Shown here: positions 1 through 64,000 of the stretch, one piece after another
Layout: each line of letters begins with the position of its first letter
Numbering within the stretch: the stretch's first letter is position 1
From: Bacteroidia bacterium
GTDB lineage: Bacteria > Bacteroidota > Bacteroidia > J057
DNA: 64,000 nt
Direction: 5' to 3'
NCBI GenBank assembly: GCA_033391075.1
Contig: JAWPMV010000001.1
Coordinates: 1,736,001 to 1,800,000, forward strand
The notes under the pieces: generated by a model
Database searches by the model: none
The model's input: the letters and a program-made list of their open reading frames with translations, nothing else
Told to the model about the DNA's origin: nothing
Translations under genes and position numbers: made by a program

Positions 1-10
1 CTTTTTGTAT

Positions 11-1159
11 TTAGGAGATCCCGAGTTCATGGCAAAATTCTTTGAGTACCCATTTTGCATCCAGAAGATCGCAGGCTATCTCTCGAGCTTTTTTAGAATG
101 CTTAGCGTGATTTCCCCGGATTTCATCAATCGCAGTCAAAGCTTCATCTGAAGTAGTAAATGCGAACAAACCTTCTCCTACGGGTAAAAAATCTGAATAA
201 CCCGTATCCTGTAAGATTACAGGTCTTCCACTTGCTAGATAAGCGCTACTTCTGTCGCTGAACCAGCCCGTACGATTGGCTACAAAAACCTGTTTACAAA
301 CTGTCAGTTCTGCATAAGAATCCAGGATGTACCTTTTGAAGCGCTCATAGGAAAGGGTCATGGCTCTTCCGTCTTCGATTTGCCAGCCAAAACTTTTTAG
401 GAGTTCCAGGGGAAGCTTTTTACCTGATACTGCTATTTCCAGAGGTGCGGAAGTTTGATTTGGGAGCTCAATTATTTTTTCGAACTCCAGGTCTTTTTGG
501 CCAAAAGTTTTGCCTTTGTATTGGATAGGAGCATGGGAACGCCAATTCATGACCGTTGAGAAAGCCGCATTTTTCGGTGGAGGTTGTACTTCAAATAAGC
601 CGGCATTGACGGGATGTAAGACATGCTTCCAGTTTTTAGATGCAGTAGGAGATGAACTTGCATCTGTACCCACAAGCATTCCGTTGGTAAAATAGTGATC
701 ATAGCCAGATAATTGTTCACCTGCTTCCAGTCTGTGGCTCATTTTGATCTGGGTAAAAGCAGGTTCTCCATCTATCAATACCCTCATTTGACAGCCTTCG
801 GATTCTTCTGCCCAGCTACCATGAGATCCCATGTCAATGAAAAGGTCTGCAGTACGAAAAATTTCCTCAACTTTCGTTTTGCTTAGGCCGTGGTACAAAT
901 CTCCGTACTGTACAAAACACCAATTATTCTCTAATCCAAAGGGCTTCAATAATTCTTTCAGAACCTGTAGTCCATACGCGCAATCATTGCTCATTTCTTC
1001 TTTTATGGGATGATAACAGGCATTTTCGTATCCAAACTTTTCTACAAAGTAGATTTCATGCCCCAGTTTTTGAAAGCCTATGATGTATTGCAAAACCCAG
1101 GACAACATACCCCCTAATGGATATCGGACCATATATGAACCCAGAACTATCCGTGCCAT
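11..1159 (-). CDS. Glycosyltransferase family 1-like protein (paralogue A)
   Basis: A 382-residue cytosolic protein, last gene of the minus-strand glycan operon; the stop codon lies 10 bases from the window edge. It resembles a GT-B fold glycosyltransferase. The N-terminus has the usual opening of such enzymes (GSYMVRYPLGGMLSW, then GLxxLGHEIYFVE). The C-terminal half has a donor-site-like stretch WFSDRSSAYLASGRPVILQD followed by GEGLFAF. The same landmarks, including a TVMNW...GQKD block at about residues 200-225, occur in the 410-residue product at 2046-3278, so the two are paralogues. Its start overlaps the upstream gene by 13 bases. Sugar donor and acceptor are unknown. The transferase class is well supported; the exact family is not. 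Confidence 0.75.
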   Translation of the reverse strand: MARIVLGSYMVRYPLGGMLSWVLQYIIGFQKLGHEIYFVEKFGYENACYHPIKEEMSNDCAYGLQVLKELLKPFGLENNWCFVQYGDLYHGLSKTKVEEIFRTADLFIDMGSHGSWAEESEGCQMRVLIDGEPAFTQIKMSHRLEAGEQLSGYDHYFTNGMLVGTDASSSPTASKNWKHVLHPVNAGLFEVQPPPKNAAFSTVMNWRSHAPIQYKGKTFGQKDLEFEKIIELPNQTSAPLEIAVSGKKLPLELLKSFGWQIEDGRAMTLSYERFKRYILDSYAELTVCKQVFVANRTGWFSDRSSAYLASGRPVILQDTGYSDFLPVGEGLFAFTTSDEALTAIDEIRGNHAKHSKKAREIACDLLDAKWVLKEFCHELGIS

Positions 1160-2049
1160 AATTTTTCAGATAATAGGTAGCCTTGCAATTCCCCTTTCAG
1201 AGACTTTATTTTTTCTTTTGCATTTTTGCTAATCGTTTGGCTAAGTTTTCTGGTATTGCTTTCCAGACATTGGTCAAATGCCTGAGAAAGCCTCAGCGGG
1301 TCTATCTGGTCGGCATGAAATAGAATGGGCCATCCCAGTTCCATTACTTGTCGACTAATTTTGGCTCCTCCCCGAATTGGATCAATGGGTATGGGAGGCA
1401 CCCCATTTTTCAAGCTTAAAACTGTGCCATGAAGTCGAGTCGTTAGGACCAGGTCCATACGCGCGATCAAATTCTCTACTTCTGCCGGAGTACGAAGGCC
1501 ACCCGCATTATTTTCCAAAGCCGTGTCTATAGGGACAACCGCCATTTCACGTGACTGAATGAGTTTCTCGAAAGCTGAATTGGCGAATTCATGCAGGGCA
1601 TTCTCTCCGTATTCTTTTTGCTTATGGGCTAAGATCAATCCTACCACGGGAACTTGTTGGATAGATGCCGCCAGAGTAAAATCGGGATTGGCCATACGAG
1701 AACTGTCTCGTTCCAACAAAAAATCAAATGGATTCCACTCGTCAAGAGATTGGAGCATCGTAAGGTTAAGACCAATGTGTTTGCATGCCTTGAATTTCTC
1801 GAGAAATTCGGTGATCGGCCATCCATTCCCATACGGACCACAAACAAATATCACATGAGAGTATTTCTCTGGGCTTGCTTCCTCCCATAAAATACCTTCA
1901 CCAAAACTGGGTAGGCAGGCAAATTCGAATGGGATGTGTTTTTCATCCAACCAGCTACCCACCAAATCTCTCGCTATGAGATCACCTGCAGTTGCTCCCA
2001 TTCCCTCGAAACTGAACCAACCACTAATCAGTACATTCAAATTGCTCAT
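1147..2049 (-). CDS. Polysaccharide pyruvyl transferase family protein
   Basis: A 300-residue protein resembling the polysaccharide pyruvyl transferase family, which adds ketal-linked pyruvate from phosphoenolpyruvate to sugars of exopolysaccharides or wall polymers. Visible landmarks are the N-terminal ISGWFSFEGMGATAGD loop, a central VVGLIL strand and the family-typical LVLTTRLHGTVLSLKNGVPP with its Arg-Leu-His-Gly at about residues 204-207. It lies between two paralogous glycosyltransferases. It overlaps the upstream one by 4 bases (ATGA) and the downstream one by 13, implying translational coupling. The family also includes transferases with other substrates and proteins involved in wall or S-layer attachment, so pyruvylation is inferred rather than shown. 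Confidence 0.8.
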   Translation of the reverse strand: MSNLNVLISGWFSFEGMGATAGDLIARDLVGSWLDEKHIPFEFACLPSFGEGILWEEASPEKYSHVIFVCGPYGNGWPITEFLEKFKACKHIGLNLTMLQSLDEWNPFDFLLERDSSRMANPDFTLAASIQQVPVVGLILAHKQKEYGENALHEFANSAFEKLIQSREMAVVPIDTALENNAGGLRTPAEVENLIARMDLVLTTRLHGTVLSLKNGVPPIPIDPIRGGAKISRQVMELGWPILFHADQIDPLRLSQAFDQCLESNTRKLSQTISKNAKEKIKSLKGELQGYLLSEKLWHG

Positions 2050-3278
2050 GGGTTTGAGATTAAGGTTGATTCGATGAGATGTTGTAAGACTTTGTTTGCA
2101 TCGAAATAGCTCTGAGCAATATCCCGAGCTGTACGTGAATGTAACTCATACTTGCCTTCAACTTCTCGTATAGAAGCTTCGGCGGATTCCATATTGCTAA
2201 AACTAAGTACGCCCTCTCCGGTAGGAATAACGGCAGGAAATCCGGTATCCTGAACAACTACGGGTTTACCTGCTGCAAGGTAGCAAGCGGATCTGCAACT
2301 GAACCAGGCAGTAGGAGTATGGACATAGCCTCCTTTGGCAACACTCCATTCTGCTCTCGAGCTTTCAATGTACTTTCTGTACTGCCCAAAGTCCCTGCAG
2401 TGCAGCATGGGGTTCTTTAGTTTCCATCCGTGATTTTTTAACAATTCTCTGGGGCTTATTTCAGGTAAATTATCAGTCTGCAAACCTTCCAATTGGTGAC
2501 TTTGCCAATTGCTATGAATCATTTCAGGCATTGCGATTTCAAGTGAGACTTCAGGCAACTTTTGGGGCAAGGCCAAATAGTGAAGTAATTCTACATCTTT
2601 CTGTCCCAGCTTGTATTTCCCAAAATGAATAGGAGGATAGCTAGTCCAGTTCATGATGGTGGTATAGGAAGAATGCGAAGGCTTACCTACTTCCCATTCT
2701 TCCATGCAGATAGGTGTCCGGGTAGGCTGCCAATAGAAAGGTTGGTTTTGAAACTCTTCCGACATCCTTTCACCAAAACTGAAGTGATGATCATGGACCT
2801 TTAATCGATCAGTGAATTCTTGTTCGCCTTTCAGGATTTTTACCTGGGTAAATGCCGGATCACTATCAATGTAGATCATTTGCTTTACCGATCGATAATG
2901 TTCCGGATGCATGAGGGTTCCGGAAACGTTTATAAGTAAGTCCGCGGATCGTATGACTTCGGTTCGTTTTCCTTCACTTAATCCATACCAACGATTTTGG
3001 GTTGGAAAATGATAGGCCCAGCGATCTGCCAGGTCATAAGCGGAAAAAAGCTGATTGAGGTGATCAATATTTGCCTTGCAATCTTTAGCTACCCAGTCAT
3101 TTCCCGAAACTCCTCCGTCAAGCGTATAGGGCCATTCTCCTGAATCTTCAATGTAATACACTTCATGTCCCATGCGATGAAGTCCTAGCACATATTGCAG
3201 GTAATCCCAGCTAACGCCACCTAAATGATGGTGTTGAGCAATAAGGCCCGTAGTTATGATTCGCAAAGATGAATTCAT
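2046..3278 (-). CDS. Glycosyltransferase family 1-like protein (paralogue B)
   Basis: A 410-residue paralogue of the product at 11-1159. Shared blocks are HLGGVSWDYLQYVLGLHRMG near the N-terminus, TIMNWTSYPPIHF...LGQKDVE in the middle, and the C-terminal AWFSCRSACYLAAGKPVVVQ followed by DTGFPAVIPTGEGVLSF. The last block resembles the nucleotide-sugar-binding half of GT-B enzymes. It is about 28 residues longer than its partner because of extra sequence around residues 230-270. It overlaps both neighbours by 4 bases (stop/start ATGA), so it is a tightly coupled member of the operon. The two copies probably add successive or alternative sugars to the same acceptor; this is inference from position and similarity only. 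Confidence 0.75.
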   Translation of the reverse strand: MNSSLRIITTGLIAQHHHLGGVSWDYLQYVLGLHRMGHEVYYIEDSGEWPYTLDGGVSGNDWVAKDCKANIDHLNQLFSAYDLADRWAYHFPTQNRWYGLSEGKRTEVIRSADLLINVSGTLMHPEHYRSVKQMIYIDSDPAFTQVKILKGEQEFTDRLKVHDHHFSFGERMSEEFQNQPFYWQPTRTPICMEEWEVGKPSHSSYTTIMNWTSYPPIHFGKYKLGQKDVELLHYLALPQKLPEVSLEIAMPEMIHSNWQSHQLEGLQTDNLPEISPRELLKNHGWKLKNPMLHCRDFGQYRKYIESSRAEWSVAKGGYVHTPTAWFSCRSACYLAAGKPVVVQDTGFPAVIPTGEGVLSFSNMESAEASIREVEGKYELHSRTARDIAQSYFDANKVLQHLIESTLISNP

Positions 3279-5038
3279 GAATTTTCCTTATTGGTCAAGG
3301 CCTTTTTTGCCTCGAGTACATTGCCTTCCAGTTCCGTATTGAGCCTATGAAGTTGTCCATCTTTTAAATGGAGCAATACATCGCAATCTTTCAAGGTATC
3401 CAGTCGATGTGTGATTAGGAAGGTCGTCCGACCTTTCATTAGGTTTTCTACCACCTCCATAATTGCTGCTTCTGTTCCGATATCAACCGAGCTAGTTGGT
3501 TCATCAAGGATGAGAATCGGGGCATTCCTGATAAAGGCTCTCGCAAGAGAAATACGTTGTCTTTCACCTCCTGATAACTGCATCCCCCTTTCTCCAACCT
3601 GTGCATCATAAGCTTCCTTGTCCTGCATAATAAAGTCATGGGCCCTGGCCGCTTTGGCTGCCGCTATAATTTCTTCCCGGCTGGCATCTGGATTTCCATA
3701 CGCTATATTTTCAGCGATGCTTGTAGAGAATAAAACAGGCTCCTGCAATACGATGGCAAATTGGCGACGATAATCTTCTAAAGCATATTCCCGAATGTCC
3801 ATTCCATCAAGGGCAATTTTACCAGATTGAGGTTCATACAAACGTGTCAACAAACTGAGTAGGGTTGATTTGCCAGCTCCTGTAGTTCCTAATATGCCGA
3901 CCTTTTGTCCTGCCTGGATTTGGATATTGATGTCTTGCAAAACAGGAGTATCTTCTTTATATCCGAAAGCCATTTTTTCAAATAAGATGTTTCCTTTTGC
4001 ACGTTTCAATGAGACGGGATTTTCCGATTCTTTAACTTCCCGTTCCATATCAAGTAAGTCAAATACTCTTTGCGAACTTGCCAAAGAAGATTGTAGGCTG
4101 TTTATGTTTTTGCTGATGGTTTCCATAGGACCAAACATCTGGGCGAGGTAGGCCATGATTACGGTAAGGTCCCCCAAACTGATCGAGCCCTGGTTTACAA
4201 ATAAAGCTCCCATGTAGAGAACAGAGGCCGTTGCAAGAGCCATGAGCATGCCCAGTAATAGGTCATAGATGCCTCCCATCCAGGCTACCTTCATTTGGCT
4301 TCGAATGGCAGCCCAGGATCGGTCTTTGAACCTTTGTGCTTCCTGGTCTTCTCTTCCAAATGCCTTGACAACCCGTAGGGCTCCCAGCGTCTCATGTACA
4401 ACAGCCATGGCTGAGCTTTCTGATTTTTTCACCTTATCCCAATAAGTCCTGAGTCGGGTTGATGAATAGCGTGTCAGAAAGAATAGCAGAGGAACGAGGG
4501 TAAGAGCGACCAGAGTAAATTGCCATTGCATACTGGTCATTACATACAGCATACCCAGAAGGGTAAGACTGGCAGTAATAAAGGGGAAGAGATTGTTGAT
4601 TAACAAGCCTCGCAAAGAATAAGCATCGTATTGAATCCTGTACAAAGATTCTGAGCTCCCTTTTTGGTCATGGTACTGGAGCGAGAGTCTCTGGACCTGG
4701 TTGAACATAAGGGTTCGAAGGTCAAGTACCAGTTTTTCCCCCGTCCAGGACTGCAATAGCCAGCTCCCCATTCCCTGAGAATACCTAAGCACAGCTGTCC
4801 CAATAATCAAGAGGGCTGCAAACATGGACACTCCTTCCCAGCTTTCCCAGCTTTCGGGCAACATTAAATCCAGCCAGGCAGGAATAGGCTCGCTCCCAAA
4901 GGCATAATCCAATACCAATTTTATGGGTATGGGATTTAGTAAGGCCAGGGGCATAGATATGAGGTTGAGAATAAATATTCCCAAGAGGTGCAGCCAATAA
5001 GGTTTGGCTATCTGGATTACACGTCTGGTGAGTTTCAT
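3275..5038 (-). CDS. ABC exporter, fused permease-ATPase (MsbA/lipid-oligosaccharide type)
   Basis: A 587-residue half-transporter. An exporter-type transmembrane domain with about six helices (residues ~10-310) is followed by a nucleotide-binding domain. The ATPase motifs are complete: Walker A GTTGAGKS (384-391), Q-loop Gln432, signature LSGGERQR (488-495), Walker B ILILDEP (from 508) and the switch His544. Proteins of this layout dimerise in the inner membrane and flip lipids, lipid-linked sugars or drugs outward. Its place between the fusion glycosyltransferase and three further sugar enzymes suggests it exports the lipid-linked product of this operon. It overlaps the downstream gene by 4 bases and lies 14 bases after the upstream stop. 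Confidence 0.92.
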   Translation of the reverse strand: MKLTRRVIQIAKPYWLHLLGIFILNLISMPLALLNPIPIKLVLDYAFGSEPIPAWLDLMLPESWESWEGVSMFAALLIIGTAVLRYSQGMGSWLLQSWTGEKLVLDLRTLMFNQVQRLSLQYHDQKGSSESLYRIQYDAYSLRGLLINNLFPFITASLTLLGMLYVMTSMQWQFTLVALTLVPLLFFLTRYSSTRLRTYWDKVKKSESSAMAVVHETLGALRVVKAFGREDQEAQRFKDRSWAAIRSQMKVAWMGGIYDLLLGMLMALATASVLYMGALFVNQGSISLGDLTVIMAYLAQMFGPMETISKNINSLQSSLASSQRVFDLLDMEREVKESENPVSLKRAKGNILFEKMAFGYKEDTPVLQDINIQIQAGQKVGILGTTGAGKSTLLSLLTRLYEPQSGKIALDGMDIREYALEDYRRQFAIVLQEPVLFSTSIAENIAYGNPDASREEIIAAAKAARAHDFIMQDKEAYDAQVGERGMQLSGGERQRISLARAFIRNAPILILDEPTSSVDIGTEAAIMEVVENLMKGRTTFLITHRLDTLKDCDVLLHLKDGQLHRLNTELEGNVLEAKKALTNKENS

Positions 5039-5052
5039 CTAGGAGGCAAAGG

Positions 5053-7620
5053 TTAATGAGAAAACTCAATGGATTCGAGTTCGCTCTGGGCTTGTGCATG
5101 CGTAGAGCAACTATAAGCTGCAGACGCACATTCATTTAAGCTTCTTATCAGAACGGTTAGGAAAAGGCCTCCGAAGATTGCAAAAAATATCCACTCCTTT
5201 TCCCACACAGCCAAAGAAGCTAAACTCCCAAAAATGAATATGAGGATTTTTGAAAACTTAGTGAAAACGGCCTTTGATCGAAAACGAAGGTATTGTTTTC
5301 CTCCGGTATGATCTTCTCCTGCCATGATCATGAATGTTTTGCCAAAGTTTCCGCCCTGTATTTCTACATCCCATTCGTCCCAGTCACCTCCATTGTGAAC
5401 GATAAAATTATCTGCTTTCATACCCTCAACAATGGCTCGCAAACGGAGGTCAAGACTTATCCAGGATTCGCACCATACAGATTGTGTTTTTTGGATGTTT
5501 AGTCTATAGTTTCTTTTTCCAAAACGGCGCCAGGGAGTGAGGTCAAAACGTATTCGTCCATGGAGGCGCGCCAATGGTTGCATGAGTCTTAGAACGAAAA
5601 CTCGAAAGCGAAATTTCCAGCGGGAGATTCTGCCTTTGGCAAATCGTCTGGGCACCTGGATTTTGCTGACAGAACTTCCAATATGGATAAATAATAAAGA
5701 AAGGAAAAAAGCCAGAAGAGGTATGCTAAACAGTAAGCTTGACCAGCCAATAGATATTATTGCTAAAATAGCCAATCCTGCAAGTACCAGGTAAAATTCT
5801 GGCATACTGAGGATGGAGAAATATGGGTTGCCGGCTGTTTCATAAATTGATTGAAAAGGCGCTAGCCCCCAGGTTCCGTGATAAACTCTCCAGGATCGCA
5901 TCCAGTTTTTGAGCAAATTTCCATTACCATAAATCCTACCTGACCAACTATGGTGTCCCAGGGAATTATATTTTTGTGGCCATTTCTTTTCAAGCATCGC
6001 TTCAGACCTGCCATATCCGGACTGTTGCCTCCAGAATTTGGATGCACTTGGCCTTCGATGATGCCAAACGATTGCCGAGGGGCTATAACCTATTTTGAAT
6101 CCGCGTTCCTGCAACCTCCAACATACATCTACATCATCACCTGCAGTTACAAATTGCTCATCGAAACCACCAATTTCCTGCAAAAGCTCTTTTCGGAAAG
6201 CCATATTACACCCGGGGATGTGTTCAGCCAGTCGATCGGACAGCAGGATATGGGTGGGATTACCTGGAACATAGTCAATGCAAGTCTCCATAAAAGGAGC
6301 ATTTTGCGGGACAAGATTAGGTCCCCCAAAGGCGCTAAAGTTTTTATCCTTAAATGACAGCGCTAAATAGTGCAGCCAGTCTTTTTCCGGAAATGCGTCA
6401 TCATCCAGATAAACTACGATTTCTCCTTTAGCAAGGAATAGGCCGGTATTTCTGGCTTTTGAAAGGCCACTACTTTTTATGTTTATAAGTTTAACGGGAT
6501 AGCTTGCAGCAATTTCTGCAGTTCTATCTGTTGAACCATCATTTATAACTAAAATCTCGTAGTTGGGATAGTTCAGATTTGTGAGGCCATCCAGGGCTTG
6601 TGAAATGGTTTTTTCACCATTGTAACTACAAAGAACTACTGACATCATAGGCCAATGATGTTCCTTTGGAAAAGGATATTTTTGAAAACTCGCCTGAACT
6701 TTCGCAAGCGAAGGTTTGGGGCTACGATCTTTCCTTGTCAAACCAAATTCCCAATCATGCACTTCCTCACCTCCTCTAAACCATTCATCTGTCCAGGAAA
6801 AAATAAATAATCCTACACACCCTGAATTGAAGGTGCTTTCTATTTGCCACTGGAGGAAATCTGCCTGTTTCTCTTCCCCATTTCGCATCGCGTCCAATCC
6901 CACCTCTCCCATAAGTAAGGGCCGGTCTCCGGCAAGATTTTGAAGCCTGCTGAGATAAATTTCAAAATCTTCTTTCTTTTCCAGATAAACGTTGAAACAT
7001 AACATATCCAGAAAAGGAAGATCGATGTATTCGGTTGTTGGGTAATTTACATAGGTAACGATAGCATCAGGTGCTTCTTCTTTCACCCAGGTGTAGGCCT
7101 GTTTGAGGTAGGATTCTATTTTCTTTTTCCCGATCCATCGGGCCATAGAAGCAGGAATTTCATTTCCCAAACCAAAGCAAAGCAAAGCGGGATGATCTTT
7201 AAGGCTTCTAACTTTAGACTTAAACATCCCCTCCAGATCAGGGGCTTTGTGGTTGTCAATCAGGTATCCGACATATTGCTCCGCTGATAAACCTGCCATT
7301 ACCCACAGTCCTTCCTCATAGGCTATATCCAGCAAATGAGGAGGTGGATTGGTATGGGGAATACGGACAGTATTGATGCCAGACGCTGCCATCTGTCGAA
7401 AATCCTGTCTTAGTTTATTTTTGTCCTGATATTCATTCCCTTCCTTATCAGGTTCGAAAGCCCCATAAGAAACTCCCTTTATGTAGAGTTTTTCATCTCC
7501 TACATAAATGAATTTGGAATAAATAAATGGCCTTGAGCGTGCATTGGAAGGGCGTAATACAGAATTAACCCCTTCGATTTTTGATTTTTTTTCCTCTAGA
7601 GAGAGGGATGCCATATCCAT
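5053..7620 (-). CDS. Fusion protein: GH-A (GH2-like) glycosidase domain + GT2 glycosyltransferase, membrane-anchored
   Basis: An 855-residue, probably bifunctional first gene of the operon. Residues ~30-315 form a TIM-barrel glycosidase domain like the catalytic part of GH2/clan GH-A enzymes. The putative acid/base is Glu154 in GLGNEIP and the putative nucleophile Glu239 in LLMGEVG; WTDEW follows at 276-280. Residues ~326-545 are a GT2 domain with VVLCSYNG, the DGS at 361-363, DDD at 406-408 and GDD at 494-496. Two adjacent hydrophobic helices follow at ~610-647 and another pair near ~780-815, separated by a very basic stretch. No signal peptide is visible, so both catalytic domains probably face the cytoplasm, which is unusual for a glycosidase. 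Both active-site sets look intact. Confidence 0.88.
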   Translation of the reverse strand: MDMASLSLEEKKSKIEGVNSVLRPSNARSRPFIYSKFIYVGDEKLYIKGVSYGAFEPDKEGNEYQDKNKLRQDFRQMAASGINTVRIPHTNPPPHLLDIAYEEGLWVMAGLSAEQYVGYLIDNHKAPDLEGMFKSKVRSLKDHPALLCFGLGNEIPASMARWIGKKKIESYLKQAYTWVKEEAPDAIVTYVNYPTTEYIDLPFLDMLCFNVYLEKKEDFEIYLSRLQNLAGDRPLLMGEVGLDAMRNGEEKQADFLQWQIESTFNSGCVGLFIFSWTDEWFRGGEEVHDWEFGLTRKDRSPKPSLAKVQASFQKYPFPKEHHWPMMSVVLCSYNGEKTISQALDGLTNLNYPNYEILVINDGSTDRTAEIAASYPVKLINIKSSGLSKARNTGLFLAKGEIVVYLDDDAFPEKDWLHYLALSFKDKNFSAFGGPNLVPQNAPFMETCIDYVPGNPTHILLSDRLAEHIPGCNMAFRKELLQEIGGFDEQFVTAGDDVDVCWRLQERGFKIGYSPSAIVWHHRRPSASKFWRQQSGYGRSEAMLEKKWPQKYNSLGHHSWSGRIYGNGNLLKNWMRSWRVYHGTWGLAPFQSIYETAGNPYFSILSMPEFYLVLAGLAILAIISIGWSSLLFSIPLLAFFLSLLFIHIGSSVSKIQVPRRFAKGRISRWKFRFRVFVLRLMQPLARLHGRIRFDLTPWRRFGKRNYRLNIQKTQSVWCESWISLDLRLRAIVEGMKADNFIVHNGGDWDEWDVEIQGGNFGKTFMIMAGEDHTGGKQYLRFRSKAVFTKFSKILIFIFGSLASLAVWEKEWIFFAIFGGLFLTVLIRSLNECASAAYSCSTHAQAQSELESIEFSH

Positions 7621-8060
7621 TAGTGAAAATTAGTGTGGTCATGTTGTGGGAAAAGCTTTATTCTTAGGATAGTAGACTATTATTCTTAAGTTAATTTTTT
7701 TTTTGAAATATTAAAATAATTCGATTTTTGAAAAGTTCGAAAATGAAAATTCCATTGGTTGATGAAAAAATGTGTGGGGGAGGGGTATTGGGGACTGTTA
7801 ATGCTATTTACTAAAAAAATTTAATTAATAGAATACTTAGTTAAAGTTTAATATTGACTTTAACAGCTTGCTGAGCACAAATTTTGTTAATGTACTAAAT
7901 CGCCAAGTCATCCCAGTTATCGGTATCCCGAGAAAGTTTAGTTGTTTAAATTTCTTTTTTTGTAGAAACTTCTTAGTGCTTAGTGGCAATTTTTAGTTTG
8001 ATAGCATGCTTTCTCTGCTTTATTGCACATATAAAGACTATGTTTTTCAATAAATAATAT
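7621..8060. other. AT-rich intergenic region upstream of the glycan operon
   Basis: About 440 bases without a credible gene. It must hold the promoter of the minus-strand operon starting at 7620 and the 3' end of the decayed FG-GAP gene at 8061. I searched by eye for the Bacteroidota -7 box (TAnnTTTG) on the minus strand and found no good match, so no promoter is called. The sequence is very rich in A and T with no clear hairpin. Confidence 0.6.
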
Positions 8061-8609
8061 TTAGTTCCTGTTAATTTCTATTTTCTCACTAAAACTTCCG
8101 GCGCTGGCATTGAGCAATAGACGTGAACTACTATCGGGAGTATTGGGGTTGCCAACCAGACTTACGCCCGCGACTGCTATATCAATATCTCCGTCTTCAT
8201 CTACGTCTTCAGCATCGATGGCATTGCTACAATCATCGGCAAGGATGACTTCATTAAAACTGAGGTTTCTGTTTCCTGAATTAAAATAGATACGCAAGGT
8301 TTTTCCCTATTTCTTCTCCCTACAACAGTTATGTCTTTCCATCCATTGTCATCAAAGTAAGCCAGAGCTGCCATAATCGCGTCTTATCCGGAAAGAATGA
8401 GATGCTTAACATAGCTGCCATCATGTTACTGTTCAAACAGGCCAGTTCTCCAGCACCTGCAGCATTATCCGTAAGACGAATCAGATAGTCCTGGAGGAGC
8501 GAGGCCGCTGCTTTAAAGGCTTCCTCGTTTAATATTTGAGTTTGGTCTGTGCAAGATAGCTAGAGGCATACAGACTTATGCTGATAAGTAGAAGTAGGGG
8601 TTTTATCAT
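8061..8609 (-). pseudogene. Decayed secreted FG-GAP/VCBS-type repeat protein
   Basis: The remains of a small exported protein, split over three frames. An ATG at 8609 begins a good signal peptide (MIKPLLLLISISLYASSYLA) that runs into a stop within about 26 codons. A +1 shift continues as QILNEEAFKAAASLLQDYLI and on to LSISFFPDKT. A further frame gives AALAYFDDNGWKDITVVGRR, and after another shift LRIYFNSGNRNLSF to the stop at 8061. The last part, with AEDVDEDGDIDIAVAG, has the Asp-rich calcium-binding look of FG-GAP/VCBS repeats. Each segment is protein-like, so this is a broken gene rather than chance. Sequencing indels could mimic this, but three in 550 bases favours real decay and deletion. 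Confidence 0.6.
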
Positions 8610-8709
8610 GTTTTTGTGCTTGGCTTATGGCCTATTAAACATTTTTTCCTAAATATGATTTACGAAGGATGTCTACATCGCAAAACAAAAACATTCCCGA
8701 TCCACTCAG

Positions 8710-10014
8710 ATGAAGAAAATCAACTTTCTCAGTCCTTTTCAAAATTTTGTCAAAATCGAGAGTTTCAGTGGAATTCTCCTGTTTTCCGCTACCATCATCG
8801 CCTTGATTTGGGCAAATTCCCCTTTCGCCTATTTATATGAATCTCTCTGGCAATACAAAATAGGATTTCATATCGCTGATTTTGCTCTGGATAAACCCCT
8901 CCTATTGTGGGTAAATGATGGATTGATGGCCATATTTTTCTTCCTGATCGGACTCGAAATCAAACGAGAACTCTTGATTGGGGAGTTGAATACTGTCCGA
9001 AAGGCGGCTTTGCCTTTTTTTGCTGCGGTCGGAGGCATGATAGTTCCGGTATTATTTTTTCTGATGCTAAATTCAGATCCTAAGGCGACTATAGGCTGGG
9101 GGATTCCCATGGCGACCGATATTGCCTTTTCCCTGGCAATTTTGAAGCTGCTTGGAAAAAGGGTGCCTTTAAGTTTGAAAGTGTTCCTGACCGCCTTTGC
9201 CATAGTAGATGATTTGGGTGCCGTGATGATTATCGGGATTTTTTATAGTTCCGGTTTGAACTGGGGGCTACTTGCATGCGGACTGGTAATACTGGCCATA
9301 TTTTACTGGCTGGCTTTTCGACAGATTTACCTCAAATACCTCTTGTTTATTGGGGCTGCTGTTGTTTGGGTTCTTTTCCTCAAGGCAGGACTTCATCCTA
9401 CCCTTGCAGGTGTCTTGGCAGCCTTTGCGGTTCCCATTCGGCAAAAAATTGACAGCGCAACCTATTTAGGTATGTTGGATCAAATTGTCGATGCCTTTCG
9501 AAGTTCTCCCAATGCCTCCAAAGTCATATTATCCAAAGAGCAGCTTCAACAGCTCGATTACCTGGAAGATTGGACGGAACAAGTACAATCTCCTCTTCAA
9601 AACCTGGAACATAAGCTTCATAGTGTAGTGGCTTATTTTATCATGCCGGTTTTTGCTTTGGCCAATACCGGGATAGCCTTTGGAGGAGGGAGTGTGATTG
9701 AACAAGGATTGGTAATCACCCTTAGTTTGAGTCTGCTTTTCGGTAAATCCATTGGCGTAGTCCTGTTTACCTTTTTGGGAACCGGATTAAAGCTGGCAGA
9801 ATTACCCGAGTCGGTGGGTAAATGGCAAATCCTGGGAGTTGGCTTATTGTCGGGGGTAGGATTTACTATGGCTATTTTTATTGCTACTCTTGCCTTCGAT
9901 GGAATGCCGGAAATGGTTGATTCCGCGAAAATCGGGATATTGTTGGGTTCCTTACTCTCAGGTATTGCAGGCTATTTGGTTTTGCGCTTTAATTCACAAA
10001 AATCTGTAGCATAA
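8710..10014 (+). CDS. nhaA: Na+/H+ antiporter NhaA
   Basis: A 434-residue inner-membrane protein that exchanges cytoplasmic Na+ (or Li+) for external protons and so controls sodium and pH. It has the full NhaA signature: GLMAIFFFLIGLEIKREL near residue 71, GWGIPMATDIAFSLAIL with Asp137, and AIVDDLGAV with the paired Asp167/Asp168 matching the transport aspartates 163/164 of the E. coli protein. About a dozen hydrophobic helices are visible. It is longer than the 388-residue E. coli enzyme mainly because of a hydrophilic loop at about residues 250-305, as in many NhaA proteins outside the enterobacteria. The ATG start precedes MKKINFLSPF. No co-transcribed neighbour is obvious; the next gene begins 235 bases downstream. 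Confidence 0.96.
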   Translation: MKKINFLSPFQNFVKIESFSGILLFSATIIALIWANSPFAYLYESLWQYKIGFHIADFALDKPLLLWVNDGLMAIFFFLIGLEIKRELLIGELNTVRKAALPFFAAVGGMIVPVLFFLMLNSDPKATIGWGIPMATDIAFSLAILKLLGKRVPLSLKVFLTAFAIVDDLGAVMIIGIFYSSGLNWGLLACGLVILAIFYWLAFRQIYLKYLLFIGAAVVWVLFLKAGLHPTLAGVLAAFAVPIRQKIDSATYLGMLDQIVDAFRSSPNASKVILSKEQLQQLDYLEDWTEQVQSPLQNLEHKLHSVVAYFIMPVFALANTGIAFGGGSVIEQGLVITLSLSLLFGKSIGVVLFTFLGTGLKLAELPESVGKWQILGVGLLSGVGFTMAIFIATLAFDGMPEMVDSAKIGILLGSLLSGIAGYLVLRFNSQKSVA

Positions 10015-10249
10015 GAAATAACAATTCCATCATTTTCGTAGATCTGACGTCCCTATAAAAACATAGGTTGAATCATTGGATTTGTTTAAAGATGAAAAAA
10101 AAATGGATGTAGTTCAGTCAAATAATTTTTATGTTCGCGCTGAGAAATGGAAATCCCGGAAGGCTTTTAGTCTTTGAAAGTAGTATAAAAAAGATTTGAA
10201 CTCTTTCTTTTCCTCTTAGCCAATCAGAAAACGCACAATTAAAAATCAC

Positions 10250-11647
10250 ATGGCAGAATCAAATATTTCCATTGGACGCCTTTGGCAATACATTCGAATA
10301 TTCCTGAAAGAGAGATTTGACCTGAATGAAGGAGAAGCCTCTGAAAAGCAAACCATAGAGGAGATAAAGAAAGGCGTCATTTTCAAAGGAGCTAATCTTT
10401 GGATCCTCATCTTTGCTATTATGGTCGCTTCGGTGGGTCTCAATATCAATAGTACTGCAGTCATTATCGGTGCGATGTTGATCTCTCCCCTTATGGGGCC
10501 GATCATGGGGATAGGATTGGGATTTGGGATTAATGACTTTGAGCTGATTGTGCGGGCTCTCAAAAACCTCGGAATTGCCGTTGCCATCAGTGTATTTACC
10601 TCTGCCCTCTATTTCTGGATTTCTCCTTTGAATGATGCTCAATCTGAATTACTGGCTCGTACTTCTCCAACCCTTATGGATGTATTTATTGGGCTCTTTG
10701 GAGGATTGGCAGGTATTGTAGCGGGTTCGAGAAAAGAAAAAAGTAATGCCATACCAGGAGTAGCTATTGCGACCGCCCTAATGCCTCCTTTGTGTACGGC
10801 TGGCTATGGTTTGGCGACCGCTCAGTGGAGCTATTTTTTCGGAGCCTTTTACCTCTTTTTCATTAATAGCGTCTTCATCAGCTTATCCACTTACCTCATA
10901 GTTCGAGCTTTAAGATATTCGCCTAAAGAATTTATGGACGAAGCCCGGGAACGGAAAGTAAAGCGTTACATCGCCCTACTGGCCATCCTTACGATCATCC
11001 CCAGTGTCTTTACGGGTTGGAACATGGTGAGACAAAGTATTTTCAAGCGGAATGCAAATGAGTTCATAAGCCAGGAATTGAATTTTGAAGGCTGCCAGAT
11101 TATTTTCAGAAAACTGGATTTTGACCCGGACAGTTCCAGTATCGAAGTTACCCTTTATGGTAATCCAGTTTCAGAGGAGGAAATCGATGAAGCGGTGGAT
11201 CGAATGCCGCAATATAATCTGGCCTATGCGAATCTCTATGTCAGGCAAGGATATATCGAAAATGATTCCATTGACAAGAATGAAATCGAATTGATGAATG
11301 AGCGTTTGCGTACAGGCATCATCGAAGATATTTACAAAAAGAATGAAGATCTTCTTAAGACCAAGGATGCGCAAATTCAACTTCTGGAAAATGAAATCTT
11401 GAAATTCAAAGCTGCTGAATTGCCCCTGAAGGACCTCGCTCAGGAGATCAAAGCAATCAATGCGAATGTAACCGCACTTTCAGTTTCTCCTACCTTGATG
11501 ACCACTACAGATAGCCTTAAACAGGATACTGTCTTTCTGGCCTACGCAGGCTTTAGAAAACGTCCAACAAGAGCTGAGTTGAGGAAGTTGGATAAATGGT
11601 TGAAGGTTCGGGTAAAGACTGATAAGATTAAGTTGTTGACCCGATAG
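10250..11647 (+). CDS. DUF389 / TIGR00341 family membrane protein
   Basis: A 465-residue membrane protein of the DUF389 family, whose function is unknown. The core is recognisable from LWILIFAIMVASVGLNINST, VIIGAMLISPLMGPIMGIGLG and GLFGGLAGIVAGSRKEKSNA, followed by AIPGVAIATALMPPLCTAGYG. Six or so helices lie between residues ~45 and ~265. The C-terminal 200 residues are soluble and end in a coiled-coil-like segment (about 330-400, rich in Lys, Glu and Leu). The family is often near ion transporters; here it follows nhaA on the same strand, but with a 235-base gap, so shared transcription is unproven. Start is the ATG before AESNISIGRL. Confidence 0.9.
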   Translation: MAESNISIGRLWQYIRIFLKERFDLNEGEASEKQTIEEIKKGVIFKGANLWILIFAIMVASVGLNINSTAVIIGAMLISPLMGPIMGIGLGFGINDFELIVRALKNLGIAVAISVFTSALYFWISPLNDAQSELLARTSPTLMDVFIGLFGGLAGIVAGSRKEKSNAIPGVAIATALMPPLCTAGYGLATAQWSYFFGAFYLFFINSVFISLSTYLIVRALRYSPKEFMDEARERKVKRYIALLAILTIIPSVFTGWNMVRQSIFKRNANEFISQELNFEGCQIIFRKLDFDPDSSSIEVTLYGNPVSEEEIDEAVDRMPQYNLAYANLYVRQGYIENDSIDKNEIELMNERLRTGIIEDIYKKNEDLLKTKDAQIQLLENEILKFKAAELPLKDLAQEIKAINANVTALSVSPTLMTTTDSLKQDTVFLAYAGFRKRPTRAELRKLDKWLKVRVKTDKIKLLTR

Positions 11648-11743
11648 CAAGCTTATATTTTGTAGACTCAGGATGCGGGAAAGATGGAAGGAAACTGTAG
11701 CTTGGGCAGTAATAGCCTGGAACCCTAAATTTTGTGGAAGCAT

Positions 11744-12730
11744 ATGAAAGTAGCTGTATTTAGTACCAAATCCTTTGATCGAGAATACTTCAATCAATTC
11801 AATACAAGTGGCAAACATGAGCTGACCTATTTTGAAGCACCTTTAAACCAAAACACCACCAATCTGAGCCTGGGTTTTGATGCAGTTTGCGTATTTGTGA
11901 ATGATAAACTTGATGCTACCGTCATTGAGCAATTGAAGGGGAATGGAGTTGGATTAATCGCTTTACGCTGTGCGGGTTTCAATAATGTGGACCTGGAAGC
12001 GGCCAAGGAACATGATATCAAAGTAGTACGGGTGCCGTCCTATTCGCCTCAGGCAGTGGCTGAGCATGCTGTTGCGCTTATTCTGACCCTCAATCGCAAA
12101 ACGCATAAAGCCTACAACCGCATCCGGGAAAACAATTTTTCTTTAGAAAGGCTGACGGGATTTGATATTTATGGAAAAACAGTAGGTGTAATCGGGACCG
12201 GGCAAATTGGTCGGATTTTCGCCCGAATTATGCTAGGCTTTGGTTGTAAAGTGTTGGCTTTTGATCTGCAGCCCTCTGAAGATTTGATAAAAGCAGGTGT
12301 CATCTATGCCAGCTTTGAGGACTTGCTGACTGATTCTGATATTGTTTCCCTGCATTGTCCCCTAAATCCTAATACTCGCCATCTATTGGGGGAAAAAGAG
12401 TTTGAGAAAATGAAATCCGGTTCGATGCTCATCAATACCAGCAGGGGAGGTCTTATCAATACCACTGCTGCCATCCATGCCCTCAAGCACGGACAATTGG
12501 GGTATTTGGGGATTGATGTCTACGAACAGGAAGAGCACCTCTTTTTCCGTGATTTGTCGGAGAGCATCATTCAGGACGATGAAATTGCTCGTTTAATGAC
12601 TTTCCCCAATGTCTTGATAACCGCGCATCAGGGTTTCTTTACACGGGAAGCTTTAGAGGAAATTACCCAAACCACCTTGCAGAACCTCAACGATTTTGAA
12701 GCGGGGAAAGAACTGCTAAATGCGGTCTAG
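11744..12730 (+). CDS. ldhA: D-lactate dehydrogenase (fermentative, LdhA type)
   Basis: A 328-residue NAD-dependent 2-hydroxyacid dehydrogenase that reduces pyruvate to D-lactate in the cytosol. It reads closely like E. coli LdhA along its length: MKVAVFSTKSFDREYF at the start, VCVFVND, IALRCAGFNNVDLEAAKEHD, HAVALILTLNRKTHKAYNR, the Rossmann motif GVIGTGQIGRIFAR, LHCPLNPNTRHLL, INTSRGGLI, and HQGFFTREALEEI with the catalytic His; the Arg of the substrate site lies in NTSRGG. An in-frame TTG lies 12 bases upstream, but the ATG at 11744 is preferred because it matches the family N-terminus. It points to fermentative capacity or redox balancing. The next gene is convergent, one base away. Confidence 0.95.
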   Translation: MKVAVFSTKSFDREYFNQFNTSGKHELTYFEAPLNQNTTNLSLGFDAVCVFVNDKLDATVIEQLKGNGVGLIALRCAGFNNVDLEAAKEHDIKVVRVPSYSPQAVAEHAVALILTLNRKTHKAYNRIRENNFSLERLTGFDIYGKTVGVIGTGQIGRIFARIMLGFGCKVLAFDLQPSEDLIKAGVIYASFEDLLTDSDIVSLHCPLNPNTRHLLGEKEFEKMKSGSMLINTSRGGLINTTAAIHALKHGQLGYLGIDVYEQEEHLFFRDLSESIIQDDEIARLMTFPNVLITAHQGFFTREALEEITQTTLQNLNDFEAGKELLNAV

Positions 12731-12731
12731 C

Positions 12732-13190
12732 TCAAAAGGGAGGATAATAATTAGTAGGCGGTGGACTAAGCTTATATTCGGATTGGAGGAAAGTAACGAT
12801 ATCCACCAATTCCTGCACGCTCATCACTTCATTGTAAATCCGCATTTTTGAATTGCCGGCTTCGTCTGCTGTTGTTTCCTGGTAGCGTTTGGCAATTTTA
12901 TGCGAAGGATTGATTACAGACGTAACAAGCTCTCCATAGGTCATTGCTGTTGGAGTTTCTCCTCCTAGGGAGATGTGCATATTTTCATCATTGCCTCCCC
13001 ACTTGATCTCTCCTACGCTATGACATTCATTGCATGCCAGGCGAATAAATGTGGAATTGCCACTTTCTATGTCTCCCTGAGGCAAGGCAAAACCCTGGCC
13101 TTGCTGATTGCAAGCCGAGGTAAACATCAGCATAGCTAGGAACAAGCCTAAAGGGATCAAGCGTTGTTTTGGACGGATAGGTGTGGTCAT
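12732..13190 (-). CDS. Lipid-anchored c-type cytochrome
   Basis: A 152-residue small electron carrier. A lipoprotein signal ends at Cys27 (MFTSAC), and the haem attachment site is Cys53-Asn-Glu-Cys56-His57. A Met in YNEVMSVQELVDIVTF near residue 122 is the likely sixth iron ligand, followed by the final helix typical of class I cytochromes. The protein should sit on a membrane facing the periplasm. Both neighbours upstream on this strand are universal stress proteins, one of them broken, so the three may have formed a transcription unit. The redox partners are unknown. It ends one base from ldhA, which is convergent. Confidence 0.88.
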   Translation of the reverse strand: MTTPIRPKQRLIPLGLFLAMLMFTSACNQQGQGFALPQGDIESGNSTFIRLACNECHSVGEIKWGGNDENMHISLGGETPTAMTYGELVTSVINPSHKIAKRYQETTADEAGNSKMRIYNEVMSVQELVDIVTFLQSEYKLSPPPTNYYPPF

Positions 13191-13221
13191 AACAATTTAA
13201 TTTTTACGGTCTAATCATTAA

Positions 13222-13695
13222 CTAGCTACTCTTTATTTTCAATGCTTTTTCATCTGCAGGAATCGATAAAACCGGAACTTTCAGGGTTTCACTCACCATT
13301 TCGGCATTAGAGCCGGTAAGCATTCTTTGAAGCCTCTGGGGCATTTCGAACCCATTACCACCAAATCAATTTTATATTCCTCTATTAATTCCTCCGTATT
13401 TTGAAGCAAGTCTCCATCGGAATGTAAAGGATTTATCTGGATGCCAGCATCCGGAAAGCTGGTAAGCATATCTTCAAATTGCCCCTTCAATTCCTTGTCT
13501 CTTTTTTTTAGCGAGGGTATTGAAGCGTTTTTGTTCATCTGTTGCGGCATCCCAATTGGGGGGTAGATTGCTGCGATGGTAGAGGTATATCTGCCCCTTT
13601 ATTTTTTGAGTGAATGTTACGGCCGCTTTTAAGGTCTGTCTCGAATTGTCAGAGAAATCCGTGGGGACAAGTATGTTTTTAAGCTTATAGGACAT
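13222..13695 (-). pseudogene. Universal stress protein, two frameshifts
   Basis: A single-domain universal stress protein interrupted twice. It opens normally with LKNILVPTDFSDNSRQTLKA, then leaves frame in a run of eight A (minus strand) at about 13502-13509 after RFNTLAKKK. It resumes as RDKELKGQFEDMLTSF and runs to LVVMGSKCPRGFK. A second shift near 13325-13335 is needed to reach the normal ending RMLTGSNAEMVSETLKVPVL and the TAG at 13222. The nucleotide-binding loop is therefore split from its Gly-Ser. The homopolymer shift could be a sequencing error, but the second one is not in a long run. The intact relative at 13774 may have taken over the role. Confidence 0.75.
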
Positions 13696-13773
13696 AAGCG
13701 AAAAATTAAAATGTGTGGAGTTAAGCCATCGGGTAAAACAATCTTCTAGCAGGGGAATTTCAGCCAATTCCTG

Positions 13774-14625
13774 CTAAGGCAAGACCTTTTCCTTCACTCC
13801 GTGATGAAAGACCAGTAAGGGCTTTTGCGTGATATATGCTTGCTGTTTGCTTGTACTTTTATTGAGCATTCGCTCCAGCCAAGTCTTCTCATGCATCGCC
13901 ATTACTACCAAATCCGTTTGATTCAGTTTTACATAATTATTTATTCCCTCGTGGACACTTTTTTTGTTGAAAACCCTAAAGGAAATCTCCAGATTGGCAA
14001 GCCTTTCTTTCACTGCTTTTTTATACCAATCGTATACCTCTAAATCTGCTTTCGCCTCCTCATTGGAGATGTGAAGGATTTCAATTTTGGCACCAAAGAG
14101 AGCTGCAATTTTTGCTAACTGATCCAGGATGAATGAATTCGCTTTTTGGTAATCGGTAGCAAAAACGATTGAGTTTATGCCCTTAAATTCAGCTCCCTCT
14201 GGAATCGCAAATACGGGGCATTTAGCCTTTTCTATGACAGAAGCTGTGTTGGACCCCATGATGTACTTTTTAAGTCCACTGGCTCCCTGGGTTCCCATGA
14301 AGATCGCCTCGACATCCTCTTTTTCCGATAACTTCAAGAGGTTATTTACAAATGGTCCTCCGGAAGCTACGTACTCGCTGGATATGTCTGGATCCTTTTC
14401 AAGAATCATCTTCTGCCATATTCTGAGTTGGTCCTCGGCTTTCTTTTTTAGCTCCCGATTCATTTTAGGCAAATTGGTAGCTGGAGCCTCTACAAATGGG
14501 CGGGCATATTCGAAAGCATGGAATAGGATCAAATGTCCCTGGAGCTTTTTTACTAGCGGCAAGGTATAAGCAAAAGCGTTGAGGGAATTTTGGGAGAAAT
14601 CGGTTGCAAAAATAAACTTCTTCAT
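13774..14625 (-). CDS. Universal stress protein, tandem USP domains
   Basis: A 283-residue cytosolic protein with two Usp domains (about residues 1-145 and 150-283). The first is canonical, starting MKKFIFATDFSQNSLNAFAY, and carries the ATP-binding pattern G-x2-G-x9-G-S in IFMGTQGASGLKKYIMGS. The second keeps the fold (INSIVFATDYQKANSF, then LVVMAMHEK) but lacks the glycines, so it is probably a non-binding partner domain. An in-frame ATG 21 bases upstream would add MHLINPT; I prefer the inner ATG because Usp proteins begin directly with the first strand. The broken USP gene and the cytochrome follow on the same strand. Such proteins usually help survival under starvation or anoxia. Confidence 0.9.
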   Translation of the reverse strand: MKKFIFATDFSQNSLNAFAYTLPLVKKLQGHLILFHAFEYARPFVEAPATNLPKMNRELKKKAEDQLRIWQKMILEKDPDISSEYVASGGPFVNNLLKLSEKEDVEAIFMGTQGASGLKKYIMGSNTASVIEKAKCPVFAIPEGAEFKGINSIVFATDYQKANSFILDQLAKIAALFGAKIEILHISNEEAKADLEVYDWYKKAVKERLANLEISFRVFNKKSVHEGINNYVKLNQTDLVVMAMHEKTWLERMLNKSTSKQQAYITQKPLLVFHHGVKEKVLP

Positions 14626-14755
14626 TGTGGGATTAATTAGGTGCATGATTAATCTCCCTGTTTTGTACTTGATATTTGATAAGAAAAATCAAGGCCTTGT
14701 ATGATTTAACTCCATCTCTGCAAGAACAAAACGAATATTTCCTCGATAGACCTTA

Positions 14756-16957
14756 CTACCCAATCAAGCCCAAATACCTTCCCATCCAATAGGGGAGTAG
14801 CCAAATATCGCCTGCGCTATATTCCCGATTCCCATTACCTCTTTCTCGGTCCAGATTGAAGGTGTTACCGTTATGTTTTTGGATGGGACGTTCGTAAGGA
14901 GAAAGGACCTCTTCAATGGGCTGGCCCCTGAAATTGTTGGGGAGAAATGCCAGATCTTTGCGATGGGAGTTTTTTATGTCCCAGTTGATCAGGTCCAGCG
15001 GATATTCTTGTAAATACCAGACTGCTTCTTCCAAATCATAATTTTCCCCGCCTAGCAGATGAGTCATGATATTCCATAGGGCCTCCTTTTCAGGTCTTTC
15101 TATTTCCCAATGCTCGATTATTGCTGCACGATACAGCTTTTTCAGGGAATCATTGAACGCATACCGATAAAGTCCCCAATAGCCCAGAAAATACATCTCA
15201 TCATCCGAATGGTTCCAGCTTTCAGACAGCATTTTGCTCCAATCATCAGCTTTTTCAGGAGCTGGACCAATCTCCTTCATAGGACGCAGGAGGTTTTCCA
15301 GGTAGCCATGCTCTTCCATCAACTCAAAGGCTTTTTCTCGGTATTTTTCTTTTTGGGTGAAATGATATGCTGTTTGTAACATGCTGATGATATTGGAAGA
15401 ATTGAGTTTCCGATCTCCGACCATGACAGGTCTCGCATTTACGTATTCGGGATTCCAGCGCCCCCAGGTAGTGGGTTTGCCATCATGATCGACCAGGTAG
15501 AGATCATTTTTCACAATATGGGACATAAGCGTATCCATCAATTGGATCGAAAGCTCTTTTATTTGTTGGTCAGGAATAAGTTCAGCTAAAACCCCAAATG
15601 CAAACATATGACCGATAGCTTCATCACTGCTAGTGGTAGATTTCCAGTCCCAGATCGAATCTCCTACAGCTAACCAGCGTTTTTTGTCCGAAAGTTTATT
15701 CATGTATCCGCTCCTCTCGAAAGAACGGGAAGGAAATCCCGGAACAGGATTGATGGTGTACAGACGCTCTAAAGCTGCCAAGGATTCGCGACAATTCTGC
15801 AAGGCTTCTTCCGATTGATCAACAGAGTATCTAAATGCCTGAGAGGCCAAATACATGCTCGTCCAGAGTCCATCATTGTCGGAATCTTTGAGCCTGCCAC
15901 TTGATGGATTCCCTTTCTTCAAATCGACTCTTTCTGCATTAAAACCAAAACGAATATGTCTTTGGCGGACCTGTTTTTCAAAATAATCGGCTTTTTGAGT
16001 AAGGGTAAAGGGTTTGTAAATCAATTGAGCTAATCCTGTCTCTGAGAGGATAAGAATTGAGCTATCCGGCCCCTGACTAATATGCTTGACCTTATTATCT
16101 GCCAGCCAACGATTGCCATAATAATAATCAAAGCTCCCATCTTCCTTTAGCATAAATACTCCTCCCTCAGTGCCAAACCAATAATGTCCATGGATGAAAG
16201 ATGCTGTTAAAATGGGACTGGAAGGAATAGCAGTAAAGGTTTCTGAGACCTCACCCTTCTCTACAAAAAAGAACTTATCAGATTGAGCAATAAGCAATTT
16301 CTCTCCCTGATTGCACATGCTGACAAAATTTCCCTTAAGGGAAAGCATGTTAAGCTTTTGACTTGCTGGTTTGAAGGTGTATATCCCAGAGGCTGTAAGA
16401 ATATCGAAGAAGGCATCTGAGGGCTTGAAATGGAGCTCCAATACTTCCTGATCCAATTCTGTTTCCCAGAGGAGCGCTTCCCCCTTAAAAAAATAGAGCC
16501 TTTTCCCTTCAGCCAGTAATAGTGAATCCGCATTCCCAATGGAAAATTGCTCGGCATCGGGGATTGAGTTCATAAAATAATAGCTCCCTGCCTGATTATT
16601 GCTCGAAATTTCATCTTTCCCCAGAAAATAGAATTCCTGCTCCTTAACCAGGATATCACTAAGCCCGGCATCCTGGAAGTGTAAGTAGGATTGATCGAGA
16701 TGAAGTTTGCCGGGGTATAACAATTGTCCCTCTGCAGCAGCCATCAGTCCTTCTGAGGATAAGACCTTAATGTTTCCATTTCGATTAGCATAAGCTTTCT
16801 GCAGACTTATTCCTTCTTCTGCATAAAACTTGATGCTATACCTTTGGACAAAGGGAGTATCTGTATGTTTGATTTTTTCCTGTGGCTGGCAAGCTATAAG
16901 GAATAAGTTTGATACTATAGAAAGGAGGCAGATGGAAAAGAGGAAAGAGCATTTCAT
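14756..16957 (-). CDS. Large lipoprotein: propeller-like N-half, helical toroid-like C-half
   Basis: A 733-residue protein of unknown role. A lipoprotein signal ends at Cys23 (LFLIACQ). Residues ~40-330 are short beta-strand repeats, including YWFGTEGGVFMLKEDGS and KVKHISQGPDSSILILSETG, which look like regulator-propeller blades. Residues ~345-720 are helix-rich and resemble an alpha/alpha toroid such as those of glycan-processing enzymes, with DSDNDGLWTSMYLASQAFRY, PTTWGRWNPEYVNARPVMVG and NIISMLQTAYHF. I cannot point to a catalytic pair with confidence. It is probably periplasmic or surface-exposed and bound by lipid. It is transcribed alone and divergently from the MlaF-like gene. Annotated relatives are usually called hypothetical. 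Confidence 0.75.
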   Translation of the reverse strand: MKCSFLFSICLLSIVSNLFLIACQPQEKIKHTDTPFVQRYSIKFYAEEGISLQKAYANRNGNIKVLSSEGLMAAAEGQLLYPGKLHLDQSYLHFQDAGLSDILVKEQEFYFLGKDEISSNNQAGSYYFMNSIPDAEQFSIGNADSLLLAEGKRLYFFKGEALLWETELDQEVLELHFKPSDAFFDILTASGIYTFKPASQKLNMLSLKGNFVSMCNQGEKLLIAQSDKFFFVEKGEVSETFTAIPSSPILTASFIHGHYWFGTEGGVFMLKEDGSFDYYYGNRWLADNKVKHISQGPDSSILILSETGLAQLIYKPFTLTQKADYFEKQVRQRHIRFGFNAERVDLKKGNPSSGRLKDSDNDGLWTSMYLASQAFRYSVDQSEEALQNCRESLAALERLYTINPVPGFPSRSFERSGYMNKLSDKKRWLAVGDSIWDWKSTTSSDEAIGHMFAFGVLAELIPDQQIKELSIQLMDTLMSHIVKNDLYLVDHDGKPTTWGRWNPEYVNARPVMVGDRKLNSSNIISMLQTAYHFTQKEKYREKAFELMEEHGYLENLLRPMKEIGPAPEKADDWSKMLSESWNHSDDEMYFLGYWGLYRYAFNDSLKKLYRAAIIEHWEIERPEKEALWNIMTHLLGGENYDLEEAVWYLQEYPLDLINWDIKNSHRKDLAFLPNNFRGQPIEEVLSPYERPIQKHNGNTFNLDRERGNGNREYSAGDIWLLPYWMGRYLGLIG

Positions 16958-17178
16958 AGGGCTTTGAATAAATCAAGGGATTCTGTTTATCCTAATCTAG
17001 CATTTCTTCCTTTGCCGAGTAGGGTAAATTTTAGCCTGGCTTAATGTGAAGGAAAATATCGAAGTCGGATATAGGTATGATTAAAATCAGTCCAAGGACT
17101 GAACTCACGTCATGAAAAAGGATGGATAAGCTGTTTGTTTAGAAGTGCGAGTAAAGGGATTCTTAACAAGCTGCAAGG

Positions 17179-17949
17179 ATGGAACTCTATCAATCAAAAA
17201 TAATTGCCCCACCTTCCAAACTAGAGAAGGTTATTGAAATCGCTCAGCTGAAAAAGGCCTTTGGAAGGAATGAAGTCCTTAAGGGCTTTGATATGGAATT
17301 GAATAAAGCCGAAAACCTGGTCATTCTGGGAAGGTCAGGCTCGGGGAAAACCGTTCTGACCAAATGCATTGTAGGATTACTCAGGCCTGATTCCGGGAAA
17401 TTGGTAGTGCTGGGGAATGACATTTTCAGCCTTTCGACCCGAGAACTTGATCTACTTAGAAGGAAGATAGGATTTTTGTTCCAGGGAAGTGCTTTATACG
17501 ATTCGATGACAGTAAGGGAAAACCTGGAGTTTCCGTTGAGGCATGTTCATCGCCAGATATCGGAAAGCGAAGTTGAGGAATTGGTGGAGGAAATGCTGGA
17601 AAGTGTAGGATTAAGTCAGGCCATAGATTTAATGCCTTCCGAATTGTCTGGAGGAATGAAGAAGAGGATCGCTCTTGCAAGAACCCTGATTTTGAAACCC
17701 GAGATTATCATTTACGATGAGCCTACAGGTGGATTGGATCCTATCACGACTAAAGAAATCAGTTATTTAATCCTCGAAATGCAGGAAAAGTATCAGACAT
17801 CTTCGCTAATTATCTCCCACGATCTGGTTTGCACCGAAATTATAGCCAATAAAATAATCGTCCTCATAGATGGGATCAATTATGCATCCGGGACCTATCA
17901 GGAATTGTTTGCCCATGAAGATCCCATGGTGCGGGCCTTTTTTCATTGA
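17179..17949 (+). CDS. ABC transporter ATP-binding protein, MlaF-like
   Basis: A 256-residue stand-alone ATPase. Motifs are Walker A GRSGSGKT (51-58), Q-loop in FLFQGSALYDSMTVRENL, signature LSGGMKKR, Walker B EIIIYDEPTGGLDP and the switch His in LIISHD. The GSALYDSMTV and GGMKKRIALAR features are those of the MlaF/Mkl subfamily, which powers retrograde phospholipid trafficking or MCE-type import. Its expected partners (MlaE permease, MlaD-like MCE protein) are not next to it here: upstream is a divergent lipoprotein and downstream a convergent cyclase gene. It may work with a permease encoded elsewhere. The ATG start at 17179 gives an N-terminal extension of about 15 residues before the ATPase core. 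Confidence 0.88.
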   Translation: MELYQSKIIAPPSKLEKVIEIAQLKKAFGRNEVLKGFDMELNKAENLVILGRSGSGKTVLTKCIVGLLRPDSGKLVVLGNDIFSLSTRELDLLRRKIGFLFQGSALYDSMTVRENLEFPLRHVHRQISESEVEELVEEMLESVGLSQAIDLMPSELSGGMKKRIALARTLILKPEIIIYDEPTGGLDPITTKEISYLILEMQEKYQTSSLIISHDLVCTEIIANKIIVLIDGINYASGTYQELFAHEDPMVRAFFH

Positions 17950-18113
17950 GATTGCAGATTTCACCGATTTTCATTTTACTGTTATAGTGGGCTTGTGAAT
18001 CACCTTGTCAAACAGGATGATAAATCTATTGGAATCGTGGTGGGGCATAGATAAGATTTACCGTTGGACAATTTTGTGCTGGAAGGAAATTTGGAGTCTG
18101 GAGTAATAGAAAT

Positions 18114-21104
18114 TCAACTTTCCAAATAATCCTTGCACAACTTTATGGCTTGCTGTAAACTCAGGTTAAGGCTTTCATTTTTTGCTAATTGAAAAGCCTC
18201 ACTGCCCAGCATTTCACTTAGATTACTTTGTAATTTTGCTCCAATTTCTTTTTCACTGTTGGGCACAGGCATATGTATAGAGCGCCTGAAAGCTTGAGCA
18301 ATGTGGAACAATGTTGCGGCTAGAGAAAAATCCTTTCTGACTTCGGCAAGGCGGGCAGTAAACTCAAGGGCAAGACATGCTGTTAGGTAGGAGCTTTGGC
18401 TTTTATCGAGTTTAAGCAGCCTTAAAGTATAGAATTTAAGTTCCTCATATTTACCCAGGGCAAAGGATATATGGCATTTGGTCCTGTAGGTATTTATCTG
18501 CCACATTAACGGAAGGTCCTTTTTAGAAAAAACGGGAAGGTATTCCTCAATAATGGCTTCAGCTTCATCCGGAAGATTTTTGGATAGAGCTAATCGAGCA
18601 CGTATATCTGAGAGGATAATAAGGGTTACCTCTGAGGGACTTAGTTGGTTCCACTCATGTGCCTCATCTACCAATTCCTGGCATTTTTCATATTCCCCCA
18701 ATTCGAAATACGCCTGGCAAGACTGATTGATGGCGTGTTGAAGAACGGTCAATTCCCTGGCTTCTCTATGCCTTTTCAGAGAAAACTTTAAGAGATCTAT
18801 GGCTTTCTGGTATTCCGCTTTGTAAATCAAGGGAAGGGACATATTGGAATAGTTATATCCCATCCATCTTTCATTGCCAAGTTCTTTTGCCATGGGAACA
18901 ATCTTTTCAAAGGTAGTTACAGCCTGATCCAGTTCTCCCTTTAAAAAATGGAGAAAGCCCAGGTTGTTGTGAACTCCTATAGAAAATGGGTGAGTTCCCA
19001 TGGTTTTGAGTGGAGCTTTCAGTCTCTCAAAGCTCTTTTCTGCTTGGGTCAAATTCCCGCTGTTGACCTGGACAAAAAAGAGATGATTCAGGGCCTCCAG
19101 ACTTTTTTTATCATTTCCTTCTTTCGTAAAAAAGTCGAGGCAATCTTTGAAAATATCTTCCAGGCCCTTCATGTCAGCCAGATAGAAGCACATAACTCCA
19201 AAGGAGAGTTTTGCCTCGATTTGGTCTTTTTTGATTTCCTCGCTAACGGGAATAGCCAGGATTTTACTCAAGATCTGTATGCCTTCTTTGACGGAACCTT
19301 GATTGCTCCAAAAAGGCCGCATTGCCTGACCCAGGCGATAGGCTTTTTTCATTTCTCCCAACTCAATGGCATACTCTATGGCTGCTTTTAAATTGGTAAG
19401 TTCCAGATCCAGAATTGATGTCCACTTTTGGGCTTCTTCATGGCCGGAGCTCAGTTTTTTGGAAGCATTTTCAGCTAATTGCAGGTAATAGTCAATATGA
19501 GCCAGCTTATATATTTCGTCTTTAACGGCTAGTTTTAATTGATCTGAAGCAAATTCTCTAATGGTTTCTAACATATAGAAACGAGAGGCCCTTTCTTCTA
19601 TTTTGATGAGGCTTTTATCTAGCAGATCTTCTATGCCTTCCTCAAAATCCCAGTCTGCCAGTCCGTTTTGAATACATACCGCATGAATGGCCTCAAAATC
19701 GGAGCCTCCCACAAAAACCGATAGACGATTCAATAACTCTTGTTCTTCCTTATCCAGGAGCTTGTAGCTCCAATTTATGGTCTGCCTCAAGGTCTGATGC
19801 CTTTCAGGCATCTGCACATCTCTGGTTTTCAGTACATCCAGGCTTTGCCCGAGTCGTTCGAGTAAAGTTTCTGGGGAAAATATTTTAGTTCTTGCAGCAG
19901 CCAGCTCAAGGGCTAAGGGCAATCCATCGAGACGTGTGCATATTTCAGCGATATAGCTGGAATTCTTGCTACTTAATTCAAAACTTCGCCTGGCTTGCTT
20001 AGCGCGTTGGCAAAAAAGGTCAATGGCTGGATTTGCCCTCAAAACATCCAGATCATTTATCTGTGAAGGTTTAGGCAAAGGAAGAGGTTCTACGGGGAAC
20101 TCTACCTCGCCGGCAATATTCAAAATGATCCTACTGGTTACTATTATTTTTATTTCCGGACAATTAATGAGCAATTCGGCGAGCCATTGACTGGCAGATA
20201 CAATTTGTTCAAAATTGTCCAGGATCAGGAGCATCTGTTTGCCTGCCAGGTACTGCATGAGATGGTCCGTCGCGTCGCGAATCCCGGGTTTCAAGCCCAG
20301 ACTTTCTGTAATTGCAAAAGCCAGCATATCAGGATCCGTAATGGCAGCAAGAGAAATCCATCTTACGCCTTCTCGAAAATCGAATTGGATACTTTCAGCA
20401 ACTTTTAGGGATAATCTGGTCTTTCCTGATCCTCCGGGCCCTGTTAAGGTTAGCAGAGGGTTGTTTCTGACCAATAACGCTATTTCCTCCTGTTCTCGTT
20501 CTCTTCCTACAAAACTGGTGAGAGATCTGGGGAGTTTGAAGGTATTTTCTTTTCGCCTCCCTTTTCCACTTAATTCATCGGGCGCAGGTACGATTATTCC
20601 CTCATGCTGGACAGCAAACAATTCCTTCGCTTTCTGGACATTCTTAAATTGGAAGGCACCCATTGAACGAAAGGAAAATTGTTGTTGATTTTTGACCTGC
20701 TCCACAATTTCGCCTGATACCAAAATACTCCCTGTCGCTGCGAAAGATTCAACGCGTGAAGCTACGTTTACTGCATCCCCGATTAGTTGGTCATTTTCAA
20801 TCACTACATCCCCCAAATGTATGCCTATCCGGAGTGGTACTTCTATGGGTTCTTTCAATCGAAGTTGCATGTCAACGGCACATTGAATAGCCTCGACCAC
20901 ACTGGGGAAAATGCTTAGAGTACCGTCTCCAAAATACTGAATGATCTGACCATGAAATTCCTGATGAAGGTGATTGAATACTTCTCTATGGCGCTCTCGC
21001 TTTTTCCTTGCCAAGGCCTCATCTTGCTGCATCAGTGCTGTATATCCTACCATATCGGTAAACATAATGGCAGCTAGCATTCGCCGGGAGTTTTTTGGCG
21101 TCAT
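18114..21104 (-). CDS. Class III nucleotidyl cyclase - AAA/NB-ARC-like ATPase - TPR signalling protein
   Basis: A 996-residue cytosolic multidomain protein. Residues ~8-165 are a class III cyclase domain with the metal aspartates Asp17 (FTDMVGY) and Asp60 (YFGDG) and the transition-state pair Asn113/Arg117 (GDAVNVASR). Residues ~190-500 are a STAND-type ATPase: FVGRERE, Walker A GPGGSGKT (222-229), Walker B LLILDN (292-297), LPLALELAAARTK. The rest is TPR-like helices and no C-terminal DNA-binding domain is visible. The two positions that normally choose the base (Lys and Asp) are Gln56 and Gln106 here, as judged by spacing from Asp60 and Asn113. The mycobacterial Rv0386 cyclase, with a similar domain order, also departs from the Lys/Asp rule. 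Product (cAMP, cGMP or none) is uncertain. Confidence 0.9.
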   Translation of the reverse strand: MTPKNSRRMLAAIMFTDMVGYTALMQQDEALARKKRERHREVFNHLHQEFHGQIIQYFGDGTLSIFPSVVEAIQCAVDMQLRLKEPIEVPLRIGIHLGDVVIENDQLIGDAVNVASRVESFAATGSILVSGEIVEQVKNQQQFSFRSMGAFQFKNVQKAKELFAVQHEGIIVPAPDELSGKGRRKENTFKLPRSLTSFVGREREQEEIALLVRNNPLLTLTGPGGSGKTRLSLKVAESIQFDFREGVRWISLAAITDPDMLAFAITESLGLKPGIRDATDHLMQYLAGKQMLLILDNFEQIVSASQWLAELLINCPEIKIIVTSRIILNIAGEVEFPVEPLPLPKPSQINDLDVLRANPAIDLFCQRAKQARRSFELSSKNSSYIAEICTRLDGLPLALELAAARTKIFSPETLLERLGQSLDVLKTRDVQMPERHQTLRQTINWSYKLLDKEEQELLNRLSVFVGGSDFEAIHAVCIQNGLADWDFEEGIEDLLDKSLIKIEERASRFYMLETIREFASDQLKLAVKDEIYKLAHIDYYLQLAENASKKLSSGHEEAQKWTSILDLELTNLKAAIEYAIELGEMKKAYRLGQAMRPFWSNQGSVKEGIQILSKILAIPVSEEIKKDQIEAKLSFGVMCFYLADMKGLEDIFKDCLDFFTKEGNDKKSLEALNHLFFVQVNSGNLTQAEKSFERLKAPLKTMGTHPFSIGVHNNLGFLHFLKGELDQAVTTFEKIVPMAKELGNERWMGYNYSNMSLPLIYKAEYQKAIDLLKFSLKRHREARELTVLQHAINQSCQAYFELGEYEKCQELVDEAHEWNQLSPSEVTLIILSDIRARLALSKNLPDEAEAIIEEYLPVFSKKDLPLMWQINTYRTKCHISFALGKYEELKFYTLRLLKLDKSQSSYLTACLALEFTARLAEVRKDFSLAATLFHIAQAFRRSIHMPVPNSEKEIGAKLQSNLSEMLGSEAFQLAKNESLNLSLQQAIKLCKDYLES

Positions 21105-21222
21105 GGAATTTTTCTTTGCGGTAGATTCCGAAAATAGCCAATTCTACTTCTAAACCAAAGAAAGCTCCTTCAGCCATCTGGCTTAATAAAATTCAAAATA
21201 GAATTAGTGTTATTCTTTCTCT

Positions 21223-22821
21223 TCATTCCGCCAACTTCATCTCAAACTCAGCTCCTGCTTGCGCAAAGCGCATTTTTTTCTCCGCAGGAATGAAGGTGAT
21301 CAATAAGCCAATTTCCTCATTTGAGAATACATGATCTCCTTCAGCTGTAAGGGGAAAAGAAGGTTGACCGGTGCCCTGAGCGATAAGTTGGCCTGCCTCT
21401 TTGCGAAAGGTTATGTCCAGCGGTAATTGATCGGAGGTATAGGTTCCCAAATATTGATCGAGATCGACCTTCGAGGGTTTAGGAGAGCTAGCTGCTTGAG
21501 TAGCTTGTTTCATACTCAACTCAAAGGCCATTCCTTGTTGCTCAAAGTGCATCATTTTTTCCTCGGGAATGAATTTGATTTTGACCCCGTATTTCAAAAT
21601 GGAAAATTTGTGATCTCCTTCCGCCTTGAGGACATCTGAGGCTTGTCCGGGAATCCCCAGGGAAAGGGTATTTCCCTCCTTGCTGACGGTCAAATCCATG
21701 GGGAGCTTATCGGACTCATAGGTTCCCACGTACTGGTCTAAATCCTCACTGCTCAATTCGATAAAATCGAAGGATGGCAATTCATAAGGCTTGTCAAAAA
21801 CTTCTCTCAAGACCGCTATTGCGACATCATGACTTCCGTAGTTGGAGCCGTTGCAGATAAGGGCTATGGAGACATCACTTTCTTCAAAGTAAGTCAAACT
21901 TGAACTATATGCGTCGATAGCGCCAGTGTGCCCCCATCCTGTCATTTCATCAATCTTTGTTTCTTCAATACCAAATCCATAGGAAGCATCCGTTAGAGGT
22001 TTCATTTGTGCTAAACTTTGGGCGGAAATCAGCTTGCCATTAAATAGAGCTTTTGCAAAGCGACACAAATCTGTAGGTGTTGAAATAATGCCTCCTGCTC
22101 CTTGAGGAATGGACATATCTTCTTCGGAACTTAAGGTCCATGCATCCTTCATCCGATATGAACGCGCTTCACCTTTCGAAGAATTGATTTTCCCTCCATA
22201 AGTGGTATTTTCCAAAGCTAAAGGCTCTATGATGTATTGCTCAAGGATGTCTGAGTAGGATTTATCAAAGGTCCTTTCCAGCAGGAAGCTTAATAATACA
22301 TAGTTTGAATTGCTGTAGACATGCTTAGCATCTGCTTCGAAGCCAATACCCTTACTAACAATGGTATCTAGCAGAGCAGCTTTCGTTATAGGTTCTAAGT
22401 GCCATGAGAAAAAACTCTTGTCTGTAAATGTGTTTATCCCGCTACGATGATTGAGTAGGTGGCGAATGGAGATTTTGTCAGCATTTTTGATTCTGGGGAA
22501 ATACTTCTCAATGGTATCATCTAAATCAATTTTCCCCATTTCTACCGCTTTCATAATAAGTGTGGCAGTGAATGTTTTGCTGATGGATCCAATTCTGAAT
22601 TTGGTTTCGCTTGTGTTAGGGATCTTTTTTTCTAAATCGGCATATCCGATTGCTTTCGTATAAATGATTTCGCCCCCCCGAGAAACAGCGACACTTCCAA
22701 AATATCGGTCATTCTCTTCTAGTGTGGTAAAGAATTTATCCAGTTTGGAAAATTGAGTGTTTTGTCCTAATCCAATTATAGAGACAAAAAGGCATGCGAT
22801 AGTTGTGATAATATATTTCAT
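21223..22821 (-). CDS. Secreted serine hydrolase, beta-lactamase class C/D-Ala-D-Ala peptidase family, with tandem C-terminal modules
   Basis: A 532-residue exported protein with a signal peptide ending near residue 20. The catalytic domain (about 25-345) has Ser79-x-x-Lys82 (SISK), the Tyr169-Ser-Asn motif and a C-terminal HTG triad, all expected for the penicillin-binding-protein-like serine hydrolases. Two similar modules of about 85 residues follow (about 355-440 and 450-532). Each runs DLDQYxGTYxSDxLPxDxT ... EGDHxFS ... ITFIPxEKxMxF, a DUF3471-like lipocalin-type barrel; most relatives carry one. Substrates could be peptidoglycan peptides, D-amino-acid peptides or esters. Expression appears monocistronic; the divergent gene is a sensor kinase. 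Confidence 0.9.
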   Translation of the reverse strand: MKYIITTIACLFVSIIGLGQNTQFSKLDKFFTTLEENDRYFGSVAVSRGGEIIYTKAIGYADLEKKIPNTSETKFRIGSISKTFTATLIMKAVEMGKIDLDDTIEKYFPRIKNADKISIRHLLNHRSGINTFTDKSFFSWHLEPITKAALLDTIVSKGIGFEADAKHVYSNSNYVLLSFLLERTFDKSYSDILEQYIIEPLALENTTYGGKINSSKGEARSYRMKDAWTLSSEEDMSIPQGAGGIISTPTDLCRFAKALFNGKLISAQSLAQMKPLTDASYGFGIEETKIDEMTGWGHTGAIDAYSSSLTYFEESDVSIALICNGSNYGSHDVAIAVLREVFDKPYELPSFDFIELSSEDLDQYVGTYESDKLPMDLTVSKEGNTLSLGIPGQASDVLKAEGDHKFSILKYGVKIKFIPEEKMMHFEQQGMAFELSMKQATQAASSPKPSKVDLDQYLGTYTSDQLPLDITFRKEAGQLIAQGTGQPSFPLTAEGDHVFSNEEIGLLITFIPAEKKMRFAQAGAEFEMKLAE

Positions 22822-23001
22822 GAATCTAGTATTAATGATTAGTTGATCTTCTGTTACAATCCCAATCTAGATCGATGAATCCGTCAAAAAATATATTAGT
22901 GATCTACCCTAAGCGAGCTGTGACCAGATAAGAAATAGCTGTGATTAAAGGCGTACGTCACAAAAAATAGAAAGGGCGGATATTCTTTCTTAGCTTTTGC
23001 T

Positions 23002-23988
23002 ATGATTCGGTTTTTACAAAAACGATGGGTATATCATAGCTTAATTTGGACAAGCGCTTATTTTGCCCTGATACTGGTTAACTTTTATGAGGAAGGGGAA
23101 ATCGAAAGCTTTTTCTTATTCATTAAAGAGCCGATCCTTTTTTTAATTCCCATTATCCTGACCACCTATTTGGCCTTTTGGGCAAAGGAGAAACTCTTCG
23201 ACAGTCGCAGCTATTTACTCTACTTTCTGGCTGCAGCAGGAATTGTGTTTATTGGAGTCGCACTTAATGAATTTCTACAAGGCTTTGATCCAGTTATACA
23301 TATAACTCGTTCTCAAAACATTGCCAATTTTATTTTTATACAGATCTTCGTTTTAGGACTTCAATATTTCAAGCGAGGGATTATCAATCAATACCAACTC
23401 CAGGAACTCAGATTCAAGACGGCCATGGCTGAGCTCAAAGCCCTCAAAGCGCAAATCAATCCGCACTTCCTCTTCAATACCTTGAATAACATCTATGGCA
23501 TAAATCAACTCAATCCTGAACAGGGCTCTGAAATGATTATGGAATTATCAGATGTGATGCGCTATCATCTGGAGTTCTCCAAAGAAGCCAAGGTAAAACT
23601 GCAGGATGAAGTGGAGCTATTACAATCCTACATAAAGTTAGAACAGCTGAGGTTGAGAGAAACCTGCGAGCTGAAGATAGATTTTGAAGAGGCAGATAAA
23701 AGTCTCATGATTTCCCCTTTACTTTTCATCCCTTTTGTAGAAAATGCCTTTAAACATGGAACCCACCCCACAAAAGATTGCTTTGTCCATATCAATCTCA
23801 GTACAAATCCGGATGGCCTTCTCTTCAGGGTAAAGAATAGCCTCATTCCTAACCAGAAAGTGGTCAAAACGAATATTGGACTTCAGAATACCAAGAGAAG
23901 ATTGGAATTGCTATTTCCTGAAAAACATAAGTTGGACATCATCAAAAAGGACAATTATCATCTCGTGGAATTACAGATTGAGCTATGA
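23002..23988 (+). CDS. LytS-type sensor histidine kinase
   Basis: A 328-residue membrane kinase with four predicted helices (residues ~13-27, 41-60, 70-91, 105-122) and a cytoplasmic His_kinase domain. The phospho-acceptor is His155 in AQINPHFLFNTLNNIYGIN. The ATP-binding part shows PFVENAFKHGTHP (N box) and TNIGLQNTKRRLELLF (G box). No extracellular sensor domain is present, so the signal is probably sensed within the membrane. It ends in a 4-base ATGA overlap with the LytTR regulator at 23985, so the pair is co-translated. A near-match to a -7 element lies directly upstream but is not good enough to call. Confidence 0.93.
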   Translation: MIRFLQKRWVYHSLIWTSAYFALILVNFYEEGEIESFFLFIKEPILFLIPIILTTYLAFWAKEKLFDSRSYLLYFLAAAGIVFIGVALNEFLQGFDPVIHITRSQNIANFIFIQIFVLGLQYFKRGIINQYQLQELRFKTAMAELKALKAQINPHFLFNTLNNIYGINQLNPEQGSEMIMELSDVMRYHLEFSKEAKVKLQDEVELLQSYIKLEQLRLRETCELKIDFEEADKSLMISPLLFIPFVENAFKHGTHPTKDCFVHINLSTNPDGLLFRVKNSLIPNQKVVKTNIGLQNTKRRLELLFPEKHKLDIIKKDNYHLVELQIEL

Positions 23989-24725
23989 CACACATAAAAA
24001 TACTCATTGTAGATGATGAACCCCTTGCACATAAGGTGCTGGAAAATTATTGTCAGAATATTGATTATGTAGAAGTAGTCGGGCATTGTTATGATGGCAT
24101 TTCTACCCTGAATTTTCTCAATAAAGAAGAGGTAGATGTAGTTCTATTGGACATTCAAATGCCGGAATTAACGGGCCTGGAATTGCTAGATACCCTGAAA
24201 AACAATGCACCCAAAATCATATTTACCACTGCCTATACAGAATATGCGATGCAGAGTTTTGACTATGATCAGGTCGTTGATTATTTACACAAACCTATAC
24301 GTCTTACAAGATTTATTAAGGCCTTAGAAAGACTGAAGAGGGTTCTGTTGCTGGAAAGGGAATTTAAAGCTCAACCATCAGTACAAGAGAAAGAAAACAC
24401 CCAGGTTTCGGAGGCAGATTTCATTAGCCTGAAAGACAATAAGATCATTTACCGAATCCCTTATGCCGACATTAATTACATTCAATCCTGGGGAAATTAC
24501 CTCAAGTTTTTTTTGAAAGATCAGCAGATTAAACTGATACGCAAGACCATTAAAGCTCTCGAATCAGAACTCTCTTCCCGGCATTTTTTAAGGATCCATA
24601 AATCCTACATAGTCAATATCAATTGCGTGAAATCTATAGAAGGCAATCAGGTAAAACTGGAAGATCTCTACTTGCCTATTGGGAAAAGTTATTCGGTGAA
24701 TGTGAAGAAGACTCTTGCGGGTTGA
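23985..24725 (+). CDS. LytTR-family response regulator
   Basis: A 246-residue DNA-binding regulator. The receiver domain has the acidic pair in IVDDEP, phospho-acceptor Asp56 (VVLLDIQMP), Thr in IIFTTAYTEYA and Lys in YLHKPI. A linker at about 120-140 leads to a LytTR domain (about 145-246) with NKIIYRIPYADINYIQSWGN and FLRIHKSYIVNINCVKSI. It is coupled to the kinase upstream. The target promoters cannot be told from the sequence; the M14 peptidase gene, 150 bases downstream on the same strand, is a candidate by position. Confidence 0.93.
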   Translation: MTHIKILIVDDEPLAHKVLENYCQNIDYVEVVGHCYDGISTLNFLNKEEVDVVLLDIQMPELTGLELLDTLKNNAPKIIFTTAYTEYAMQSFDYDQVVDYLHKPIRLTRFIKALERLKRVLLLEREFKAQPSVQEKENTQVSEADFISLKDNKIIYRIPYADINYIQSWGNYLKFFLKDQQIKLIRKTIKALESELSSRHFLRIHKSYIVNINCVKSIEGNQVKLEDLYLPIGKSYSVNVKKTLAG

Positions 24726-24887
24726 AAAGATTGCCTAACCTCAGTAAAATTGAGTTTTTGCCTTAGCTTTTTAGCCAGGAATATCTATGCTGAGGATCGG
24801 CTTAGTCCAATTTTTGAATTATATTTAGCATCCGTCCTGTATATGTGTTAAGAATCTGGACGGACTTATCATCTAAACTTGCGTCCT

Positions 24888-26489
24888 GTGAAATACACCC
24901 TCTTAGCCTGTTTATTGCTTCCCTTGAGTCTAGGTGCTCAAATCTCAGAAAAACTCATTACTAAAGCAGAAAAGACCTCCTACAAAGAAACTTCTTCCTC
25001 CCAGGAGGTTGTGGACTTTGTGGAAGCTGTGAAAGCAGAAAGTGAGCTTGTCCATGTCGAGTCCATGTTTAGCAGTAAAGGAGGAAAGACTTCGCCTGTG
25101 GTTGTCATGGCAAATCCAAAAATTAATAGCCCCCAAGCCGCAAAGGAAAGTGGAAAAATACTTGTCTACATACAGGGAAATATTCACGGAGGAGAGGTGG
25201 AAGGTAAAGAGGCCTTGCAAATCCTGATGCGAGAGATCCTTTTTGGAGAAAAACAGCATTTGCTTGATAATCAAATTCTCATATTTGCCCCTAATTACAA
25301 TGTGGATGGGAACGATAAACTGGGCGAAAATCGACCTTCTCAAGATGGAAGTCCCATATTGACAGGTGAGCGAAGAAGTGGGGAAGATTTTGACTTGAAT
25401 AGAGATGGAATGAAAATGGAAGCCATAGAAAGCCAGGGACTTTTTGCTAATGTAATCTTAAGATGGGATCCAGATGTTTTTGTGGATCTTCACACCACCA
25501 ATGGTACCTGGCATGGCAATCAATTGACCTATGCACATTCTTATTTGTCTGCAGGGGATCCAGCTACCTCTACCTATACTGAAAATACCATGCTTCCAGC
25601 CATCAAAGAGAAGGTGCTCGAGGAATACGGCTTACATTTCGACATTTATGGTGGATACAGCTTGCGGCAAGCTTGGCCTCCCAAAAATCTCTATACCTAC
25701 AACCACCATCCAAGATATTTGGTCAATCAGTTTGGGCTGAGAAATCGAATTGCGATTTTAAGTGAAACCTTTGCGCATTTAAAATTTTACGACAGAATCC
25801 ATGCTGCACATACCTTTGCTACAGAGATTCTGGAATATACGCATACACATTCAGCTGAAATCCAGGCCATCAATAAAAAAAGTGAAGAGGCCAGTATACA
25901 TCTCGTGAAAGAGCAAGGCGGGAAGGTGCAAAAAGGGGTGAGGTTTCAAATGGTTCCTACAGGAAAGCCCTTTACGCTAAGAACCTATGACCACTATTCC
26001 TATACAGATGAGGAAGGCAAAACGAAATATGTACGTAAACCCAATATCATAAACGTACCCAATGTCAATAATTACAGTGCATTCAAAGCAACTACTGAAG
26101 CGACTTTGCCCAAAGGATATTTGATTCCGGCTGAGTTCGTTGCTGTTGTTGAAAAACTGCGTGCACATGGGGTTAAAATAGAGCAACTGGAAAAGGCGCA
26201 AAGATTCAATGGGGAAGTGTTTATGATTGAAGAATATCAGCTATCCAAGCGACGCTTTGAGCATCATTATATGGCAACAGCCGTGGGGGAGTTTAAAGAA
26301 GAAAAGAAGCGTTTTCCCGCGGGTACCTACCATATAGACCTGGCTCAACCCCTTGCAAATCTCATTTTCTATTTATTGGAACCTCAGTCTGATGATGGAC
26401 TTCTTAGCTGGAACTTTTTCGACGATTTTATGGGAAAGAGCGGAAAGCTGGAGCAAGCAGTTGCCTATCCCATATTTAAGTATTGGTAA
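24888..26489 (+). CDS. Secreted M14-family zinc carboxypeptidase
   Basis: A 533-residue exported metallopeptidase. The signal peptide is KYTLLACLLLPLSLGAQ. The zinc site is built from His100 and Glu103 (QGNIHGGEVEGKEAL) and a second His near residue 202 (FVDLHTTNGTWHG). The likely general base is the Glu of AILSETFAHLKF. NVDGND, ENRPSQDG and DFDLNRDGMK are typical of bacterial M14 enzymes. I chose the GTG at 24888 because it sits directly before a normal signal peptide; a TTG nine bases upstream is the alternative. It probably removes C-terminal residues from peptides or acts on wall peptides outside the inner membrane. Confidence 0.9.
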   Translation: MKYTLLACLLLPLSLGAQISEKLITKAEKTSYKETSSSQEVVDFVEAVKAESELVHVESMFSSKGGKTSPVVVMANPKINSPQAAKESGKILVYIQGNIHGGEVEGKEALQILMREILFGEKQHLLDNQILIFAPNYNVDGNDKLGENRPSQDGSPILTGERRSGEDFDLNRDGMKMEAIESQGLFANVILRWDPDVFVDLHTTNGTWHGNQLTYAHSYLSAGDPATSTYTENTMLPAIKEKVLEEYGLHFDIYGGYSLRQAWPPKNLYTYNHHPRYLVNQFGLRNRIAILSETFAHLKFYDRIHAAHTFATEILEYTHTHSAEIQAINKKSEEASIHLVKEQGGKVQKGVRFQMVPTGKPFTLRTYDHYSYTDEEGKTKYVRKPNIINVPNVNNYSAFKATTEATLPKGYLIPAEFVAVVEKLRAHGVKIEQLEKAQRFNGEVFMIEEYQLSKRRFEHHYMATAVGEFKEEKKRFPAGTYHIDLAQPLANLIFYLLEPQSDDGLLSWNFFDDFMGKSGKLEQAVAYPIFKYW

Positions 26490-26517
26490 GAGGAAGTGAA
26501 GCTAAGTAAAATAGATC

Positions 26518-26670
26518 ATGGAGTTTACATTAAGGATAAAAGAAGGGGAGGTAATCTATATTAGCTTTTGGAAGATGCAAGGGAAGTTGGTGCTTAGTGT
26601 CTCTGGTGAAAATATTTACAGTGCTTTTTATGCACAGGAAGAAAACAGCAAGAAAGCTGTAAATAGGTAA
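26518..26670 (+). CDS. Possible small protein, 50 residues
   Basis: A short open frame between the M14 peptidase and the alginate-lyase-like gene, on the same strand. It opens with ATG and reads MEFTLRIKEGEVIYISFWKM and on to a TAA 17 bases before the next ATG. The amino acid content is ordinary and the spacing fits a small gene in an operon, but I recognise no family and see no ribosome-binding site. It could equally be a chance frame in the gap. Confidence 0.35.
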   Translation: MEFTLRIKEGEVIYISFWKMQGKLVLSVSGENIYSAFYAQEENSKKAVNR

Positions 26671-26686
26671 AACAAAATCTTTTCTC

Positions 26687-27907
26687 ATGTTTAGCAGCAA
26701 ATTTAAATTACTGTCCGCATTATGCTTAGTCGGAATCTCGCTTTTTATTGGATGTCAGCTGGAAGAGAAAGGGAGCAAACCCCAGACTTCTGAATCACTT
26801 TATAATCGGGTACACGGTATTCTCAAGGATTCGGTCCTGCTGCTAGCTGAGGAAAATGTACTACGTAGTCCGCAGACCGTAACAGCATTTATTAGTCCGC
26901 GAAGTGCTGGGGGAAAACACGATTATTTTTCAGAAGGAGATTATTGGTGGCCCGATCCGGAAAATCCCGAAGGTCCCTACATGCGAAAAGACGGGAAAAG
27001 CAATCCCGACAATTTCAACTACCATCGCATGGCTTTGATCAGCTTTGGGGAAATTGTAGGTAATTTAACGTCTGCTTATTTGATCACAGAGGATAAGCGA
27101 TATCTGGATGCCGCTCTCAAACATTGTCGAGCCTGGTTCATAGATGATTCTACCAAAATGAATCCTAACTTTTTGTATGCGCAGGCAATCCAGGGCAGGT
27201 ATACGGGAAGGGGGATTGGAATTATTGATGCCATTCATTTTATGGAAATCGCTCAATCCCTATCTATCCTGGAAAAGCAGGGGCAGATTGATGCTGAAAC
27301 TTTGGACGGAGCGAAGACATGGTTCAATGATTTTCTGAATTGGTTAACCCAACACCCTTACGGCCTTAAAGAAAAGATCCACCCTAATAATCATGGCAGC
27401 TGGTATAATGCACAGGTAGCTATGTTTGCCAAATTTGTAGCTAATGATAGTATACGGGCGGATTGTAAATCCAACTTTCTACAAAATCTCCTCCCCAATC
27501 AAATGGATGAAGATGGCAGCTTTCCCTTAGAACAGGAACGGACAAAACCCTATAGTTATTCCTTGTTTAATTTGGATGCGATGCTCATGAATGCTTTTCT
27601 GCTAGCCGAACCGCAAGAGGCAATTTGGGGGCATGAGGCTAATATTAGCCCCAACATTTATCAGGGCTTGAAATACATGCGTCCGTATGTGGAGGATAAG
27701 AAGACTTGGCCGCTGGGGCCTGATTTAATGTACTGGGAAGAATGGCCGGTCGCCCATATTTCTTTTTTGCTGGGGGCAGCAATTTTTGAAAAGGAAGAGT
27801 ACTTCCAACTTTGGGCCAGGAATAAGCATTTTTTGGAAAATGAGGTAGATGAAGTAAGGCGGACCATTCCTATCAAAAATCCTCTTTTATGGATCTCTAA
27901 AGAATAG
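26687..27907 (+). CDS. Alginate lyase-family lipoprotein
   Basis: A 406-residue lipoprotein (lipid Cys23 in LFIGCQ) of the alginate_lyase superfamily, an alpha/alpha toroid fold that cleaves uronate polymers by beta-elimination. Recognisable blocks are DYFSEGDYWWPDPENPEGPY, FNYHRMALISFGEIVGNL, the active-site region HPNNHGSWYNAQVAMFAKF with Asn-Asn-His, and QERTKPYSYSLFNLDAM with an Arg and Tyr. This family contains PL5-like and PL38-like enzymes, so the substrate may be alginate or another polyuronate such as glucuronan. No SusC/SusD pair or other uronate genes flank it. A LacI-type regulator remnant lies convergent directly after its stop. Confidence 0.85.
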   Translation: MFSSKFKLLSALCLVGISLFIGCQLEEKGSKPQTSESLYNRVHGILKDSVLLLAEENVLRSPQTVTAFISPRSAGGKHDYFSEGDYWWPDPENPEGPYMRKDGKSNPDNFNYHRMALISFGEIVGNLTSAYLITEDKRYLDAALKHCRAWFIDDSTKMNPNFLYAQAIQGRYTGRGIGIIDAIHFMEIAQSLSILEKQGQIDAETLDGAKTWFNDFLNWLTQHPYGLKEKIHPNNHGSWYNAQVAMFAKFVANDSIRADCKSNFLQNLLPNQMDEDGSFPLEQERTKPYSYSLFNLDAMLMNAFLLAEPQEAIWGHEANISPNIYQGLKYMRPYVEDKKTWPLGPDLMYWEEWPVAHISFLLGAAIFEKEEYFQLWARNKHFLENEVDEVRRTIPIKNPLLWISKE

Positions 27908-28165
27908 TTAATTCTTGCTATTTCTAAGGGAGCTGGCTCTGATCATTAACTCTGGCCTGAGCGTGATGAAAGAAGACTTTGGTGCTTTGCCAGTAAGCTT
28001 TTGGAAAAGTAGCAGGATGGTCTTTTCTCCCATTTTCAGCCTAAACTGTCCAACTGAAATAATTCCCGGAAGTTCGGTAAAAAATGCATTTGCAAAACCT
28101 ACATTCAGATGTCTTCCGGACAGCGAAATCTCTTTTCCTTGGAAGGGGATGTGATTTTTTCTCAA
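27908..28165 (-). pseudogene. C-terminal remnant of a LacI-family regulator
   Basis: An open stretch of about 85 codons that reads like the C-terminal effector-domain end of a LacI-type repressor: LNVGFANAFFTELPG, then FRLKMGEKTILLLFQKLTGK and finally TLRPELMIRASS, which matches the usual ...ELIVRESS ending. The DNA-binding domain and most of the core are absent. Further upstream the frame runs into the terminator of the tRNA-Asp gene, so the gene is truncated at its 5' end. Its TAA abuts the alginate-lyase-family stop codon. Assignment rests on pattern matching of the end alone. Confidence 0.5.
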
Positions 28166-28218
28166 TTTGATCTTGGCAAAGCGTATTTCTCGACAACCAC
28201 AATTTTTCAGAATTAAGC

Positions 28219-28254
28219 AAAAAAACAAAACCCCCTCAGATATTTCTGAGAGGG
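28219..28254 (-). terminator. Rho-independent terminator of tRNA-Asp
   Basis: Read on the minus strand, CCCTCTCAGA, a short AATA loop, TCTGAGGG and then TTTTGTTTTTTTG. It lies about 28 bases after the tRNA 3' end. Confidence 0.85.
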
Positions 28255-28281
28255 TTTCTTCGCTATTTTTTCAGTTTTTTG

Positions 28282-28355
28282 CGGTCCGGACGGGACTCGA
28301 ACCCGCGGCCCCATGCGTGACAGGCATGTATTCTAACCAACTGAACTACCGGACC
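28282..28355 (-). tRNA. tRNA-Asp (GTC)
   Basis: Seventy-four bases that fold as a complete cloverleaf. The acceptor stem GGTCCGG pairs with CCGGACC, the D-arm is AGTTCAGTTGGTTAGAAT, the anticodon loop is CTGTCAC with anticodon GTC, and the T-arm contains GGGTTCGAGTCCC. The discriminator base is G and the CCA end is not encoded, so it needs the CCA-adding enzyme found at 38085. A good promoter lies upstream and a terminator downstream, so it is a single-gene unit. Confidence 0.97.
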
Positions 28356-28374
28356 TGATTACCAATAGCGGATG

Positions 28375-28404
28375 CAAAGTTATGAGCTTTTTTTTAATAT
28401 GCAA
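28375..28404 (-). promoter_or_regulatory. Bacteroidota-type promoter of tRNA-Asp
   Basis: On the minus strand, a -33 TTG (28404-28402), a 19-base spacer and a -7 TAACTTTG (28382-28375). This matches the housekeeping consensus TTG-N19-TAnnTTTG of the phylum. Transcription would start about 10-13 bases before the tRNA 5' end. Confidence 0.8.
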
Positions 28405-28586
28405 CTATGGACAAAGGTTTTTGTAAAAAAAATGTAAACTTATTTTCACGCTCAATTTCCCGCCTTTATATCCAGCTTTCGTGGCCCAATTTCGCCTTCT
28501 AATCCGCCAAAATTTCCTGTCAATATAAATAGGTGTTTTTGGTGCCTGCGCTTGTCCTGGAGAGTGTATGAAGCCCAAATATATCT

Positions 28587-29549
28587 TTAGGGTAGTTTTG
28601 TGAATTTTACTTGAAATGGAAGGGCAGCTGCACCACAATCATTGTACATATCTAATTCCAGATTTAGATAAAACACTGAATCACTCGTCAGGTCAATTTC
28701 CGCTAAATCCTGCTGGCCCTGACCAATAAATATCGCCTCCCTACACCGCAAATTAGTATGAGAAGGAATACCATAAGACTTTCCACACCTAAATTCCAGA
28801 TCTAAATCCATATGACAAGATGTAAGCTCACAAAGAACGGGTATGCCATAAATTCTTCTGACTGTTGGTTGATTTTCTACAGGGGAAAGCTCTATTTCCA
28901 AAGGAAGTGTCTGGGTAAATGGAGTACCGCCAAATAAGAAGGGAGGATCTCCTACATAGTCTATCGTATAGAGACCTGAATAGAATTCCGCAGATATGGG
29001 ACAAAAAATTTTCGCATGGAAATCAAAAAAGTTCTTGAATGCAGAAGCTCGAAGGCTAATACTAGAGTTCTCTGAGGAGAATATTCGCCCATCTTTCAAT
29101 ATTATCTGACTCCTAAAATAGACTCCATCTGGCTGATTGATCTCTTCCAACTCCAGATTTAATACCTTAATAATTTCTGTCAATTCTAGGGACAATTCAA
29201 GTCCCCAATTTCCACTTTCCTGAATACTAAACTCACGCTTCCCAACTTGCTTGAGAAATTGAAAATCCTTGCTCTGATCTCTGTTTTGAGGACTTTGGTC
29301 CCTAAAGGCTACTTCAAGCCTATACTGCTCTACTAAGTTTCCCCTTTCACTATCTACAAATTCAAAACGAGGCTTGAGAATGGGAATTTCCGGCTGCTTA
29401 ATGTCAAAATAGTCTTGTCCAAAATCGATTAAGCGTACATAGGCTCCTTTCTCCAGTTTCTCATAATCCCATAAAGCTTCCTGCTCTTTGTCCTTACAGG
29501 CAAAAAACAGGAGAATTAGGAATAGGATAGAGGGTGCCAGAGCTTTCAT
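28587..29549 (-). CDS. SusD-associated outer-membrane lipoprotein (second copy)
   Basis: A 320-residue lipoprotein (Cys18 in LFFACKD), the last gene of the second SusD unit. It is a clear paralogue of the product at 31645-32613. Shared landmarks in order are KGAYVRLIDFGQDYFDIKQP, the C-P-x(4-5)-F/Y-x-G-x-Y block, DPPFLFGGTPF against TPPTLFGGKPY, LRCxxxIFIGQG and NDCGAAALPFQVKFTK near the C-terminus; the cysteines are conserved. By position it is likely to be a SusE/SusF-like surface glycan- or peptide-binding protein attached to the SusCD complex. Codon use is ordinary, unlike the first copy. The start lies 5 bases after the SusD-like stop. Confidence 0.8.
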   Translation of the reverse strand: MKALAPSILFLILLFFACKDKEQEALWDYEKLEKGAYVRLIDFGQDYFDIKQPEIPILKPRFEFVDSERGNLVEQYRLEVAFRDQSPQNRDQSKDFQFLKQVGKREFSIQESGNWGLELSLELTEIIKVLNLELEEINQPDGVYFRSQIILKDGRIFSSENSSISLRASAFKNFFDFHAKIFCPISAEFYSGLYTIDYVGDPPFLFGGTPFTQTLPLEIELSPVENQPTVRRIYGIPVLCELTSCHMDLDLEFRCGKSYGIPSHTNLRCREAIFIGQGQQDLAEIDLTSDSVFYLNLELDMYNDCGAAALPFQVKFTKLP

Positions 29550-29554
29550 GATTC

Positions 29555-31261
29555 CTAGCGCTGAAAAATATTTCCATCATTTGTATCCCAAAAAACAGGA
29601 GTTGAAAGTGCTTTTTGATTCGCATTTTCATTCCGATTTACATGTACGGAGGGATAAAGAAGAGTCCTGGGGAATTCTCCAGCTGGAGGTGAAATAGCCG
29701 GTTGAATATTTAAAGGGAGCCCCGTTCTTCTATATAGATTGTAGGCATCGAGGGCATTGCCCCAAAGAGCGATAAGGTATTCTTTTGAAATAATATCAAG
29801 ACGTTGTTCTTTATTAGTAGCAGCTTCAAAGCTTGTTTTTACGGCTTCAATATATGCTAATTGGGTTTCTGCATAGTTTGGAAAAAAAACCTCTCTCAGG
29901 GTCGCCCATATTTGGATCAAAGGGTTGTAATAATATTGCGAGGTGTCCAATTGGGCAATGAAAGGGTCCAGTTTCTGAAATGAATGTTCAATAGCCATTT
30001 CAAGCTGATTCCAGGCTGATTGGATGTCCTGCTTTTCTACAGCGAATTCAGCTAACTGAAAATAGGTAAAAGAGGAATTGTAAATAGGTGCTATCCCAGC
30101 CCCAAAGAGTCCCGGATCGGAGTTAAAAGCCAGAGACTCATATAAGCTTTTGTCGAAAGCTCCTCCTCCCGGATACATACCATACCCACTTCTAATATTT
30201 TCATCAGGAGGTATAGCAGAACCATTCATATGATCTCGCCCATAGTATCCGTATTGACTCGCAACACAATAAGGAAGATTTGAATCAATTTCTCTATAAT
30301 GTCCGGGATAGGAATTGGCATCCGGAGGGCCGCTATTATAAACACAGCTATAAATGTTGGGATCAGCATTAAGGCTATTGGATTTTTGGCGGTAAAAGTA
30401 AAAACGAGTACGGGGATCCTGGATACCTTTTTCAGCCGCTACTAACCACATAAAATAGTTGCTCATATAAGGCAAATCATCCCGTCCATAAGTACTGGAG
30501 TAAAAGGGATGTTGGGTGTTCGGATTTTGTGAGTTATTTCCGTATCGGAAATTGAAGTCCTCAGCTTCTTCATCTATGATATCTCCTTCATCCAGGATTT
30601 CCTGAATTTTCTGCTTCGCACCTTCATCAACCCTAAACGTATTTAGGTAAGCGCGTAATTTCAAGGTCTTTGCGAGGGTGATCCACTTCATTTGGTCTCC
30701 CTGGTAAAAATTGTCTACACTTATTGCGATTGTACCCTCTTTCTCTAGAACAGTAATCGCCTCCTCTAATAAATCAATCGCTTTCTGGTAAATGATTTCT
30801 CCCTTTTCTGATGAAGGGGAAATAATATCCGTTCCCAATCCCGCATCTTTAAAGGGAACATCTCCAAAGATATCCACCAGGGCAAACATCGCATAGGCTT
30901 TCATCACTTGCGAAGAACCCAATTCAAAATAGGTTTCTTTCGAAACCGTCAAAGCTTCGATGGCATCTACATCCGGAAATAGACCGCTGTAGGCGAGCTT
31001 CCAGATTTGATCTCCAATTTGAGCAGGAAAAGCTTCCTCATACCTGAAATAAGAAGTATGTCCCATCCTGGATAGGGGAGCTAACTTCCAGCTTTCTTCA
31101 AAAATATCTTTAAAGGTTAGCTGGATGTTGTTGTAGAGAAATTTGACTTCTGCATCATTGGGTTGAGCTGCATTGGGGTTGTCATAAAGGTCCAATTCAG
31201 TATACTCGCAGGACGAAGCCAGGAGGAGAGTAGTAAGTAGTAGGAATAAATATCTTTTCAT
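29555..31261 (-). CDS. SusD/RagB-like nutrient-binding lipoprotein (second copy)
   Basis: A 568-residue lipoprotein (Cys18 in LLASSCEY) of the SusD-like family, which caps a SusC channel on the outer face of the outer membrane and captures substrate. It begins TELDLYDNPNAAQP, has the TPR-like helical core (SQVMKAYAMFALVDIFGDVP, MKWITLAKTLKLRAYLNTF) and the RTRFYFYRQKSNSLNADPN block, and ends PVFWDTNDGNIFQR. All of these recur in the product at 32657-34375, from which it appears duplicated. No SusC lies next to this copy; it may share the channel encoded at 34398 or use another. It is 11 bases downstream of the mini-lipoprotein gene. Confidence 0.93.
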   Translation of the reverse strand: MKRYLFLLLTTLLLASSCEYTELDLYDNPNAAQPNDAEVKFLYNNIQLTFKDIFEESWKLAPLSRMGHTSYFRYEEAFPAQIGDQIWKLAYSGLFPDVDAIEALTVSKETYFELGSSQVMKAYAMFALVDIFGDVPFKDAGLGTDIISPSSEKGEIIYQKAIDLLEEAITVLEKEGTIAISVDNFYQGDQMKWITLAKTLKLRAYLNTFRVDEGAKQKIQEILDEGDIIDEEAEDFNFRYGNNSQNPNTQHPFYSSTYGRDDLPYMSNYFMWLVAAEKGIQDPRTRFYFYRQKSNSLNADPNIYSCVYNSGPPDANSYPGHYREIDSNLPYCVASQYGYYGRDHMNGSAIPPDENIRSGYGMYPGGGAFDKSLYESLAFNSDPGLFGAGIAPIYNSSFTYFQLAEFAVEKQDIQSAWNQLEMAIEHSFQKLDPFIAQLDTSQYYYNPLIQIWATLREVFFPNYAETQLAYIEAVKTSFEAATNKEQRLDIISKEYLIALWGNALDAYNLYRRTGLPLNIQPAISPPAGEFPRTLLYPSVHVNRNENANQKALSTPVFWDTNDGNIFQR

Positions 31262-31272
31262 GGGAAAGGCTT

Positions 31273-31464
31273 TTAGCGGTTAAAGATAGATCCATCATTT
31301 GTATCCTGGAAAATGGGAGTATCGTCTGCTTTTTGACTCACATTAAATTGGAACTCAGTATTCCCGAGCATTGGGCCAACATGATCTGGGCCAGGCTTGG
31401 TGTTTTCGCAGGAAAGAATACTGACTAGTAATAGCAGTCCCATCAGATGGGAAAGAGTGTTCAT
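31273..31464 (-). CDS. Mini-lipoprotein with a SusD-like C-terminal tail
   Basis: A 63-residue protein with a lipoprotein signal (MNTLSHLMGLLLLVSILSC, lipid Cys19) and then about 44 residues. The last part, QKADDTPIFQDTNDGSIFNR, closely matches the very end of the neighbouring SusD paralogue (QKALSTPVFWDTNDGNIFQR). It therefore looks like a SusD gene reduced to its export signal and its C-terminal tail, or a purpose-made small partner. It occupies the first-gene position of the second unit, where a SusC would be expected. Its reading frame is intact, and the leader shares the sequence TCTAATCTAA with the SusC leader. Function unknown. Confidence 0.65.
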   Translation of the reverse strand: MNTLSHLMGLLLLVSILSCENTKPGPDHVGPMLGNTEFQFNVSQKADDTPIFQDTNDGSIFNR

Positions 31465-31468
31465 GGTA

Positions 31469-31531
31469 ATTAGATTAGACGTAGTTGTTAGATACGTGAA
31501 TAGAGAACGTGTGTATAATGTCTAATCTAAT
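31469..31531. repeat. 12-base inverted repeat in the leader of the second SusD unit
   Basis: ATTAGATTAGAC at 31469-31480 and its exact complement GTCTAATCTAAT at 31520-31531 face each other across 39 bases, 5-67 bases upstream of the mini-lipoprotein start. The inner arm borders the start codon, so in RNA it could form a stem just before translation begins; as DNA it could be an operator. Confidence 0.6.
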
Positions 31532-31576
31532 AACGTGAGTATCAGTGAATAGGAGGGCTATATATAGGAGCGGATA

Positions 31577-31608
31577 TAAAAAAACGGCTGCCTCTGATGA
31601 GGCAGCCG
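31577..31608 (-). terminator. Terminator of the first SusCD operon
   Basis: A perfect 10-base-pair stem, CGGCTGCCTC-TGAT-GAGGCAGCCG (31585-31608), followed on the minus strand by seven T. It lies 37 bases after the stop of the 31645 gene and cleanly separates the two SusD units. Confidence 0.92.
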
Positions 31609-31644
31609 CTCTTAGTCTTATTTTTCAATCAAATGACTGAAAGA

Positions 31645-32613
31645 TTATTGCTTTGTAAGCTTAACTGTGAACGGTACAGCACCAGCACCACAGTCATTTG
31701 TTACATCTAACTCCAGGTTCAAGGTGAACTCAGTGTCATCATCAAAGTTGAAAGCACCTACTGGAGCTGCTCCCTGAGAGATGAAGATGTTATCAACACA
31801 GCGTAGACCACCGTCAGATTCAAGAGCTACTGTTGCAGTACAAAGTAGGTCAAAGTTCTGAGTCATAGGTCCGTTACCAATTCCGAGGTCTCCAAGAAGA
31901 GTCATTCCTGCGAAAGTTCTTCTAGTTTGAGATCCGGAAATAGCAGCAACTTCAACTGTTATTGGCAGATCACCATAAGGCTTACCACCGAAGAGAGTAG
32001 GAGGAGTTCCTACATATTCTAGTGTATAAGTACCTACGAAACGATCTGTTGGAACAGGACAAGTTACGTTAGCGTTGAAGTTGAAGAATCCCTGGAAAGC
32101 AGAACCGTTTACAGCTGAAGAAGAATTCGCAGCTGTGAAAACCTGTCCGTCGTCCAAAGTAACACTTCCAGTGAATTTGAAAACATCAAGTGCTTTGATG
32201 TCATCAATATTCAAACCAAGTGCGCTAGCAACATCAGAAAGACCAATTGATATGCTCAATCCAACTTTACCATTTACACTAGTTCCGAAATCACTTTTTC
32301 CAAAGCTTAGGTATTGAGTAACACCTACACTGTTATCACCATTGTCGGCATTATTGTCTTCATACTCTACGTTGATAGAGTAGTTGTTTACCAATGCACC
32401 ATTTTCCAGGTCAATAAACTCTGCATCAAATGCAAAAGCTGTTGATCCAGGTTGATTCAAGTCAAAAATGTCGTTTTTCAAATCAACCAAACGTACATAG
32501 GCACCTTTACCAGCCTTATCAAAGGTAATGATAGGACTTAGATCTTCGTCAGCACAGGAGCTCATCGCGAATCCAACCAGTGCTAAGACTACTATTTTAA
32601 GATATTTATTCAT
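31645..32613 (-). CDS. SusD-associated outer-membrane lipoprotein (first copy)
   Basis: A 322-residue lipoprotein (Cys20 in AMSSCADE), last gene of the SusC-SusD-lipoprotein operon. It is beta-rich, with GKGAYVRLVDLKNDIFDLNQ near the start, a CPVPTDRFVGTYTLEYVG block, GTPPTLFGGKPYGDLPI, GGLRCVDNIFISQG and a C-terminal NDCGAGAVPFTVKLTK. The four post-lipid cysteines are shared with the paralogue at 28587. It has no enzyme motifs and is probably a surface-exposed accessory binding protein comparable in role to SusE/SusF. Its codons are strongly biased, as in the two genes upstream, pointing to high expression. It lies 43 bases after the SusD stop. Confidence 0.82.
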   Translation of the reverse strand: MNKYLKIVVLALVGFAMSSCADEDLSPIITFDKAGKGAYVRLVDLKNDIFDLNQPGSTAFAFDAEFIDLENGALVNNYSINVEYEDNNADNGDNSVGVTQYLSFGKSDFGTSVNGKVGLSISIGLSDVASALGLNIDDIKALDVFKFTGSVTLDDGQVFTAANSSSAVNGSAFQGFFNFNANVTCPVPTDRFVGTYTLEYVGTPPTLFGGKPYGDLPITVEVAAISGSQTRRTFAGMTLLGDLGIGNGPMTQNFDLLCTATVALESDGGLRCVDNIFISQGAAPVGAFNFDDDTEFTLNLELDVTNDCGAGAVPFTVKLTKQ

Positions 32614-32656
32614 TTTTGGTTCTATTTAAGAATTATGCGAAATGAATTCGGCTTTC

Positions 32657-34375
32657 TTAACGGTTAAACTTACTAGGATCCTGAGTTGACCAGAATGGCA
32701 GCTCATCAGTAGTTTTCTGAGTTACGTTAGCATTTCTGTTAACGTGGTCAGATGGGTACAATAGCGTCTGGATGAAGTTTCCAGAAGAAGGATCGATAGT
32801 AGGCTGAATGTTTGTTGGCATTGCAGTTCTTCTATACAGGTTGTATCCTTCCATTCCATTACCCCATAGGGCAATCATGTACTCTTTTACAATGATGTCC
32901 AAGCGAGCGTTGTCATCAGGAGCAGTATCATAGTTCAACAGAACCAAATCAACGTAATCTTCAGTAGCCTGATCCAGTGGATCAAGAAGAGCTTCTCCAA
33001 GCAGGATCGGAGTTCCATCAGGAAGAGAACCGATTTGCTTGTTGCGGTCTAGCTGAGCTTCGTAAGAACGAACCTTAGCAATAGACTGACGGATACCTTC
33101 TTCTAGAAGAGCTTTAGCATCTCCACCAGTTCCAGCCATCAGAGCAGCTTCTGCCAATACAAAGTGAGTCCAAGAAGACAACCATACTGGGTTGATACCT
33201 TGTCCAAGAAGACCATCGGTACCATTGTTTTGAGTAAACTCAAACTGAGAGTCGTCAAAGTTACCACCTGCAGGATAGATACCGTATACAGAACGTACAG
33301 GACCGTCTGGAGGAATACCAGAACCGTTACCATGATCACGTCCATAATATCCATCATCTGTAGCTACACAGTAAGGTAGATTTGGATCTACTGCAGCATA
33401 GTGTGCAGGATAGAAAGCCACATCTGGAGCACCTTCATTGTAGATACAAGAATATGCGTTTGGATCAGCAGTCAAAGAGTTAGATCTCTGACGGTAGAAA
33501 TAGAAGCGAGTACGAGGGTCGCGGATACCTTTTTCTTCAGCCAATAACCACATGAAGTAGTTAGGGATGTAAGCAGCATCACTTTGCTCGTATGCGTTGT
33601 TGTACCAAGGGTGGCGAGAGTTAGGGTTGTTTCTTTGGTTACCATACTTGAAAGTAAAGTCCTCGGAAGCAACGTCAATGATATCACCAGCAGAAACGAT
33701 AGCGCTTATTTGGCTAGCAGCGTTGGCATCAACCATACGAGTGTTAGCATAAGCTCTCAGTTTCAAAGTGTTCGCCAATGTGATCCACTTGGTAGGATCT
33801 CCATCATAGAAAATATCAGTAGCAGGAGCACCAGCATTGGTACCTTCCAGGTTAGCAATACCTTCGTCCAAAAGAGCGATAGCAGCTTGATAAACACTAG
33901 CAGCATCATCAGCTTTAGGAGAAATGATGTCAGTACCTTGTCCAGCCTCTGAAAGAGGAACATTACCAAAAAGGTCAACAAGGGTGAACATTGCATAAGC
34001 CTTCATGATCTTGGCAGAACCAAGCTCAATGTCAGAACCTGCAGCTTCAGCAATTGGAATCAATGCATCGATGTCTGGAAGAAGTCCTGCATAGAAGCTA
34101 GACCATAGTCCATTTCCACGAGTCGCGGGTGCGGAGTTGTTATAGGTAAAGTTACCCATGTTGTTACCTCCGCGGTAGTAGCCGGAAAATCCGACTGTAC
34201 CTCTCTGGAAACCATTGAAAGAAAGCTGGATGTTGTTATACAAGAACTCCAGTTCTGCTTGCTCTGGTCCAGGAGCGTTAGGGTTTTGCTGAAGATCCAG
34301 CTCAGTGAATTCACAGGAAGTAACTGTGAGTCCAGCTGCCAGGATAACAGCAAGTATTCTATTGAAAAATTTCAT
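32657..34375 (-). CDS. SusD/RagB-like nutrient-binding lipoprotein (first copy)
   Basis: A 572-residue SusD-like lipoprotein (Cys21 in TVTSCEFTELDLQQNPN), 22 bases downstream of SusC. It shows the same core blocks as its paralogue at 29555: SAKIMKAYAMFTLVDLFGNV, TKWITLANTLKLRAYANTRM, RTRFYFYRQRSNSLTADPNA and a C-terminal WSTQDPSKFNR. The opening and overall layout fit the SusD-like_2 branch. It should form the lid of the channel encoded by the upstream gene. Codon choice is very regular (AAC, TTC, GGT and AGA preferred), suggesting an abundant protein. Substrate is unknown, as no hydrolase genes accompany the operon. Confidence 0.95.
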   Translation of the reverse strand: MKFFNRILAVILAAGLTVTSCEFTELDLQQNPNAPGPEQAELEFLYNNIQLSFNGFQRGTVGFSGYYRGGNNMGNFTYNNSAPATRGNGLWSSFYAGLLPDIDALIPIAEAAGSDIELGSAKIMKAYAMFTLVDLFGNVPLSEAGQGTDIISPKADDAASVYQAAIALLDEGIANLEGTNAGAPATDIFYDGDPTKWITLANTLKLRAYANTRMVDANAASQISAIVSAGDIIDVASEDFTFKYGNQRNNPNSRHPWYNNAYEQSDAAYIPNYFMWLLAEEKGIRDPRTRFYFYRQRSNSLTADPNAYSCIYNEGAPDVAFYPAHYAAVDPNLPYCVATDDGYYGRDHGNGSGIPPDGPVRSVYGIYPAGGNFDDSQFEFTQNNGTDGLLGQGINPVWLSSWTHFVLAEAALMAGTGGDAKALLEEGIRQSIAKVRSYEAQLDRNKQIGSLPDGTPILLGEALLDPLDQATEDYVDLVLLNYDTAPDDNARLDIIVKEYMIALWGNGMEGYNLYRRTAMPTNIQPTIDPSSGNFIQTLLYPSDHVNRNANVTQKTTDELPFWSTQDPSKFNR

Positions 34376-34397
34376 GATAATTCAGATGTAGTTCGTT

Positions 34398-37300
34398 TTA
34401 GAAAGTCAGGTTAAGAGTAGCACTATACCTTTTTGAAGTAGGTCCAGTGGTGAAGTCAAATCCTCTACCATTACCTACACCAAGACTCAATACTTCTGGG
34501 TCATAGTTTACACCTTCTGGGAAGTTGTAAGCTTTGTACCAAAGGTTCTCACCTGCAAGGATCAAAGAAATAGAACCAAGAGGAGTTTTGTCTAACCAAG
34601 CTTTAGGTACATCATAAGAAAGAGAAACCTCTCTTAGACGCAAGGTAGTTCCGTCAAAAACGGTTCCTTCATCAGCGAAGAAGTAAGAGCGGAAGAAGAA
34701 GTCTCCAATATATCCCTGGATATTGTTAGGAGTACTTTCGTCAGACGCCAAAACACCAGGCTGGATGATAGGCAAGAAACGATCAACATCAGTATCAACT
34801 GTATTACCACGAGCAAGCATAGTTGCTGTAGATACAGAGTAGATATCACCACCATCAACATAAGCCAACTGACCTCTTAAAGAGAATCCTTTGAAGCTGA
34901 AGTTAGTGATCAAGTTTGCTTGATAGTTCGGGTTAGGATTACCAATTGGAGCGATATCCTGTCCAGGTACGTAGTTACCATCAGCACCTACGAGCAATAC
35001 ACCATCGTCATTTCTTTGGAAAGGAATACCCTGCATGATTCCGTAGAATTCTCCAGGAATAGCGAAGTTACCCAAGTTAGAGAAACCAGCGATAGCAATT
35101 TGGTCAACACCGTCAGCAATCTTCAATACTTTGTTTCTGTTAACAGTGATGTTTGCATCAATACTCCAAGTGAAAGCACCCTGGAAAGGAACAAGGTTAA
35201 TACCTGCCTCAATACCACGGTTTTCAACAGAAGCCGCGTTAACAGTAGTGTTTGTAAATCCAGTAGCTGGGTCAAGATCCAATCCGATGATCAGGTCATT
35301 AGACTCTTTGTCATACAAAGATACGTCAATACCGATACGGTTTTGGAAGAAACGACCTTCAATACCAACTTCAAGCTCAGTAATTGTTTCTGGCTCAAGG
35401 TTTCTGTTACCCAATACATTAGAAACAGAGTTTACGTTCAATACAGATCCGTCATCAGTTACGAAAGTGTTAGTTCCAGAAGAAAGTACACTTCTTGTCT
35501 GATAAGGAGCAGGATAACCAGCAGATGTTCCGTATCCGAAACGAAGTTTCAGGTAGTTAACAGTCTGGTTGTTCTGCAATCCAGCGATAGCCTCTGTAGG
35601 AATGAAAGAAACAGAAGCAGAAGGATAGAAGATAGAACGGTTTTCTTGTTCCAGTGTAGAAGTCCAGTCATTACGACCCTGGAAGTTTACATACAGGAAG
35701 CTTCTGTAAGAAAGAGTAGCTGTACCATAAGCACCAATAGTGTTCTCATCAGATAGGAAAGAATCACCTACGTGCTCCTGGAAGTTACCATGATCAAACA
35801 GATCGAAGATAAACTGCTGAGTAGAAGAAAGACTTGAGAATTGGAACTCATTTCTTCTGAGGTTCAAACCAACGATTCCGTCAAGAGCGAAATCTTCAGT
35901 CAATTTGAAGTCATAAGTAAGAGTAGCAACCTGGTCAGTAATACTGTTCTGACGCTCAGTAGTTCTCATTGCACCATCAGGAGAAGTAGATCCACCTTTG
36001 TTGATAGTACGGGTGTTACGCTGGTTGTACTGGTCAATACCGATACGGTAGTTGAAAGACAACCAATCAGTGAACTCATATCCTACGTTGAAGTTACCGA
36101 AGAAACGACGGATAGCTTCATTCTCGTTAGTGTGCTTAGAGGTCCAACGTGGGTTCTCAATCGCAGCACCACGACGATAGTATACCATAGAACCGTCTTT
36201 TGGAGATTCAAAAGGAAGGTTCATCAAGTCAATACTACGTGGAGTAAAGAATACATAACCGAAAAGGTTAGGGTTACCAGAACCACCACCAGGTCCAGAA
36301 CCGAAAGCAGCACCTGTAGGAGGAGCGTCGCGGTCAGAATCAACAAAGTTGAAAGTAGACTGGATTGTGATACCATTTGCAAGCTGAGTACGTGCACCCA
36401 AACCTAAGTTGCTTCTTTCGTAAGTGTTAGACTTATCTGGCAAGAAACCACCATCATTCAGGTAAGAGTAGTTTGCACTAACAGAAGTTGTAGCATTGAT
36501 GTTAGACTCGATGCTTACAGAAGTGTTTGTTAGCAAACCTTTTTCAAAGAAGTTCTCAACACCATCATAAGCTCTGTATGGATAGCGCTGACCGATGAAT
36601 TCTGGGAAGTCATCATTGAACTGAGGCTGGTCATAAGGGTGAGCGATAGTACCGTTTTCGTCGATACCGTTACTTCCTCTTACGTTAAAGTTAGGACCCC
36701 AGTTAGAGAAGAACCATCCAAAGTTTCCGGAGAAACCATTACCGAAAGAGTTCTGGTAATTAGGAAGGTTGGAAATCTCAGTAATACCAACTTGCTGGCT
36801 TACTCTTACTTCCATCTTCTTGTTGATGTTGTTACCAACATTACCGTTTTTGGTTGTGATCAATACAACACCATTACGTCCGGCCTCACCATAAAGTACT
36901 GTCGCAGACAGACCTTTAAGGATAGATACCTCAGCAATGTTGTTAGGATCAAGATCCAAGAAACGGCTGGAAGCAGTAGCACCACCACCGTTGAATCCTC
37001 TGTCATTGTTAGTAGCGGTGTTAAAAGGTACACCGTCAACTACAAACAAAGGCTGGTTGTCACCTGTGATAGAAGAGTATCCACGGATAATTACGTTGGT
37101 ACCACTACCTGCAAGACCTGAAGTCTGTGTGATATCCACACCAGTAGCTTTACCACGAAGAATCCTTGCGATGTCCGCTTCTGAGCGGTTTTCAATCGCA
37201 GAAGAAGAGATAGTTGATACCCCGTAGCCCAGGGCCTTTTTCTCCTTCTTGATACCCAGACCAGTCACAACCACCTCATCAAGGGTGAGGTCAGACTTAG

Positions 37301-37577
37301 CAAGGGTAATAGACATGCTGCCACCAGAGATGGGCACTTCTTGCTTTCTGAAACCAACATAAGTGATTACCAGAACGCTACCTCCTTCAGGAACTGAAAG
37401 AGAGAAAGCACCTTCACTATTGGTGAACATACCTGTCGTAGTTCCTTTTACGAGAACGCTAGCACCTTCCAAAGGCTCTCCCTCTGGACCGGTTACTGTC
37501 CCTCGCACGGTTTGCTGTGCCATCACCATAGATAGCGACATCAAACCTACTGCTAATAGTAAAAAGAGTTTTTTCAT
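34398..37577 (-). CDS. SusC/RagA-like TonB-dependent outer-membrane transporter
   Basis: A 1059-residue channel. A signal peptide ends near residue 20 (VMAQ). A carboxypeptidase-regulatory-like domain follows (about 22-100: VRGTVTGPEGEPLEGASVLV and ITYVGFRKQEV), then the TonB-box region LDEVVVTGLGIKKEKKALGY. The plug has ARILRGKATGVDITQT, NVIIRGYSSITGDNQPLFVV and VLYGEAGRNGVVLITTKNG, and the 22-strand barrel ends in the aromatic TLNLTF. It imports oligomers with energy from TonB-ExbBD. The start is the ATG at 37577; a TTG three bases upstream is less likely. A consensus promoter about 210 bases upstream and strong codon bias suggest high expression. It is the only SusC for the two SusD proteins of the window. 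Confidence 0.97.
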   Translation of the reverse strand: MKKLFLLLAVGLMSLSMVMAQQTVRGTVTGPEGEPLEGASVLVKGTTTGMFTNSEGAFSLSVPEGGSVLVITYVGFRKQEVPISGGSMSITLAKSDLTLDEVVVTGLGIKKEKKALGYGVSTISSSAIENRSEADIARILRGKATGVDITQTSGLAGSGTNVIIRGYSSITGDNQPLFVVDGVPFNTATNNDRGFNGGGATASSRFLDLDPNNIAEVSILKGLSATVLYGEAGRNGVVLITTKNGNVGNNINKKMEVRVSQQVGITEISNLPNYQNSFGNGFSGNFGWFFSNWGPNFNVRGSNGIDENGTIAHPYDQPQFNDDFPEFIGQRYPYRAYDGVENFFEKGLLTNTSVSIESNINATTSVSANYSYLNDGGFLPDKSNTYERSNLGLGARTQLANGITIQSTFNFVDSDRDAPPTGAAFGSGPGGGSGNPNLFGYVFFTPRSIDLMNLPFESPKDGSMVYYRRGAAIENPRWTSKHTNENEAIRRFFGNFNVGYEFTDWLSFNYRIGIDQYNQRNTRTINKGGSTSPDGAMRTTERQNSITDQVATLTYDFKLTEDFALDGIVGLNLRRNEFQFSSLSSTQQFIFDLFDHGNFQEHVGDSFLSDENTIGAYGTATLSYRSFLYVNFQGRNDWTSTLEQENRSIFYPSASVSFIPTEAIAGLQNNQTVNYLKLRFGYGTSAGYPAPYQTRSVLSSGTNTFVTDDGSVLNVNSVSNVLGNRNLEPETITELEVGIEGRFFQNRIGIDVSLYDKESNDLIIGLDLDPATGFTNTTVNAASVENRGIEAGINLVPFQGAFTWSIDANITVNRNKVLKIADGVDQIAIAGFSNLGNFAIPGEFYGIMQGIPFQRNDDGVLLVGADGNYVPGQDIAPIGNPNPNYQANLITNFSFKGFSLRGQLAYVDGGDIYSVSTATMLARGNTVDTDVDRFLPIIQPGVLASDESTPNNIQGYIGDFFFRSYFFADEGTVFDGTTLRLREVSLSYDVPKAWLDKTPLGSISLILAGENLWYKAYNFPEGVNYDPEVLSLGVGNGRGFDFTTGPTSKRYSATLNLTF

Positions 37578-37786
37578 CAAAAAAGCGTTAGATTAGAATA
37601 ATAAGACAGTAAGATGTAGATTATACAATTTGAAAATTGCCGAAATTAATTTGTGAAAAGAATGTATAGGGTATAAGGTGGGTATAACCAAAATTCTGAT
37701 AGTTATTATTAAGTTAGATCAGTTTAGTTCCGTTAACATTTGCCCTTTTTGGCCTGGAATCTCACACTGGGATTCCCATCAATCGT

Positions 37787-37816
37787 CAAATATAAAGCAT
37801 TTTACACTTTTTCAAA
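37787..37816 (-). promoter_or_regulatory. Promoter of the SusC-SusD operon
   Basis: On the minus strand, a -33 TTTG (37816-37813), an 18-base spacer and a -7 TATATTTG (37794-37787). It fits the Bacteroidota consensus; predicted transcription start near 37780, about 200 bases before the SusC ATG. Confidence 0.65.
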
Positions 37817-38047
37817 ACATTCTTGCGAAGTTTTCGTATGTCGCTTTTCCTTATGCACTAAATAACGTCTAGCTCCAAAGAAGCGTTGTTTTGCCAGCTC
37901 TCGAAATATGTAGGTTGTGATATATCTGGCTGATTATCAGAGAAATTAGATGTCAGATTTTTTACATTTTTTTAATAAGTATTTAATCTCCCTCTAATTT
38001 ATAGCACTTATTTAAGGAAATTTAAGCTATATCCGTTCACTAAATAC

Positions 38048-38080
38048 TTTGTAATAAGTAAAAGATAGATACTATTTTTG
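38048..38080 (+). promoter_or_regulatory. Promoter of the CCA-adding enzyme gene, adjoining the start codon
   Basis: A -33 TTTG (38048-38051), 21-base spacer and -7 TATTTTTG (38073-38080). The predicted transcription start, 5-9 bases beyond the -7 box, coincides with the GTG start codon at 38085, so the mRNA may be leaderless. Confidence 0.6.
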
Positions 38081-38084
38081 GGGC

Positions 38085-39494
38085 GTGAAGATATTAGAAG
38101 CTATAAAAGCCCCGATCTTTGGGGTGCTTGCAGAGCAAAGTGAGCAGTTGGGGCTTCCCGCCTATGTGATTGGGGGCTATGTACGGGATCATTTCCTTAA
38201 ACGGAATTCTAAGGATGTTGATATTGTTGTCGAAGGACGCGGGATTGAACTGGCAAGAGCTTTCGCCAGGGTGAGTAGATGCAGGGATGTAGTGGTGTAC
38301 GAAAATTATGGTACAGCCATGGTAAGGCATCCGGATATGGAAGTTGAGTTCGTCGGGGCAAGGAAAGAGTCTTATCAAAGAAATTCTCGCAAACCTCTTG
38401 TAGAATCAGGAAGTCTGCACGATGACCAGCTCCGTAGAGACTTTAGTATAAATGCCATGTCCATATCTCTTAATAAAGAGAACTATGGAGAGCTGATAGA
38501 TCCCTTTGGAGGAATTGATGATCTGGAGAAAAAAATCATACGCACCCCTACAGATCCCAATGTTACTTTTTCGGATGATCCCCTGCGGATGATGCGGGCC
38601 ATTCGATTTGCAACCCAATTGGGTTTCTTTATAGAAGAGCAAACCTTTCAGGCAATAAAAAGAAATAGAAAGCGCATTGAGATTATTTCGAAAGAGAGGA
38701 TCAAAGACGAACTAAATAAAATCATTCTTTCCCAAACTCCTTCTCGTGGATTTATCTTGCTGGATAAATGCGGCTTGCTGGACTTGATCTTTCCGGAACT
38801 GGCAGCAATGAAAGGAGTAGACTATGTAGATGGAAGGGGGCATAAGGACAATTTTTACCATACCTTAAAGGTACTGGACAACATCAGCGAGAAAAACAAT
38901 GATCTTTGGATTAGATGGGTGGCTATTCTTCATGATATTGCTAAACCTCTAACCAAAAGATATTCTCCCAAAGGAGGCTGGACCTTCCACGGACATGAAG
39001 ATAGAGGAGCGAGAATGGTTCCCAAAATCTTTCGGAGAATGAAGCTCCCCCTGAATGATAGAATGAATTATGTTCAGAAACTTGTCAAACTTCATCAAAG
39101 ACCTATAGCACTGGTCAATGAAGAGGTGACAGATAGTGCGATTCGTCGCATAGTCGTAGATGCAGGAGACGATCTCAATGACCTCCTGGATTTCTGCCGG
39201 GCGGATATTACCTCAAAGAATGAAAATAAGGTCAAACGTTTCCTTAGAAATTATACGGAGCTTGAGAAACGTATCCATGAAGTGGAAGAGCGCGATAATT
39301 TGAGGAATTGGCAGCCTCCGGTGGGTGGAGATTTGATAATGAAGACATTCAATATAAAGCCCGGACGGATTGTAGGGCAGATCAAGAATGACATTCGGGA
39401 AGCAATCCTCGATGGAGTCATTCCCAATGATAAAGAAGCTGCAATCGCGTATATGAAAGAAATTGCCCCTAAATACATAGAGGAAAATCCCTGA
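38085..39494 (+). CDS. cca: tRNA nucleotidyltransferase (CCA-adding) with HD domain
   Basis: A 469-residue class II nucleotidyltransferase that adds or repairs the 3' CCA of tRNAs. The head domain has GGYVRD (30-35), the catalytic aspartates Asp44 and Asp46 in KDVDIVVEG, RRDFSINAMSI and DPLRMMRAIRFATQ. An HD phosphohydrolase domain follows at about 255-350, with the His-Asp in WVAILHDIAKP and FHGHEDRGARM. The GTG at 38085 is the only reasonable start, since the conserved head begins at once and the next Met is far inside. The enzyme is needed here because the tRNA-Asp gene at 28282 lacks an encoded CCA. The HD part may trim 2',3'-phosphate ends. Confidence 0.94.
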   Translation: MKILEAIKAPIFGVLAEQSEQLGLPAYVIGGYVRDHFLKRNSKDVDIVVEGRGIELARAFARVSRCRDVVVYENYGTAMVRHPDMEVEFVGARKESYQRNSRKPLVESGSLHDDQLRRDFSINAMSISLNKENYGELIDPFGGIDDLEKKIIRTPTDPNVTFSDDPLRMMRAIRFATQLGFFIEEQTFQAIKRNRKRIEIISKERIKDELNKIILSQTPSRGFILLDKCGLLDLIFPELAAMKGVDYVDGRGHKDNFYHTLKVLDNISEKNNDLWIRWVAILHDIAKPLTKRYSPKGGWTFHGHEDRGARMVPKIFRRMKLPLNDRMNYVQKLVKLHQRPIALVNEEVTDSAIRRIVVDAGDDLNDLLDFCRADITSKNENKVKRFLRNYTELEKRIHEVEERDNLRNWQPPVGGDLIMKTFNIKPGRIVGQIKNDIREAILDGVIPNDKEAAIAYMKEIAPKYIEENP

Positions 39495-39549
39495 GAATCT
39501 TTTATTGAAAGCTCTTAGTCCTGAGTTCCGGCCCAACAAATAAAAAAGA

Positions 39550-40179
39550 ATGATCAAAAAGAGTTGCCTTTATATCCTGTTTCTCTTATCCCTTTCAGGA
39601 TTGTTTGCCCAAAATGGCGTGGGATTTCGTTTTGCTACCAACATCAACACCTTTCCCAGATCACAGGAATACAGATTAGTGGAAAAGGGTTTCACAACTG
39701 GAGTATTTGGTATCTTCTATAGCTCCTATAAAGAGAAACATGGATTTGAATTGGGAGCCAACATCGTATATAAGGATAATGATGGCAAAGGATTTCCAAA
39801 TTTGCCAGTAGTAATGAGAGATTTTGGGGATGATGTGCAGAATGTCGGCCTAACCAGTGTTGAAATAGATTTGAAAGTCGGACCTCGCTTTAAAGCCCTC
39901 AATCCCAAAATTGGATACATCCTTGGTTATCGCCTGCAGCAATCGGGTTTTCAAGTCGATGGGAGAGATGATCCTATCAATCCCTGGTACCTCATGCTGC
40001 CCTTTGGACTCTCTGTAAACCTTCCGACCAACTATGGATCAGTAGGTTTTGGAGGTTATTATAATGTAGGCATTTTCAATGTCCTGAAAAATCCGAACCC
40101 AGGCCAGGGAGGAGGACTCTTCGATGGTGGGCGACAGCGCTACCTTAACTTTGAGATTATGGTCAGTTTTGGGAACTAA
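39550..40179 (+). CDS. Outer-membrane beta-barrel-like protein
   Basis: A 209-residue exported protein (signal MIKKSCLYILFLLSLSGLFA, then Q). The mature part alternates polar and hydrophobic residues in strands, for example GFRFATNINTFP, GFELGANIVY, YGSVGFGGYYNVGIF and a final LNFEIMVSF, as in small porin-like or PorT-like barrels that end in an aromatic residue. It lies 55 bases after cca on the same strand, with its own terminator after it. No specific function can be assigned. Confidence 0.75.
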   Translation: MIKKSCLYILFLLSLSGLFAQNGVGFRFATNINTFPRSQEYRLVEKGFTTGVFGIFYSSYKEKHGFELGANIVYKDNDGKGFPNLPVVMRDFGDDVQNVGLTSVEIDLKVGPRFKALNPKIGYILGYRLQQSGFQVDGRDDPINPWYLMLPFGLSVNLPTNYGSVGFGGYYNVGIFNVLKNPNPGQGGGLFDGGRQRYLNFEIMVSFGN

Positions 40180-40197
40180 AAGCTGAACAATAAAAGA

Positions 40198-40240
40198 ATG
40201 CCTGGACTCAAAAAAAGTTCAGGCATCCTTTTATACTTTT
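40198..40240 (+). terminator. Terminator after the beta-barrel gene
   Basis: ATGCCTGGAC pairs with GTTCAGGCAT (10 pairs, one G-U) around a 9-base A-rich loop, then CCTTTTATACTTTTT. Confidence 0.85.
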
Positions 40241-40736
40241 TCATTATTTTTTTCTGATTAACTATCTCCTATTTCCTGCTAAAAGAAGCTGTAGCTCTTT
40301 GACCTAATTCCTTTGATATTCCAGAAATAATTCCAGGTATTTTTCTATAACTCTATTTTTATATCGATGTTTTTTTTGACGAAAGCAACCAGATGTGAAT
40401 TGTAGTAGTTTGGTGTCGTGAAATTTATAACTCTTGGATTTAAAGAAGGGGATTCTGTTGGTTTAAATATTTTTTATAAATACGTATTGTTTTGAGGGGG
40501 AGAGCTTATTGAAAGAATAAAACATGTAATTCTGGGCTGCAGGCGACTTTTTTTGCATTTTTGCATAAAAATTGATTCTGCGAGCATGAACTTGAAAGGT
40601 CTTGAATATGGACTTGGGAATAGTTTGATGTTTTTATTGGAGAAATTTTCCTTTATTCGAAATAGCGGGTAAAATTGAGGCAGATAATTTTGTGTATTCA
40701 TAATTATTTTGAATTTTTCATGGAAAATTTATTTTC

Positions 40737-40775
40737 ATAAAACAAAAAGGACTGATCTTCGAAAAGATCAGTCCT
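40737..40775 (-). terminator. Terminator after the 40798 gene
   Basis: A perfect 12-base-pair stem, AGGACTGATCTT with loop TTCG on the minus strand, followed by TTTTTGTTTTATG. It lies 23 bases after the stop codon. Confidence 0.92.
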
Positions 40776-40797
40776 GATACACGCAATGAATTCTTAC

Positions 40798-41220
40798 TTA
40801 TTTTTTTGCGGTGAATTGAACTCTGGTCCATCCTGGTACGATCCCGGTTGAAGGATTTCCGTAACGCAGGTAGCTGTAAGTTCCACGAATTTGTCCATTT
40901 ACTACTGTACCAGTAATGGTGTAAACGCTCTTACTTCCATTTACCAAAACGGCGACAAAACGCTTGGCTCCTCCCTGACCTGACATGCGATTTGCAGACC
41001 ACAAACCCTGACCAGAATCTCCCATAGTAACGGTAATGTCATTGCCGGTTTGAGTGATTTCAAGGGTAGAAGAACCACTTACCTGACGTACGGTTTGTGA
41101 GGAATTAGAGGATACTTGCTTTCCTTTGTATTCCAGCTTATAACTTCCTGCCAGATTCTGAGCTGACAGTCCTGTGATGCTGAAAACGAGGACCAGAAAA
41201 AATACCTGTAAACTTTTCAT
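40798..41220 (-). CDS. Small secreted protein of unknown function
   Basis: A 140-residue protein with a clear signal peptide (MKSLQVFFLVLVFSITGLSA, then Q) and a mature domain of about 120 residues. The mature part is rich in Ser, Thr, Gly and Val, with strand-like stretches (LAGSYKLEYKGKQ, STLEITQTGNDITVTMG, SVYTITGTVVNGQIRGTYSY). It resembles a small lipocalin-like or META-type beta-barrel but matches no family I can name. No lipid-attachment Cys is present. The gene stands alone with a strong terminator, and its regular codon use suggests good expression. Confidence 0.75.
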   Translation of the reverse strand: MKSLQVFFLVLVFSITGLSAQNLAGSYKLEYKGKQVSSNSSQTVRQVSGSSTLEITQTGNDITVTMGDSGQGLWSANRMSGQGGAKRFVAVLVNGSKSVYTITGTVVNGQIRGTYSYLRYGNPSTGIVPGWTRVQFTAKK

Positions 41221-41324
41221 TTTAAAGTTTGTGTGTTATAAAAGTGAATGAAAATGAGCCCGATTGCTCATACATTCCTTAGTAAATCCTCCAACACAAA
41301 ACGTAATATGAAAAGAAAAAAAAA

Positions 41325-42239
41325 TCAGGCAAGCTTCTGCATGCTCTTCAGTCCAATCTGTATAGCTTGATGGATAGTTGCTTGATAATCAATAACATCC
41401 GCACTGCTGTTTGGGTTGCTAATGATTGGACAAATAGTTCCGGAAAAATATCCCAATTGTCTGCAAATATGAAAAAGTATGCTGGATTCCATCTCCATAT
41501 TGATGATTCTCAATTCCCCCAGTTTCAGCTGGGCCAACTTCTGCTTTATCTGAGGAATGCTATTATTAAGGCCCTGAAGATATCGAGCAGAAGGACCATA
41601 AAATCCCGGCGTGCTCGCAGTAATTCCCCTTACAAAAGAAGCCCCTTCTTCTTCACAAGCCTCTATAAGCGCCTCTTCAACAATTTTGGAAGCCTTGGAA
41701 ACATAGGGAAATATCTTCCCCTTAAATCGTGCTTGTTGTGTAAATCCCTGATTGATAATTTCTTGAGTTGCTTTTTCTATGTGCAAAGACTGCTCGTCCG
41801 CAATCGGATGATCATAATACAGGCCCGTATTATCCAGTCCCAATCCGTAAGAGGTAATTCCCATAGTTCCCACCGGTATATCTGCTTGCACCCCTCCGGA
41901 AGTTCCGATTCTGATGATAACTAAAGGAGAAAGCCCTGTTTCTCTTTCCATAGTTTGAGGATCAAACTCATAGAGACCATATAATTCTGCAAGGGCGATC
42001 TCAATATTATCTGTGCCCATGCCCGTCCCTATGACACTGAGCCTCTGCCCATTTCGTTTGCCAGTCAGGGTTACATATTCTCTATGTTTGATCTCAGATT
42101 CTATTTCATCGAAATATTCTGCCACGATATAAGCTCGGGCAGGATCTCCAACGAGGATGATATGACGGGCCATTTCTTCTCTTGAAAGTCCTAAATGATA
42201 TACGCGAGTATCTCTAAAAACAAATTCCGATCTTTTCAT
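41325..42239 (-). CDS. Nucleoside phosphorylase (uridine phosphorylase-like)
   Basis: A 304-residue cytosolic enzyme of the PNP/UDP phosphorylase family, which splits nucleosides with phosphate in salvage. It has ILVGDPARA near residue 29 (phosphate-binding Gly-Asp), a GMGTDNIEIALAEL block, VIIRIGTSGGVQADIPVGT (the RxGTxG signature) and INMEMESSILFHICRQLG with the ribose-binding Met-Glu pair. Length and the ExE pattern suit the uridine phosphorylase side, but substrate choice among uridine, purine nucleosides and others cannot be settled. It is 184 bases downstream of the repeat lipoprotein gene, with a terminator between. Confidence 0.9.
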   Translation of the reverse strand: MKRSEFVFRDTRVYHLGLSREEMARHIILVGDPARAYIVAEYFDEIESEIKHREYVTLTGKRNGQRLSVIGTGMGTDNIEIALAELYGLYEFDPQTMERETGLSPLVIIRIGTSGGVQADIPVGTMGITSYGLGLDNTGLYYDHPIADEQSLHIEKATQEIINQGFTQQARFKGKIFPYVSKASKIVEEALIEACEEEGASFVRGITASTPGFYGPSARYLQGLNNSIPQIKQKLAQLKLGELRIINMEMESSILFHICRQLGYFSGTICPIISNPNSSADVIDYQATIHQAIQIGLKSMQKLA

Positions 42240-42330
42240 CTGAGCTTAATTGATTTTGCCCTTTTGGGCCTTTACCGAAGATATTAGCTCTCTTTGGCAA
42301 TGTCAAAGCTATTTCCAGAAGGAAGATCAA

Positions 42331-42358
42331 AAGCCAGTCCCCTTTATAGGACCGGCTT
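42331..42358 (-). terminator. Terminator after the repeat lipoprotein gene
   Basis: AAGCCGGTCC (minus strand), an 8-base loop and GGACTGGCTT, ten pairs with one G-U, followed by TTGATC. It lies about 65 bases after the stop at 42423. The U-tract is short. Confidence 0.65.
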
Positions 42359-42422
42359 AGGCTCATAAAAAGCAGGAACACACATTTTTCTTGATTATTC
42401 CTGCTAACACACACAATTACTG

Positions 42423-43460
42423 TCAGTCTCCAAATACCTCATCCCAGCAAGAGACATAGAGATCACACAATTCCTCATCACTATTGACAGTCTGGGTAGA
42501 TCCATCATTGAGGGTTACGGTGATCGGGAACACAAATTCCGGCCAGTCTTCACTGTTAGGATTGTTCTGGATCCAGGCTTCGATAGCTGCTTCTACTTCG
42601 TTTTCTGAATTCATGGATTGGGTGCTGCCATTCGGGAATCGAACATCCACAGGATAATCGATCTCAAAACACTCCAGCTCTTCTTCATCTTCCCAGTCAA
42701 AATCATCTCCTATGTCAAAGAATCCTTGACCATCAAAAGCTTCATCCAGACAATCGAATATGATCGCATAGAGTTCCTCATCTTCTGTGATGCTGAGGGT
42801 AGCAGAATCTGTTGTTACCTGGATGGGGTAGACGAAAGAAGGCCCTACCTCTGCATCAGGATTGTTATTCCACCAATCTTCACAGGCCTGCGCCAATTCC
42901 TGATTTGAGTTTACGGTACGAGTTGTGCTATCCGGAAATACAACATCTATCGGATAGACCAGATCAAAACATCCGAGGGAATCCAGGATAAAACCAAACT
43001 CTTCAAGGATGAAAAGACTGCCTAGTTCACTATATTCTTCTCCATAGCATTCGATGTGTAAATCACATAGTTCCTCATCATCGGCTACACTAATAATTGA
43101 TCCATCTTCCAGGGTGACATTGATTGGAAAGGCAATTTCAGGCCAATCATTGCTATTGGGATTATTGTCAATCCAAAGATCGATAGCTGCTTCGAGTGCA
43201 TCTTCTGTATTAAATGTTTGACTGCTGCCATCGGGAAAGTTTACATCGATAGGAAAATTGATCTCAAAACATTCTATTCCGTCTTCGCTTAAGCTGTCTT
43301 CCAGGGTGTTTTGGAGATCAAAAAATCCATTGGAATTATTCTGAATCTCATCTATTGCATGAGATTGAGGAGAGATTACTCCTTCCTCACATGCCTGAAA
43401 GGCAGGCGCCAGAAATGCGAGGGCCAAAAAGAAATAAAGCAATTTTCTGTAGGTCTTCAT
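42423..43460 (-). CDS. Acidic lipoprotein with three 100-residue-spaced repeats
   Basis: A 345-residue lipoprotein (Cys24 in FQACEEG) of no family I can name. It holds three modules of about 75 residues starting at Cys64, Cys164 and Cys264, exactly 100 residues apart. Each runs CF(E/D)xxxPxDVxFPxxxxxxxNS... to a final Cys at 138, 237 and 338. Each module is itself a pair of half-repeats: PIDVNFPDGSSQTFNTEDAL is echoed by FPINVTLEDGSIISVADDEE. Sequence between modules is Asp/Glu-rich and poorly conserved. The protein is strongly acidic and probably displayed on the outer membrane. It follows the TonB receptor on the same strand after 325 bases, so it may belong to that FecR-controlled locus. 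Confidence 0.85.
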   Translation of the reverse strand: MKTYRKLLYFFLALAFLAPAFQACEEGVISPQSHAIDEIQNNSNGFFDLQNTLEDSLSEDGIECFEINFPIDVNFPDGSSQTFNTEDALEAAIDLWIDNNPNSNDWPEIAFPINVTLEDGSIISVADDEELCDLHIECYGEEYSELGSLFILEEFGFILDSLGCFDLVYPIDVVFPDSTTRTVNSNQELAQACEDWWNNNPDAEVGPSFVYPIQVTTDSATLSITEDEELYAIIFDCLDEAFDGQGFFDIGDDFDWEDEEELECFEIDYPVDVRFPNGSTQSMNSENEVEAAIEAWIQNNPNSEDWPEFVFPITVTLNDGSTQTVNSDEELCDLYVSCWDEVFGD

Positions 43461-43785
43461 TTTACTTAGTTTGAATGTTATTTTTTATCGAATGTCTTTT
43501 TCCTCTGGCCAGATTAGAAAAATTTATTCAAGCTTGAACTAAAGACAGTAGCTATGGACTTATCCCCTATGCCTAGTTAAAAAATATTGTAAATAGCTGA
43601 TTGTGAGAAAATTGTGATTGCTCTATTCCTTCTTCCGTATAGCTGATTTTGATTTTGATTTTGATTTTTCTTCCAACTAAGGAAAAAGGGAGTGTGTAAA
43701 TCCCAAATTTTCCTGGCAGGCTATATTCCCAAACTGGCTTTGAACACGCTATAGTTCGGAGGAACAAAGGAGGGCGGGAATATGC
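43461..43785. other. Intergenic region with a hexanucleotide repeat
   Basis: A gap of 325 bases between the TonB receptor and the repeat lipoprotein gene. It contains four copies of GATTTT at 43644-43667. On the minus strand a 64-codon frame (43573-43767) crosses it, giving KIKIKIKI, but starts with TTG and has no clear relatives. No convincing terminator is visible. Confidence 0.5.
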
Positions 43786-46407
43786 TTAAAACTTCACAGT
43801 ATAGGATAGAGAGGGGAGGAGGGGCAAAGAGTAAATAGGATTGCCTTCCCGAATGGAATTTTGAGAAAAAATCAATTCGTAATAGGCAACATTGTTTTGA
43901 TTCAGCCCATTATAAAGCCCGGCTTTAAAGGCGTGATTGAATCTGCCGGTATTGAACTGATAAGAAGCTTGTATATCCAATCTACTATAGCTTTCCCCTC
44001 GGAAAAAGTTTTTCTTTCCGGCAGGATTTAAGTCTATTCCACGTAAGCCTTCTCCTCCGGGAGAAAATAGCAGATTGAGCCTGGGGCTGGGGGAGAAATA
44101 CAGGAAGTCCACACTGAAATTCAGGTTTTTTCCGATTTTTTGGTAGGCGAAAAGTTTGAACTGATGTCGCGCATCGTATTCATGCGGATAACTCAAGCCC
44201 AGATTCTGATCATTGTACTGGCGTCTACTTCTTCCCAGGGTATAGGAAATCATTCCTCCTCGTTTAGCTTCTTCATAGCTTAGCATAAGTTCTATACCAA
44301 AAGCATTGCCTTTTCCCCATACCACGAAATCTTCCGGACTTCGATTGTCAAGGCTCTCAAGGAAACTGAATCCTTCAGGATAAGCATACAGATTATTCAT
44401 ATCCTTATAATAGATATCTGCTGAAAATCTGAGTTTATCATTCCAGACATAGCGCATACTTATTTCGCTTTGCCAGGATTCCTGAGGTTGAATATTTGCC
44501 GTAGAAGGTATCCAGAGATCTGTTGGTACTCGAATGGCTGAGTTGCTAATCAAATGCAGATACTGGATCATGCGATTGATGGATGCAGAAAACTGCAGTT
44601 TATCTGAATACTGATAACTTCCTCTCAATCGGGGTTCCAGTCTATAATGGGACCATCCATTGGTCCAGAATGCACTGCCTCGCAGGCCAGCCCTAAACTT
44701 CAACTTTGAATTCACCTGCCAGTCATCCTCAGCATAAAAATATCCCTCTCCGGTACTGTAAGTATTGCTATTAACCAGACTTTGCAGGATTTCTATACTT
44801 ACGGAGTCCAATTCCTCAAATGCAACATATTGTTCATCAAAATAGGTCAGATCAGGGACGAACTCCCGGCTCGACAACCCAAATCCGAATCTGATATTAT
44901 GTCTGAGGTTTGGGAGATAATCAAAATCCGTTTTGATTCCCCAGTCCCGATTGGTCGAAATGCTGTTGATGAAATTTAATTCCTCAAACTCTCCAAAATT
45001 AGTATCCGAGGAGGTAAATACCTGTTCAAGGCTGCTATAATCAAATCCATAACTACTACCAGTTATGGTCGTATTGGCAAAGAGTTTTGAATTGAAAAGG
45101 TGATTCCATCGGAGTGCCATAACCGAATTATGCCAGCCTGAATTTACTTCCGTGAACAAAATCGAATCCGGCAAGAATCCGGGTGATTTATGGAAATAAT
45201 CAGAACCCGTAAATAAACTCAGATAGATCCTGTCCTTTTTGGAAAGCTTATAGTTAAACTTCAGATTTAAATCTCCGAAATAGGAACTGAAGTAGTCTTC
45301 TTCCGTTTGAAAATAGATCCTTTGTAAAGGAGCACTCAGTAGCTCTGCATTATGAGTAATGCGTCCACTCACCAGTAAAGATCCCTTACCCTTATTGATG
45401 GGGCCTTCTGCTAAAACTTTGGCAGTCAGTAAATTGCCTGATACTTCTGCCATCCATTTATTTCGGTTTCCTTCCCGCGTTCGTACATCAAAATAGGCTC
45501 CCAGGCGCCCTCCATATCGAGCAGAGAAATTTCCCTTTAGCAGCTTTGCTGATCGAATGGTGCTGTTGTTATAAATGGAATATGCTCCCAGCAAATGAAA
45601 AGGGATATACACTGGAACACCATCCAACATCATGAGGTTGTGTCCACTTTCTCCCCCCCGCACAAAAGTACCTCCCAGTCCATCCACGCCTCCCTGAACT
45701 CCGGGCAAAAGATGGGCAGCTCGTACCGGATCAGCTTCTCCTACCAGAGCAGGACTGATATTGATAAAGCCTCTGCCTAATTCCAGGCTTTGGTCTGGAT
45801 TCTCATTTGCCAGAGAGCTGCTTGTGTAGGCCGGAGAAATAATTTGCTCCGGCAAACTGAGATTCGAACTAAGTTCCAGCCTTAAACGCTGATTTTTGTT
45901 GAGGTTTATCCGTCTTTTTTCAAGCTTGTAGCCTACATAATGAAATTCGAGATCGTAATTCCCTTCTTCCAGGCTCATGCTGAAGAAGCCATATTCATTA
46001 CTATAAGTTCCAGCTTTTAGTTGGGGACAATAAATTCGGGCGGATATGAGTCGTTCCCGATTTTCTGCATCTTCCAGATATCCACTGATGCTGTATTTTT
46101 TTGCTTTTCTCCGGTGTAAAAGGATTTTGTTGCGACCTTCTTTGAACACAAGAGATGTTGGGGAAAGAATTTGGCTTAATACCTCTCTCAAGGGGACGTT
46201 TTTGAGTTCGAGGCTGATGCGCTCATCTTTGGGTAGATGATCAGGGCTATAAGAAATACGAATACCCTCTTCCTGCCTAAGCTGGATAAGGGCTTCATGC
46301 AAACTGAGTTCTTTGGCTGAAAAATCTATCTGTTTATCCAGTAGTTTTTGTCCGAAAGCATATTCAGTAAGCAGCAAACATATTCCCAATAGGAAAATTA
46401 TTCGCAT
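43786..46407 (-). CDS. TonB-dependent receptor with STN signalling domain (FecA-like)
   Basis: An 873-residue outer-membrane receptor. After the signal peptide (ending near residue 20, FGQ), residues ~22-98 are an STN domain (LHEALIQLRQEEGIRISYSP and VPLREVLSQILSPTSL), which contacts FecR-type anti-sigma factors. Next is a carboxypeptidase-regulatory-like domain (YSISGYLEDAENRERLISAR) and a plug with AAHLLPGVQGGVDGLGGTFV, RGGESGHNLMMLDGVPVYIP and LLKGNFSARYGGRLGAYFDV. The barrel ends in SYTVKF. Such receptors import a ligand and report its presence across the membrane. The start overlaps the fecR-like stop by 10 bases. The ligand (siderophore, glycan or peptide) is unknown. Confidence 0.95.
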   Translation of the reverse strand: MRIIFLLGICLLLTEYAFGQKLLDKQIDFSAKELSLHEALIQLRQEEGIRISYSPDHLPKDERISLELKNVPLREVLSQILSPTSLVFKEGRNKILLHRRKAKKYSISGYLEDAENRERLISARIYCPQLKAGTYSNEYGFFSMSLEEGNYDLEFHYVGYKLEKRRINLNKNQRLRLELSSNLSLPEQIISPAYTSSSLANENPDQSLELGRGFINISPALVGEADPVRAAHLLPGVQGGVDGLGGTFVRGGESGHNLMMLDGVPVYIPFHLLGAYSIYNNSTIRSAKLLKGNFSARYGGRLGAYFDVRTREGNRNKWMAEVSGNLLTAKVLAEGPINKGKGSLLVSGRITHNAELLSAPLQRIYFQTEEDYFSSYFGDLNLKFNYKLSKKDRIYLSLFTGSDYFHKSPGFLPDSILFTEVNSGWHNSVMALRWNHLFNSKLFANTTITGSSYGFDYSSLEQVFTSSDTNFGEFEELNFINSISTNRDWGIKTDFDYLPNLRHNIRFGFGLSSREFVPDLTYFDEQYVAFEELDSVSIEILQSLVNSNTYSTGEGYFYAEDDWQVNSKLKFRAGLRGSAFWTNGWSHYRLEPRLRGSYQYSDKLQFSASINRMIQYLHLISNSAIRVPTDLWIPSTANIQPQESWQSEISMRYVWNDKLRFSADIYYKDMNNLYAYPEGFSFLESLDNRSPEDFVVWGKGNAFGIELMLSYEEAKRGGMISYTLGRSRRQYNDQNLGLSYPHEYDARHQFKLFAYQKIGKNLNFSVDFLYFSPSPRLNLLFSPGGEGLRGIDLNPAGKKNFFRGESYSRLDIQASYQFNTGRFNHAFKAGLYNGLNQNNVAYYELIFSQNSIREGNPIYSLPLLPSLSYTVKF

Positions 46408-47399
46408 GGACCTCCTTTCAATGTATAGCTGGTTTCTGATACCTTTTCAAAGCTGATATCAAATATTTCTGAGATGCTTTCCAGTATATCCTGGATACTT
46501 TCATCCTCAAAACTTGCGGTCAGAGAACACTCGATGTCCTCAATTTCCGCTATGATTTCAATCCCATAATGATCCGAGATAATATCAAAAACATCTGAGA
46601 GTTTTGTGTCTTCAAACAAGAACTTTGCAGTTGCCCAACTCATTTCATTGGGATTGCTTGCTGATATCTCTTCGAAACTCTTTTCACTTTTGTCGAAAAT
46701 ACCTTTTTCACCAGCTTCTAAAATGAGCTTTCCCTCAACTCCATTGGCTTCAAAAGATACTTTACCACTTTCAACCTGAACAATGCTTTCTGTAGATCCG
46801 GGTAAGGCTTGCACCCTAAATTTTGTCCCCAAAACTTGTACTTTTTCACCCGGAGTACGGATAATAAAAGGACGACTTGCATTGTGCTCTACTTCGAAAA
46901 AAGCCTCTCCTTCCAATTGTACTTCTCTCAAATCTTCGGAAAATTGAGTAGGGTGTTTGAGCTTGCTATTCGGGCGAAGGGTGATTTGACTCCCATCTTC
47001 CAATTCTAGCTCCATATCGCTGTCTCGACTATTGACAATTTCTTTAAACTCCACGGTGGGGCTAAGGAAATCACTCAAAAGGAAAGCAGCTGCCAGTAAA
47101 AAGGTAATTGCCGCAGCTATTTGCATCCAACGGGATCTCATAGCGAGCTTCTTGCTTTTTCCCATTATGGGAATAGGAGCATCCATTTTGCTTTCCAATT
47201 CGAGGAAAGCCTGATCAAGGTCTACTTGGGGCTTTGCAGCCAAAGCGGGACTTTCTTCCCATGCAATGCGAATCTGCTCAGCGATAAGCTTATTTTCGGA
47301 AGATGCAGTTATCCACTTTTCCAGCTCATCAGCTTCTTCCGGCTCAATCTCTCCGCTCAGCTTTTTATAAAGTAATGATATGTAAAAGTCTTCCTTCAT
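46398..47399 (-). CDS. FecR-family anti-sigma factor
   Basis: A 333-residue single-pass membrane protein. The N-terminal cytoplasmic part (about 1-80) has the FecR_N-like LLYKKLSGEIEPEEADELEK and should bind the ECF sigma factor. A membrane helix is at about residues 90-112 (MQIAAAITFLLAAAFLLSDF). The periplasmic part holds the FecR domain (about 130-230: LELEDGSQITLRPNSKLKHP, FEVEHNASRPFIIRTPG, VQVLGTKFRV) and a C-terminal STN-like domain (ILESISEIFDISFEKVS). The ATG at 47399 is chosen because the family core begins there; an earlier start would add 16 residues of doubtful sequence. It is placed between the sigma factor and the receptor, the usual order. Confidence 0.94.
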   Translation of the reverse strand: MKEDFYISLLYKKLSGEIEPEEADELEKWITASSENKLIAEQIRIAWEESPALAAKPQVDLDQAFLELESKMDAPIPIMGKSKKLAMRSRWMQIAAAITFLLAAAFLLSDFLSPTVEFKEIVNSRDSDMELELEDGSQITLRPNSKLKHPTQFSEDLREVQLEGEAFFEVEHNASRPFIIRTPGEKVQVLGTKFRVQALPGSTESIVQVESGKVSFEANGVEGKLILEAGEKGIFDKSEKSFEEISASNPNEMSWATAKFLFEDTKLSDVFDIISDHYGIEIIAEIEDIECSLTASFEDESIQDILESISEIFDISFEKVSETSYTLKGGPCE

Positions 47400-47463
47400 A
47401 TAATGTTTTGTCCGTTCTGGTGGTGTTATTTCTGGATGATGACACAAGAAATTTCATATTCCC

Positions 47464-48081
47464 CTATGAGCTTTCCTGATTTTTGACAAAAGGTGCTATC
47501 CTCTTCTTGAGGGACTTCAGAGCTTTGGTCATTTGATTTTCAACAGTTTTAGGGGAAATATTCAACTTCTCGGCGATTTCTTTCTGCGAAAAGCCCTCCA
47601 TACGTTTCATAACAAATATCAGCCTGCATCTTTCGGGCAGACTATTTAGACCGGCTTGAAGGGCAGCATGCAGGTCATCATGTTCCAATAGTTCCTGAGC
47701 GCTGCTTTGGCTGGAAGCAGTATCTTTTAATTCGTTTTCATCGATAAAATTCTTTTTGGAACGAATCCGATTGAGGGAGCGATTGATAGTAGATCGTTTC
47801 AAATAGGCTTCCAAAGAAGATTTAATCTCCAGATTTTCTCTGTTTTTCCAGATTTGCAAAAATACCTCCTGCACCACATCCTTTGCTGCATCTGGATCCT
47901 TGAGCATATTTATGCCTGTCCCCAGTAATAGCGAATAATGTCGATCAAAAATTTCCCTGAAGGCTTGTCTGTTACCTTTTTTGCTTTGATCCCAGAGTTG
48001 CTTATCGGTATGCTTTTTCCAACTATCCAAGTAAAAATATGTGTGTGATTTGTTTTCCTTAATACCCGAGCAAATGTACAT
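47464..48081 (-). CDS. ECF RNA polymerase sigma factor (Bacteroidota FecI-like)
   Basis: A sigma factor of about 205 residues. Region 2 includes FREIFDRHYSLLLGTGINML and DAAKDVVQEVFLQIWKNREN; region 4 has LPERCRLIFVMKRMEGFSQK and the helix-turn-helix EIAEKLNISPKTVENQMTKA. It should direct transcription of the downstream receptor locus once FecR relays that ligand is bound. The ATG at 48081 is preferred; a TTG at 48117 would extend the frame, and a TTG further in, just before DSWKKHTDKQLWDQ, is also possible. The stop is 64 bases from the fecR-like start. Confidence 0.93.
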   Translation of the reverse strand: MYICSGIKENKSHTYFYLDSWKKHTDKQLWDQSKKGNRQAFREIFDRHYSLLLGTGINMLKDPDAAKDVVQEVFLQIWKNRENLEIKSSLEAYLKRSTINRSLNRIRSKKNFIDENELKDTASSQSSAQELLEHDDLHAALQAGLNSLPERCRLIFVMKRMEGFSQKEIAEKLNISPKTVENQMTKALKSLKKRIAPFVKNQESS

Positions 48082-48117
48082 CTTCCTAATCGGGTGCACA
48101 ATATGAAAATGCCCCAA

Positions 48118-48482
48118 AGCTGATTTACCCTTCCACCTACGTCCATATTTTTACAAAAAAGCAGAAAAAATTAGGAGTTAAAAAAGGTAAAAAAATAGAC
48201 CAATCGCGTAGTAGAAGCCCTCTGCTAAACCATAAAAACTAACAACTGGTGATAGGATTTCTACGGTTTGCTTGACTATTGGGAAATTATTGACAAATAC
48301 TTTCAATCTTTGTTCAACTTCTCATCGAATGAGTCGCATCATACTCAAGGAAGCTCATTCATTTTTTACTCCACGACATTTCGGTATTGAAGCATTTGTT
48401 CATTTCGGACTTTTGAGCCTGCTCTACTTAACTGATTTCCAATGATTTCAGAGTAGTATTTAACGCGCAAAATAATAGTCCT
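48118..48482. other. Divergent intergenic region, sigma factor / T9SS cargo
   Basis: About 365 bases that must hold promoters for both flanking genes. I found no good TAnnTTTG element in either direction and no notable repeat. An ECF-type promoter would not be recognisable by that consensus. Confidence 0.5.
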
Positions 48483-49703
48483 ATGTACCGACATTTATTC
48501 ATCTTAATTGCCATCCTTCCCATTTTTGTAAGCAATGTATTTGCACAAAGAGCCGCTTTTTGTGGAATCACTACTGAAAATCCTGATGAAATTGCCATCG
48601 TTATGTTGGATGATTTCAAAGCAGGTGAAGTGATTTATATCAGCGATGAGGCATACAATGCATCTTTTAATGCTTTTTTCGGAGCAGTCCATGGATATGT
48701 AGTCCCCCTGGGAGGATTGGCCAAAGGAGAGGTAATCCGCATTACAGAACCCACAAACAATAATTTCACGCTATACCGGTCCAACAATGCAACGCCAGTA
48801 GGAACTTTCAACGCAAACATTACCGGAGGAGATGGACGCTTTAGCATCCACTCCGGAGAAAGTTTTTCCATATTCTCCGCCTCCGACCCAAGCAGCCCTG
48901 GGTCTTCTGTTACAGAAATATATATGCATCTGACCTTCAATGGGCAGCAAGATGGTGGAGACGAGCCCAGCACGGATCCCAATGCCCCTTTGAGCAGTGG
49001 ATTTATTCGTCTGGACTTTAATGATGATGACATCCAGAGTGTAGAGTTTCGTCCTAATCAAAGAAACAATACTAGCATGGCTGATTTCATCAATACTGGA
49101 AAATGGACGGAGAGTGAAGTAGGGATCAATCAAAGTACAGTCCCATTCACAAACCTTCAGTTTGGAGGACCCGGTATATTTCCCGTAGAATGGCTCTCAT
49201 TTAGCGGTAAGGAAATTGAAACGACGATCTCTCTTGAGTGGAGTACTGCAAATGAAGTAAACAATGATCACTTTATCATTGAGAAAAGTACAGATGGAAG
49301 CTTCTTCAATAAAATCGGAGAAGTAGATGCTGTCGGCAACAGTCAGGAAATCCAAAATTATCAATTCTCAGACCTCAGCCCTGGTCAGGGAATCCTATAT
49401 TATCGCCTTAAACAAGTTGACATTGATGGTGCTTTCTCTTACTCAACTGTATTGGAATTGAGTGTAGAGGGAGCCCAGCAGGTCAGTCTTTATCCCAATC
49501 CTGTTTCGGACCGATTAGAGGTGCGAGGCAGTGGAAAGGAACTCATCGTCTACAGTATTTTGGGCCAAAAGCTAAAATATCAAAAACTACAGTCTGAGTT
49601 CGAACTCATAGACCTGAGTGATCTTCAGAAAGGTACCTATTTGATTCAGGTACTGGGAGAAAACCAGGAAATTCTGGAAGCAAAGAGAATTATGAAAATA
49701 TAA
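48483..49703 (+). CDS. Secreted T9SS cargo protein with C-terminal sorting domain
   Basis: A 406-residue exported protein. A signal peptide of 21 residues ends at VFAQ. Residues ~25-220 resemble a lamin-tail-like or choice-of-anchor surface domain (AAFCGITTENPDEIAIVMLD, FKAGEVIYISDEAYN). Residues ~235-325 form a fibronectin-like segment opening PVEWLSFSGKEIETTISLEW, with HFIIEKSTDGSFFNKIG. The last ~75 residues are a type A sorting domain: SLYPNPVSDRLEVRG, LIVYSILGQKLK, LSDLQKGTYLIQV and a final AKRIMKI. That domain directs passage through the type IX secretion system and attachment to or release from the surface. Two terminators follow. The functional domain is not identified. Confidence 0.93.
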   Translation: MYRHLFILIAILPIFVSNVFAQRAAFCGITTENPDEIAIVMLDDFKAGEVIYISDEAYNASFNAFFGAVHGYVVPLGGLAKGEVIRITEPTNNNFTLYRSNNATPVGTFNANITGGDGRFSIHSGESFSIFSASDPSSPGSSVTEIYMHLTFNGQQDGGDEPSTDPNAPLSSGFIRLDFNDDDIQSVEFRPNQRNNTSMADFINTGKWTESEVGINQSTVPFTNLQFGGPGIFPVEWLSFSGKEIETTISLEWSTANEVNNDHFIIEKSTDGSFFNKIGEVDAVGNSQEIQNYQFSDLSPGQGILYYRLKQVDIDGAFSYSTVLELSVEGAQQVSLYPNPVSDRLEVRGSGKELIVYSILGQKLKYQKLQSEFELIDLSDLQKGTYLIQVLGENQEILEAKRIMKI

Positions 49704-49721
49704 TTATTCCATTCTAAATCG

Positions 49722-49755
49722 ATGCCTGGCTTAGCACATTGGCCAGGCATTTTCT
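49722..49755 (+). terminator. First terminator after the T9SS cargo gene
   Basis: ATGCCTGGC pairs perfectly with GCCAGGCAT around an 11-base loop, followed by TTTCTT. It starts 19 bases after the stop codon. Confidence 0.88.
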
Positions 49756-49780
49756 TCCCTTGATTCTACCCAAACGCTAT

Positions 49781-49820
49781 TGTAGGCGAGGTCAAATGGG
49801 CTCGCCTACATGTTTTTTAT
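49781..49820 (+). terminator. Second, tandem terminator-like hairpin
   Basis: TGTAGGCGAG pairs perfectly with CTCGCCTACA around a 10-base loop, then TGTTTTTTAT. It is probably a backup terminator for the same transcript. Confidence 0.75.
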
Positions 49821-49851
49821 TGGATCGATCGTAAGCACAAACGTATCTCAA

Positions 49852-49999
49852 ACTCCCTCGGCGCACAGGAGCCGAGTGTATTCCAGCATGGTCATCTCGA
49901 AGTTGGTGTATGTGCGGGCTTGAGTGTTGAGAGATCTTGTATTATAGTGACGAAAAAATACAAGTTCCCTCGGAGCGCAGGAGCCGAGCGCATCCAAGC
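49852..49999. repeat. Two copies of a 36-base GC-rich inverted-repeat element
   Basis: Copies at about 49851-49886 and 49964-49999. Both contain CCCTCGG(C/A)GC(A/G)CAGGAGCCGAG, in which CTCGG and CCGAG pair. They agree at about 28 of 36 positions and lie 113 bases apart. They look like members of a dispersed REP-like family, common in intergenic regions of the phylum. Confidence 0.6.
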
Positions 50000-50067
50000 C
50001 TATGGATGACACAGCTTAAGCACAGCTGACACCCTGACCGAAGTGGAAGGGCCTCCGATTCCCTAAA

Positions 50068-50532
50068 CTAAAACTCCCTCTTCAATCGAATCATATGCTT
50101 GCATTGAATGCCATTTTCCCAGATCGGTTCGGCATAATTGAGCAAGAAATGATCCCTTCGAATTTCAGCCATCTCAAATCCCATCTTCTGATACAGAGCC
50201 AGCTGACCAATACTTGAATTACCAGTAGCTATCCATAGACTCTTTGCCTTCCTTTTCTTCGCCTCCTCAATCCCAAAGTTTAGCAGCACTTTCCCCCAAC
50301 CTTTGCCTTGCTGCTTTTCTTCTATGGCTATGTTCATGATTTCTAGTTCATCATCCTTCAATTCTTTTAGCACCAAAACTCCCAGAATCTTTGCGGCTTC
50401 CTCCAAAACAAACAGCTTTGAATCAATTAAATAACTCTCCAATACCGCTTGATCCGGATCGGCGAGTCGAAGAAGGTCGAAGGGATAGTCTTCTCCTTCA
50501 CCCAAAGCTTTGATGGTGAAAGTTGGTTTCAT
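50068..50532 (-). CDS. GNAT-family N-acetyltransferase
   Basis: A 154-residue acetyltransferase. The acetyl-CoA site is MNIAIEEKQQGKGWGKVLLN, with the Q-x-x-G-x-G/A pattern QQGKGWG, and the last helix is LALYQKMGFEMAEIRRDHFL. The target amine is unknown. The ATG at 50532 is chosen because the fold starts there; a GTG 33 bases upstream lies within a terminator stem. The ATG directly follows the U-tract of that terminator, an odd arrangement discussed separately. The gene otherwise has no visible leader. Confidence 0.85.
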   Translation of the reverse strand: MKPTFTIKALGEGEDYPFDLLRLADPDQAVLESYLIDSKLFVLEEAAKILGVLVLKELKDDELEIMNIAIEEKQQGKGWGKVLLNFGIEEAKKRKAKSLWIATGNSSIGQLALYQKMGFEMAEIRRDHFLLNYAEPIWENGIQCKHMIRLKREF

Positions 50533-50563
50533 AAAAAAGGCTCCACCTGAAAACAGATGGAGC
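50533..50563 (-). terminator. Terminator abutting the GNAT start codon
   Basis: On the minus strand GCTCCATCTG, loop TTTT, CAGGTGGAGC (ten pairs, one G-U), then C and six T, and immediately the ATG of the GNAT gene. It lies 22 bases after the stop of the 50585 gene. Confidence 0.85.
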
Positions 50564-50584
50564 ACAAATTCTTACTTGATCGTT

Positions 50585-51241
50585 CTACTGTCCAGCTGCT
50601 GCTGCGGCTGCTTCGAAGCGCATCAACAAGGAGAGTTGTGCACAATCCCTCAGAGCTTCCATGTCTGTAGAATTGATTTCTTCGTACTTCGTAGTCGCAT
50701 CTGGACCAACGAAAGAAATCATAACTGCACCATCTGTTTTAGAAATGGCATCAAAGATACCTTTGTCTCTGTATTTGGTGTAGGAGTTGATTTCCCATCT
50801 TTGACCGCCTTTATCATTTACTTTTCTATGCTCGGTCTCATTTTTACGGTCAATGCCTTCGGTACTCATAGTCTTTCCGTCTATTTTGACATTAACTTTA
50901 CTATGATTTAAACCGGCTCCGTAGTAGTTGCTAACCAGGCAATAGTATCCTGTTTTGTTTACGTCTGCTGTCAGCGTACGACGCTTTGGAGTTGTTTTGT
51001 TCCAGGCTTTGTGGGAGTAAAATCCACTGGCCTCGTCAAAGAAAAATTTGTCCTTCAATGCAGCTTTTTCTTCATCTGTAAAGCTGATACCTCCGGATTT
51101 TTTTTCAGTTGCCTCTTCTTTAGCAGGTTCTTCTTTAGTGGCAGCGGTTGAACCGGATCCGGAAGATCCACCGCAACTCATAAGTGTGAACATCACAAGT
51201 ATCGCCATGAAAGAAGTAACTTGTGAAAATAGATTTCTCAT
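50585..51241 (-). CDS. Lipoprotein of unknown function
   Basis: A 218-residue lipoprotein (Cys23 in FTLMSCGGSS). A low-complexity Gly/Ser and then Lys/Glu linker (about 24-50) tethers a folded domain (about 52-205) with GFYSHKAWNKTTPKRRTLTA, TGYYCLVSNYYGAGLNHSKV, INSYTKYRDKGIFDAIS and VMISFVGPDATTKYEEI. It ends in an Ala-rich helix. I recognise no family. The two internal cysteines (in YYCLV and RDCAQ) could pair. A -7-like TATATTTG lies at 51283-51276 on the minus strand without a clear -33 partner. Confidence 0.75.
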   Translation of the reverse strand: MRNLFSQVTSFMAILVMFTLMSCGGSSGSGSTAATKEEPAKEEATEKKSGGISFTDEEKAALKDKFFFDEASGFYSHKAWNKTTPKRRTLTADVNKTGYYCLVSNYYGAGLNHSKVNVKIDGKTMSTEGIDRKNETEHRKVNDKGGQRWEINSYTKYRDKGIFDAISKTDGAVMISFVGPDATTKYEEINSTDMEALRDCAQLSLLMRFEAAAAAAGQ

Positions 51242-51364
51242 AATTGGTAATGTTTTTTAGCCATCTTAACGTATCCAAATATACAAATAGATGGAATTTC
51301 TTTTCGCTTGGCAATTTACTACGAAAGCTATTTGAAGGCAATACTTGGGCCAAAGGAAGTTTTT

Positions 51365-52972
51365 CTATGCTTTTTTTGCTCCTTCTATCAATTTAAGGTA
51401 CTTATTCAGTTCTCCTTTTACCTGGGGAAAGAGAAATAAAAGGCCGATCATATTCGGAAAAACAAGAGCCAGGATCATAGCATCCGAAAATTTAATGACA
51501 GCATCCAGGGTGACTGCAGAGCCCAGAACAGTGAAAAGCAGAAAGATACTTTTATAAACGAGATCTGCTCTTTTTCCCCGACCAAAAAGAAAAGCCCATG
51601 CCTGCGATCCATAGTAGGCCCAGGATAAAATGGTTGAAAAAGCAAAAAGAACTACGGCAAATGCCAGCACATAGGAAAATCCAGGGATGGCAGCGTCAAA
51701 GGCCATTGAGGTTAAATTTACTCCTCCTATTCTTTCTCCTGTTTCAATAAGAGCTGCCTGATTGTTTACGACATCTCCATAAACAAAAGCCGAATCCATA
51801 TTGAAGATAATGATGACCAAAGCTGTCATGGTACAGATGATGACCGTATCGATAAAGGGTTCCAATAAGGCTACTAATCCTTCTGAAGCAGGATAATGGG
51901 TTTGTACAGCTGAGTGAGCAATGGCAGCAGAACCTGCTCCTGCTTCATTGGAAAAGGCTGCTCTGCGAAAGCCCTGCAGGATAACTCCGATAAATCCCCC
52001 CGTTATCGTAGCTTGGGGTGTGAAAGCCTCCTGAATGATCAGGGCAAAGGCATCATCCACCAAACTTGCATTGACAATGAGAACGAAAAGCGCAGCGAGC
52101 ACATAGAGGGCGGCCATAAAAGGCACTACTTTCTCCGTAACTTTGGCTATACGTTTGATCCCTCCAATGATTACAATTCCCACCAAAATGGCGAATATGA
52201 TACCGATAAGTGTACCTATAGCTTCTCCCCCCAAATCAAATCTTTGAATCAATTGAGCGGCTGCCTGATTGGTCTGAAAAGCATTTCCCCCACCAAAAGA
52301 TGCGCCTACACATAAAAGCGCAAAAAGCACCGATAGGACTTTGCCCACTCCGGCTCTTCCCTGCGCTTTCAAACCTCTGGATAGATAATACATAGGTCCA
52401 CCATAGACTTTCCCCTCTTTATCAATGTCTCGGTATTTGACACCCAGCGTACACTCTACAAATTTCGAAGACATGCCTAGCAATCCTGCCAGAATCATCC
52501 AAAAAGTGGCTCCCGGACCTCCGATGGAAATGGCTACAGCTACCATAGCGATATTTCCTAAACCAACTGTGCCGGATACAGCAGTTGTTAAGGCCTGAAA
52601 ATGGTTGACCTCACCAGCTTCTGATTCTTTCTCAGGATGTTCCGGATCTACTCTTTCTATTTCATCATACTTTCCTCTTACCACACGCAGCGCCAGGGGA
52701 AATAGTCGGAGATTGGCAAAAGAGAAATAGACGGTAAAGAGACAAGCCCCAAATACCAGCAAAATGAGAACGATAGGAATGGAAAAGGGTCCGATGGGAA
52801 TGGGTGTAAAAATGAAGGCTTCCCAGGATAGGGCAAATGGCATAAATGCATCATTGATGATTTCATCCAGGCCTTTGTCCTGTGCGGAAAGAGTCAGGGG
52901 AAGGAGCAGGATCAACCCAATCAAAGGAAGAATACGCCTGGATTTCCAGAGAAAATGCGTTTTGGGATTCAT
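51365..52972 (-). CDS. Sodium:alanine (AGCS family) symporter
   Basis: A 535-residue inner-membrane transporter of the alanine/glycine:cation symporter family, with roughly eleven helices. Family signatures are GTVGLGNIAMVAVAISIGGP, WMILAGLLGMSSKFVECTLG and YGGPMYYLSRGLK, along with FRRAAFSNEAGAGSAAIAHS. The N-terminal hydrophobic segment (ILPLIGLILLLPLTLSAQ) looks like a cleavable signal, as seen in other Bacteroidota members. It takes up Ala, Gly or related amino acids with Na+, which fits the Na+ cycling by NhaA earlier in the window. Transcribed alone. Confidence 0.94.
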   Translation of the reverse strand: MNPKTHFLWKSRRILPLIGLILLLPLTLSAQDKGLDEIINDAFMPFALSWEAFIFTPIPIGPFSIPIVLILLVFGACLFTVYFSFANLRLFPLALRVVRGKYDEIERVDPEHPEKESEAGEVNHFQALTTAVSGTVGLGNIAMVAVAISIGGPGATFWMILAGLLGMSSKFVECTLGVKYRDIDKEGKVYGGPMYYLSRGLKAQGRAGVGKVLSVLFALLCVGASFGGGNAFQTNQAAAQLIQRFDLGGEAIGTLIGIIFAILVGIVIIGGIKRIAKVTEKVVPFMAALYVLAALFVLIVNASLVDDAFALIIQEAFTPQATITGGFIGVILQGFRRAAFSNEAGAGSAAIAHSAVQTHYPASEGLVALLEPFIDTVIICTMTALVIIIFNMDSAFVYGDVVNNQAALIETGERIGGVNLTSMAFDAAIPGFSYVLAFAVVLFAFSTILSWAYYGSQAWAFLFGRGKRADLVYKSIFLLFTVLGSAVTLDAVIKFSDAMILALVFPNMIGLLFLFPQVKGELNKYLKLIEGAKKA

Positions 52973-53134
52973 AGATATTTGCTTTTAGGCTGCAAGACAT
53001 TTTGCAGAGGGGTCAAGCTGACCAAAAGCTATTTTTCATCTGTGAAAAGTCGGAAGAGATCTGAAAAAATCAGTAGGAAGACTTACAGACAAGATGGCTG
53101 GGAATGAGTGTCTGTAAATCTAAGTGGCTATAAA

Positions 53135-54379
53135 TTAAGGGATTGTGGTTCCGCTCAGGCTGATATTTGGAGAGGGAAGCTTCAAGCGTATCTTTCGTTC
53201 CCGCTTCTCTGACATTTCAAACAAGGCCATTCGCAGAGGAGTTTCATGCAGGTTTTTCGTCCAGTTTCCCTTCCCAAATAGTCCATCCAGCAGCGCAATG
53301 ATCAATCGTTTGATCTCATTATGGTCCTGGATATCATAGGCTTTCTCAGAACGGCTATCTGCTTTCGGTTTTATTTCCAGCCATTCTTTGCCTTCCTGTT
53401 TTCTTTGGGCGAAAAGAAGAAGGAGTTTATACAAAGTGGGGCTCAGTGGAATGACTTTTTCCGCTGAATTTCCTATTCCTTCCAACTTGACATGGAAATT
53501 GATTTTATCGGCCGAAAGGCGATCCTTGTAAAAAGAAAGGAACAGTCGATCGGAATCAGGGATGACATTCTCCGAAAGCTCCTTCACCCAACTCAAAGCC
53601 AAAGCAAAGAAGATCATCGTAAGGGAGGTTTTGAAGATGGCAGAGTACAGGGTCAAATCGAGACTGGACGAACTGAGTTTATAGAGCTGAGCCACAAATG
53701 TGATCAGGATACATATCAAGGAAAGCCAGGCGAGGATGATGAGCCTTCTTTTGGCGAAAGACTCCCAAAAGACATAGCCCAGAAATCCCAGGGTCAGGGT
53801 CGAATAATAAACATCCAGTTCGCTTACCAGACTGATGGATGAACCCGACAACATTTTGCTAATGGTGGGCAAAAGGGAAAAGAGGAATGGAAGCCCCACA
53901 ATGAAGATCCAATAGTTGGATTTAATGATGGGTTCCAGTCGTTTGGGGAGATAGCGAAACCAGGGGAGAGCTAGCAGGATGAAAAGGCTGTTCAGCAGAG
54001 AGAGGATACTTCGCCATCCATCGAGTTTATAGGCATTAGCTTCCTGATAGGCTTTTACCTCTGCATAGGTGGAGGAAATAAGCTGAGAAGCATCAGCAGG
54101 AGCATGGCCTTCCAATTGTAAGGCTGTGAGTTCGTATAAAGGCTGTATCTGATCCAGATATTTTTGGGAGAAATACAGTTCGACACCACCTGAGAGGCTC
54201 CAGCAAAGGACAGATAAAGCCAGCCAAACCTGTCCGGTATCTTCATTTTTCCGCCCTATATGCCACCAAATCGCCATCAGGGCCAGAAAGGCGAAGGTGC
54301 AAATCGCCAATTGCCACCAGGCATAAAAGGAAAGTACCTGCGGTTCGAATAAGGCTTCTAATGTAGGGTTTGGCTTCAT
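53135..54379 (-). CDS. Polytopic membrane protein with cytoplasmic C-terminal domain, unclassified
   Basis: A 414-residue protein with about seven hydrophobic helices between residues ~20 and ~265, separated by a longer outside loop (about 70-120). A soluble C-terminal part of about 145 residues follows. This tail contains VIPLSPTLYKLLLLFAQRK, HNEIKRLIIALLDGLFGKGN and TPLRMALFEMSEKRERKIRL, which look helical, and could be a small winged-helix or protein-binding domain. The layout (7TM plus effector tail) is that of a receptor-like sensor, but I can name no family. The ATG at 54379 is preferred over a TTG 15 bases upstream. Confidence 0.7.
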   Translation of the reverse strand: MKPNPTLEALFEPQVLSFYAWWQLAICTFAFLALMAIWWHIGRKNEDTGQVWLALSVLCWSLSGGVELYFSQKYLDQIQPLYELTALQLEGHAPADASQLISSTYAEVKAYQEANAYKLDGWRSILSLLNSLFILLALPWFRYLPKRLEPIIKSNYWIFIVGLPFLFSLLPTISKMLSGSSISLVSELDVYYSTLTLGFLGYVFWESFAKRRLIILAWLSLICILITFVAQLYKLSSSSLDLTLYSAIFKTSLTMIFFALALSWVKELSENVIPDSDRLFLSFYKDRLSADKINFHVKLEGIGNSAEKVIPLSPTLYKLLLLFAQRKQEGKEWLEIKPKADSRSEKAYDIQDHNEIKRLIIALLDGLFGKGNWTKNLHETPLRMALFEMSEKRERKIRLKLPSPNISLSGTTIP

Positions 54380-54636
54380 CGGGAGCAGCTTCAAAAGCTA
54401 AATATATGGGATTTTGGGGATATGTTATTTGGATGGATGATTTGCATTTTGGTTTTATAGCAGAAACATTCTTGACTTCATATTTTTCCTGATTTCAGAA
54501 AAGTAATCATTAGGCTTAATGTAATTAGGAGTTTTTATGGTCACTTTCTTCTTTTCCTTAGATGAAATCCTTCAGTATAATTCAGGACAGGCATCGCAAA
54601 AAATCAAGCTGCTGCAAATCCTAGGCGCAGGAAAAG

Positions 54637-54684
54637 GTGTTAGCGTATTGGGGTGTTAGAGTGTTAGAGTGTTAGGGTGTTAGC
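54637..54684. repeat. Octamer tandem repeat (GTGTTAGN, six units)
   Basis: Six consecutive 8-base units: GTGTTAGC, a diverged GTATTGGG, GTGTTAGA twice, GTGTTAGG and GTGTTAGC. Confidence 0.85.
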
Positions 54685-54787
54685 GTTGGAATGCTATGGT
54701 CTAGTCCTTAATCGCTTCTTATTGCCGTAATCGTTAATTGTTATCAACGGTCATGAAATCCTGAATCTACCCAGGCGCATAGGCCCT

Positions 54788-54839
54788 GCAGAGCCCATCG
54801 GGAAAAGGGGCGGCATGCGGGGCAGGTTCTGGGCTCTGC
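54788..54839. repeat. GC-rich inverted repeat with a 32-base loop
   Basis: GCAGAGCCCA (54788-54797) and its exact complement TGGGCTCTGC (54830-54839) enclose a G-rich loop. It stands out from the AT-rich surroundings and resembles a REP-type element. Confidence 0.7.
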
Positions 54840-54850
54840 GATTTTTGACT

Positions 54851-54873
54851 CCATCTTTTTCTAAAAAAGATGG
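54851..54873. repeat. Short perfect inverted repeat, terminator-like
   Basis: CCATCTTTTT, CTA, AAAAAGATGG. Its right arm runs into the 24-base tandem repeat. It could act as a bidirectional terminator for the minus-strand gene ending at 54946. Confidence 0.55.
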
Positions 54874-54935
54874 ATATAATCCCTTACAAAAAGATGGATA
54901 TAATCCCTTACAAAAAGTTGGAAATAAACCCTAAA
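54864..54935. repeat. 24-base tandem repeat, three copies
   Basis: Two identical units at 54864-54887 and 54888-54911 (AAAAAGATGGATATAATCCC plus TTAC) and a third diverged unit at 54912-54935. It ends 11 bases before the stop codon of the 54946 gene. Confidence 0.9.
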
Positions 54936-54945
54936 ACAACCAAGA

Positions 54946-55692
54946 TCAATAAAAAATCTCATACACAGGCAAACCCGCACTTGTCATGGTCAAGGTGTCT
55001 TTGAATTCCTTTTCATACAAAGGATTTATCCAATCTCCTTCCGCATAGGCGATGATTCTATAGCTGATTTCTACCGCTAAATTGAGGGGTAAGCAAAATA
55101 TGTTCCCTGTACCGTCAAAAAGTTCTAATTCAAAAGGAGTCCAACGCGTATAAAAATCTGGCTGATTCAATTCCCTTGCTTCAATTGTTCCCACAATGTT
55201 TTCGCTTCTCGGGCTGTTTGCTGTATCTCGAAATACAAATTGAAATACCTCACTTTCGTGCAAATTGAAATCCCATGTATCTGCTATGGGCAAAGCAGGA
55301 AAATCGGCCCTTCTATATTGAGGTAAAGCAGGATCGATGCTAAAATATTGGCATTCAGAGCTTCCACTTCCGGCATTGATACTTACTGAAATTTCGTCCT
55401 GCGCCAGGAGCGTATCTGCATCTGCTTCACTCATACCTCCATCAATGAAATATTGCCGCAAATCTTCTATTTCAAAACTGAATTTTCCTTGAGCGTCCGT
55501 TCTGATCTGACTTCGGACATTTCTACCCATCAAGGTATTTAAGACAATTCCACTTAGAGGACTTTGATCGCTAACATTTATGATGCTGCCTCTAATGCTA
55601 ACATCCGGAGCAGGTTCCGGCATAGGCGCTTCTTCACAGCAAATAAGACTGAGCAATAGAAGGGAGATAAGTGATTTGAATATGTATTTCAT
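54946..55692 (-). CDS. Lipoprotein with carboxypeptidase-regulatory-like domain
   Basis: A 248-residue lipoprotein (Cys18 or Cys19 in LSLICCEEA) with a proline-rich linker. Residues ~30-115 resemble a CarboxypepD_reg-like beta-sandwich: SIRGSIINVSDQSPLSGIVL followed by QIRTDAQGKFSFEIEDL. The remaining ~130 residues are strand-rich with no known motif (TWDFNLHESEVFQFVF, LAVEISYRIIAYAEGDW). Two cysteines (SSECQYF, IFCLPL) may pair. Probably on the cell surface or in the periplasm. No function can be given. Confidence 0.75.
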   Translation of the reverse strand: MKYIFKSLISLLLLSLICCEEAPMPEPAPDVSIRGSIINVSDQSPLSGIVLNTLMGRNVRSQIRTDAQGKFSFEIEDLRQYFIDGGMSEADADTLLAQDEISVSINAGSGSSECQYFSIDPALPQYRRADFPALPIADTWDFNLHESEVFQFVFRDTANSPRSENIVGTIEARELNQPDFYTRWTPFELELFDGTGNIFCLPLNLAVEISYRIIAYAEGDWINPLYEKEFKDTLTMTSAGLPVYEIFY

Positions 55693-55721
55693 GCTAGCTT
55701 GAAGAGGCTGTGAGAAAATGA

Positions 55722-56054
55722 CTATTTCTTCTTAGCCCTAAGGGCAGCTTCATATGATTTTCTCGCCCATGCAGCCAATTGATCCCGATTTTCTATGACA
55801 TCCTGAGGCACTTCCCAATAAGGCATACCCTTCTTTTTTCCTCCCATGCTAAAAGGCTTCATACCGCGTGCCTCATAATCCGCTTGATTGTATTCATCTA
55901 CTTTGAGGCGTAAAACCAGGTCGCGATTGACCATAGCGATCATGTGGCCTTCGTGAAAGATGCCAGCTCCGCCAAACATTCGTTTGATGGTAATGGGGCC
56001 AAAAGCATCAAATTGTCCAGCAAGAAAGTCGAGATGTTCCTGAGGTATCCCCAT
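55722..56054 (-). CDS. TfoX/Sxy N-terminal domain protein
   Basis: A 110-residue protein of the TfoX_N family. It shows FDAFGPITIKRMFGGAGIFH, MIAMVNRDLVLRLKVDE and GKKKGMPYWEVPQDVIENRD followed by LAAWARKSYEAALRAKKK. In gamma-proteobacteria the full-length relatives control competence; short stand-alone forms like this one are widespread and uncharacterised, so no competence role is implied. It sits 31 bases downstream of the aminotransferase gene on the same strand and may be co-transcribed. Confidence 0.88.
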   Translation of the reverse strand: MGIPQEHLDFLAGQFDAFGPITIKRMFGGAGIFHEGHMIAMVNRDLVLRLKVDEYNQADYEARGMKPFSMGGKKKGMPYWEVPQDVIENRDQLAAWARKSYEAALRAKKK

Positions 56055-56085
56055 TTTTATAAATGTTGAAATGAAGCCAAATTAC

Positions 56086-57255
56086 CTAAACTGCCATCAT
56101 CACTTGTTTGGCAGCTCGGCTACCGGCACTACTTTCATGTTTATATCCGCAAACTTCCAGGGCCGATTCTATAGCACCTACAGTAGCCAGGAGGTCATTT
56201 TGATTGACCGCTCCCATATGACCAACTCTGAAATATTCAGACTTTATTTCGCCCAACAATCCTCCAGCTACAATTACTCCTGCCTGAACGATGGCTGCAC
56301 GAAATTTAGCTCCATCTACTCCTTCCGGATAGTAAGCAGCAGTCAGTGAATTTGCTGCAATTTCTGGTCTGATGGCAAGGGGTTTAATATTCAAGGCTTG
56401 CATTGCAGCTCTGAAGGCATCTGCTATTTTTTGGTGCCTGTCAAATCGTGCATCCATACCTTCTGCCAGAATTTGTTTCAGGCTTACTTCGAGTGCGATC
56501 ACAAGGTTTACAGCCGGTGTACCAAAGTAGGAGGGCTTCCGGGCTTCATAGGCCTGCATAATAGGGAGCCAATTCGCCCAGTCCGCATAATAGTTGCTCA
56601 CGGGGGTTTTTCTATTTTTCCAAACCTCCATAGCTCTTTGAGAAGCTACCAACAAGGCCAAACCCGGAGGTACAGCCACGGCCTTCTGCGAAGCGGTAAG
56701 AACTATGTCCAGCCCCCATTCCTCTTGCCTGATTTCTTCTGCAGCTACGGAACACACTCCATCAAGTACTGTCAGGGTATTATATTTTACGCCTAAAGCT
56801 CCTATCGCTTTCGGATCAATTCTCACCCCTGTAGAGGTATCTACATGGGTGAAAGTGAGTAATTTATAATCTTTGCTTGAAATAGCATTTTCTATGCGTT
56901 CCATAGAGACCACTTCTCCAGTGGTGGCTTCCAGCATATCTACCTCTGCTCCATATCTTTTGAGAAGATTGGCAAAGCGATCTCCAAAATATCCGCTGGA
57001 AATCACCAGGGCTTTATCTCCGGCTTCGATGAGATTGCAACCAGCCATGTCCATAGCCAAAGTACCGGTACCGGCAATGATAAATGGCTGACCGCCAGGA
57101 CTGAGCCAAACCTCTCTGAGCATTTCGAGAGACCGACCAAAGGATTCGATAAAATTAGGGGCAACGTGGCTGGGAGTAGGTACACTCATCGCTGCCAAAA
57201 CTTCCGGCTCAAATTCGATAGGACCGGGGATCATGAGTAGCTTTCTTCCTTTCAT
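56086..57255 (-). CDS. Class V aminotransferase (alanine-glyoxylate / serine-pyruvate type)
   Basis: A 389-residue pyridoxal-phosphate enzyme that transfers amino groups between alanine or serine and glyoxylate or pyruvate. It has the start LLMIPGPIEFEPEVLAAMSV typical of the AGAT/SPT group, IIAGTGTLAMDMAGCNL, the cofactor-ring Asp165 in TVLDGVCSVAAEEI and the Schiff-base Lys191 in LTASQKAVAVPPG. NYYADWANWLP and FGTPAVN fit the substrate region. The C-terminal GEIKSEYFRVGHMGAV holds the carboxylate-binding Arg. It is likely cytosolic and a homodimer. Relatives include phosphoserine-type and 2-aminoethylphosphonate enzymes, but the motifs favour AGAT/SPT. Confidence 0.92.
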   Translation of the reverse strand: MKGRKLLMIPGPIEFEPEVLAAMSVPTPSHVAPNFIESFGRSLEMLREVWLSPGGQPFIIAGTGTLAMDMAGCNLIEAGDKALVISSGYFGDRFANLLKRYGAEVDMLEATTGEVVSMERIENAISSKDYKLLTFTHVDTSTGVRIDPKAIGALGVKYNTLTVLDGVCSVAAEEIRQEEWGLDIVLTASQKAVAVPPGLALLVASQRAMEVWKNRKTPVSNYYADWANWLPIMQAYEARKPSYFGTPAVNLVIALEVSLKQILAEGMDARFDRHQKIADAFRAAMQALNIKPLAIRPEIAANSLTAAYYPEGVDGAKFRAAIVQAGVIVAGGLLGEIKSEYFRVGHMGAVNQNDLLATVGAIESALEVCGYKHESSAGSRAAKQVMMAV

Positions 57256-57342
57256 TGGGCTGAATGGTTTATCAATAGATTTGGTGAGACAAGTTAAAAC
57301 CTTATCCCGATATTCTTATAACATTCGCTGAATAAAGCAGCC

Positions 57343-58074
57343 TCACTCGACCAGTTGGTAGTTTCCTTCGGCGCTAATCTGAAATTCGCTCAATTGTTTT
57401 TTGGATTCAAAGTCTTGATAGAGGGGAATGAGATTTTCCCAAAAGGCAGTATGTTGGGGAAATTGTTCGAATAGCTGCTGAGTAGTAGCTGATTCCATTT
57501 TCGCGGGAAAGATGTGAACCGAAATCCGTCTTTGCCCTTGTAGACTGGCTTGTTCAGCCAGGACAAAGAGTTCTTCTATACCCGGATCACCCAAAGGAAT
57601 GCAGCCAATGGTAACACATTTTCCATGAATAAAAATATCGCTGCCGGGTTCCTGTGGATCTCCTTTGATGCGGTCTGATTTATTGGGATAGTTGAGGCCT
57701 AAAGAAAGGTGGAATTGGCTTTTGGGATTGAATCGATCGATGTGATACAGTCCTTCGGGGATTTGTTTATCTCCTTCCTTTCGCTTGGGCCCCAGACTTC
57801 CGGAACTTGTACAAAAATCATAGCTTTTGAGCAGGCGAAAACTTTCCTCCGAAAGCGATTTTATATATACCTCCAAAATCTCCTCCTGCTTGAATGCACG
57901 TATAAAGATTTCGTATCCTTTCTCAGCATCCAGGCCAAAGTCTTTCAGGTCGGATTTCCATTGCTCCCGAACCTCCTCATATACAAAGCGATCTGATTTC
58001 TCATTAGGAGAAGTACAATTGATCATTATGAGGGGCAGAAGCATAAATATGAGAAGTCTAATTTGTGTTTTCAT
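57343..58074 (-). CDS. L,D-transpeptidase-family lipoprotein (YafK-like)
   Basis: A 243-residue exported protein with a possible lipid Cys20 (IMINCTSP). The YkuD-type catalytic site is His150-Gly-Lys-Cys-x4-Cys158 in DIFIHGKCVTIGCIPLGD, where Cys158 is the nucleophile. PEGLYHIDRFNPKSQFHLSL precedes it as in YafK/ErfK proteins. It should act on peptidoglycan peptides in the periplasm, making or removing 3-3 links or attaching or releasing proteins. The start overlaps the DinB-like gene by 17 bases, so the two are coupled in one transcript. Confidence 0.88.
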   Translation of the reverse strand: MKTQIRLLIFMLLPLIMINCTSPNEKSDRFVYEEVREQWKSDLKDFGLDAEKGYEIFIRAFKQEEILEVYIKSLSEESFRLLKSYDFCTSSGSLGPKRKEGDKQIPEGLYHIDRFNPKSQFHLSLGLNYPNKSDRIKGDPQEPGSDIFIHGKCVTIGCIPLGDPGIEELFVLAEQASLQGQRRISVHIFPAKMESATTQQLFEQFPQHTAFWENLIPLYQDFESKKQLSEFQISAEGNYQLVE

Positions 58075-58570
58075 CGGAACGTAAATCGGCTACTTGTTCA
58101 GAAGTCAGGCCATAGATCGGCGGACTTTCTATGCCTAACATAGCCAGATATACGTAAATCTGACCTCTATGGTGAATTTCATGTTCAAGCATGGCCCGTA
58201 ACCACTTCCAAAGGGTAATTTCGATTCCGGCTGGGGTCTTGCATTTTTTGTGAAGGTCTTCTTCACTCAATTGTGAAAAAATAGCATAAGATTCTTCCTG
58301 CATCTTTTTATAGTAGGCAATTACAGCCTCATAGCCTTCTGCGAGTTCCGGTCCGCAACCATTATAACGACTAGGTCTGAAGCGAGCATTTTCCGCATAC
58401 ATATCTCTTTCTATACTGGCCAGATGTCGGATAAGATCACCAAAACTAAAACTCTTTTCTCCCCATTTCCATTCGATTTTGTCTGGAGGGATGTAGGGGA
58501 ATAAACGGGAGGTCCGTCCTTTTACTCTCTGGTAGTATTTCAAAAATGTGTCCAGATCTGTGATTTGCAT
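58058..58570 (-). CDS. DinB-like four-helix metalloprotein
   Basis: A 170-residue protein of the DinB/YfiT superfamily, a four-helix bundle that binds a divalent metal. The likely ligands are His49 (FGDLIRHLASIERDMYAE), His130 and His134 (AMLEHEIHHRGQIYVYLAML). Members include thiol transferases of bacillithiol-type pathways and many of unknown role, so no reaction is assigned. It is 18 bases downstream of the GNAT gene and overlaps the L,D-transpeptidase gene by 17 bases, giving a compact three-gene group. Confidence 0.88.
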   Translation of the reverse strand: MQITDLDTFLKYYQRVKGRTSRLFPYIPPDKIEWKWGEKSFSFGDLIRHLASIERDMYAENARFRPSRYNGCGPELAEGYEAVIAYYKKMQEESYAIFSQLSEEDLHKKCKTPAGIEITLWKWLRAMLEHEIHHRGQIYVYLAMLGIESPPIYGLTSEQVADLRSDENTN

Positions 58571-58588
58571 AGTTTCTTCTTTAAGGAC

Positions 58589-59398
58589 TTAGATATCCAT
58601 TATCATTTCATATTGATTGATATAGTTCTCAAATCCCAATTCTGCAAGGGTATCAATCAGTTTTACTCTTGAGGCATCTACATTCACCAAGCGGATGTTC
58701 TCACATAGCGGAGAGAGCTTGGAGATAAGTCCGGCAAATGCATCCTCGGGAAGCTCATAATGTACCAGCATTTTTGCCTCAGGCTTAACTATATAGTAGG
58801 AATTATCATATTGATCTAAAAGGTAACATTGAAAGCTAGTTTCATTTTTGGAAATTGCTTCATACGTAAAATCCCAGGAATAAAATTGCTCTTTTTGGCG
58901 AATAAGATCTTCGATGGAGGATAACTTTACTTCTTTCTGGCTAAGTGAAGATTCTCCAATTTTACAGTCTCCTCGAAAAGACAGCAGTGACTTAATTTTG
59001 CGAAAGCCAATCCTTTCATATACTCGAATGGCTCTGTCATTGGCTTGGATAACTTCCAATCTACAATTCTGAACGCCCCTTTCTGCCAAGTGTGGAAGTG
59101 CTTCTTGGTATATGCGATCTACAACTTTCTGACTTCTATAGGCCGGAATTACTCCTGTGCCTGTATTAAAGGCAGTTAGGGCTCCTTCTTGTGTATCGAT
59201 GCCATTCATAATAAATCCTACTAATCGTTCCTCATCGAACATCCCAAAGGAAAGCTCATACTCAACCCTTGCCCCTCGAAACCTCTCCTCCCAATAGTCA
59301 ATACTCTCTGGCATTTTGACAAAATATCCTTCAAAAGCTTCCAATAAACATGCGACTATATCGCTCAAATTTGTATCTGCAAGTGATTTGATTTTCAT
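58589..59398 (-). CDS. GNAT-family N-acetyltransferase (269 residues)
   Basis: An acetyltransferase with one recognisable GNAT domain in the N-terminal half: ALTAFNTGTGVIPAYRSQKV (acetyl-CoA loop Q/R-x-x-x-x motif) and LEVIQANDRAIRVYERIGFR with the Asn and Tyr seen in the family. The C-terminal half (about 160-269) is less clear and may be a second, degenerate GNAT fold, as in some tandem acetyltransferases. The ATG at 59398 is preferred to a TTG six bases upstream. First gene of the three-gene group with the DinB-like and L,D-transpeptidase genes. Substrate unknown. Confidence 0.85.
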   Translation of the reverse strand: MKIKSLADTNLSDIVACLLEAFEGYFVKMPESIDYWEERFRGARVEYELSFGMFDEERLVGFIMNGIDTQEGALTAFNTGTGVIPAYRSQKVVDRIYQEALPHLAERGVQNCRLEVIQANDRAIRVYERIGFRKIKSLLSFRGDCKIGESSLSQKEVKLSSIEDLIRQKEQFYSWDFTYEAISKNETSFQCYLLDQYDNSYYIVKPEAKMLVHYELPEDAFAGLISKLSPLCENIRLVNVDASRVKLIDTLAELGFENYINQYEMIMDI

Positions 59399-59562
59399 AG
59401 CCAAAATCTATCCTTTTTTAGGGAAAGCCTTTTCATTTTTCTGCAGGAAAGGAGGAATTTTCTCCCAAAAGTGAATTTTCTTAGGGAATTTCCTAGCTTG
59501 ATAAGGACAACAGAGCTGCGGAGTGGGCCTTTAGGATGTGAAACCAGATTAAAACTACTATC

Positions 59563-60927
59563 ATGGAAAGAAGAACTTTCCTTCAATCAACATCCGTCAT
59601 AGTCGCCGGATCCTTATTTACCACCTTATTTGCCTGCAAAGACAAGATTATGGAAGAAGTTGCTGCGGCCCGGACCAATTGGGCTGGGAATCTGACCTAT
59701 AGCACTGACAAACTGTATGAACCTTCAAATGAAGCTGAATTGCTGGAGCATTTGAAAAAAGTGGACCATAGCAAAGCTCTGGGTAGCTGCCACTCATTCA
59801 ATAAAGTAGCGGATAGCAGGTACAGCCAAATTTCCCTGGAGAAGATGGGAAAAGTCATGGAGATCAATGCGGCTGAAAGTACTGTAAGAGTTTCTGCCGG
59901 AATTCGATATGGAGAATTGGCCAAACACCTGCATGAAAATGGCTTTGCCTTACACAATCTTGCTTCTCTACCGCATATTTCCATTGCGGGTGCCTGTGCT
60001 ACGGCTACACATGGCTCAGGTGATTCCAATGGCAATCTCCCAAGTATCGTTCGTGAAGTTGAACTCATCAATGCTGCCGGAGAGAAAGTGATCCTGAAAA
60101 AAGGAATTGATCCCGATTTCGAAGGAGCAGTTGTGGGATTAGGTGCCCTGGGATTGATAACTCATCTGAAACTTGAGATTCAACCTGATTTTGAGGTAAG
60201 ACAAGACATTTACCTGGATTTGCCGATTGCTAGCATGGAGGAGCATTTTGATGAGATTTATGCGATGGGATATAGTGTGAGTTTGTTTACAGATTGGGTA
60301 AATGGGACCGTAAATCAGGTCTGGCTCAAGAATCGAGTAGGGGATGGAGAGCTGAATCTACCGGATGATCTCTTTGGTGCAAAAGCCGCTGATCGGAATG
60401 TTCATCCGATTTTAGAGATTTCTCCTGAGAATTGTACGGATCAGATGGGAGTTGCAGGACCCTGGCATGAGCGTTTGCCTCATTTTAAAATGGATTTTAC
60501 CCCGAGTAAGGGAGACGAACTACAGTCCGAGTTTTTTGTGCCAAGAATGTATGCGGTGGAGGCATTGAAGGCTGTTTATGCAATGGGAGAAAAGATATAC
60601 CCTGTCTTGCTAATCTCAGAAATCAGGAGCATAGCAGCGGATGATCTTTGGATGAGTCCTTGCTACCAGGAGGCCTGCATAGCGCTCCATTTTACCTGGA
60701 AGCCTCAGACAAAAGAAGTCATGGAACTCCTGCCTCAGCTTGAAGATGCTTTGCGACCCTATCGGGTGCGACCACATTGGGGCAAATTGTTTACGGTTTC
60801 TAAAGAGTATCTGGAAGGTATTTATACTAAAATGCGGGACTTCCGTGCGCTTATTGATAAACATGATCCGGATCGGAAATTCAGCAATGAGTTTTTGGAG
60901 AAGTATGTGTATGGGAGAGAGGTTTAA
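59563..60927 (+). CDS. Lipid-anchored FAD oxidase, alditol/xylitol oxidase-like
   Basis: A 454-residue flavoenzyme of the aldonolactone/alditol oxidase family (FAD_binding_4 plus ALO domain). The N-terminus has a Tat-like signal, RRTFLQ, with a possible lipid Cys25 (TTLFACKDK), so it should be exported already folded. His77 in GSCHSFNKVADS is at the position of the covalent FAD attachment in alditol oxidase. SLPHISIAGACATATHGSGD is the classic FAD loop, and the C-terminal RPHWGKLF is the active-site block of alditol and xylitol oxidases. It probably oxidises polyols with O2 to give H2O2, or passes electrons onward. It is divergent from the GNAT group. Confidence 0.9.
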   Translation: MERRTFLQSTSVIVAGSLFTTLFACKDKIMEEVAAARTNWAGNLTYSTDKLYEPSNEAELLEHLKKVDHSKALGSCHSFNKVADSRYSQISLEKMGKVMEINAAESTVRVSAGIRYGELAKHLHENGFALHNLASLPHISIAGACATATHGSGDSNGNLPSIVREVELINAAGEKVILKKGIDPDFEGAVVGLGALGLITHLKLEIQPDFEVRQDIYLDLPIASMEEHFDEIYAMGYSVSLFTDWVNGTVNQVWLKNRVGDGELNLPDDLFGAKAADRNVHPILEISPENCTDQMGVAGPWHERLPHFKMDFTPSKGDELQSEFFVPRMYAVEALKAVYAMGEKIYPVLLISEIRSIAADDLWMSPCYQEACIALHFTWKPQTKEVMELLPQLEDALRPYRVRPHWGKLFTVSKEYLEGIYTKMRDFRALIDKHDPDRKFSNEFLEKYVYGREV

Positions 60928-60944
60928 AATAAACTGACAATTAT

Positions 60945-61080
60945 CAATTGTCATCCAGACCCAAGTGGAGGGACCTCTATCATGCGCCTCTAATTCCCAT
61001 TTAATAAGATAAGCGAAAAGCTAAGGAAAGTATTTTAGGCCCCTCGACGGCGCTCGTGCTGCCACTTGTAGTTTAAGGAT
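60945..61080. repeat. Dispersed repeat element between alditol-oxidase-like and fRMsr genes
   Basis: Contains GTCATCCAGACCCAAGTGGA followed by GGGACCTCTATCATGCGCC, which resembles CACCCTGACCGAAGTGGAAG with GGCCTCCGA at about 50029-50057, and a second part CCCCTCGACGGCGCTCGTGC. This is the look of a genome-wide intergenic repeat; only two partial copies are in the window. Confidence 0.5.
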
Positions 61081-61084
61081 TATC

Positions 61085-61555
61085 CTAAAAATAAGTCATC
61101 ATTTCCTCCAAATATTTCTGATCCACTTCAGAAAAATCATCATATTCATCGCTATCTACGTCCAGAATGAGGGTGGTTTTTCCATCCACCACTTTAGGTA
61201 CTACAATTTCTGACTTGGAAAGGCTGCTACAGGCAATATGACCCGGGAAAGCATTTACATCTGGTACAATGAGGGTTTTCTGTTGGGATGCGCAGGCTCC
61301 ACAAACTCCTTTGCTCAGAGGAATACGGGTACAGGCTAAAGGTCCCTGAAAAGGCCCTAATACCAATTCTCCTTCCTGCATACGATAAAAGCCTACCCAA
61401 AAGAAATCAAAGGCTTCCTTTAGCATAGCACTCGCATTGGCCATATTGGCAATGGGATCACTTTCTACTTCAACTACAGCTTTGATTTGAGGGAGCAATT
61501 CCTGGTAACGTTCTTCACGCGTGAGGTTGGGAGTAAGGAGGATTGATTCTGCCAT
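61085..61555 (-). CDS. msrC: Free methionine-(R)-sulfoxide reductase (GAF domain)
   Basis: A 156-residue cytosolic GAF protein that reduces free methionine-R-sulfoxide with thioredoxin-type electrons. The three family cysteines are present with exact spacing: Cys75 (PLACTRIPL), Cys85 (GVCGACAS) and Cys109 (GHIACSS), 10 and 24 residues apart as in the yeast enzyme. FFWVGFYRM and PLSKGVCG are also typical, and the C-terminal LILDVDSDEYDDFSEVD matches the family end. It is a single gene on the minus strand, following the DUF2809 gene after 96 bases. It supports an oxidative-stress repair role. Confidence 0.93.
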   Translation of the reverse strand: MAESILLTPNLTREERYQELLPQIKAVVEVESDPIANMANASAMLKEAFDFFWVGFYRMQEGELVLGPFQGPLACTRIPLSKGVCGACASQQKTLIVPDVNAFPGHIACSSLSKSEIVVPKVVDGKTTLILDVDSDEYDDFSEVDQKYLEEMMTYF

Positions 61556-61651
61556 AAGCTGATTTAACGAAAGTGTCTTTTTTTAGTTGGGAGAGGATAG
61601 GGGAAAAGCTTGAATTGCAAGCTCGCCGACATCCATCACTTCCAGCTCGAA

Positions 61652-62026
61652 TTACAAATTTGAGTTTTTCCTTTCTACTATCAAAACCAAAAGAATCCCC
61701 AGGGTATAGGCCACCATATCCCCCCAACTGAAGGCATGTCCAAGAATAAGTTTGGCTGCCAGGCTTTCCTCCATTCCCAGCCAGCTAATCAGGCCGAGGG
61801 CTTGACTGAATTCTAGCAAGTAGGAGAAGATAAGCGTGCCAAATGCGGCTTGTTTAACAGATAAGCTTGTGAAGCTTTTTAAGAAGGTATAAATGAGAAT
61901 GACGGCCAAAAAGTCTCCTACATAGGGGCGAATAAAAGGATCGTTTAGAAAGGCGGCTATCAGTGCTTCTATGAGGAAAAGGAAACAAAAGGCAAGGAAA
62001 TATTTCTTGTTGAATGATAGGGACAT
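61652..62026 (-). CDS. DUF2809 membrane protein
   Basis: A 124-residue membrane protein with four predicted helices. Family blocks are NDPFIRPYVGDFLAVILIYT with Arg and the Gly-Asp pair, YLLEFSQALGLISWLG, and AKLILGHAFSWGDMVAYTLG. DUF2809 proteins have no known function. Its ATG immediately follows the U-tract of a terminator-like hairpin belonging to the upstream LytTR gene, as with the GNAT gene at 50532. Confidence 0.85.
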   Translation of the reverse strand: MSLSFNKKYFLAFCFLFLIEALIAAFLNDPFIRPYVGDFLAVILIYTFLKSFTSLSVKQAAFGTLIFSYLLEFSQALGLISWLGMEESLAAKLILGHAFSWGDMVAYTLGILLVLIVERKNSNL

Positions 62027-62053
62027 AAAAAAGGGGAAATCTGCGTTCCCTTT
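62027..62053 (-). terminator. Terminator-like hairpin abutting the DUF2809 start codon
   Basis: On the minus strand AAAGGGAA, a 7-base loop and TTCCCCTT (eight pairs, one G-U), then six T and at once the ATG at 62026. It is weaker than the 50540-50563 hairpin. Confidence 0.55.
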
Positions 62054-62147
62054 CCTAATTGCATATTTTATTTAAAAGCCCCAAATCATGATTCGCTTAT
62101 CTCCTAAAGCCAATGCAAAGGTTTTCTGTCTTTCCTGCACACTGGAT

Positions 62148-62864
62148 TTAATCCAGGAAATTTTTCCGTAAAAAATCCTGAAAAGCAGCTTGATACTGTT
62201 TGCTGACAGGAATGTAAATACTTCCCTCAAAAACGATGCGGTTTCGCTCAATGGTTTGTATCTGATCCTTTCGTACTATGTAAGACCTGTGAACCCGCAT
62301 AAACTCATCAGCTGGGAGTTTCTCTTCCAGCTTCTTCATGGACATAAGAGACATGATAGCTTTACCTTCTCTTAGATGAAAACGGAGGTATTCTCGCATT
62401 CCCTCTACATAACGGATATCAGCATAATTGACCCTGATGATTTTGTATTCAGATTTGATGAGTAAGAAATTATCTCCCTGTGTTGAAGCTGAATTCTTTT
62501 GCTGCTTTAAACTAATAATGGAATTAGCCTTGCTAGCAGCTTTTAGAAACCCAGAATAGCTAATCGGTTTCAATAAATAGTCAAGGGCGTCCACTTTAAA
62601 TCCTTCAATCGCATATTCACTATAAGCAGTAGTGAATATGACTTCTGGTCTTTGGGTCAGGGATTTTACAAAGTCCATTCCACTGAGGTCTGGCATATTT
62701 ATATCCACAAACATCAAATCGACTTCCTTATCCTGTAGGTAATTGGCCGCATCAATTGCACTTTCGAAGCTTGCATCCAATTGAAGAAAGGAGGTTTTCT
62801 CAATATATGCTTCCATCTGCCTGAGCGCCAGAGGTTCATCGTCTATGGTAATACAGTGGATCAT
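62148..62864 (-). CDS. LytTR-family response regulator (second pair)
   Basis: A 238-residue regulator. The receiver has ITIDDEPLAL, phospho-acceptor Asp54 (LMFVDINMPDLSG), Thr in VIFTTAYSEYA and Lys in YLLKPI. The LytTR DNA-binding domain (about 130-238) shows FLLIKSEYKIIRVNYADIRY, EFMRVHRSYIVRKDQIQTIE and IYIPVSKQYQAAF. It starts within the kinase stop codon (ATGA overlap). It is similar in build to the regulator at 23985 but not a close copy. Targets unknown. Confidence 0.93.
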   Translation of the reverse strand: MIHCITIDDEPLALRQMEAYIEKTSFLQLDASFESAIDAANYLQDKEVDLMFVDINMPDLSGMDFVKSLTQRPEVIFTTAYSEYAIEGFKVDALDYLLKPISYSGFLKAASKANSIISLKQQKNSASTQGDNFLLIKSEYKIIRVNYADIRYVEGMREYLRFHLREGKAIMSLMSMKKLEEKLPADEFMRVHRSYIVRKDQIQTIERNRIVFEGSIYIPVSKQYQAAFQDFLRKNFLD

Positions 62865-63955
62865 ATGGGGATCAATAGATTTACGGTATAAATATCTTCA
62901 TGATCATGTACATCCAGGATGTAATGCTTCGCATACAAAAGTTCGAGCCTTTTGCGTGTATTTTGTAAACCTATTCCCGAATAGTTTTCTTCTTGCGATT
63001 CCCGATGGTTGCTATTGCTAATCTCAAAGCTGAGGCTATTGGAGGTCCACTCCAGGCTAATGGAGATAAAGGAAGGATTTGAATAACTGATGCCGTATTT
63101 GAAGGCATTTTCAAGCATAGAGGTGAAAAGCAATGGAGGGATTTGTTTATCAGGGATTAGGTCTGGAATTTCAAGGAGGATATCCACTTTGCTGGGATAG
63201 CGAAGCTTCATCAGTTCCACATAGCTTTCGATAAATTCTACTTCCTTTCTAAGCGGTAAGAATTCCGCTTCAGAATCATAGAGCAAATGCCTCATCAGCC
63301 TGGATAATCGAATGATGGATTCCTTGGCTTCAGTCGTATCAATATCTATAAGGGCATGAATATTATTAAGGGTATTCATGAAGAAGTGTGGACTTACCTG
63401 ATTCCTGAGAAAAGCCAGCTGATTACTCACATTTTCTCGTTTTAATAAAGAATGCTCGCGTTCTTCGCGGGAAAGTTTAATGAAGGAATTCAGTCCGGTA
63501 TCTACCCCAATAATTAGTAAACACAAAAAGGAGGAGATTAGGTAACTAGGGAAGGGGCGATTGGGTCTTCCTGTTTGAAGAGGATTCCCAGGACCTTGTA
63601 ATGGAGGAGGCCCAGGAGGACGTTCATTTATCGTTTCAAATGGAGGGGGATTTAAATGTGCAGAAGGGCTTAAGAGGGATGTACCAAATGCAATCAATAC
63701 CACCAGCCCCAAAACAGCCAAAACATAAGACCATCTTCTTTGCTTAAAAAACAGTTTAGGCAAAAGAAGGAATCGATTGACCAGAAAGGCCAGAAAGAGC
63801 GAAATATTGGGCTTTGAAAGGGAAAGGGCTCTTTCCCAGCTAAGCCCCTCTTGAAAATCTGAAAATATAAAGGGCATAGAAAATATCCCTATCCAAAAAA
63901 TAGCGATAATAACATTCTCAATGTACTGGAGTCTATGTAGTTTAAACAAAGCCAT
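62861..63955 (-). CDS. LytS-type sensor histidine kinase (second pair)
   Basis: A 364-residue membrane kinase with four predicted helices (about 13-31, 49-69, 75-95, 138-157). Between helices 3 and 4 lies a proline-rich outside loop (about 98-137) with PPPFETINERPPGPPPLQGP. The phospho-acceptor is His190 in NQVSPHFFMNTLNNIHALID. The ATP site shows MLENAFKYGISYSN and YSGIGLQNTRKRLELLYAKH. It is complete, starting 45 bases from the window edge, and overlaps the regulator gene by 4 bases. The proline-rich loop is the only candidate sensor part. Confidence 0.92.
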   Translation of the reverse strand: MALFKLHRLQYIENVIIAIFWIGIFSMPFIFSDFQEGLSWERALSLSKPNISLFLAFLVNRFLLLPKLFFKQRRWSYVLAVLGLVVLIAFGTSLLSPSAHLNPPPFETINERPPGPPPLQGPGNPLQTGRPNRPFPSYLISSFLCLLIIGVDTGLNSFIKLSREEREHSLLKRENVSNQLAFLRNQVSPHFFMNTLNNIHALIDIDTTEAKESIIRLSRLMRHLLYDSEAEFLPLRKEVEFIESYVELMKLRYPSKVDILLEIPDLIPDKQIPPLLFTSMLENAFKYGISYSNPSFISISLEWTSNSLSFEISNSNHRESQEENYSGIGLQNTRKRLELLYAKHYILDVHDHEDIYTVNLLIPI

Positions 63956-64000
63956 GCCTGCAAGCTAATATACGACTTCTAGCAGTCCGCGAAGTTTCCT

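Follow-up and report, generated by a model that had tools for sequence, protein, structure and literature searches.

The window analysed here, a stretch of 64,000 nucleotides (C1:1736001-1800000 of the host genome), starts within an operon that runs along its minus strand. All five open reading frames spanning positions 7620 to 11 are present, and the distances between them, from gene 1 to gene 5, are +14, -4, -4 and -13 bases. Gene 1 (5053..7620) codes for a membrane-anchored protein of 855 amino acids, in which a glycosidase (GH) domain is fused to a GT2 glycosyltransferase domain and which has full-length relatives of 43-52% identity in two phyla. It is followed by gene 2 (3275..5038), whose 587-aa product is a type IV ABC exporter, an MsbA/ABCB-like half transporter by its Pfam and NCBIfam matches. 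Gene 3 (2046..3278, 410 aa) and gene 5 (11..1159, 382 aa) encode two sister glycosyltransferases, 32% identical to each other, and between them lies gene 4 (1147..2049, 300 aa) for a divergent polysaccharide pyruvyl transferase-like protein. The initial annotation had placed these four kinds of gene behind the fusion, each within 14 bases of its neighbour or overlapping it, and the reading frames, the Pfam matches, the identity of genes 3 and 5 and the measured spacing of -13 to +14 all agree with this.

The number of five genes, however, did not hold, as the list ends at gene 5 only because of the window edge. The host genome adds five more genes on the same strand (L009:7746-14060, minus strand), which gives an operon of ten. 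In order, genes 6 to 10 encode a third sister glycosyltransferase, a GT4 enzyme, a DUF2334 deacetylase-like protein and two further sister glycosyltransferases, and they overlap or are separated by fewer than 10 bases. The five copies of the sister family found in the 9.5 Mb host genome all lie within this operon. Since the nearest gene upstream of the fusion is divergent and starts at position 8710, the fusion is the head of the operon.

The fusion protein

Pfam recognises GH2_C at residues 36-249 of gene 1 (E=2.9e-12) and GT2 (PF00535) at residues 327-483 (E=3.8e-29). The domains themselves extend over residues 30-312 (6685..7533) for the clan GH-A TIM barrel and 323-560 (5941..6654) for the GT2 part. 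We aligned 10 full-length sequences, including that of the window, and checked selected residues in six more copies. In all 16 sequences, from two phyla, Asn153, Glu154, Glu239 and Trp276 of the GH domain are invariant, as are DDD406-408 and GDD494-496 of the GT2 domain. The latter include the DxD motif (D406-D408) and the catalytic-base motif (D495-D496) which, together with the Pfam match, mark the domain as a GT2 enzyme. Its best NCBIfam match is the mycofactocin glycosyltransferase MftF, at 144.7 bits against a curated cut-off of 280, and the similarity to MftF is confined to the GT2 part of gene 1 (319-554). The two catalytic domains are the most conserved parts of the protein, with 49-54% (GH) and 53-59% (GT2) identity to the window protein, while the loop between the hairpins and the last hairpin are more divergent. 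We rejected a fusion by chance or by a sequencing join, as 15 more relatives match over their full or nearly full length. A tblastn search of plasmid records with the fusion as query returned separate GT2 or GH matches only, none of them covering 80% of the query.

On which side of the membrane do the two domains lie? By hydrophobicity, gene 1 has two membrane hairpins, at about residues 607-650 and 785-830 (5131..5802), which flank a domain predicted to be cytosolic; the hydrophobic segments are confined to the regions near 611-647 and 785-828, and lysine and arginine cluster on the intervening loop. A hidden signal sequence was looked for, and neither a signal peptide nor any N-terminal hydrophobic segment was found in any of the 10 aligned sequences, nor was a membrane helix found in them between the GH and GT2 domains. 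The lack of a signal sequence, the C-terminal position of the two hairpins and the positive charge of the loop between them put both catalytic domains in the cytosol by prediction; with the N-terminus inside, GH, GT2 and loop would all face the cytosol. A GH-A domain with both glutamates, fused to an intact GT2 domain and carrying no export signal, had been proposed from the start, and Pfam, alignment and topology prediction are in accord with it. The loop domain (window 5269-5670) carries a motif, GGD..D.WD...EEHG.GKQ, which is conserved in the relatives and matched by no Pfam family.

The GH domain shows the clan GH-A signature, in which strand 4 is followed by Asn-Glu and strand 7 by a Glu. 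Glu154 (7159..7161), in the sequence GNE after strand 4, is the predicted acid/base, and Glu239 (6904..6906), after strand 7, is the predicted nucleophile and aligns with the E224A glutamate of LaGH157 (9g4n). In the full-length AlphaFold model N153-E154 follow the strand 146-151 and E239 lies at the strand 235-241; this model, built from four sequences, is of low confidence (pLDDT 45), too low to give the geometry of the fusion. The GH domain modelled alone, from five sequences and with medium confidence (pLDDT 70, pTM 0.76), is predicted to be a (beta/alpha)8 barrel, to which GH157, GH2 and GH5 structures align with Z scores of 23-26 and rmsd of 2.9-3.8 over 259-290 residues. The closest is the GH157 enzyme of Labilibaculum antarcticum (Z 24.8-26.0, rmsd 2.9-3.0, 285-287 residues, 17-18% identity), identified as LaGH157 by Foldseek titles. 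GH2 enzymes reach nearly the same Z as GH157, and GH158 comes first by Foldseek E-value. In a profile search of the PDB, GH157 was the best match (E=1.3e-14), yet at 17-20% identity. The N-terminal sugar-binding and immunoglobulin-like domains of GH2 enzymes are absent from gene 1, where the barrel starts at about residue 30 and only GH2_C matches. When we looked for a closed pocket or missing glutamates, as far as sequence and modelling allow, the domain was modelled as a GH-A barrel and both glutamates were invariant in 16 of 16 sequences; a decayed GH domain was rejected because the catalytic residues are invariant.

The enzymes of families GH157 and GH158 are endo-beta-1,3-glucanases (PMC10229575, PMC7157763). 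In GH158 one catalytic glutamate, preceded by an Asn, comes after strand 4 and the other after strand 7, and mutation of any of the three residues abolishes activity (PMC7157763). The gene 1 domain shares this arrangement, and LaGH157 and BuGH158 are its closest solved folds, with glutamates after the same two strands. These enzymes differ from gene 1 in being degradative and without a GT2 fusion, and their identity to its GH domain is only about 17-20%. Because both families are endo-beta-1,3-glucanases, a beta-glucan-like substrate may be taken as a fair first guess for the GH domain, but no more than that.

The exporter, the sister glycosyltransferases and the modifying enzymes

Gene 2 has the Pfam membrane and ATPase domains of ABC exporters. 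Its scores are 412.9 bits against MsbA (TIGR02203, cut-off 602), 184 against PglK (cut-off 1000) and 375 against the glucan exporter model PRK13657, the last being in the same range as that for MsbA. As all its scores fall below the curated cut-offs, gene 2 was not assigned to any of the MsbA, HepA, ChvA and CphA-associated families of exporters. The class of substrate is not readable from the exporter's sequence.

No Pfam or NCBIfam model matched genes 3 and 5. Among the 15 aligned members of the sister family just three are matched by Pfam Glyco_trans_1_2, and weakly. Profile comparison relates the family to GT4 enzymes over 77 C-terminal columns with 73% probability, and we infer that its members, gene 3 included, are GT-B-like glycosyltransferases, at least in their C-terminal part. 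A tblastn search of plasmid records with gene 3 found nothing. The match of gene 4 to PS_pyruv_trans (PF04230, E=9.5e-10) is above the cut-off and covers only positions 237-277 of the 280 in the profile. Modifying enzymes vary among the loci: pyruvyl-transferase-like proteins, hexapeptide acyltransferases, methyltransferases and deacetylase-like proteins were all seen. Neither in the operon nor in the other loci examined did we see an initiating phosphoglycosyltransferase, a Wzy or a ligase.

Occurrence and gene order in other genomes

Relatives of the fusion with 43-52% identity are sparse in Bacteroidota and Nitrospirota, the two phyla that were sampled systematically. At a threshold of E<=1e-60 the fusion was counted in 4 of 395 Bacteroidota genomes, in 2 of 198 evenly sampled Nitrospirota genomes and in 10 of 246 genomes of the class that holds the first Nitrospirales match. 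It is rare even inside two carrier families (2/86 and 2/195 genomes), and at E<=1e-40 none was found in 59 other genomes among the nearest relatives of the host. Within the same 395 Bacteroidota genomes the sister glycosyltransferase family occurs in exactly the same four; the chance of such a coincidence is 1e-9, or 1e-6 when genera are counted, with phylogeny ignored in both figures. In seven other Nitrospirota genomes (L060-L066) a more distant sister glycosyltransferase lies in a cluster with an ABC exporter, and at the threshold used none of these clusters has the fusion, so the glycosyltransferase family alone is no marker of the system. The clusters also hold APH-like, phosphatase-like, MurG-like glycosyltransferase, deacetylase-like and heparinase II/III genes.

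In every locus with enough contig the exporter comes directly after the fusion or is one to three genes away, and the sister family is usually also present nearby. The smallest set, in L035 and L036, consists of the fusion, the exporter and one sister glycosyltransferase. At locus L012 the order is fusion, exporter, glycosyltransferase, pyruvyl transferase, glycosyltransferase and then a YdjC-type protein; these are the five gene kinds of the window in the same order, although no close relationship between the pyruvyl transferases of L012 and the window is recognisable. In a Nitrospirota metagenome-assembled genome (G975) nine of the ten operon genes were matched in order, over two contigs which are not joined, with identities of 47-57% for eight genes and 30% for the deacetylase-like gene. 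Contig C222 (L072) carries the fusion, the exporter, a glycosyltransferase and the pyruvyl-transferase-like gene at 51-54% identity, the last being 54% identical to gene 4 and in the same position, and on contig C45 (L076) matches to genes 5, 6, 7 and 8 are followed by another sister glycosyltransferase in the place of gene 9. The five-gene order of the initial annotation is found elsewhere by gene kind in L012 and, within the nine matched genes, in G975, where it is split between the two contigs. C222 ends, just after the pyruvyl-transferase-like gene, in the apparent start of an IS110-type transposase (L072:7000-7069), which is probably the reason for the split. Misbinning is possible in such a genome; at this divergence the operon represents a separate lineage either way. 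The same genome has a second GH-GT2 copy, of another type, on contig C15 (L073).

Across 10 loci the divergence of the fusion follows that of the exporter (Mantel r=0.89, p=0.0001). In the two trees the exporters of L012-L014 are placed differently, hinting at some exchange of exporter partners. In genome G653 (L037:9069-14608) the fusion and sister glycosyltransferase genes are split into several reading frames beside an intact exporter, and the broken genes are either pseudogenes or sequencing errors. Because its core recurs in other genomes and most of its order in one, the operon is not a chance arrangement. The conserved unit, as read from these sequences, is the synthase-glycosidase fusion, the exporter and at least one member of one glycosyltransferase family.

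Discussion

What could a glycosidase do beside a synthase inside the cell? Glycosidases of clan GH-A are mostly degradative or act outside the cytosol. To our knowledge, glycosyltransferase and glycosidase domains are otherwise found together inside the cell in one membrane protein only in the unrelated cyclic-glucan synthases. Cgs has its glycosyltransferase, cyclase and GH94 domains in the cytoplasm, and the glucan is primed by a tyrosine of the protein itself and not on a lipid (PMC10901819). Its product is exported by the ABC exporter Cgt, as cited in PMC11842490. The likeness to our operon lies in a single membrane protein with GT2-like and GH-type domains on its cytosolic face (PMC10901819), predicted so for gene 1, and, as far as the cited mention goes, in an ABC exporter for the product (PMC11842490), here encoded adjacent or nearby. 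The differences are considerable: Cgs, of about 300 kDa, combines GT84, a GH189-type cyclase and GH94, whereas by Pfam and fold gene 1 has an ordinary GT2 and a clan GH-A barrel in a protein of less than 100 kDa, and the ten-gene operon, unlike Cgs/Cgt, has many extra glycosyltransferases and modifying enzymes. Nearest in the choice of domains are the GH17-GT2 proteins of pseudomonads, NdvB and 'Orphan', where GT2 is preceded in the same protein by a clan GH-A domain; their GH17 domain has a signal peptide, is periplasmic and is followed by membrane helices before the BcsA-like GT2 (PMC10237404), while gene 1 has neither peptide nor helix. For want of a signal peptide a periplasmic GH of the NdvB kind was rejected, and Cgs is the nearest working precedent. 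The initial annotation knew of no system with precisely these genes that had been characterised, and our literature search of open PMC papers agrees.

From the gene content, gene order, conservation, predicted topology and conserved active sites we infer the reaction of the GH domain, the direction of transport and the nature of the glycan. We give about even chances to the operon making one exported surface or periplasmic glycan, with the cytosolic GH-A domain acting on the chain built by GT2 and the ABC exporter carrying it out. The GT2 domain would build or extend the chain at the cytosolic face of the membrane, and the GH-A domain, in the same compartment, would act on it as a retaining glycosidase or transglycosidase, by which the chain may be fixed in length, freed from its primer or rearranged. 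The sister GT-B-like enzymes and the GT4 enzyme may add further sugars, and the pyruvyl-transferase-like and deacetylase-like proteins (acyl- and methyltransferases in other genomes) may modify the glycan before the exporter takes it across the inner membrane. A point against this explanation is the risk of a futile cycle when a hydrolase is active next to a synthase.

The initial annotation had instead suggested that a lipid-linked glycan is edited before export. Spelled out, the glycan would be built on a lipid carrier, polyprenyl or another, and trimmed by the GH domain, and the exporter would flip the lipid-linked product as MsbA or PglK do. The exporter does fall in the broad class of MsbA and also matches PglK, and several glycosyltransferases suggest a hetero-oligosaccharide. 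But the exporter scores lie below every curated cut-off, glucan exporters score in an equal range, and the loci examined contain no phosphoglycosyltransferase, Wzy or ligase, which may lie elsewhere in the genome. With an exporter sequence silent on its substrate and a protein-primed precedent in Cgs, lipid-linked editing appears unlikely to us, although we rank it second. Trimming was likewise a guess, since retaining GH-A enzymes may also transglycosylate. As the domains of Cgs are cytoplasmic and the GH of the GH17-GT2 proteins is periplasmic, we favour by analogy a cytosolic role of the GH domain in length, release or rearrangement over editing on a lipid.

Could the GH domain serve as a quality control, removing glycosides that are stray or wrongly primed and thereby reserving extension and export for correct chains? 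Its strict retention beside GT2 with an intact active site is consistent with this, but quality control alone leaves the fusion in every intact locus unexplained, and we consider it improbable. We assign a slighter chance still to a barrel that merely binds acceptors or acts as a scaffold; the C-terminal GH94 region of Cgs has a scaffolding role, too, independent of length control (PMC10901819), yet in gene 1 the four GH residues named above are invariant while the flanking segments diverge freely. Returning to the favoured role in chain synthesis, it is possible, and we propose it tentatively, that the fusion is a new cytosolic bifunctional synthase, its retaining GH-A domain a transglycosidase or chain-length enzyme of GT2, which with its own exporter and an unclassified glycosyltransferase family makes an undescribed exported glycan in Bacteroidota and Nitrospirota. 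In the fusion, a clan GH-A domain which is predicted to be cytosolic and is strongly constrained is tied to a synthase and an exporter, in a set that is met again in another phylum. Should the GH domain have a part in synthesis, the layout of the cyclic-glucan synthases would have arisen more than once with unrelated hydrolase folds, and the operon would open a route to a new bacterial surface glycan and to a glycosyltransferase family that Pfam misses.

The host genome also has a second, different fusion of GT2 and GH at about 4.29 Mb of contig C1 (L010:6911-12314). This protein of 1193 aa consists of a BcsA-like GT2 with GH26-like and GH2_C-like regions, and the gene next to it encodes a GH2_C protein of 471 aa that has a hydrophobic segment at its N-terminus.

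Follow-up and report, generated by a model that had tools for sequence, protein, structure and literature searches.

Does a class III cyclase with glutamine at both base-selecting positions read its substrate through a special pair of residues, or does it show a state that is ordinary in its lineage? This question is raised by a gene located at positions 18114–21104, on the reverse strand, of the window, that is, the 64-kb stretch of a Bacteroidia genome analyzed here. According to the list of open reading frames (ORFs) and their translations, the gene starts with ATG and contains no internal stop. Translation, Pfam domains, and a structure model concur in describing its 996-aa product as a cyclase/NB-ARC (STAND)/TPR protein. 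A sequence-only reading had taken its two glutamines for a special pair with an output of its own and had proposed a signaling or defense-like switch.

Domain Organization and Active Site

The N-terminal part is a class III cyclase domain. The Pfam model Guanylate_cyc matches residues 11–158 (E = 2.6e-14) with a score of 53.7 bits for a curated cut-off of 21.9, and the phmmer alignment to Ma1120 spans residues 11–165 (positions 20610–21074, reverse strand). In Foldseek searches with the predicted model, this head is closest to Ma1120 (4wp9, TMt 0.86) and Rv1900c (1ybu, TMt 0.91, rmsd 1.7). It is followed by an NB-ARC domain at residues 216–448 (19761–20459, reverse strand; Pfam E = 4.3e-11), in which Walker A (GPGGSGKT), Walker B (LLILDN), the sensor motif TSR, and GLPLA are readily recognized. 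Together with a winged helix and a repeat sensor, these motifs, which are intact in all nine members of the family, identify a STAND ATPase. The remainder, from about residue 552 to 995 (18120–19451, reverse strand), is an all-helical arm with a TPR sensor, as indicated by the TPR families of Pfam (TPR_12 at residues 711–777, E = 2.1e-10) and by helix pairs in the model. The latter was built from a seven-sequence alignment (mean pLDDT 81.4, pTM 0.60) and predicts regularly paired TPR-like helices up to the C terminus; the Pfam scan likewise revealed no C-terminal LuxR HTH and, at E ≤ 0.001, no DNA-binding domain of any kind in the 996-aa protein. The whole chain is closest to 6mfv, a STAND protein with a TPR sensor (E = 3.2e-12, TMq 0.32), and also matches Apaf-1 (1z6t). 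The architecture first read from the letters, including the missing DNA-binding end, is therefore confirmed. Two antisense ORFs within the gene (18948–19391 and 20215–20688, forward strand) were taken as shadow ORFs. Scans for promoters and terminators gave numbers near the shuffled expectation (8 vs. 5.9 and 6 vs. 3.8, respectively).

The catalytic residues of class III cyclases are all present: after verification of the numbering, D17 and D60 are the two metal aspartates, N113 and R117 the transition-state residues, and K154 completes the set. These five residues are invariant in the nine cyclase–STAND–TPR proteins; the sequence-only reading had already noted the first four in the query. The catalytic residues are also unchanged over the 105 rows of our tree, and the D/D/N/R signature is kept in 44 of the 45 cyclases of the same genome and in 93 of 94 others. 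Conversely, the canonical adenylyl cyclase readers (Lys with Asp, or with Thr/Ser) are replaced by Gln56 (codon at 20937–20939, reverse strand) and Gln106 (20787–20789, reverse strand). Both were placed by the family alignment and by the phmmer alignment to Ma1120, in which they face Lys101 and Asp157 without any gap in these stretches (VVKSQGDG and GDDLFG in 4wp9). In the same type of alignment, Rv1900c (1ybt) has Asn and Asp opposite them. In Ma1120, as its published mutagenesis primers show, K101 precedes the metal Asp by four residues, while D157 stands directly in front of L-F-G (PMC4215837). As the alignment is gap-free and these primers fix K101 and D157, the observation of two glutamines at the base-selecting places stands, and no displaced Lys or Asp was found by alignment with class III cyclases. 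Residues 104–107 are modeled with a pLDDT below 50, so that the placement of the Gln106 side chain relies on the sequence alignment. The Glu expected of a guanylyl cyclase is not found at the Lys place, which is occupied by Gln56, and the residue ahead of Arg117 is Ser116.

A Lineage Trait at Position 56 and a Variable Partner at Position 106

Glutamine at the Lys place is a lineage trait. The 9.49-Mb genome encodes 45 class III cyclases scoring above the Pfam cut-off, with Gln in 34, Glu in 7, and Lys in only 4 of them at this place, and Gln56 is found in all nine members of the cyclase–STAND–TPR family. It is likewise frequent in two genomes of the same taxonomic family (10/14 and 6/8), and occurs in 3 of the 11 cyclases of the more distant genome G369, two of whose non-Gln rows come from one poorly aligned 1379-residue frame; the single cyclase of G001 lacks it. 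In two adjoining cyclase domains of G369, the Lys place is occupied by Leu and the Asp place by Met. Among domains from other genomes, 58 of 94 have Gln, a share that is no census as these domains were picked by likeness to the query. Gln is not the rule among the best-scoring cyclases of the phylum: at 29 loci from 148 genomes, representing only the highest scorers to PF00211, we counted 28 Lys/Asp and one Glu/Asp pairs, and no Gln.

Removal of identical or contained copies reduced the 148 aligned rows to 139. Entropy was computed on the 104 rows with a cyclase that begins ahead of residue 120 of the frame; the tree adds L124, and 35 rows, including L038, were left out. In rows selected for Gln, the zero entropy of column 56 follows by construction. 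Without this selection, position 56 changed 4 times in 79 rows and 6 times in 105.

Position 106 behaves differently. In the nine cyclase–STAND–TPR proteins (the query, L033, L034, L124, L035, L036, L123, L038, and L037), it is Q, N, N, G, A, D, E, R, and R, respectively; L038, which lies outside the Pfam scan of relatives, was counted since it aligns along its length. Seven states in nine proteins are reached by only 7 of the 163 gap-free columns. The starred six-row set that contains the query in the tree of 105 heads shows five states. Among N-terminal heads, Lys is partnered by Asp in 25 of 25 cases, while Gln is partnered by nine different residues in 69. Over the 79 rows that remain without the Lys clade, however, it changed 13 times, less often than its neighbors (21, 24, 21, and 17) and close to the median of 15. 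It is steady inside subfamilies and differs between them, being mostly Gly, with Glu in the Marinimicrobia set and Asn or His in tandem groups. It may therefore matter in some subfamilies, and its pattern across the wider lineage fits some part in specificity. In the query's own cyclase–STAND–TPR family it looks free, and as the residue differs in almost every relative, Gln106 probably represents no special new code. The idea of a Gln/Gln pair with its own output is thus not supported, as one glutamine is the ordinary state of the genome and the other is found at this position in the query only among the nine proteins.

Product, Switching, and Rival Readings

We consider it probable, with somewhat better than even confidence, that the protein is a soluble one-component cyclase switched by its own sensor, with cAMP as the most likely product, cGMP as a possible side product, and Gln56 as the main base reader. 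The order of the domains, their intact motifs, the invariant Gln, and its variable partner are observed; the product, the switching, the inducer, and the base contacts are what we infer here. The TPR region would act as sensor and the N-terminal cyclase as effector, with NB-ARC between them as a switch operated by ADP and ATP that would keep the cyclase heads apart at rest. Binding of an inducer would open the switch, ATP would be loaded, and protomers would assemble, allowing two heads to pair as a head-to-tail dimer that forms a 3',5'-cyclic nucleotide. Such switching is suggested by the STAND motifs, intact in all nine relatives. Work on MalT describes how STAND proteins, closed when they hold ADP, open and assemble in their ATP form (PMC4381067), and work on AfsR an effector inhibited by NOD and TPR and relieved by ATP (PMC10936776). 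In the active site, the amide of Gln56 could act as a donor toward N1 of adenine and as an acceptor for its 6-amino group or, once flipped, serve guanine. As this amide would fit the edge of either purine, the second position need not be kept. Such base reading agrees with the amide switch reportedly proposed for Rv0386 of Mycobacterium tuberculosis and with the guanylyl side activity of that enzyme. On the other hand, both Gln and Asn reportedly mattered in Rv0386, which argues against a single sufficient residue. In the literature searched, no biochemical study of a Gln/Gln or Gln/Gly cyclase was found, and a search over open-access papers found none on Gln-type cyclases of Bacteroidota.

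Gln56 and Gln106 might instead be a selected pair that jointly reads one base, as an amide switch giving mixed cAMP/cGMP or another output. Rv0386 reportedly has nonstandard Gln/Asn base readers, mutants of which were reportedly studied by Castro in 2005, with an "amide switch" proposed in that study. The closest relatives L033 and L034 carry Gln/Asn, likewise an amide pair and the one reported for Rv0386, from which the Gln/Gln of the query differs. Although the reduced variation of position 106 relative to its neighbors across the 79 related rows also speaks for joint reading, the diversity of this residue among same-architecture members and within the starred clade makes us regard this explanation as unlikely. 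In a more far-reaching reading, for this lineage and most cyclases of this genome, a single invariant Gln with a flippable amide would accept adenine, guanine, or even a pyrimidine, leaving the second reader free, so that the cyclases of this genome would differ by their sensors and some would make mixed or unusual cyclic nucleotides. We hold this as a tentative idea with a low chance of being right. If one Gln does suffice to choose the base, many class III cyclases of some Bacteroidota do not follow the Lys/Asp rule of the textbooks, and products should be measured, not assumed.

That the query is a guanylyl cyclase appears quite improbable. Gln is nearer than Lys to the Glu of guanylyl cyclases, Glu itself occupies the Lys place in the seven cyclases of the same genome mentioned above, and Rv0386 (Mclx1) is described as an adenylyl cyclase with a 20% guanylyl side activity (PMC4452763, in part). 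However, position 56 is not Glu, and a Tyr before the Arg, which favors GTP in Cya2 and was also part of a triple mutant of Ma1120 according to passages of PMC4215837, is replaced here by Ser116, which speaks against a strong preference for GTP. It is more doubtful still that the head is catalytically dead and merely binds nucleotide or dimerizes: canonical receptors are few in the genome and the activity of the query is a prediction, but the metal aspartates, Asn113, Arg117, and Lys154 are kept in all nine family members and over the 105 rows of the tree. Least of all do we believe in a pyrimidine cyclase of a Pycsar-like anti-phage system. PADLOC models of PycC do match the cyclase domain (E = 3.9e-6, 3.7e-5, and 3.4e-4), but these matches are confined to the core common to class III enzymes, and Guanylate_cyc matches much more strongly. 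The published pyrimidine readers, as given in the accessible part of PMC11224242, are F100/R142/Q144 in EaPycC, F60/K104/F109 in AnPycC, and Y50/D94/R97 in BcPycC; by spacing to the metal Asp, a comparison made for EaPycC only, Gln56 lies at the place of R142 and Phe58 at that of Q144. No TM or TIR effector adjoins the gene among the neighbors examined.

These neighbors encode an ABC ATPase, a beta-lactamase-like hydrolase, a Usp protein, a LytTR two-component pair, a peptidase, an Na/H antiporter, a dehydrogenase, an alginate lyase, and a SusD-like protein, that is, a metabolic and regulatory neighborhood. Pfam and PADLOC scans of these neighbors detected neither a Pycsar partner gene nor a defense island. 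Judged from the gene and its surroundings, a defense role for the query is not supported and seems improbable. In the vicinity, a 733-residue protein (14756–16957, reverse strand) with a lipoprotein-like start by eye has no Pfam or NCBIfam match.

Cyclic-nucleotide receptors were considered at the scale of the genome. Among 33 cyclic-nucleotide-binding proteins found, 32 were read, and the full G-E...R-S cassette is kept, by eye, in only two of them (L125 and L132), compared with 45 cyclases; none of the genome's cyclic-nucleotide-binding matches lies inside the 64-kb window. Elsewhere, at C1:6692288–6694528, the best-scoring of these proteins, L125, and a Lys/Asp cyclase (L004) are encoded in opposite orientations, some 1.4 kb from each other. 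A further locus outside the window (C1:7291862–7325378; L114 and L115) contains twelve class III cyclase domains in 34 kb. Five Glu/Asn heads and four Gln/His heads form very tight groups there, suggesting recent tandem duplication.

The STAND–TPR Chassis and Known Systems

A paralogue in the same genome, L123 (C1:1695859–1699245), is located about 55 kb from the query gene and shares 33.5% identity with its product over 951 columns. Its 1128 residues comprise the same cyclase, NB-ARC, and TPR parts, with Gln at position 56. It differs by Glu at position 106 and by a C-terminal HTH of AraC type (HTH_18, E = 5.3e-23). Within Bacteroidota, L123 thereby parallels the cyclase/LuxR proteins of mycobacteria. 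In the distant relative L141, an N-terminal AraC-type HTH replaces the cyclase on the common STAND–TPR part, and L142, judged from its sequence, appears to have the same replacement. The HTH end of L123 and this swap in two distant relatives lead us to view the STAND–TPR part as a chassis with swappable effectors; the exchange between a cyclase and AraC-type DNA binding shows how such switches trade outputs. The STAND–TPR half is matched by Rhodococcus plasmid proteins annotated as protein kinases; matches to plasmid proteins, several of which bear the name pknK, extend over as much as residues 131–834 of the query. Full-length relatives are rare: scoring the two best candidates per genome, we found them at E ≤ 1e-90 in 2 of the 395 class genomes, the query's own included, and at 1e-60 relatives occur in 4 of 395 phylum genomes, two of them without cyclase. 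Among the 11 sequences compared, window included, several of them short loci with partly absent flanks, no neighbor gene is conserved beyond the family protein, with the sole exception of the next gene shared by L141 and L142. A 30% likeness between LytTR regulators of the window and the L033 locus was taken as chance.

Annotation pipelines tend to name such proteins adenylate cyclases by fold alone. The cyclase heads of Ma1120 and Rv1900c have the same fold and an alignable active site, but retain Lys101/Asp157 and Asn with Asp, respectively, and the matched chains are without a STAND–TPR part. In MalT, AfsR, and PknK, as in the query, a NOD and a TPR sensor are joined to a terminal effector, which is DNA-binding or a kinase in these proteins and a cyclase here (PMC4381067 and PMC10936776). 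The guanylyl cyclase Cya2 of Synechocystis, as described in passages of PMC4886424, uses a single Glu making two hydrogen bonds, with Gly as the second residue. This Glu/Gly arrangement parallels the common Gln/Gly of the query's lineage, but differs by Glu in place of Gln and by the Tyr before Arg. The early comparison with the Rv0386 type proved apt: from the descriptions available in PMC4452763, Rv0386 and the CHD/NB-ARC/LuxR proteins have an N-terminal class III cyclase followed by NB-ARC, as does the query, likened here by description. An alternative substrate-binding mechanism is attributed to Rv0386 in the excerpts of PMC4452763 and PMC3466318. The query differs from Rv0386 in being without the C-terminal LuxR HTH that defines the mclx family. 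It joins a known type, and the lineage-wide replacement of Lys by Gln is its most interesting part.
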